From an uncultured Lacticaseibacillus sp. (GTDB taxonomy: Bacteria; Bacillota; Bacilli; Lactobacillales; Lactobacillaceae): DNA of 18,707 nucleotides. Where the stretch lies: assembly GCA_934370925.1 (NCBI GenBank), contig CAKRNG010000034.1:1-18707 (forward strand), written 5' to 3'. Positions 1 through 18,707 of this stretch are shown here, one piece after another. A model generated the notes under the pieces. That model had not been told where the DNA came from, ran no database searches, and saw only the letters and a list, made by a program, of their open reading frames with translations. The position numbers and the translations under genes were made by a program. The stretch's first letter is position 1, and every line of letters begins with the position of its first letter.

Positions 1-98
1 TTCGCAAATGTTTTAATTCCTTCAGCACTTGGCTGAAGAACCTACATTTATACGAAACTTTGTTCAGTTTTCAAGGAGCTATCAAAAGCAACTTGGAT
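1..98 (-). other. 5' leader of an rRNA operon (truncated by window edge)
   Basis: Read on the minus strand, this stretch follows a strong promoter and carries a boxA-like antitermination element at 66-81 (TAGCTCCTTGAAAACT), continuing GAACA. This resembles the boxA and flank found upstream of 16S and in 16S-23S spacers of Firmicutes. No 16S sequence lies upstream of it in the window, so it is more likely the leader of 16S than an internal spacer. The rRNA genes themselves would lie beyond position 1 and are not seen. The assignment is inferred from boxA plus the promoter arrangement. Confidence 0.7.
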
Positions 99-127
99 AT
101 CTTATCATCCGTCGTGCTTGCTGTCAA
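99..127 (-). promoter_or_regulatory. rRNA promoter P2
   Basis: On the minus strand a perfect -35 TTGACA (122-127) is separated by exactly 17 bp from a -10 TAAGAT (99-104). It lies about 20 bp upstream of the boxA leader. This is the stronger and more proximal of two promoters. Confidence 0.75.
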
Positions 128-228
128 GCAATAACTTGAAATAATTATTGGCAACGCCTTTAAATTATTCTTTAACCTACCTACACACTGTAGTCGGTTG
201 CGTCGTTACTCATGTGACAACACAAAGT

Positions 229-257
229 ATATTACCAGCCATCCCCATCACCGTCAA
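229..257 (-). promoter_or_regulatory. rRNA promoter P1
   Basis: On the minus strand, -35 TTGACG (252-257), a 17 bp spacer and -10 TAATAT (229-234). It lies 130 bp upstream of P2. The sequence just upstream contains T-runs (about 265-290) that could act as an UP-element. Two tandem sigma-A promoters are usual for rRNA operons in this group. Confidence 0.65.
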
Positions 258-744
258 GCGATAATTCGTAAAAAAACGTAGCAAAACGTTTCGTCACACA
301 CAAAGTCGCCTGTCTTCATTCGCCAAATTGCCGTTAAATCGGTATTTATGCATTCATTATCCAACTTGTGAAAAAACTAAATAAGTTCCCTTATTGGACA
401 CTTCCCGGCCATTTTTTTGCCCCCATATCCAGTACGTCTCCCGTTCAATTGGTGATTTTTAAAAACAATTCCCCTTGCCACAAAAACAAATCACACGCAC
501 CAGTTCATTCATCTATTCGTATTTTCAGTGCATCTACTTTTGATTAACTTGCTATTACGTCAACAATCAGCCAAAAATCACAGTCACTTTTACTACGTCC
601 AGGCCTATACTCATTCTCAGAGCAAAGATAATTACGTGACCACATTTTCCATACGGGATAATTACTAACTATCTTACTTACAAAAATCTACGTCCACCTC
701 ACTGCTCCCGGCAAAGCCGGAAGCAGTTACGTCAGCCCCTGCCT
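258..744. other. Gene-free AT-rich stretch between rRNA promoters and serS
   Basis: No convincing reading frame with a ribosome binding site is seen on either strand. It contains a hairpin at 702-726 (CTGCTCCCGGC, loop AAA, GCCGGAAGCAG; one mismatch) without a T-run, so not an obvious terminator. It also holds recurrent TACGTC hexamers at 433, 556, 594, 689 and 728 and a TACGTG at 633 (see findings). Otherwise nothing recognisable. Confidence 0.5.
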
Positions 745-776
745 ACAAAAAAAGAAGCCCACATCGGACTTCTTTT
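745..776 (-). terminator. Rho-independent terminator of serS
   Basis: Minus-strand RNA forms a 9 bp stem, AAGAAGUCC with GGGCUUCUU (one G-U), around the loop GAUGU, followed by seven U. It begins 12 bases after the serS stop codon. The plus-strand copy also has a few T after the stem and may work weakly in the other direction. Confidence 0.85.
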
Positions 777-787
777 CTTATATACTG

Positions 788-2071
788 CTATGCTTCCTTC
801 GTGATAACGGTCTGGCCCGCCATGTATGGCACTAGGACATCGGGAATCGTTACACTGCCATCTTCATTCTGGTAGTTTTCTAGAATTGCAGCGACTGTCC
901 GGCCAACCGCAAGACCGGATCCGTTCAGCGTGTGGGCAAACTGCATTTTGCCGTCTTCGTTGCGGAACCGAATCTGCGCACGCCGCGCCTGGAAGTCTGT
1001 ACAATTACTGCAACTGGAGATTTCGCGGTACGTATCCTGCGCTGGCAACCATACTTCCAAATCATACGTCTTAGCGGAGGTGAAACTAGCATCCCCCGTA
1101 GCAAGCGTGATGACGTGGTATGGCAAGTTAAGCTTCTGCAAAAGACTTTCTGCATTTGCCGTCAACTTCTCCAATTCGTTCCATGATTCTTCAGGCTTCG
1201 TGATTTTGACCATTTCTACCTTGTTAAACTGGTGCATCCGGATGAGACCACGTGTATCGCGGCCGGCACTCCCTGCTTCAGAACGGAAAGCTGGTGATAG
1301 CGCCGTTACGTAGATTGGCAGCTTCTCCGCATCAATGATGGTATCGCGGTAGTAGTTCACGAGCGGCACTTCCGCCGTTGGAATCAGCGTTAAGTCGCTA
1401 TCTTCATTGGTAACCGTGTAGCTGTCCCCAACAAACTTAGGGAACTGGCCCGTCCCGAACATGGAATCGTCGTTCACGAGGTAAGGGGGCAGAACTTCCG
1501 TGTAGCCTTCTTCATAGTGCTGGTCCAGCATGAAGTTGTAGACGGCACGTTCCAGACGAGCACCCGCACCGCGGTAGTAAACGAAGCGGCTACCCGCAAC
1601 CTTTGCGGCGTTTTCGAAGTCAAGAATACCGAGATCCTCACCAATCTCCCAGTGCGCCTTTGGGGTAAAAGCAAATTGACGGATGTCCCCCACTTTGCGT
1701 TCTTCACGGGCGTCCTTTTCATCCAGGCTCACTGGTGCAGAGTCGTCCGGAAAGTTTGGCAAACGCACGAGAATGTACGTCATCTTCTCGTCAACAGCTG
1801 CCAGTTCCTTGTCGAGGCCACCAATCTTCTGGCCGACTTCGCGCATTGCGGTAATCTGGTCGCTGGCGTCTTCCTTGTTCCGCTTCATTTGTGCAATTGC
1901 AGCGGAAACTTCATTGCGCTTTGCCTTCAGCGTTTCCGTTTCGGCGAGTAGCTGACGGCGCTGCTGGTCCAGTCCAAGCAGTTCGTCAACTTCCTCTGCC
2001 TTAATTCCGCGGGCAGCGAGCTTTGCTTTCGCCCAGTCTGGTTCCTGACGAATCAATTTCAAATCAAGCAT
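788..2071 (-). CDS. serS: Serine--tRNA ligase
   Basis: This is a 427-residue cytoplasmic class II aminoacyl-tRNA synthetase that charges tRNA(Ser) with serine. An N-terminal charged helical region (about 26-110) fits the long antiparallel coiled-coil arm that grips the tRNA variable arm. The catalytic core shows TAEVP at 232-236, motif 2 at 262-282 (starting FRSEAGSAG, with the class II arginines) and motif 3 at 382-401 ([12 protein letters not shown]). The length is normal for the family. The ATG start at 2069-2071 has AGGAGGA seven bases upstream (2078-2084). The gene is monocistronic: a T-box leader lies upstream and its own terminator downstream. Expression should rise when tRNA(Ser) is uncharged. 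Identification is very secure. Confidence 0.98.
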
Positions 2072-2111
2072 GATAAATCCTCCTAATGTATCTCGCGTGA
2101 ACGACCAACTG

Positions 2112-2330
2112 CAAGTCTAGTGAAACGAAAAAAGTCTTCCATCCCACATTAAAACATGGGACGGAAGACTTGCTTTCCGCGGTACCACCCAAATTCGCCA
2201 CAATTGGCGCACTCGTGTCTGCATAACGGGCAGTTCCGTGCGGCTTCTCACCGCCCACTATCACGCTGGAATGCTGCAATACCGGCTCTCACCAACCCCG
2301 GCTCTCTGAATTGCAAATAGGCGCTTAATG
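2112..2330 (-). promoter_or_regulatory. T-box leader of serS, serine-specific
   Basis: The minus-strand leader has the full set of T-box features in order. The Stem I base pairs CGCCTATT (2316-2323) with AGTGGGCG (2252-2259), with two G-U pairs. Distal Stem I carries AGAGAG and GGTTGGTGAGAG. A specifier-loop AGC codon (Ser) lies at 2265-2267. The conserved T-box GGGTGGTACCGCGG (about 2177-2190) includes the UGGU that pairs with an uncharged tRNA 3' end. A terminator follows. Uncharged tRNA(Ser) binding should stabilise the antiterminator and switch serS on. The specifier is inferred from its position just before the 3' base of Stem I. Confidence 0.93.
2125..2171 (-). terminator. T-box terminator hairpin of serS leader
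   Basis: On the minus strand, AAGTCTTCCGTCCCA (2157-2171) pairs over 15 positions with TGGGATGGAAGACTT (2132-2146), one of them a G-U pair, followed by a T-run at 2128-2133. The upstream arm overlaps the region that would form the antiterminator with the T-box sequence, as in other T-box leaders. Confidence 0.9.
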
Positions 2331-2351
2331 ACGTGTTTATCTCTACTCCCT

Positions 2352-2380
2352 AAATTACCGCAGCAACCGTCCTTTTGCAA
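2352..2380 (-). promoter_or_regulatory. Probable serS promoter
   Basis: On the minus strand, TTGCAA (2375-2380), 17 bp, TAATTT (2352-2357). The predicted start of transcription, near 2345, is about 20 bases upstream of T-box Stem I, which fits a complete leader. Confidence 0.55.
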
Positions 2381-2560
2381 CCGCAAATTCGCTTTTTGCA
2401 TGTCTGCATTAGGCGGGGTCCTCACACGACCCACTTACTTTTATTTTTCCTTTTGTACATGCCTTAGTTACCCAACACACAATCCGGTATCTTTTTCTTC
2501 GCGCACGTTACCGTCGCATCCCCATTTTGATTTAGCTCTAACGCCAAAAGCCTTCGTTGC
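2381..2560. other. Divergent intergenic spacer, no gene seen
   Basis: This AT-rich stretch separates the leftward serS promoter from the rightward kinase promoter. The open frames through it lack a ribosome binding site and any recognisable protein feature. GGGTCGTGTGAGGACCC (minus strand, around 2417-2433) is a small GGGTC/GGACCC dyad. Confidence 0.4.
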
Positions 2561-2589
2561 TTAACCACCCACTACCCATCGTATATAAT
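2561..2589 (+). promoter_or_regulatory. Probable promoter of the deoxynucleoside kinase
   Basis: A perfect -10 TATAAT (2584-2589) lies 17 bp after TTAACC (2561-2566), a weak -35. This gives a 5' untranslated region of about 140 bases that contains a strong imperfect hairpin (2646-2694). Confidence 0.5.
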
Positions 2590-2645
2590 TCTGATTACAC
2601 AGCCAATTGTGGTGTTGCTTTTCACGTTTCGCACCAGTAGACTAG

Positions 2646-2707
2646 ACAAGGGCTTGCGAATGATGTTCATGTTGACATCACTCCAAGGCCCTGTCGCTTG
2701 TTCGCAA
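2646..2707 (+). promoter_or_regulatory. Structured leader hairpin upstream of the kinase
   Basis: ACAAGGGCTTG (2646-2656) can pair with CAAGGCCCTGT (2684-2694, with bulges), and TGATGT (2661-2666) with ACATCA (2675-2680), making one long imperfect hairpin. A competing pairing joins TTGCGAA (2654-2660) with TTCGCAA (2701-2707). No T-run follows, so it is not a standard terminator. It does not match any riboswitch class I can recognise. Confidence 0.45.
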
Positions 2708-2736
2708 TATACATATAAGTAAAGGAAGTATATGAG

Positions 2737-3378
2737 ATGATTGTTTTATCAGGAACTATCGGTGCCGGAAAAACTAGCCTGACCAGCATGATTGCTGACC
2801 ACTTGGGAACAAAGGCGTTCTACGAGTCCGTTGACGACAATGCCGTTCTGCCCCTCTTCTACAAGGATCCCAAGAAGTATGCTTTCCTTCTACAAATTTA
2901 CTTCCTGAACAAGCGGTTCAATTCCATTCACGATGCGAACAGCAACCCTAAGAATGTGCTCGACCGTTCCATCTTCGAAGACTCCCTTCTCTTCCACCTG
3001 AACGCAGACCTTGGTCGCGCCACGGATACCGAAGTGAGCGTGTACGACGACTTACTCCAGAACATGATGGAAGAAATGCCCCACGCCCAGTACCAGAAGA
3101 ACCCTGACCTGCTCGTTCACATCCGGGTTTCCTTCGACACCATGCTTGAACGCATTCAACACCGCGGTCGCCCTTACGAACAAATTGGTAACGACCCTTC
3201 ACTGTACGACTACTACAAGCAACTCAACCAGCGTTACGAAAACTGGTACGCATCTTACGACCAGAGCCCTAAGATGCAAATTGACGGCGACGAACTCGAC
3301 TTTGTTGCCAATGCTGATGCGCGCCACGAAGTTATGACGCTCATCGACGCCAAGCTGAACGAACTCCACCTCGGCTAA
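2737..3378 (+). CDS. Deoxynucleoside kinase (dAK/dGK-like)
   Basis: This 213-residue protein transfers phosphate from a nucleoside triphosphate to a deoxynucleoside, feeding salvage of DNA precursors in the cytoplasm. A P-loop GTIGAGKT lies at 6-13. An acidic YES follows at 29-31 (the glutamate expected to contact the 5'-OH). The DRS motif is at 76-78, in DRSIFED. An Arg-rich LID sits at 139-148 (RIQHRGRPYE). The length fits the bacterial deoxyadenosine/deoxyguanosine kinase family. In Bacillus the equivalent genes also lie next to serS. The ATG start has AAAGGAAG upstream (2721-2728); a nearer ATG at 2732 hits a stop after two codons. Substrate preference cannot be read with confidence. Nearby nucleoside transporter genes support a salvage role. 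Confidence 0.93.
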   Translation: MIVLSGTIGAGKTSLTSMIADHLGTKAFYESVDDNAVLPLFYKDPKKYAFLLQIYFLNKRFNSIHDANSNPKNVLDRSIFEDSLLFHLNADLGRATDTEVSVYDDLLQNMMEEMPHAQYQKNPDLLVHIRVSFDTMLERIQHRGRPYEQIGNDPSLYDYYKQLNQRYENWYASYDQSPKMQIDGDELDFVANADARHEVMTLIDAKLNELHLG

Positions 3379-3394
3379 CAAAACGGGTGAAGGT

Positions 3395-3436
3395 AAAAAA
3401 AGTGGATCATCCTCGACGGGTGACCCACTTTTTTTA
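3395..3436 (+). terminator. Bidirectional terminator between the kinase and nupC
   Basis: AAAAAAAGTGG... pairs with ...CCCACTTTTTTT; the central GTGGATCATCC pairs with GGGTGACCCAC with one mismatch and one wobble. The A- and T-runs on both sides allow it to end transcription from the kinase (plus) and from the nup operon (minus). Confidence 0.85.
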
Positions 3437-3442
3437 TTCCAC

Positions 3443-3557
3443 GTCGAGCTCTGCATCCCAACTTTTTCCGCTTAGCCCAGAATCGACTGCGGTGGAAACC
3501 CACCACCTCCGTCAATTCTATGCTAATGCTCAAAAGTTCCCGGGATGCGCCGCTCTG
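3443..3557. repeat. Nested inverted-repeat element, family A copy 1
   Basis: The outer arms are GCATCCCAACTTTT (3453-3466) and AAAAGTTCCCGGGATGC (3532-3548). The middle arms are GCTTAGC (3470-3476) and GCTAATGC (3522-3529). The inner arms are AGAATCGAC (3479-3487) and GTCAATTCT (3511-3519), extended by GGTGG/CCACC. The flanks GTCGAGCT and CGCTCTG recur in the other copies (9072-9187 and, in the tandem array, 10829-11102). The right edge ends 3 bases before the nupC stop codon, so this is the 3' untranslated region of the nup operon. Confidence 0.75.
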
Positions 3558-3560
3558 TTT

Positions 3561-4520
3561 TTATTTCGCCTTAACGAACGTCGATCCGTCCGCAGCAGGC
3601 ATCTTGGCGTTCCCGATGAAGGCAACCAGCACGATAATCGTAATCAGGTATGGTGCAATCGTGAACAGCACGTCTGGCATGGTCTTAATCACTGGGATGT
3701 ATTTCCCGACGATGGCCAAGCTCTGGGCAAAACCGAAGAAGACGGCCGCGCCCATCGCGCCGATTGGGTGCCACTTCCCGAAGATCATCGCAGCAAGAGC
3801 CATGAACCCTTGACCCACGATAGTCGTTGCGGAGAAGTTCAACGTGATGGACTGCGCCATCACCGCGCCACCAATCCCGCCGAGGAAACCGGAAATCAGC
3901 ACGCCCGCATAACGGTACGTGTAAACGGAAATCCCGACAGAATCGGCTGCTTCTGGGTGTTCACCCACGGAACGGAGACGCAAGCCGAAACGGGTCTTTG
4001 CCAGAATCCACCATGAGAGGATGGCAACAAACACGCCCACGTATGCGGCAATTGACGTCTTCGTGAAGAAGATTGGGCCGATGACGGGAATACTTGCCAG
4101 TCCCGGAATCGTTGTTGTGGAGAGCGGGTGCTGCAAAATATCCGTCTGGCCACGACCGTCAAAGATAAGCTTCGTCAAGTAAACGGCCAACGCAGGCGCC
4201 ATCAAGTTCATGACGGTCCCGGAGATAATGTGGTCCGTGCGCCAGTTGATGGTCGCCACCGCGTGCATCAGGGAGAAAATCAATCCCACTGCCCCACCGA
4301 CAAGCAAGCCAACCCAAGGCGTTGCGGGCCCGAATGCAGACCCCATCATGAGGTTAAAGACGACAGATGCGAAGGCACCCATCACCATAATTCCTTCAAG
4401 ACCAACGTTTACAATCCCTGAATGTTCAGAAAAGGCGCCCCCAATGGACGTAAAGATCAGTGGGGCTGAGTAAACGAGTGACGTTGAAACAACGGTCATT
4501 AATAAAGTTTGAATGTTCAT
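3561..4520 (-). CDS. nupC: Nucleoside ABC transporter permease (second permease)
   Basis: This 319-residue polytopic inner-membrane permease belongs to the branched-chain/BPD-like permease group of Bmp-dependent nucleoside importers (NupC of Lactococcus, NupQ of Bacillus). Family-typical stretches include GIVNVGLEGIMVMGAF at about 35-50, an FGPATPW segment, RSVGEHPEAADSVGI at about 184-198 (the cytoplasmic coupling-helix region with EHPEAADS) and GFMALAAMIFGKWHP near 240. About eight to nine hydrophobic spans are visible. The ATG start at 4518-4520 follows the nupB stop by 9 bases, and its ribosome binding site (AAAGGA) lies within the end of nupB, so translation is probably coupled. It should form the transmembrane pore with NupB, powered by NupA. 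Confidence 0.93.
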   Translation of the reverse strand: MNIQTLLMTVVSTSLVYSAPLIFTSIGGAFSEHSGIVNVGLEGIMVMGAFASVVFNLMMGSAFGPATPWVGLLVGGAVGLIFSLMHAVATINWRTDHIISGTVMNLMAPALAVYLTKLIFDGRGQTDILQHPLSTTTIPGLASIPVIGPIFFTKTSIAAYVGVFVAILSWWILAKTRFGLRLRSVGEHPEAADSVGISVYTYRYAGVLISGFLGGIGGAVMAQSITLNFSATTIVGQGFMALAAMIFGKWHPIGAMGAAVFFGFAQSLAIVGKYIPVIKTMPDVLFTIAPYLITIIVLVAFIGNAKMPAADGSTFVKAK

Positions 4521-4529
4521 TAGTCGCCA

Positions 4530-5735
4530 CTATCCTTTCTGATCATCTGTGGTTGTGTCAGTCGGCGTTGCATCTTCGTCAGCAGGTGTCTCCGGCGCTG
4601 ACGATTCTAGTGTTGATTCAGTTGTTGACGTTGCGGCCGCAGTCGGTGTTGCGCCATCAGCAACAACCTGCTGTTCCCCCTTCTTGCCGTTACGCTTCTT
4701 TTCGAACCAGTAACGGATGAGGTACTGTGCCCCAACGAAGAAGATAACCGCCGCAATGACGATGTTCACAATTTCGGAAGGCGTGGTGGACGTAATGGAG
4801 ATGTTCAAGCCACCAATCTTAAGGAGACCAAACAGCAAGGATGAGAAGATAATCCCGATTGGTGAACCACCTGCCAGCAGGGAAACAGACATCCCGTCAT
4901 ACCCAATATCTGGCATCCCCGTGTTCACGATGATGTTCTGGAAATCACCCAGACCTTCCATCGCACCACCGAGACCAGCCAAGGCCCCAGAAATCAGCAT
5001 GGCCACGATAATGGTTCGCTTCGTGGACATCCCCGCATAACGTGAAGCATCCTGATTCATCCCCACAGCACGAATTTCAAAGCCCATAGTCGTCTTCTTC
5101 ATGAACCACCACATGAAGATGGCCGCCGCAATCGCGATGAACAACCCCCAGTGGAACGTTGAGTTCTGCGTTAAGTTCTCGAGGAATGGCGTCCGCAACT
5201 GGGCCGCCTTCGGAATTGTTGGTGAGTAGTCCGCGTTGTTCTTCGCAAGGACGCCCTTAATAATGGCATTTGTTGCGTACAGGGCAATGTAGTTCTGCAT
5301 AATCGTGGTAATCACTTCACTTGCGCCGAAGTAAGCACGGAGGTAACCCGCAATCCCGGACCAAAGTGCACCCCCAACTGCCCCCGCAATGATGGCACCT
5401 GGTAACATCACCACGCGCGGCAGGTCTGGGAACATGAGTGCGAAACTAACAGAGGTGAGCCAGCCAACCAGCGCCTGACCCGCAACCCCGATATTAAAGA
5501 ATCCGGCTGAATTTGCAACCGCAAACCCTGCCCCCGTCAAGATGAGCGGGGTTGCCGTTCGCAGGACTTCCCCAATGGCGTTCGGCGTGCCGACCGCACC
5601 GGAGAACAGGTTAATGTAGTTCGTGATTGGGTTGAAACCCGACAACAGCATCACGACGGCACCCACGAGCAAGCCGAGTACAATCGCAATCAATGGAATC
5701 CAGATACTCTGAATTCTGGTTTTATCAATCCGCAT
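4530..5735 (-). CDS. nupB: Nucleoside ABC transporter permease (first permease)
   Basis: This 401-residue polytopic membrane protein is of the Bmp-dependent nucleoside importer permease type (NupB/NupP). Family-like motifs include NPITNYINLFSGAVG near 35-50, FFNIGVAGQALVG near 84-96, the coupling-helix region FEIRAVGMNQDASRYAGM near 222-239 and YDGMSVSLLAGGSPIG near 285-300. About nine to ten hydrophobic spans are visible. The start overlaps the end of nupA by 11 bases, with AAGGAGA (5745-5751) inside nupA. The last roughly 49 residues (353-401) form a hydrophilic tail rich in Thr, Ala, Ser, Pro, Asp and Glu, unlike the rest of the protein and probably disordered. Confidence 0.93.
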   Translation of the reverse strand: MRIDKTRIQSIWIPLIAIVLGLLVGAVVMLLSGFNPITNYINLFSGAVGTPNAIGEVLRTATPLILTGAGFAVANSAGFFNIGVAGQALVGWLTSVSFALMFPDLPRVVMLPGAIIAGAVGGALWSGIAGYLRAYFGASEVITTIMQNYIALYATNAIIKGVLAKNNADYSPTIPKAAQLRTPFLENLTQNSTFHWGLFIAIAAAIFMWWFMKKTTMGFEIRAVGMNQDASRYAGMSTKRTIIVAMLISGALAGLGGAMEGLGDFQNIIVNTGMPDIGYDGMSVSLLAGGSPIGIIFSSLLFGLLKIGGLNISITSTTPSEIVNIVIAAVIFFVGAQYLIRYWFEKKRNGKKGEQQVVADGATPTAAATSTTESTLESSAPETPADEDATPTDTTTDDQKG

Positions 5736-7269
5736 TGGTGACGGTCTCCTTCCCTTCCAGCTTCTCCCCAGCCATCAACAAGCCAATCTCTGACTCTGAC
5801 AAGTTCGCTGCGTCTTCTGAAGCAACCAAGTGGCCCGCATGAATAACGGCAATTCGGTCCGCCAACTGCTTGATTTCATCCAATTCGTACGAAATCAGTA
5901 AGACAGCGTGCCCCGTTTCCCGTGCATTCAGAATCTGCTGGTGGATAAACTCGATGGCTCCGACATCCAGCCCACGCGTTGGGTTCATCGCAATCATGAG
6001 TTTTGGATCCCGGCTCATTTCGCGCGCGATGATGAGCTTCTGCTGGTTCCCACCAGACAGGGAGCCCGCGGCATTCTGGATACTGCTCGTCCGCACATCG
6101 AACTTCTCGGCGAGCTTTTCCGTCATTTCGATGGCCGCCTTCTCGTTGCGAATCCCGTGCTTTGCCAGGGGTTCTTCCGTGTAGGTCATGAGGCTCATGT
6201 TATCAACCACACTCATAGGAAGAATCAGACCAAAACGCTGCCGATCTTCCGGAATGTGCCCGACACCGTCCCGCACAATCTGACGTGGGGTCGCATGTGT
6301 AGTTTCTTTGCCCTGAATCGTCACGGAACCGCTACTGATTGGCGTCAGTCCCGTTAAAGCCTTCACCAATTCAGATTGTCCATTCCCGTCAATCCCAGCC
6401 AACCCAACAATTTCGCCAGCGTGAATCTCCAGGTTGAAGTCACTGACGCGCTTCACCTTGGCCTTATCGACAACATCCATGTGTTTGACCTTAAGGATGG
6501 ATTCCCCTGGTGTCACTTCCGCACGATCCAAGTTGAAGTCAACCGGACGACCAACCATCATCGTTGCGAGGTCCGCAGCGGAGCAATCCGCCGTCTTCAC
6601 GGTGTCAATCACGTGTCCGCGACGCACAATCGTGGTGACATCCGCAACCGCCCGAATTTCTTGTAGCTTGTGGGTAATCAGAATGACTGCCTTACCTTCG
6701 TCCGCGAGTTTCCGCATGATTTTGAGTAAGTCATCGATTTCCTGTGGCGTCAAAACGGCAGTTGGTTCGTCGAAAATGAGTACATCGGCGTCCCGGTACA
6801 GTACCTTCACGATTTCAACGCGCTGCTGCATTCCCACTGAGATGTCATCAACGGATGCGTTCAAATCAACTTCGAGGTCGTACCGTGACAAAATGTCCTC
6901 GACCTTCGCACGTGCCTTCTTGAAGTTCAGTCGTCCCGCGTTGGTTGGTTCTGCCCCCAAAATGATGTTTTCAAGGACGGTGAACGCCCCCACGATCATA
7001 AAGTGTTGGTGCACCATCCCGATACCAAGACCGGTTGCATCCTTTGCGGAATGGAGTTCAACCTCCTTCCCCTGAACCTTGATTTGACCACTGGTTGGTC
7101 GCAAAATCCCTGATAGCATGTTCATCAAGGTCGACTTTCCAGCACCATTTTCACCCAAAAGTGCATGAACCTGACCACCGTAGAAATTGATGGAGATGTC
7201 ATCATTTGCCTTGAAGTTCCCAAAGGCCTTCACGAGATGGTGAATTTCGATTGCTGGTTGTTGTGTCAT
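5725..7269 (-). CDS. nupA: Nucleoside ABC transporter ATP-binding protein (double NBD)
   Basis: This 514-residue cytoplasmic ATPase has two fused nucleotide-binding domains. NBD1 has Walker A GENGAGKST (39-47), signature ISVGMQQR (143-150), Walker B with DEP (162-169) and H-loop His200. NBD2 has a degenerate Walker A GIDGNGQSE (292-300), signature LSGGNQQK (404-411), and LMIAMNPTRGLD (424-435), where the catalytic Glu is replaced by Asn and the H-loop His by Tyr461. This asymmetry is typical of Nup/RbsA-like proteins. I chose the ATG at 7267-7269, where the family-like sequence begins. A TTG 18 codons upstream would add residues without conserved character. The gene starts about 140 bp after bmpA, beyond an intrinsic terminator, and is co-transcribed with nupB and nupC. 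Confidence 0.94.
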   Translation of the reverse strand: MTQQPAIEIHHLVKAFGNFKANDDISINFYGGQVHALLGENGAGKSTLMNMLSGILRPTSGQIKVQGKEVELHSAKDATGLGIGMVHQHFMIVGAFTVLENIILGAEPTNAGRLNFKKARAKVEDILSRYDLEVDLNASVDDISVGMQQRVEIVKVLYRDADVLIFDEPTAVLTPQEIDDLLKIMRKLADEGKAVILITHKLQEIRAVADVTTIVRRGHVIDTVKTADCSAADLATMMVGRPVDFNLDRAEVTPGESILKVKHMDVVDKAKVKRVSDFNLEIHAGEIVGLAGIDGNGQSELVKALTGLTPISSGSVTIQGKETTHATPRQIVRDGVGHIPEDRQRFGLILPMSVVDNMSLMTYTEEPLAKHGIRNEKAAIEMTEKLAEKFDVRTSSIQNAAGSLSGGNQQKLIIAREMSRDPKLMIAMNPTRGLDVGAIEFIHQQILNARETGHAVLLISYELDEIKQLADRIAVIHAGHLVASEDAANLSESEIGLLMAGEKLEGKETVTNAD

Positions 7270-7348
7270 CGCTATATCCCCACGCACGGACACCGGATTG
7301 TCCGCTTGCGATTCCTTTCTCAATTAATTGACCGGTTGACGTTAGCCT

Positions 7349-7384
7349 ACAAAAAAGCCGGAACTTAAATACAGTTCCGGCCAT
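7349..7384 (-). terminator. Intrinsic terminator between bmpA and nupA
   Basis: Minus strand: AAGTTCCGGC-type arm GCCGGAACT (7373-7381) pairs perfectly with AGTTCCGGC (7357-7365) around a short loop, followed by six T (7351-7356). It lies between the stop of bmpA and the start of nupA. Partial read-through would give more binding protein than transporter, as in other binding-protein operons. No strong separate nupA promoter is evident. Confidence 0.85.
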
Positions 7385-7409
7385 TTTCAAGTTGGTACAT
7401 TCGATATAT

Positions 7410-8456
7410 TTAGAGGTCGGATGGCTTTTCAGCAACCGAGATATCACCCTTAATAATCTTTTCCTTGAATTCTTGAACCTTAGTCCAGGCCTTAGAACTC
7501 ATATTACCACGAACGAGCCGTACACCGTTACCCTTCAGACCATAAACTTGCGTTTTTCCGCCTGGGAATTTGTCATTCTTAGCAGCGGTAGCCAATTTCT
7601 GAACGGCGATGTCCACACCCTTAACGGTAGAGGTGAGCGTCACGTTGCCGCCCTTGTATTTCCCATCGGCAGTCTGGTCACGGTCAACCCCAATAACCCA
7701 AACCTTCTTGGACTTGATTGCATTCTTCGCAGCGGAGAAGACACCGGCACCGGTCCCACCAGCAGCCTGGTAAATGACATCTTCGTTGTTGTTGTACATT
7801 GCCTGTGCGAGTGCCTGACCCACATCAGCCTTGGAGAAGCTGTCAGCGTACTTCACGTCAACCTTGATGTTCTTGTTGACGGCAGCGACACCCTGACGGA
7901 AACCAGCTTCAAAACGATCGATAACTTCACCGTGAACCCCACCGATGAATCCGACCTTGTTCGTCTTCGTCGTCATTGCTGCAGCAACACCAGCAAGGAA
8001 GGCACTTTCGTTATCCTTGAAGGTAGCGCTCGCAACGTTCTTCTGCTTAATCACATCATCAATGATGACAAAGTTGACCTTAGGATTCTTCTTAGCGGCA
8101 TCAGAGACTGTCTTTTCCAGTTTGTAACCGGAACCGATAATCGTCTTGTAGCCGGCCTGGATCATCTTGTTCACGTTCGGAACAAAGTCGGCGTCAGAAT
8201 TACTCTGGGCGTAGTTGTAACCACCCACACCCTTAGCCAGGTTGTTCTTCTTACCCCACTTCTGAAGACCTTCCCATTCAGACTGGTTGAAACTCTTGTC
8301 ATCCACACCGCCGCCATCGGTTACGAGCGCAACGGAATGTGCCTTGTCCGTCTTCCCAGCTGCCTTACTACCAGACTTACTGTTACCACATGCACCCAGA
8401 ACCAGAGCCAAAACTGCGACTGCAGACGCAGTGGCTACCTTAGAAGTGAATTTCAC
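7410..8456 (-). CDS. bmpA: Nucleoside-binding lipoprotein of the Bmp family
   Basis: This 348-residue lipoprotein captures nucleosides outside the cell for the NupABC importer. Its signal peptide has a KFTSK n-region, a hydrophobic core and lipobox LGAC, with Cys23 as the lipidated residue. The mature Bmp/PBP1 fold shows DGGGVDDKSFNQ after the linker, GSGYKLE, FIGG and AGGTGAGVF, which are family-typical ligand-site segments. I chose the GTG at 8454-8456: AGGAGG lies 8 bases upstream and the signal peptide starts there. A longer in-frame ATG at 8579 would read across the promoter. It is followed by a terminator and then nupA. A close paralogue is encoded at 9337-10374. Confidence 0.94.
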   Translation of the reverse strand: MKFTSKVATASAVAVLALVLGACGNSKSGSKAAGKTDKAHSVALVTDGGGVDDKSFNQSEWEGLQKWGKKNNLAKGVGGYNYAQSNSDADFVPNVNKMIQAGYKTIIGSGYKLEKTVSDAAKKNPKVNFVIIDDVIKQKNVASATFKDNESAFLAGVAAAMTTKTNKVGFIGGVHGEVIDRFEAGFRQGVAAVNKNIKVDVKYADSFSKADVGQALAQAMYNNNEDVIYQAAGGTGAGVFSAAKNAIKSKKVWVIGVDRDQTADGKYKGGNVTLTSTVKGVDIAVQKLATAAKNDKFPGGKTQVYGLKGNGVRLVRGNMSSKAWTKVQEFKEKIIKGDISVAEKPSDL

Positions 8457-8498
8457 CGCTATTTCCTCCTCATTTTGGGGGTTACCCCGATTACCGAT

Positions 8499-8527
8499 AA
8501 TATACCACGCGAATGTCTCCTTATCAA
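8499..8527 (-). promoter_or_regulatory. bmpA promoter
   Basis: On the minus strand, -35 TTGATA (8522-8527), 17 bp, -10 TATATT (8499-8504) with an extended TGG just upstream. The leader carries a small GGGG-TAA-CCCC hairpin (8478-8488) before the AGGAGG site. The -10 region (GGTATATTAT) is shared with the second bmpA promoter. Confidence 0.75.
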
Positions 8528-8553
8528 GAACGATATGAATAATTAAAATCGGC

Positions 8554-8566
8554 AACGTTCGTAATT
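8554..8566 (-). promoter_or_regulatory. Possible PurBox upstream of bmpA
   Basis: The minus strand reads AATTACGAACGTT, matching 11 of 13 positions of the Gram-positive PurR box AWWWCCGAACWWT. It is centred about 68 bases upstream of the likely transcription start. A weaker match (AAACCGGATATT) lies about 40 bp further upstream. PurR control of nucleoside uptake is known in related bacteria. No purR gene is in view and the match is imperfect. Confidence 0.35.
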
Positions 8567-8579
8567 CAACCGCTATCAT

Positions 8580-9071
8580 TACTGATTTACAGAAAATATC
8601 CGGTTTCTATATCTATATAAGTGTATATTTAGCCTGCCATCCGTTTTTACTTCGTTGTGACCGTCCGTAACAGACGAATCGCAATGTAGCAGTGCTTAAC
8701 GACAGCCCAATCACGCTATATATGGTGTTATCCAGTGCTACGCATCCATATTGTGTGGTTTCCTCCATTCAAAAATGCATTTTGCAACGCATAATAATTC
8801 GAACGGCGATTTGTGAATTTTTTATTTTAAGGTGATAAGTGAACAAAATGATGGGCAAAATGAAAGTACGCGTTTAAGTATTTCCGCATACATATGGACA
8901 AATATCAAGGCAGACTCTGGCTACGAATTAATCAGTTTAGCTAACACCCCTCAGCCACCGTGACTCGCCTCTATCTTGGTGTACAAAATCAGCGTAACTA
9001 TTGATAACGAAACATCCACACCAAAAAAGAGGGTGTGCCATAAGTCTAAAGCGCACGAACTTTACATCCTA
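8580..9071. other. Gene-free stretch upstream of bmpA, nothing recognised
   Basis: No reading frame here has both a start with a good ribosome binding site and meaningful length. A 12-codon frame at 8839-8877 (GTG start, AAGGTGAT just upstream) is possible but too short to judge. A small hairpin CACACC/GGTGTG occurs around 9020-9038. The sequence is AT-rich and could be promoter-distal or decayed DNA. Confidence 0.4.
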
Positions 9072-9187
9072 GTCGAGCTACATGCCCCAGAAGTCTGCGC
9101 TTAACCCAGAATTGATTGCGGCGGAAATGCACCGCCTCCATCAATTCTACGTTAATGCTCAACTTCTGACCGGGGCACTTCGCTCTG
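9072..9187. repeat. Nested inverted-repeat element, family A copy 2
   Basis: The outer arms are GCCCCAGAAGT (9084-9094) and ACTTCTGACCGGGGC (9162-9176). The middle arms are GCGCTTAAC and GTTAATGC. The inner arms are AGAATTGAT (9108-9116) and ATCAATTCT (9140-9148), extended by GCGG/CCGC. The GTCGAGCT and CGCTCTG flanks match copy 1. Stem sequences differ from copy 1 partly in a compensating way. Confidence 0.75.
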
Positions 9188-9198
9188 TGATTCGTCGC

Positions 9199-9307
9199 GC
9201 GCCAGAAGACTGCCTCTTAACATACAAAGCAGGCCTGGTAGAAATCCTAAGTTCGGGATTTCCACCAGGCCTGCTTTGTATACCGGGGCCAAACCGTCTT
9301 CTGGCGC
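9199..9307. repeat. Nested inverted-repeat element, family B copy 1
   Basis: The outer perfect 12 bp arms are GCGCCAGAAGAC (9199-9210) and GTCTTCTGGCGC (9296-9307). The inner perfect 16 bp arms are TACAAAGCAGGCCTGG (9223-9238) and its complement (9265-9280). These continue through GAAATCC/GGATTTC (9241-9247, 9256-9262) to the loop TAAGTTCG. The loop and the distal stem recur in copy 2 (10748-10793). It lies just downstream of the second bmpA stop codon and may end or protect that transcript, although no T-run follows. Confidence 0.75.
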
Positions 9308-9336
9308 AGCCTCAATTCGTTAATCGCTTATTCTTT

Positions 9337-10374
9337 TTACAGTTCAGACTGCTTGGACGCAACCTTAATGTCGCCGTTCACAATCTTCTCGCGGTATTCC
9401 TTAACCTTAGCCCACGTAGCCGCGCTCATGTTCCCGCGCGTTACCCGGACCCCGTTTTCCTTCAAGCCGTAGTACTGCGTGGTACCACCAGGGAACTTGC
9501 CCTTCTTGGCATCGGTAGCAAGCTTCTGCACCGCAATATCCACACCCTTGATGGTTGACGTCAACGTTACGTTACCGCCCTTGTACTTCCCATCAGCAGT
9601 CTGATCCATATCAACCCCGATGACCCAAACCTTCTTGGACTTCACGGCGTTCTTCGCAGCCGCAAAGACACCAGCACCGGTTCCACCAGCAGCCTGGTAA
9701 ATAACGTCTTCGTTGTTGTTGTACATTGCCTGTGCAAGTGCCTGACCCACATCGGCCTTGGAGAAGCTGTCAGCGTACTTCACGTCGACCTTAATATTCT
9801 TGTTTACCGCTGCAACACCCTGACGGTAACCCGTTTCGAAACGGCTAATCACTTCACCACGGAGTCCGCCGATGAAGCCGACCTTGTTCGTCTTCGTGGT
9901 CATCGCAGCTGCAACACCAGCAAGGAATGCACTTTCGTTGTCCTTGAAGGAAACACTTGCGATATTGCTCTGCTTGATTTCATCATCCATGATGACAAAG
10001 TTCGTCTTCGGATTCTTCTTAGCAGCGTCAGAAATCGTCTTTTCCAGCTTGTAACCAGAACCAATGATGGTCTTGTAACCCGCCTGGATCATCTTGTTGA
10101 CGTTAGGGGTGAAATCAGCATCAGAGTTGCTCTGGGCGTAGTTGTAACCACCTACACCCTTCACCATGTTGTTCTTCTTCCCCCACTTAACGAGGCCTTC
10201 CCATTCAGCCTGGTTAAAACTCTTGTCGTCAACCCCACTACCATCCGTAATGAGTGCAACAGAGTGCGCCTTATCCGTCTTACCAGCGTTACTACTGTTG
10301 TTACCACAAGCACCCAGAACGAGGGCCAATGCTGCGACTGCAGACGCAGCGACTACCTTAGAAGCGAATTTCAA
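9337..10374 (-). CDS. Second Bmp-family nucleoside-binding lipoprotein
   Basis: This 345-residue lipoprotein is very similar along its whole length to the bmpA product at 7410-8456; long central stretches (for example VDVKYADSFSKADVGQ) are identical. The signal peptide ends in lipobox LGAC with Cys23 as the lipid-modified residue, and the mature protein has the same DGSGVDDKSFNQ, GSGYKLE and AGGTGAGVF segments. The start is TTG, with AGGAGG 10 bases upstream. It stands alone with its own promoter, and no transporter genes follow, so it probably shares NupABC. Differences lie in the linker after the Cys and in scattered surface positions. It looks like a local duplication kept as a functional gene. 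It may differ in ligand preference, which cannot be read from sequence. Confidence 0.92.
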   Translation of the reverse strand: MKFASKVVAASAVAALALVLGACGNNSSNAGKTDKAHSVALITDGSGVDDKSFNQAEWEGLVKWGKKNNMVKGVGGYNYAQSNSDADFTPNVNKMIQAGYKTIIGSGYKLEKTISDAAKKNPKTNFVIMDDEIKQSNIASVSFKDNESAFLAGVAAAMTTKTNKVGFIGGLRGEVISRFETGYRQGVAAVNKNIKVDVKYADSFSKADVGQALAQAMYNNNEDVIYQAAGGTGAGVFAAAKNAVKSKKVWVIGVDMDQTADGKYKGGNVTLTSTIKGVDIAVQKLATDAKKGKFPGGTTQYYGLKENGVRVTRGNMSAATWAKVKEYREKIVNGDIKVASKQSEL

Positions 10375-10420
10375 GACTATATTTCCTCCTCATATAGAAA
10401 CAATCCAGATTATCGCTAAT

Positions 10421-10449
10421 AATATACCATGTCCTTTTTTAAACGGCAA
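10421..10449 (-). promoter_or_regulatory. Promoter of the second bmpA paralogue
   Basis: On the minus strand, -35 TTGCCG (10444-10449), 17 bp, -10 TATATT (10421-10426) with an extended TGG. The -10 region resembles that of the first bmpA. Upstream lies an AT-rich dyad, ATGATAATAAC (10461-10471) with GTTTTATCAT (10485-10494), a possible operator. No PurBox match is seen here, so the two paralogues may be regulated differently. Confidence 0.65.
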
Positions 10450-10499
10450 AAAAGCGATTGATGATAATAACGATAACATTCATAGTTTTATCATTATTG

Positions 10500-10747
10500 T
10501 GTGATGCTCTAAAAAAAGACGATAAAAATTATTTTTCTTCATTTCATATCCCTAGTGTGAAATTACAAACCCGCTACATCATCTAGTCTGTGTTTACAGA
10601 AAACTCCCGGATTGCATAACCTTGTTCACGCACGCGCATGAAAAACATCCCCCTTCCAACGCATTTCACCGTGAAAATAACTGCTAAAAATAATTTTTCT
10701 AATCTTTTTTTCACGAAATCCAAGACGCACAATCCGCTGTACGTAAA
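10500..10747. other. AT-rich gene-free stretch upstream of the second bmpA
   Basis: It contains long A/T runs and a TTTCAC-C-GTGAAA dyad (about 10665-10677). A 43-residue minus-strand frame (10583-10714) has no good ribosome binding site and is not called. Nothing else recognised. Confidence 0.4.
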
Positions 10748-10793
10748 ATGGCGCCAGTAGAAATCCTAAGTGCGGGATTTACACTGGCGCCAT
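10748..10793. repeat. Inverted-repeat element, family B copy 2
   Basis: The perfect 11 bp arms are ATGGCGCCAGT (10748-10758) and ACTGGCGCCAT (10783-10793), continued by AAATCC/GGATTT (10761-10766, 10775-10780) to the loop TAAGTGCG. The inner part matches family B copy 1 closely, whereas the outer stem has a wholly different but still self-complementary sequence. The downstream text (TTGTAT...GGGCC.AACCGT) is also shared with copy 1. Confidence 0.7.
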
Positions 10794-10828
10794 CTTGTAT
10801 CCTTGGGCCTAACCGTTATTGCGTGCAA

Positions 10829-11102
10829 CCTCATCTTCTAACCGGGGCGCATCGCTCTGGTCTTCCTCAAGCTCTTCCCCCCAGAAGATTCCGGTTAACC
10901 CAAAACCGGTGCTGGGGAAAGAGCACCTCAACACCGGTTTTACGTTAATCCTCATCTTCTAACCGGGGCGCGTCGCTCTGGTTTTCCTCGAGCTCTTCCC
11001 CCCAGAAGATTCCGGTTAACCCAAAACCGGTGCTGGGGAAAGAGCACCCCAACACCGGTTTTACGTTAATCCTCATCTTCTAACCGGGGCGCATCGCTCT
11101 GG
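10829..11102. repeat. Tandem 121 bp repeat array, family A type
   Basis: A 121 bp unit occurs at 10829-10949 and 10950-11070, with a partial third copy at 11071-11102; the full copies differ at only a few positions. Each holds a hairpin AAAACCGGTG/CACCGGTTTT nested inside GGTTAAC/GTTAAT and AGAAGA/TCTTCT arms, with the family A flanks GAGCT and CGCTCTGG. The array abuts the stop codon of the exporter permease (11103-11105). On the minus strand it is the 3' untranslated region of that operon. Confidence 0.85.
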
Positions 11103-12923
11103 TTATTTTTTCTTTCGCAACACAATCCCTTCGTACAACCAGACGGTGATGAGGAAGTAAATGATGTACAAACCACCAAACACCCCAAATGGTAGTAACA
11201 GGTTACTGTACGGATTTAGTAGCAGTGTTTTGAATAATTGGAGCCCGAAGAGTACGTGTACCACGCCGAGGAGCCCTGGCAACGCGAACAGGACGAACAA
11301 TTCCGCGCGGATAGAACCCTTCAGCATCCCTTCACGTACACCCATGCGGCGCAACATTGTGTAGCGACCTTGGTCATAGTCTGCACCTGACAAGATTTTG
11401 AACATCAGCGTACTTGCTAGCATTGCAAGGAACGCAATTCCGAGGAAGAAGCCCATGAAGGCAAAACCACTGAAAAGGGCGTTGTAAACCTGATAAGTCG
11501 CCACCATACTGCTACTCATGCCCTGCTTTAAAAGTTCCGGGTTCTTCTTGTTCTCACGCGTCTGTAGTTTCGTCAATTGGTCGATGTTGGCGCGTAAATC
11601 ATGAACGCGATAAACATAGACACGCTGCGTCGTTCCAGCTGCTTGCTTAAAGGCGGCATCCGTCACCACCTGAACGCGTGCACCACCCGCAACTGCTTGG
11701 CGGGTTAACAGCGTATCCACAGCTGCCGCAAATCGCTGTGGTTGTGCAACTAACTGCTTCGTATCGATGGCAACATGTTGTGCCGCAACCGAGTCATTCG
11801 TTGACATCTTCACTTGTAGCAATGGGTGCTGATCCAGTTCCGCCTGCTTGAATGTCACTGTCTTCTGGTCCAGCTTAACGGTGTACGCAGCCCGCCCGTA
11901 AACACCCGTTAGCTTACTTGCCGCTGCTAAATCTGCACTAGATGGGTCTTGCTGCACCAGCGCGTAACTCGTGAAGTTCTGGGACATCGTTGGGACTTCG
12001 TTGTAAAAATTAATTCCCACCGTGATGGCGCCAAGTGCGAGGGCGAACAAAATGGACACGACCGACAAGATTGCCGTATACGAGCGCACGCGGAAACTGA
12101 TTTGAGAAAGTGTAAAATTCCGCAGTCCTTTCCCCGCAAACCGCTCATTGTGCTTGAGTAGCTGAATTGCCACAATCACAACCGCTGTAAACAGGAGGTA
12201 AGAACCCATGACGATTGTGACCAATGCTAGCGGAATGGACAGAATGCCAATCGTCACAATTGACTTCATTGCCCAGTACCCAATTGCAAGTAGCACAACG
12301 CCCGCAATTGCCTCAACCATCAGGACCACCGGCTTCTTCTTCAACCGTGTTGGCGTTGAATCTGAGCGCAATAGTGTCAAAATCGGTGTGGCCCGCATTT
12401 TACGTGCATTCACCAGGGCCGCCAAGAAGAAGAGGACGACGAAGAAAATTAGTGTCACTAACAACGCCGGCATGTAGAACGGCGCGAAATGATTAGTGGA
12501 TGCGTCAAGTACATCCATCAAGAAGCCGCCGACCAGCTTCGTCATGCCGACCCCAACCGCAATCCCAACGACAGTGGCGGCGGTCCCAATAATCATGGTT
12601 TCGGTGAAAATAAGCTGGCTAATCTTTCGACTTTTCGCCCCGAGCATCATAAACGTCGCGTAATCATGTTTGCGCATGGATAATAGAAAACTATTTGCGT
12701 AAATAATATATACGAACGTGATAATCATGAGGAGGATGGCGCCAAACGCAAAGATGAAGGACGTCGCGTTCATGCCATTCGTACTCCCTGCCTGAAATTC
12801 CTTGTTCGTTGCGAGCGTCATAAACATGTAGAAGATGGCGCTCCCAATAATGAGTCCAGAGAAGAGAACGGCGTAATCTCGGAAGCGATTTTTAATTCCT
12901 GAAAGTGCAAGTTTGTTCAGCAT
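11103..12923 (-). CDS. ABC exporter permease, FtsX/BceB-like
   Basis: This 606-residue inner-membrane protein has about ten hydrophobic spans. A first span lies near 18-38 and FtsX-like helices near 55-180. Helices 5-7 lie near 200-300. A large extracellular domain of roughly 180-190 residues spans about 315-500, and three C-terminal helices end in LRKKK. This layout matches BceB/YvcS/YxdM permeases, which with a cognate ATPase detect and remove cell-wall-active peptides such as bacitracin or lantibiotics. Its length is slightly below that of typical BceB. The ATG start lies 10 bases after the ATPase stop, with AGGGGGTG upstream, so the two genes form an operon. No histidine kinase or response regulator is in the window. 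The substrate is unknown. Confidence 0.88.
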   Translation of the reverse strand: MLNKLALSGIKNRFRDYAVLFSGLIIGSAIFYMFMTLATNKEFQAGSTNGMNATSFIFAFGAILLMIITFVYIIYANSFLLSMRKHDYATFMMLGAKSRKISQLIFTETMIIGTAATVVGIAVGVGMTKLVGGFLMDVLDASTNHFAPFYMPALLVTLIFFVVLFFLAALVNARKMRATPILTLLRSDSTPTRLKKKPVVLMVEAIAGVVLLAIGYWAMKSIVTIGILSIPLALVTIVMGSYLLFTAVVIVAIQLLKHNERFAGKGLRNFTLSQISFRVRSYTAILSVVSILFALALGAITVGINFYNEVPTMSQNFTSYALVQQDPSSADLAAASKLTGVYGRAAYTVKLDQKTVTFKQAELDQHPLLQVKMSTNDSVAAQHVAIDTKQLVAQPQRFAAAVDTLLTRQAVAGGARVQVVTDAAFKQAAGTTQRVYVYRVHDLRANIDQLTKLQTRENKKNPELLKQGMSSSMVATYQVYNALFSGFAFMGFFLGIAFLAMLASTLMFKILSGADYDQGRYTMLRRMGVREGMLKGSIRAELFVLFALPGLLGVVHVLFGLQLFKTLLLNPYSNLLLPFGVFGGLYIIYFLITVWLYEGIVLRKKK

Positions 12924-12933
12924 CTTGCACCCC

Positions 12934-13692
12934 CTACTGCTGGAAAGTTCCGAGTTCGTTCAGAACTTCGCTGTAGAATGTCTCGCGTGACTTGTCGCCC
13001 CGAACGAGTTCCTTCCCAATCACCCCGTCCTTGATGAACAGAATGCGCTTGGCATAACTCGCGGAGAACGGATCGTGTGTCACCAGAAGAATGGACACAT
13101 TCTGCTCATCATTCAGGCTGCGCATCGTTTCGAGCAGCTCCCGCGCACTTTGTGAATCGAGCGCGCCGGTGGGTTCATCCCCGAACAGGATAGCTGGTTC
13201 GTGCACAAGTGCCCGCGCCGCCGCCACACGCTGCTTCTGCCCACCAGAAATCTCGGTTGGGTAGGAATCCAGAATCTGCGAAATTCCCAGCGTCTGGGCA
13301 ATCTTCTCAACGGCCGGTTTGCTCTTCCGGGCAGGAATGTTCTGCAGGGACAGCGGCAGCGTGATGTTCTCCCGTGCTGTCAACGTTTCGAGCAGGTTGA
13401 AGTCCTGGAAAATGAACCCAATCTGGTTCGCGCGGAAATCAGCAAGCTTGTTGCCCTTCAACTTGGTGACGTCCGTCCCATTAATCGTGGCCGTCCCGGT
13501 CGTTGGCTTGTCGAGCGTGCTCAAGATATTGAGCAACGTGGTTTTCCCAGAACCACTGGCACCCATGATACCGACGAATTCGCCAGGCGCAACGTCAAAG
13601 CTGATTCCCTTCAGCGCTTGATACTGCTTCTCGCCTTTCTTTCCGTACGTTTTGGTGATGTCGCGTAGTTGTACGACGCTTTCTTCAGTCAT
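12934..13692 (-). CDS. ABC exporter ATP-binding protein, BceA-like
   Basis: This 252-residue ATPase belongs to the MacB/LolD/BceA group. It has Walker A GASGSGKTT (44-52), Q-loop FQD (Q96), signature ISGGQKQR (148-155), Walker B ILFGDEP (168-174) followed by TGALDS, and H-loop TH (His206). It should energise the adjacent FtsX-like permease; the pair usually gives resistance to antimicrobial peptides. The ATG at 13690-13692 has GGAGG close upstream (about 13702-13706). It is the first gene of a two-gene leftward operon. A promoter upstream is not clear: TATAAG near 13726-13731 lacks a good -35. Confidence 0.92.
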   Translation of the reverse strand: MTEESVVQLRDITKTYGKKGEKQYQALKGISFDVAPGEFVGIMGASGSGKTTLLNILSTLDKPTTGTATINGTDVTKLKGNKLADFRANQIGFIFQDFNLLETLTARENITLPLSLQNIPARKSKPAVEKIAQTLGISQILDSYPTEISGGQKQRVAAARALVHEPAILFGDEPTGALDSQSARELLETMRSLNDEQNVSILLVTHDPFSASYAKRILFIKDGVIGKELVRGDKSRETFYSEVLNELGTFQQ

Positions 13693-13805
13693 AACAATTC
13701 CTCCATTTGAACGTGTTATCTACCCTTATAGGTTACACTATTCACAAAATTCATGCCTACGTCCTAGGTCTGATTTGGCTGCGTGCTTGTGACATGCCGG
13801 TGGTT

Positions 13806-13880
13806 GGGGGAAAGTTCGGCTCCGGTTTTGGCGTGCCCCACCACTGGAGACACGCCAAAACCGGAGCTAAATTTTCCCCG
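13806..13880. repeat. Inverted-repeat element, family C copy 1
   Basis: The perfect 17 bp arms are GCTCCGGTTTTGGCGTG (13819-13835) and its complement (13851-13867), extended imperfectly by GGGG/CCCC ends. The loop CCCCACCACTGGAGA contains the CCCCACCACTGGA that recurs at 16849 and 16909. It lies between the divergent exporter operon and the amino acid permease and may end neither transcript. Confidence 0.75.
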
Positions 13881-13944
13881 CAATTGCCGACCAATCAGCC
13901 ACACGAAATCGCCTAGTGAAAGGGAAGCAATTGTTCCTAAAGTT

Positions 13945-13953
13945 TGTTATAAT
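13945..13953 (+). promoter_or_regulatory. Extended -10 promoter of the APC permease leader
   Basis: TGTTATAAT combines a perfect TATAAT (13948-13953) with an upstream TG (13945-13946). There is no good -35 at 17 bp, as is common for extended -10 promoters. Transcription would start near 13960 and run through the leader ORF. Confidence 0.6.
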
Positions 13954-14000
13954 TTTCCAGGTTTCATTTCAGAAATACACCTACTTGGAGGTTGGAAGCG

Positions 14001-14078
14001 TTGAGTATTCATACGCGAAATAAGGCGCCGGGTTGGTCACTTAAAACAATTGGAAATACGTTGGCGATTGGTGCCTAA
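14001..14078 (+). CDS. Putative 25-residue leader peptide before the APC permease
   Basis: A TTG start lies 9 bases after a strong GGAGG (13987-13991). The frame encodes 25 residues, beginning MSIHTRNK and ending LAIGA, and stops with TAA (14076-14078) inside the 5' arm of a terminator-like hairpin. No run of one regulatory codon is seen, and there is a single His and a single Trp. The frame is the same as that of the permease, with only this TAA between them. It could be a translated leader controlling the permease or a chance frame. A good ribosome binding site and the stop placement favour the former. Confidence 0.5.
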   Translation: MSIHTRNKAPGWSLKTIGNTLAIGA

Positions 14079-14101
14079 AACGTTAGGCGCCAATCTGTTT
14101 T
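14067..14101 (+). terminator. Attenuator-like hairpin before the APC permease
   Basis: ATTGGTGCCTAA (14067-14078) pairs with TTAGGCGCCAAT (14083-14094) over 12 positions with one G-U and loop AACG, followed by CTGTTTT. The T-run is weak. An alternative pairing TTGGCG (14061-14066) with CGCCAA (14088-14093) would compete. The hairpin ends just before the permease ribosome binding site AAGGAGA (14102-14108). Confidence 0.5.
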
Positions 14102-14114
14102 AAGGAGACTGATT

Positions 14115-15773
14115 TTGCAACTACAAACGAAACAATCAAACCGCTATATTCCATGGATGGTCGTCGGGCTAATGGACTTTGTGACCGTCATCGGGTTTGA
14201 CGATATTATTTATAACTTTCAGAACCAGGGACTCGTCGCTGTTTTCAGCTGGGTCTTAATGACTTTCTTCTACGTTATTCCCTACAACTTAATTGTTGCC
14301 CATCTCGGTTCACAGTTCGACCAGCGCGGCGGGGGGATTACCTCCTGGATGCGTGAAACGAACGGGGACAAGGTCGGGTACTTCGCCGCTTGGTTCTACT
14401 GGATTACCGGTCTGCCTTACGTGGTCGACGTGGCGAATTCCGTGGTTATCTCACTTGGCTGGATTATTAGTGGGAATGGCGATATTCAGAGCCACCTCGG
14501 GAACGCCTGGTTTGGCCTCCTGACTGCCTTCATCTTCGTCGGCTTCATCTGGCTCCAACATTTCTTCAAGAACCGGTCGCTGGAAATCATGTCCACAATC
14601 GGGGGTGGCGCCATGTTCATCATGACCATCCTCTTCGTGTTCATGACGTTCGCGGGGCTCGCGCACGGGAATCCCATCGCGACGCACCCCTTCCACCTGA
14701 CGAACTTCCTGCCCCACAAAATTGACATGCACTTCCTCGCCGCATTCGGGCTGTTCGTTTTTGCCATGAACGGATCCGAACTGGCCGCGCCTTACACCAA
14801 GGACATGAAGAATCCTTCACGTGATTTTCCAAAAGCACTGAAGATGATTGCCGTCATGACGATGTTCCTTACCCTTTTTGGAACGTTCTCCCTCGGGGTG
14901 TACTTCAACGCCCACAACTTGCCCAACGACCTGAAAATGAACGGGTCCTACTACGCGTTCCAGGCGATTGGGAAACAGTACGGCATGGGCAACAGCCTCA
15001 TGTACATCTTCGCTCTGGTCCAGGGCATCTACATGCTTGCACAACTGGCCGTGATTCTGGATGCCTCTACCCGCATTTTCCTCGGCGACGTGGCCAAGCA
15101 GTACATGCCCCGTCAGCTGACGAAGGTGACGGAAGATGGCCTGCCCATCAATGGTTACTGGCTGACCACCGTTATCTGTAGCATCATCATGGCGCTTGCC
15201 GGGATGTTGCCGCAAATCAACGACATTTTCAACTGGTTACTCAATCTGAACGGGATTGTGTCACCCGCAAGTACGTTATTCCTCTTCTGGGCCTACATCA
15301 TGGTCCGCAAGCACAACGACAAGTACAAGGGTGGCGAATACGTCTACCTCAAGCACCGGTGGGCCGGACTCACGATGGGGTGGTGGATGTTCGGCATCAC
15401 CGCCGTCCTGGCCCTGCTCGGCTTCTTCCCCGTTGATGCCACGTTCGGGACAACCAAATGGACGATGGAAATCATCATGAACCTCGGTGTCACAGCCGGC
15501 ATGATTGTCCTCGGATTCCTGATGCCGTGGATTGCGCGCCGTCAGTTGGAAAACAAAAACGGCCTCGCATTCGGACGCAACGCTTGGTACTTCTTCACGT
15601 TCGTTTCCATGATCGTGCTCATCGTCCTGACAACGGATGGCCTGCGCACCTCCATCCTGCCCGCAAGTATGGGCGTCGGGCGCTGGATTGTCATCGTGAT
15701 TGTTGACGCCCTCATCGCCGCTCTCATCTGGGGCATGACCCGCGATGGCCGCCGCCAAACACAGACGCACTAG
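14115..15773 (+). CDS. APC-family amino acid permease
   Basis: This 552-residue polytopic membrane protein has about twelve hydrophobic spans. It belongs to the amino acid-polyamine-organocation superfamily and resembles YjeM/GadC-type glutamate or GABA transporters. The N-terminal span contains VGLMDFVTVIGFDDI, a version of the unwound TM1 segment. FAMNGSELAAPYTKDMKNPSRDFPKA (about 219-244) matches the TM6 and following loop where APC proteins carry FxGxE-like residues; here it reads AMNGSE. The TTG start has AAGGAGA six bases upstream. The gene is single and is preceded by a leader ORF and hairpin. The substrate cannot be assigned; an amino acid or amino acid/amine exchange is likely. Confidence 0.88.
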   Translation: MQLQTKQSNRYIPWMVVGLMDFVTVIGFDDIIYNFQNQGLVAVFSWVLMTFFYVIPYNLIVAHLGSQFDQRGGGITSWMRETNGDKVGYFAAWFYWITGLPYVVDVANSVVISLGWIISGNGDIQSHLGNAWFGLLTAFIFVGFIWLQHFFKNRSLEIMSTIGGGAMFIMTILFVFMTFAGLAHGNPIATHPFHLTNFLPHKIDMHFLAAFGLFVFAMNGSELAAPYTKDMKNPSRDFPKALKMIAVMTMFLTLFGTFSLGVYFNAHNLPNDLKMNGSYYAFQAIGKQYGMGNSLMYIFALVQGIYMLAQLAVILDASTRIFLGDVAKQYMPRQLTKVTEDGLPINGYWLTTVICSIIMALAGMLPQINDIFNWLLNLNGIVSPASTLFLFWAYIMVRKHNDKYKGGEYVYLKHRWAGLTMGWWMFGITAVLALLGFFPVDATFGTTKWTMEIIMNLGVTAGMIVLGFLMPWIARRQLENKNGLAFGRNAWYFFTFVSMIVLIVLTTDGLRTSILPASMGVGRWIVIVIVDALIAALIWGMTRDGRRQTQTH

Positions 15774-15805
15774 TTGGCCGCACATGTGGTCAGTGGCACC
15801 TGCTT

Positions 15806-15881
15806 CCGTTAAAGGGCGACGCTTGTCATTAGCGGCTGCGCGCTAATGACCGGACACGTGGGCAACAGTCGCGCGTAACGG
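15806..15881. repeat. Nested inverted repeat downstream of the APC permease
   Basis: Three sets of arms nest: CCGTTA (15806-15811) with TAACGG (15876-15881), GCGAC with GTCGC, and a perfect 10 bp GTCATTAGCG (15825-15834) with CGCTAATGAC (15841-15850). The layout resembles family A elements, but the sequence is different. Confidence 0.6.
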
Positions 15882-15920
15882 TTGCTCTGATGTGTCGCTT
15901 TCACACCACAGACAACCGCA

Positions 15921-15966
15921 AACAGCCCCGCAAGCTAGATTCATGCTTGCGGGGCTGTTGTTGTTT
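15921..15966 (+). terminator. Probable terminator of the APC permease
   Basis: A perfect 15 bp stem AACAGCCCCGCAAGC (15921-15935) and GCTTGCGGGGCTGTT (15945-15959), followed by GTTGTTT. The T-run is interrupted, but the stem is very strong. It is the first conventional hairpin after the permease stop, about 150 bp away. Confidence 0.7.
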
Positions 15967-16004
15967 AAGGTATGCGATTTCACTTCAACATGCGCAATAC
16001 GACA

Positions 16005-16170
16005 CAGGACATATTTTTTAATAGGCGCAGAAAATGCCGGGACTCACTGCACACGCCCGCCTGCATGCATCGCGTTTGACAATTTGGAACGTTCTAACGC
16101 TAAACACGCCGCAATCCAACGTGCAAAGGGCTTTACACCGATTTCTGCGCAAATTTTTAAATATGTCCTG
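16005..16170. repeat. Element with about 29 bp terminal inverted repeats
   Basis: The left end at 16005-16033 begins CAGGACATATTT and runs to GCGCAGAAA. The right end (16142-16170) begins TTTCTGCGC and ends AAATATGTCCTG. About 24 of 29 positions pair. The interior of about 107 bp has no gene. This could be a miniature inverted-repeat element or a remnant of one; no clear target-site duplication is seen. Confidence 0.5.
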
Positions 16171-16317
16171 TACCTTTTATGAACTTACGCATGCCAATCA
16201 CGTATTGTGTCCTCCCCTAACGCAACGCTAACCAACGCAGCGTAACGGGCACCACTTACGCCAACACGGTAACAACATTCAGATTTCACTGACGGCGTTC
16301 CATTCTGACGTTGCAAC

Positions 16318-16514
16318 TTATCCCCAACACAAACGCGCTGTCTTGGTTATCCACCTGTGCATAACTCAACATTTCTATGCAAATCACAAATCTACTGCCT
16401 AAAACCCTGTGATTACTGGTTTGAATTGTGTATAAGTGAATAACTACTGCGGATAACTCATTTATATCCGCGTCAGACTTCACTGATATGCTGCCACGTT
16501 AACGTTTATACACA
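16318..16514. promoter_or_regulatory. Cluster of DnaA-box-like sites
   Basis: Six 9-mers match the DnaA box TTATCCACA at 8 of 9 positions: TTATCCCCA (16318-16326, plus), TTATCCACC (16347-16355, plus), TTATGCACA (16356-16364, minus), TTATACACA (16427-16435, minus), TTATCCGCA (16448-16456, minus) and TTATACACA (16506-16514, plus). A seventh, TTATTCACT (16435-16443, minus), matches 7 of 9. The second and third abut head to head. About 0.04 such matches would be expected by chance in a stretch this long, assuming equal base frequencies. No dnaA or dnaN gene is in the window. Confidence 0.6.
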
Positions 16515-16610
16515 GATGCTTGATTTGCATCTTTTATTTGGGTGCTTATTCAGCAGCGTTACAAAGATGCGCTCGGTGAAACTTAGGCTGCAAGTAGTAA
16601 TGTTACGCTG

Positions 16611-16968
16611 GTACGTGCGGGGAAAAGGCTAGCGGAAGTTTTAGAGGGTCTCCCGCGGTGATGTTGCGTAGGCGCGTGCGGGGAAAAAGTTGGCGGAGGT
16701 TTTGGGGTGTGGAAGTGGTGAAAGTTTCTTGGCGGTTTACCGCCTAGAAACGGGACGTCTTTGAGCCTGGCTGACCGGGTTTGTCAGACAGGCTCAAAGC
16801 GAGGTGGAATAACTTCAGCCGTTTTTTTGCTGGAGTTATGGAACCGTGCCCCACCACTGGAAGCACTCCAAAACCGGAGCCAACTTTTTCCCCGCACCCG
16901 CCGCCATACCCCACCACTGGAAGCACCCCAAAACCGGAGCCAACCTTTTCCCCACACCCGCCGCCACA
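16611..16968. repeat. Large inverted array of family C repeats with internal hairpins
   Basis: On the right, a 60 bp unit occurs twice in tandem (16849-16908 and 16909-16968; 4 differences). On the left, one clear inverted copy (about 16671-16720) and one degraded copy (about 16611-16665) face it, sharing GTGCGGGGAAAAAGTTGGC and GGTTTTGG. Between the arms lie three hairpins: 16724-16751, 16759-16799 and 16809-16839. The unit matches the loop and right arm of the element at 13806-13880. No credible gene lies here, although some frames stay open through the repeats. Confidence 0.8.
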
Positions 16969-16983
16969 CCCATCATTCGATAA

Positions 16984-17009
16984 GACATTCGCGCGAAGCC
17001 GCGAATGTC
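16984..17009. repeat. Perfect 10 bp hairpin upstream of the hflX promoter
   Basis: GACATTCGCG (16984-16993) and CGCGAATGTC (17000-17009) around a 6 base loop. No T-run follows. It could be a binding site or the end of the repeat array. Confidence 0.5.
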
Positions 17010-17036
17010 CCGCCTGAAAAGGGCTTCCCGTTCCTA

Positions 17037-17065
17037 TCGTCAAAACGCCGTTCGTGTGGTAAACT
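17037..17065 (+). promoter_or_regulatory. Promoter of the hflX leader
   Basis: TCGTCA (17037-17042), 17 bp, TAAACT (17060-17065) with an extended TG at 17057-17058. Transcription would start near 17072, about 28 bases before the leader peptide and about 200 bases before hflX. Confidence 0.6.
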
Positions 17066-17099
17066 CAGGGTATTAAACAACAGACAGGAGGGGAAGAAC

Positions 17100-17132
17100 A
17101 TGCGGATTCGCGTACAGAACACTCAAGACTAA
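17100..17132 (+). CDS. hflX leader peptide (10 residues)
   Basis: ATG follows a strong AGGAGGGG (17086-17093) by 6 bases and encodes MRIRVQNTQD before TAA. The near-ideal ribosome binding site on so short a frame, directly before an attenuator and hflX, points to a regulatory leader peptide. Leader-peptide attenuation in response to ribosome-targeting antibiotics is established for hflX homologues in Listeria. That the same holds here is inferred. Confidence 0.8.
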   Translation: MRIRVQNTQD

Positions 17133-17201
17133 GCTTGTCGTGCGCTGTTAGCATCCGTGTGCCCCTATGGCCAATCGGGTCGCGTTTAGCGCGGCCTTTT
17201 T
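17133..17201 (+). terminator. hflX attenuator (terminator with competing anti-terminator)
   Basis: The terminator stem is GGTCGCG (17178-17184) with CGCGGCC (17190-17196), loop TTTAG, followed by TTTTT (17197-17201). An anti-terminator could form between TGCGCT (17141-17146) and AGCGCG (17188-17193), destroying the terminator. That same TGCGCT region can instead pair with the leader ORF, GCGTAC (17110-17115) with GTGCGC (17140-17145). A ribosome stalled on the leader ORF would block this last pairing and favour read-through. Confidence 0.75.
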
Positions 17202-17269
17202 GCGTGACGGAATACAGCACCGCAAGTTCGACAATGCACCCAGACACAATCACATGGAGGATTTTTGCG

Positions 17270-18583
17270 ATGCCTGAAACCAAAACATTAGATACCATTC
17301 AAAAAACAACCAACGCCCTCATTGCGGGGATTACCAAACGCCAGGAGAACTTCGACTACACCATGACCGAGCTCGGCGAACTCGCCAAGGCGGGGGGCTA
17401 CACCGTGGTCGGCGACATGCGGCAGAAGGCGGACTTCCCCACCGGTGCCACCTACTTCGGGAGCGGGAAAGTCGAGGAACTCCGCGAAGCCGCTGAACTG
17501 CACGATGCCAGCGTCATTATCGTGAACGACGAACTCTCCCCTAGCCAGCTGCGAAACCTCGAAAAGCAGATTAAGCGCCGCGTGGTGGACCGTACCCAGT
17601 TGATTCTCGACATTTTTGGTACCCGCGCACGTTCCAAGCAGGCGAAGATGCAGGTTGAAATCGCCCAGTTGCGGTATGCCCTCCCTCGCTTGCGCAACCG
17701 GAATGCCGGCTTCGACCAGCAGGGTGGTGGGAGCACGGGCGGCGGTGGTGCTGCCCTCGCGAACCGTGGTTCTGGTGAAACCCAGCTGGAAATGGACAAA
17801 CGAATTCTGACCAAACGGATTAGCCACATCAAACACGAACTCGCTGAAGAAGAACTCAGTGAGCAAACCCGTAGCAGTCAGCGCACCTCGAGCGATATTC
17901 CCACCGTTGCCCTGGTCGGTTACACGAATGCCGGCAAGTCCACCACGATGAACGGCCTCCTCGACCTTTACGCCGACCGTCCTGAAGACAAGCAGGTTTT
18001 CGAGAAGAACATGCTGTTTGCCACCCTCGACACCTCCGTTCGCCGCATCGAACTGCCCGGCAACCGCCAGTTCCTGCTCAGTGACACGGTCGGGTTCGTC
18101 GGTAAGTTACCCACAAAGCTTGTGGATAGTTTCAAGGCAACCCTGGCCGAAGCCAAGAACGCCGACCTCTTGATTCACGTGGTTGACTACGCGGACGACC
18201 ACTATCAGGAAATGATGCAGGTGACCGAGCAGACCCTGCGAGATATCGGCATTGACGAATCCGTGCCGGTTATCGAAGCCTTCAACAAGGCCGATCTACG
18301 TGATGACCAAACAGCCTTCCCAGACGAGAACGGCAACCGGCTCATCTACTCCGCGCGCGACCACGCGTCCCTCCAGAAGCTTGCAGAAATGATTGAAAGT
18401 CGCATCTTCAAGGACCAGATTACCGCCACCTATCTGATTCCATTCACAGATGGTCAGGCAGTGAATTACCTAAACAGCGTGGCGAAGATTGAAGCCACCG
18501 ACTACCTCGAAAGCGGCACACAAATTACCGCCACGCTGAGTGAAGCGCAGGCTGGTAAAGTGCAACAGTACCGTGTCGATTAA
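17270..18583 (+). CDS. hflX: GTPase HflX, ribosome-splitting factor
   Basis: This 437-residue cytoplasmic GTPase is of the HflX family, which splits stalled 70S ribosomes and in some species gives resistance to macrolides or lincosamides. The N-terminal HflX domain (about 20-150) contains GSGKVEEL (64-71) and DRTQLILDIF (107-116). A Gly-rich linker (152-168) leads to SGETQLE. The G domain has G1 GYTNAGKST (217-225), G2 with T254, G3 DTVGF (272-276), G4 NKAD (339-342) and G5 SA (361-362), then a C-terminal domain. I chose the ATG at 17270, with TGGAGG at 17255-17260. An in-frame TTG at 17135 would lie upstream of the attenuator and add residues without family likeness. Control by its leader is likely. 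Confidence 0.96.
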   Translation: MPETKTLDTIQKTTNALIAGITKRQENFDYTMTELGELAKAGGYTVVGDMRQKADFPTGATYFGSGKVEELREAAELHDASVIIVNDELSPSQLRNLEKQIKRRVVDRTQLILDIFGTRARSKQAKMQVEIAQLRYALPRLRNRNAGFDQQGGGSTGGGGAALANRGSGETQLEMDKRILTKRISHIKHELAEEELSEQTRSSQRTSSDIPTVALVGYTNAGKSTTMNGLLDLYADRPEDKQVFEKNMLFATLDTSVRRIELPGNRQFLLSDTVGFVGKLPTKLVDSFKATLAEAKNADLLIHVVDYADDHYQEMMQVTEQTLRDIGIDESVPVIEAFNKADLRDDQTAFPDENGNRLIYSARDHASLQKLAEMIESRIFKDQITATYLIPFTDGQAVNYLNSVAKIEATDYLESGTQITATLSEAQAGKVQQYRVD

Positions 18584-18595
18584 TTCTTTGAACGT

Positions 18596-18632
18596 AAAAA
18601 ATCCTCCCAGAAATTTGGGAGGATTTTTTAGG
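18596..18632 (+). terminator. Terminator of hflX
   Basis: AAAAAATCCTCCCA pairs with TTGGGAGGATTTTTT over the 8 bp core TCCTCCCA/TGGGAGGA, with A- and T-runs on both sides. It begins about 12 bases after the hflX stop and could work in both directions. Confidence 0.9.
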
Positions 18633-18707
18633 GTCTAAAATTTTTGGTGTTGATAATAATCGATATCAAGGATTCTAGGCCCTTTTTCTATAACAAAAAA
18701 AGACACC
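18633..18707. other. AT-rich window end, nothing recognised
   Basis: It contains TTGATAATAATCGATATCAA, an imperfect dyad, and a run of A near the end that could be the T-run of a minus-strand terminator lying outside the window. No gene seen. Confidence 0.3.

Follow-up and report, generated by a model that had tools for sequence, protein, structure and literature searches.

The 200 bases 5′ of hflX in the window, the whole stretch of 18,707 nucleotides from an uncultured Lacticaseibacillus sp. analyzed here, probably form a transcription attenuator that senses ribosomes and would switch hflX on in the presence of macrolide-type drugs; we give this reading a probability of roughly four in five. 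As a reading of compared sequences, attenuation of hflX by a leader peptide is well supported: a promoter element, a charged peptide motif and a hairpin over the leader start region recur among relatives, and 23 of 30 leaders carry a candidate terminator. A preliminary description of this DNA had also read the region as an hflX attenuator, and the extended −10 promoter, ribosome binding site, 10-codon frame and intrinsic terminator that it named were all found in the sequence at the places proposed. Comparison bore out the peptide, the promoter and the hairpin, but not the anti-terminator suggested at that time.

The gene under presumed control, hflX (17270-18583, on the plus strand, as are all leader features described below), is the last gene of the window. 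It begins with the ATG at 17270 and encodes an HflXr-type GTPase of 437 amino acids, as judged by profile match and tree. The protein scored 398.4 bits against the HflX profile TIGR03156 (cut-off 216.75), and the closest matches found were those of Lacticaseibacillus sharpeae (87% identity) and L. hulanensis (86%), which makes a near relative of these two the very likely source of the window. In a midpoint-rooted tree of 58 rows, out of 106 prepared proteins, it grouped, at a support of 100/98, with HflXr of Listeria and 35 further rows from Lactobacillaceae; a second copy (L097) from a genome labelled Bacillus subtilis (G012) fell outside the HflXr group on a long branch, in a tree that was built without Lmo1296. 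The genus set consisted of 30 Lacticaseibacillus genomes searched for hflX, plus the window, and each of the 30 yielded a single hflX locus, in pieces in three (G030, G034 and G039). In these three (loci L121, L120 and L122, respectively) the frame is interrupted and the leader kept, reflecting either real loss or sequencing error. A survey of 131 family genomes, an even sample of a larger group, returned an hflX match in every one. Second matches, where listed, were weak or represented part of that gene. The controlled gene thus appears from sequence to be the only hflX copy per genome.

Transcription from the leader would be cut short at a predicted intrinsic terminator at 17177-17201, composed of a stem (17177-17185 with 17189-17197), a loop (17186-17188) and a T-run (17197-17201); we infer termination here from the sequence. 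A hairpin of −9 kcal/mol or lower followed directly by a T-run was present in 23 of the 30 leaders, compared with 2.9 (maximum 6) among shuffled downstream stretches at −9 kcal/mol and 11.9 at any energy. For L101 and L103, where the automatic pick spanned two hairpins, the inner hairpin was set by hand for the pairing, coevolution and occlusion tests described below. By the same rule of hairpin plus T-run, no terminator was found in the remaining seven leaders (L102, L104-L107, L112 and L116), and termination therefore cannot be the genus-wide output. Because all seven keep the peptide motif, and because in five of them a second frame overlaps both the leader stop and the hflX start, a translational switch has to be considered, in which stalling would alter access to downstream ribosome sites and the terminator would be secondary. 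We consider this improbable, since the window and 22 others do carry a T-run hairpin between leader frame and hflX, and since the Shine-Dalgarno sequence of hflX (GGAGGA, 17256-17261) sits about 55 bases past the terminator of the window.

The strongest clue to the signal is the Arg-Ile-Arg stretch behind the start codon, on which the preliminary description did not remark. The leader frame, MRIRVQNTQD (10 codons, from the ATG at 17100 to the TAA at 17132), is preceded by a strong Shine-Dalgarno sequence, AGGAGGGG (17086-17093), and its residues Arg2-Ile3-Arg4 form a +X+ motif directly after the start codon. A preliminary motif scan covered 80 hflX loci. In the genus set, the search for a short frame that starts with ATG and carries an Arg/Lys-X-Arg/Lys motif 5′ of hflX succeeded for the window and for 29 of the 30 genomes. 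Under a stricter rule, which required a Shine-Dalgarno sequence and the motif within residues 2-8, a leader was recognized in 29 of 31 sequences, whereas 20 rounds of dinucleotide shuffling gave 0.8 on average and at most 4; the two misses were L100, with another peptide, and L112, with a weak Shine-Dalgarno sequence. The 10-codon frame proposed earlier is present, and the inspection of related upstream regions that had been suggested as a check on the peptide finds the charged motif recurring. MR[I/L/V][R/K] opens 28 of 30 leaders, with RLK at residues 5-7 in the other two; 18 of the 28 have Arg at residue 4 and 10 have Lys, written with six different codons. Peptide length ranges from 8 to 13, and the residues past the motif are variable. 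Outside the genus, leaders passed the stricter rule in 8 of the 126 family genomes scanned (the other five of the survey belonging to the genus set), against 2.5 for shuffled sequences (maximum 6). Three of the eight resemble one another in both ribosome site and peptide, namely MRLRQVALSLQ, MRLRTSSLLSIH and MRLRLVSLLPLQ, the last from Lapidilactobacillus mulanensis.

Motifs of this kind are familiar from drug-dependent arrest. Ketolides stall ribosomes mostly at +X+ motifs, arrest with macrolides is cited for a short MRLR peptide, and arrest of ErmDL by erythromycin is possible even without an intact motif (PMC8298421); MRLR and MRLK leaders are known for msrA, ermK and ermD (PMC4335068). By analogy, ribosome arrest is predicted on MRIRVQNTQD when codon 3 occupies the P site, and we infer that the drug would be a macrolide or ketolide and that hflX would be induced by it. 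The exchange of Arg and Lys at residue 4 favors an arrest that depends on charge and on drug. It disfavors the idea of an arginine-shortage sensor, in which slow Arg codons would act as in the classical biosynthetic attenuators and for which the Arg residues at codons 2 and 4 might otherwise speak. As 10 of the 28 MR-X-R/K leaders have Lys instead of Arg at residue 4, arginine itself is not conserved at this position, and we set that sensor aside as very unlikely; nor is hflX a biosynthetic gene.

The start region of the leader is joined to the segment that follows it by a hairpin, a pairing that is supported by covariation and coevolution in the sequences compared. In the fold of the window, the Shine-Dalgarno sequence (17089-17093), the start with codons 2-3 (17099-17107) and inner segments pair with 17134-17166. 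The 5′ strand, region 1 (17089-17127), contributes segments 17089-17093 (weakly supported), 17099-17107, 17110-17111, 17114-17117, 17120-17122 and 17124-17127; the 3′ strand, region 2 (17134-17166), contributes 17134-17137, 17140-17142, 17145-17148, 17151-17152, 17153-17161 and 17162-17166. Within this hairpin, 17140-17142 pairs with CAC and 17145-17148 with ACAG, both of the frame. The fold of 17075-17208, terminator included, had a z of −3.3.

Covariation was tested on eight leaders of near relatives. With the structure taken from the window, which favors it on the cells paired, 79.5% of cells were paired, compared with 29-54% when the structure was slid. Two-sided changes were observed in 14 cells (6.1 in shuffles) and the covariation score was 0.327 (0.208 in shuffles), neither value being reached in any of 500 shuffles. 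The number of pair types was not above that of the shuffles for these eight leaders (111 of 500 had as many), and one slid version of the hairpin had 13 two-sided changes, close to the real 14. The weaker part of the hairpin is the Shine-Dalgarno helix, with 70% of cells paired. RNAalifold applied to the same eight leaders recovered 17 pairs of the window structure, from the start codon inwards, seven of them with two-sided changes, in a weak consensus (−5.4 kcal/mol) without the Shine-Dalgarno helix. One pair change is synonymous: CGG at codon 2, facing CCG in the window, becomes CGT facing ACG in L121 and L122.

RNAalifold gave no consensus structure for 13 leaders from other groups, and folding leader by leader and a test of coevolution were used instead. 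The latter compared the pairing of each leader's own regions 1 and 2 with that of swapped regions in 17 of the 23 terminator-bearing leaders, leaving out five near-duplicates (L082, L103, L114, L119 and L122) and one outlier (L120). Own regions paired better than swapped ones: only one of 2000 permutations was as good among the six near relatives, and none of 2000 among the 11 others or among all 17. Taken singly, the hairpin was stronger than 95% of shuffles in 15 of 23 leaders and not significant in eight. The earlier proposal that the leader frame pairs with a downstream segment is thus sustained by both coevolution (0/2000 in 17 leaders) and covariation (0/500). A hairpin that pairs the start codon and, in the fold of the window, the Shine-Dalgarno sequence might also serve as a heat sensor, the peptide being incidental, given that HflX is known as a heat-shock ribosome-splitting factor (PMC6310831). 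Such a sensor would leave unexplained why charge is conserved at residues 2 and 4 with varied codons, and melting of the hairpin would not obviously disable the terminator; we consider it very unlikely.

The extended −10 promoter element of the window, TGG-TAAACT (17057-17065), would place the transcript start near 17072. A sigma-70 consensus scan found no sites in the window, and the call of an extended −10 therefore rests on conservation: in 28 of 30 leaders, TGnTAnn[AC]T starts 39-44 bases 5′ of the leader ATG, compared with a mean of 0.1 and a maximum of 2 in 200 rounds of shuffling, and the promoter postulated before is in this way corroborated. Consensus scans of the window alone leave both promoter and terminator at chance level (one terminator-like site was seen where 1.7 would be expected), and none of the Rfam families passed its gathering threshold in the window; comparison across the genus puts promoter and terminator above chance. 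A spurious short frame lying by chance before the terminator of an unrelated transcript, which the scans of the window alone would have allowed, is refuted by that comparison and has a negligible probability, frame, motif, −10 element and hairpin all being conserved above shuffles.

How region 2, once released, would act on the terminator is a separate question. The preliminary description held that 17140-17146 can pair either with the leader frame or with the 3′ arm of the terminator. Both pairings can be drawn, the second with terminator loop and 3′ arm at −8.6 kcal/mol in the window, but the pairing of the region with the 3′ arm was matched by 270 of 500 shuffles and that with the whole terminator hairpin by 177 of 500. 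Among the 23 terminator-bearing leaders, region 2 exceeded 95% of shuffles in none, whether it was set against the terminator 5′ arm, the loop and 3′ arm, or the whole hairpin. Compensatory changes, which had been suggested as a check on this pairing, did not materialize in the 17 leaders of the coevolution set, since swapped regions were as good as own regions in 532 of 2000 permutations for the loop and 3′ arm; the corresponding figures were 930 for the 5′ arm and 1845 for the whole hairpin. As a specific anti-terminator, 17140-17146 with the terminator 3′ arm therefore lacks support: it is drawable, but at chance level and with no coevolution.

A change in folding on stalling is nevertheless predicted. 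Occlusion of the terminator was modeled in 21 of the 23 terminator-bearing leaders (without L103 and L119), using four assumed ribosome edges. With a ribosome on codon 3, predicted occlusion of the 5′ arm rose by 0.23-0.27 on average, compared with 0.07-0.08 when region 2 was shuffled; the change exceeded that of the shuffles at all four edges (p 0.0002-0.007), and the own change was the larger in 14-17 of the 21 leaders. The difference arises while the hairpin is free to form: in 19-20 of 21 leaders, the 5′ arm was then more occluded when region 2 was shuffled than with the natural sequence. Once the ribosome had stalled, the natural strand was no stickier than its shuffled versions in these leaders (p 0.45-0.97), a pattern that points to selection on a guard hairpin. 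Released region 2 would, in this model, disturb the terminator with no need of a dedicated partner sequence. In the window taken singly, the alternative fold predicted when a ribosome masks the leader is no better than chance, and the predicted occlusion switch is small (from 0.60 to 0.73, with 28 of 60 shuffles as large).

The sequence of events that we favor would be as follows: in the absence of drug, ribosomes would finish the short frame, and the leader hairpin (17089-17127 with 17134-17166) would form and hold region 2. With region 2 held, the terminator at 17177-17201 would stop transcription. In the presence of drug, a ribosome would stall with the Ile of codon 3 in its P site and Arg4 next to enter; region 1 would be covered and the hairpin kept open. 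Freed region 2 would then occlude the 5′ arm of the terminator, RNA polymerase would read into hflX, and HflX would split drug-stalled 70S ribosomes. A bolder version, which we offer as tentative and rather doubtful, would dispense with a dedicated anti-terminator altogether and place the sole hflX, a gene of general ribosome rescue, under a genus-wide macrolide sensor with an evolved guard hairpin. The guard would be the leader's own start region and codons, arrest on MR-X-R/K would open it, and the released GC-rich strand would spoil the terminator unspecifically; a branch with MRLRKVAP-type leaders would have been re-wired, terminator-free, to control by overlapping frames.

The closest known system is the rli80 attenuator of Listeria monocytogenes hflXr (lmo0762), which, like the window, has an R-X-R leader, a gene of the HflXr group and a terminator (PMC6310831). 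There, transcription attenuation by a 14-residue RLR leader is induced by lincomycin and erythromycin, mutation of the start codon abolishes induction, and loss of the anti-anti-terminator leads to constitutive read-through (PMC6310831). The window matches rli80 in its short R-X-R frame, in an intrinsic terminator recognized by sequence, and in the pairing of the leader frame with the next segment (the anti-anti-terminator), found by covariation and coevolution. The differences are that the rli80 peptide has 14 residues and that of the window 10; that ribosome-dependent read-through has been demonstrated in Listeria (PMC6310831) and is a proposal for the window; that the rli80 anti-terminator was tested by mutation (PMC6310831) whereas the candidate of the window is drawable and not above chance; and that Listeria has a second hflX copy whereas a single hflX locus was found in each of 30 Lacticaseibacillus genomes. 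The motif uORFC-6-1, a leader motif of mainly Bacillales with 51 representatives, likewise lies upstream of hflX and has a covarying structure and a candidate leader frame with Arg-Leu-Arg (Arg-Ile-Arg in the window), but by its description the structure is wholly downstream of the start codon (PMC8632094), whereas the window hairpin includes it, which sets the window apart. The word Lactobacillus is absent from the main text of that paper. The leaders of erm(K)/erm(D), msr(A) and mef(E)/mel resemble that of the window in their arrest peptides of the MRLR/MRLK type (PMC4335068, PMC8298421), and erm(K) and mef(E)/mel employ transcription attenuation (PMC4335068), as proposed for the window. These macrolide leaders control methyltransferase or efflux/ABC-F genes (PMC4335068), whereas the window leader precedes hflX, and in those quoted the motif follows several other residues, whereas in the window it begins at residue 2 (PMC4335068, PMC8298421). 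Among the matches listed from the open-access literature, there was no report of an hflX leader in Lacticaseibacillus. On sequence grounds, the window leader joins the known hflXr leader attenuators as a putative member and adds its occurrence throughout a genus.

The genus Lacticaseibacillus includes food and probiotic bacteria. If the reading of a drug-responsive attenuator is correct, they would possess an inducible response of their own to drugs that target the ribosome, located on the apparent sole hflX copy, in contrast to Listeria, where the response is on a duplicated resistance copy. The 30 natural leaders also form a test set for the evolution of short arrest peptides and attenuators, offering Arg/Lys exchanges at one fixed position close to the start, together with several designs of the hairpin.

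Several variants of the leader were observed. In L102 and L104-L107, which have MRLRKVAP-type leaders and no terminator, a second short frame (such as MTDDPLAPIRGDDARIYERNL) overlaps the leader stop, and its own stop overlaps the hflX start, an arrangement that suggests a translational version of the switch. L112 and L116 (MRYLRLKFAGWAR and MRDSRLKFAGWAK) have the charged motif at residues 5-7, and a T-run terminator was not found in either. L100 (G019) is the only member of the genus set without the charged motif; its frame, MLTHWFDV, about 180 bases upstream of hflX, has a strong ribosome site, a promoter-like element and, by eye, a hairpin with T-run, and possibly encodes a different sensor peptide. 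Scattered leaders elsewhere in the family, L209 (G044), L202 (G111), L163 (G071) and L129 (G157), comprise MWIEIRLRSTQSNK, MRLRIGIITNNL and MSTKKRISQ / MTNKKRISQ. In Fredinandcohnia quinoae (L055), a leader ending in GRIRIQNLNNN, with a GTG or TTG start about 310 bases upstream of hflX, resembles the RIRVQN of the window; shared descent and convergence are both conceivable.

Two further features of the window lie outside the leader. Between the upstream gene and hflX, at 16597-16963, direct repeats of 53-60 bases occur as two pairs, which are in part inverted relative to one another and up to 87% complementary over 39 bases. On the minus strand, 7410-8579 and 9337-10374 are neighboring, closely similar frames that by eye are predicted to be lipoprotein-like and that adjoin frames resembling an ABC transporter.
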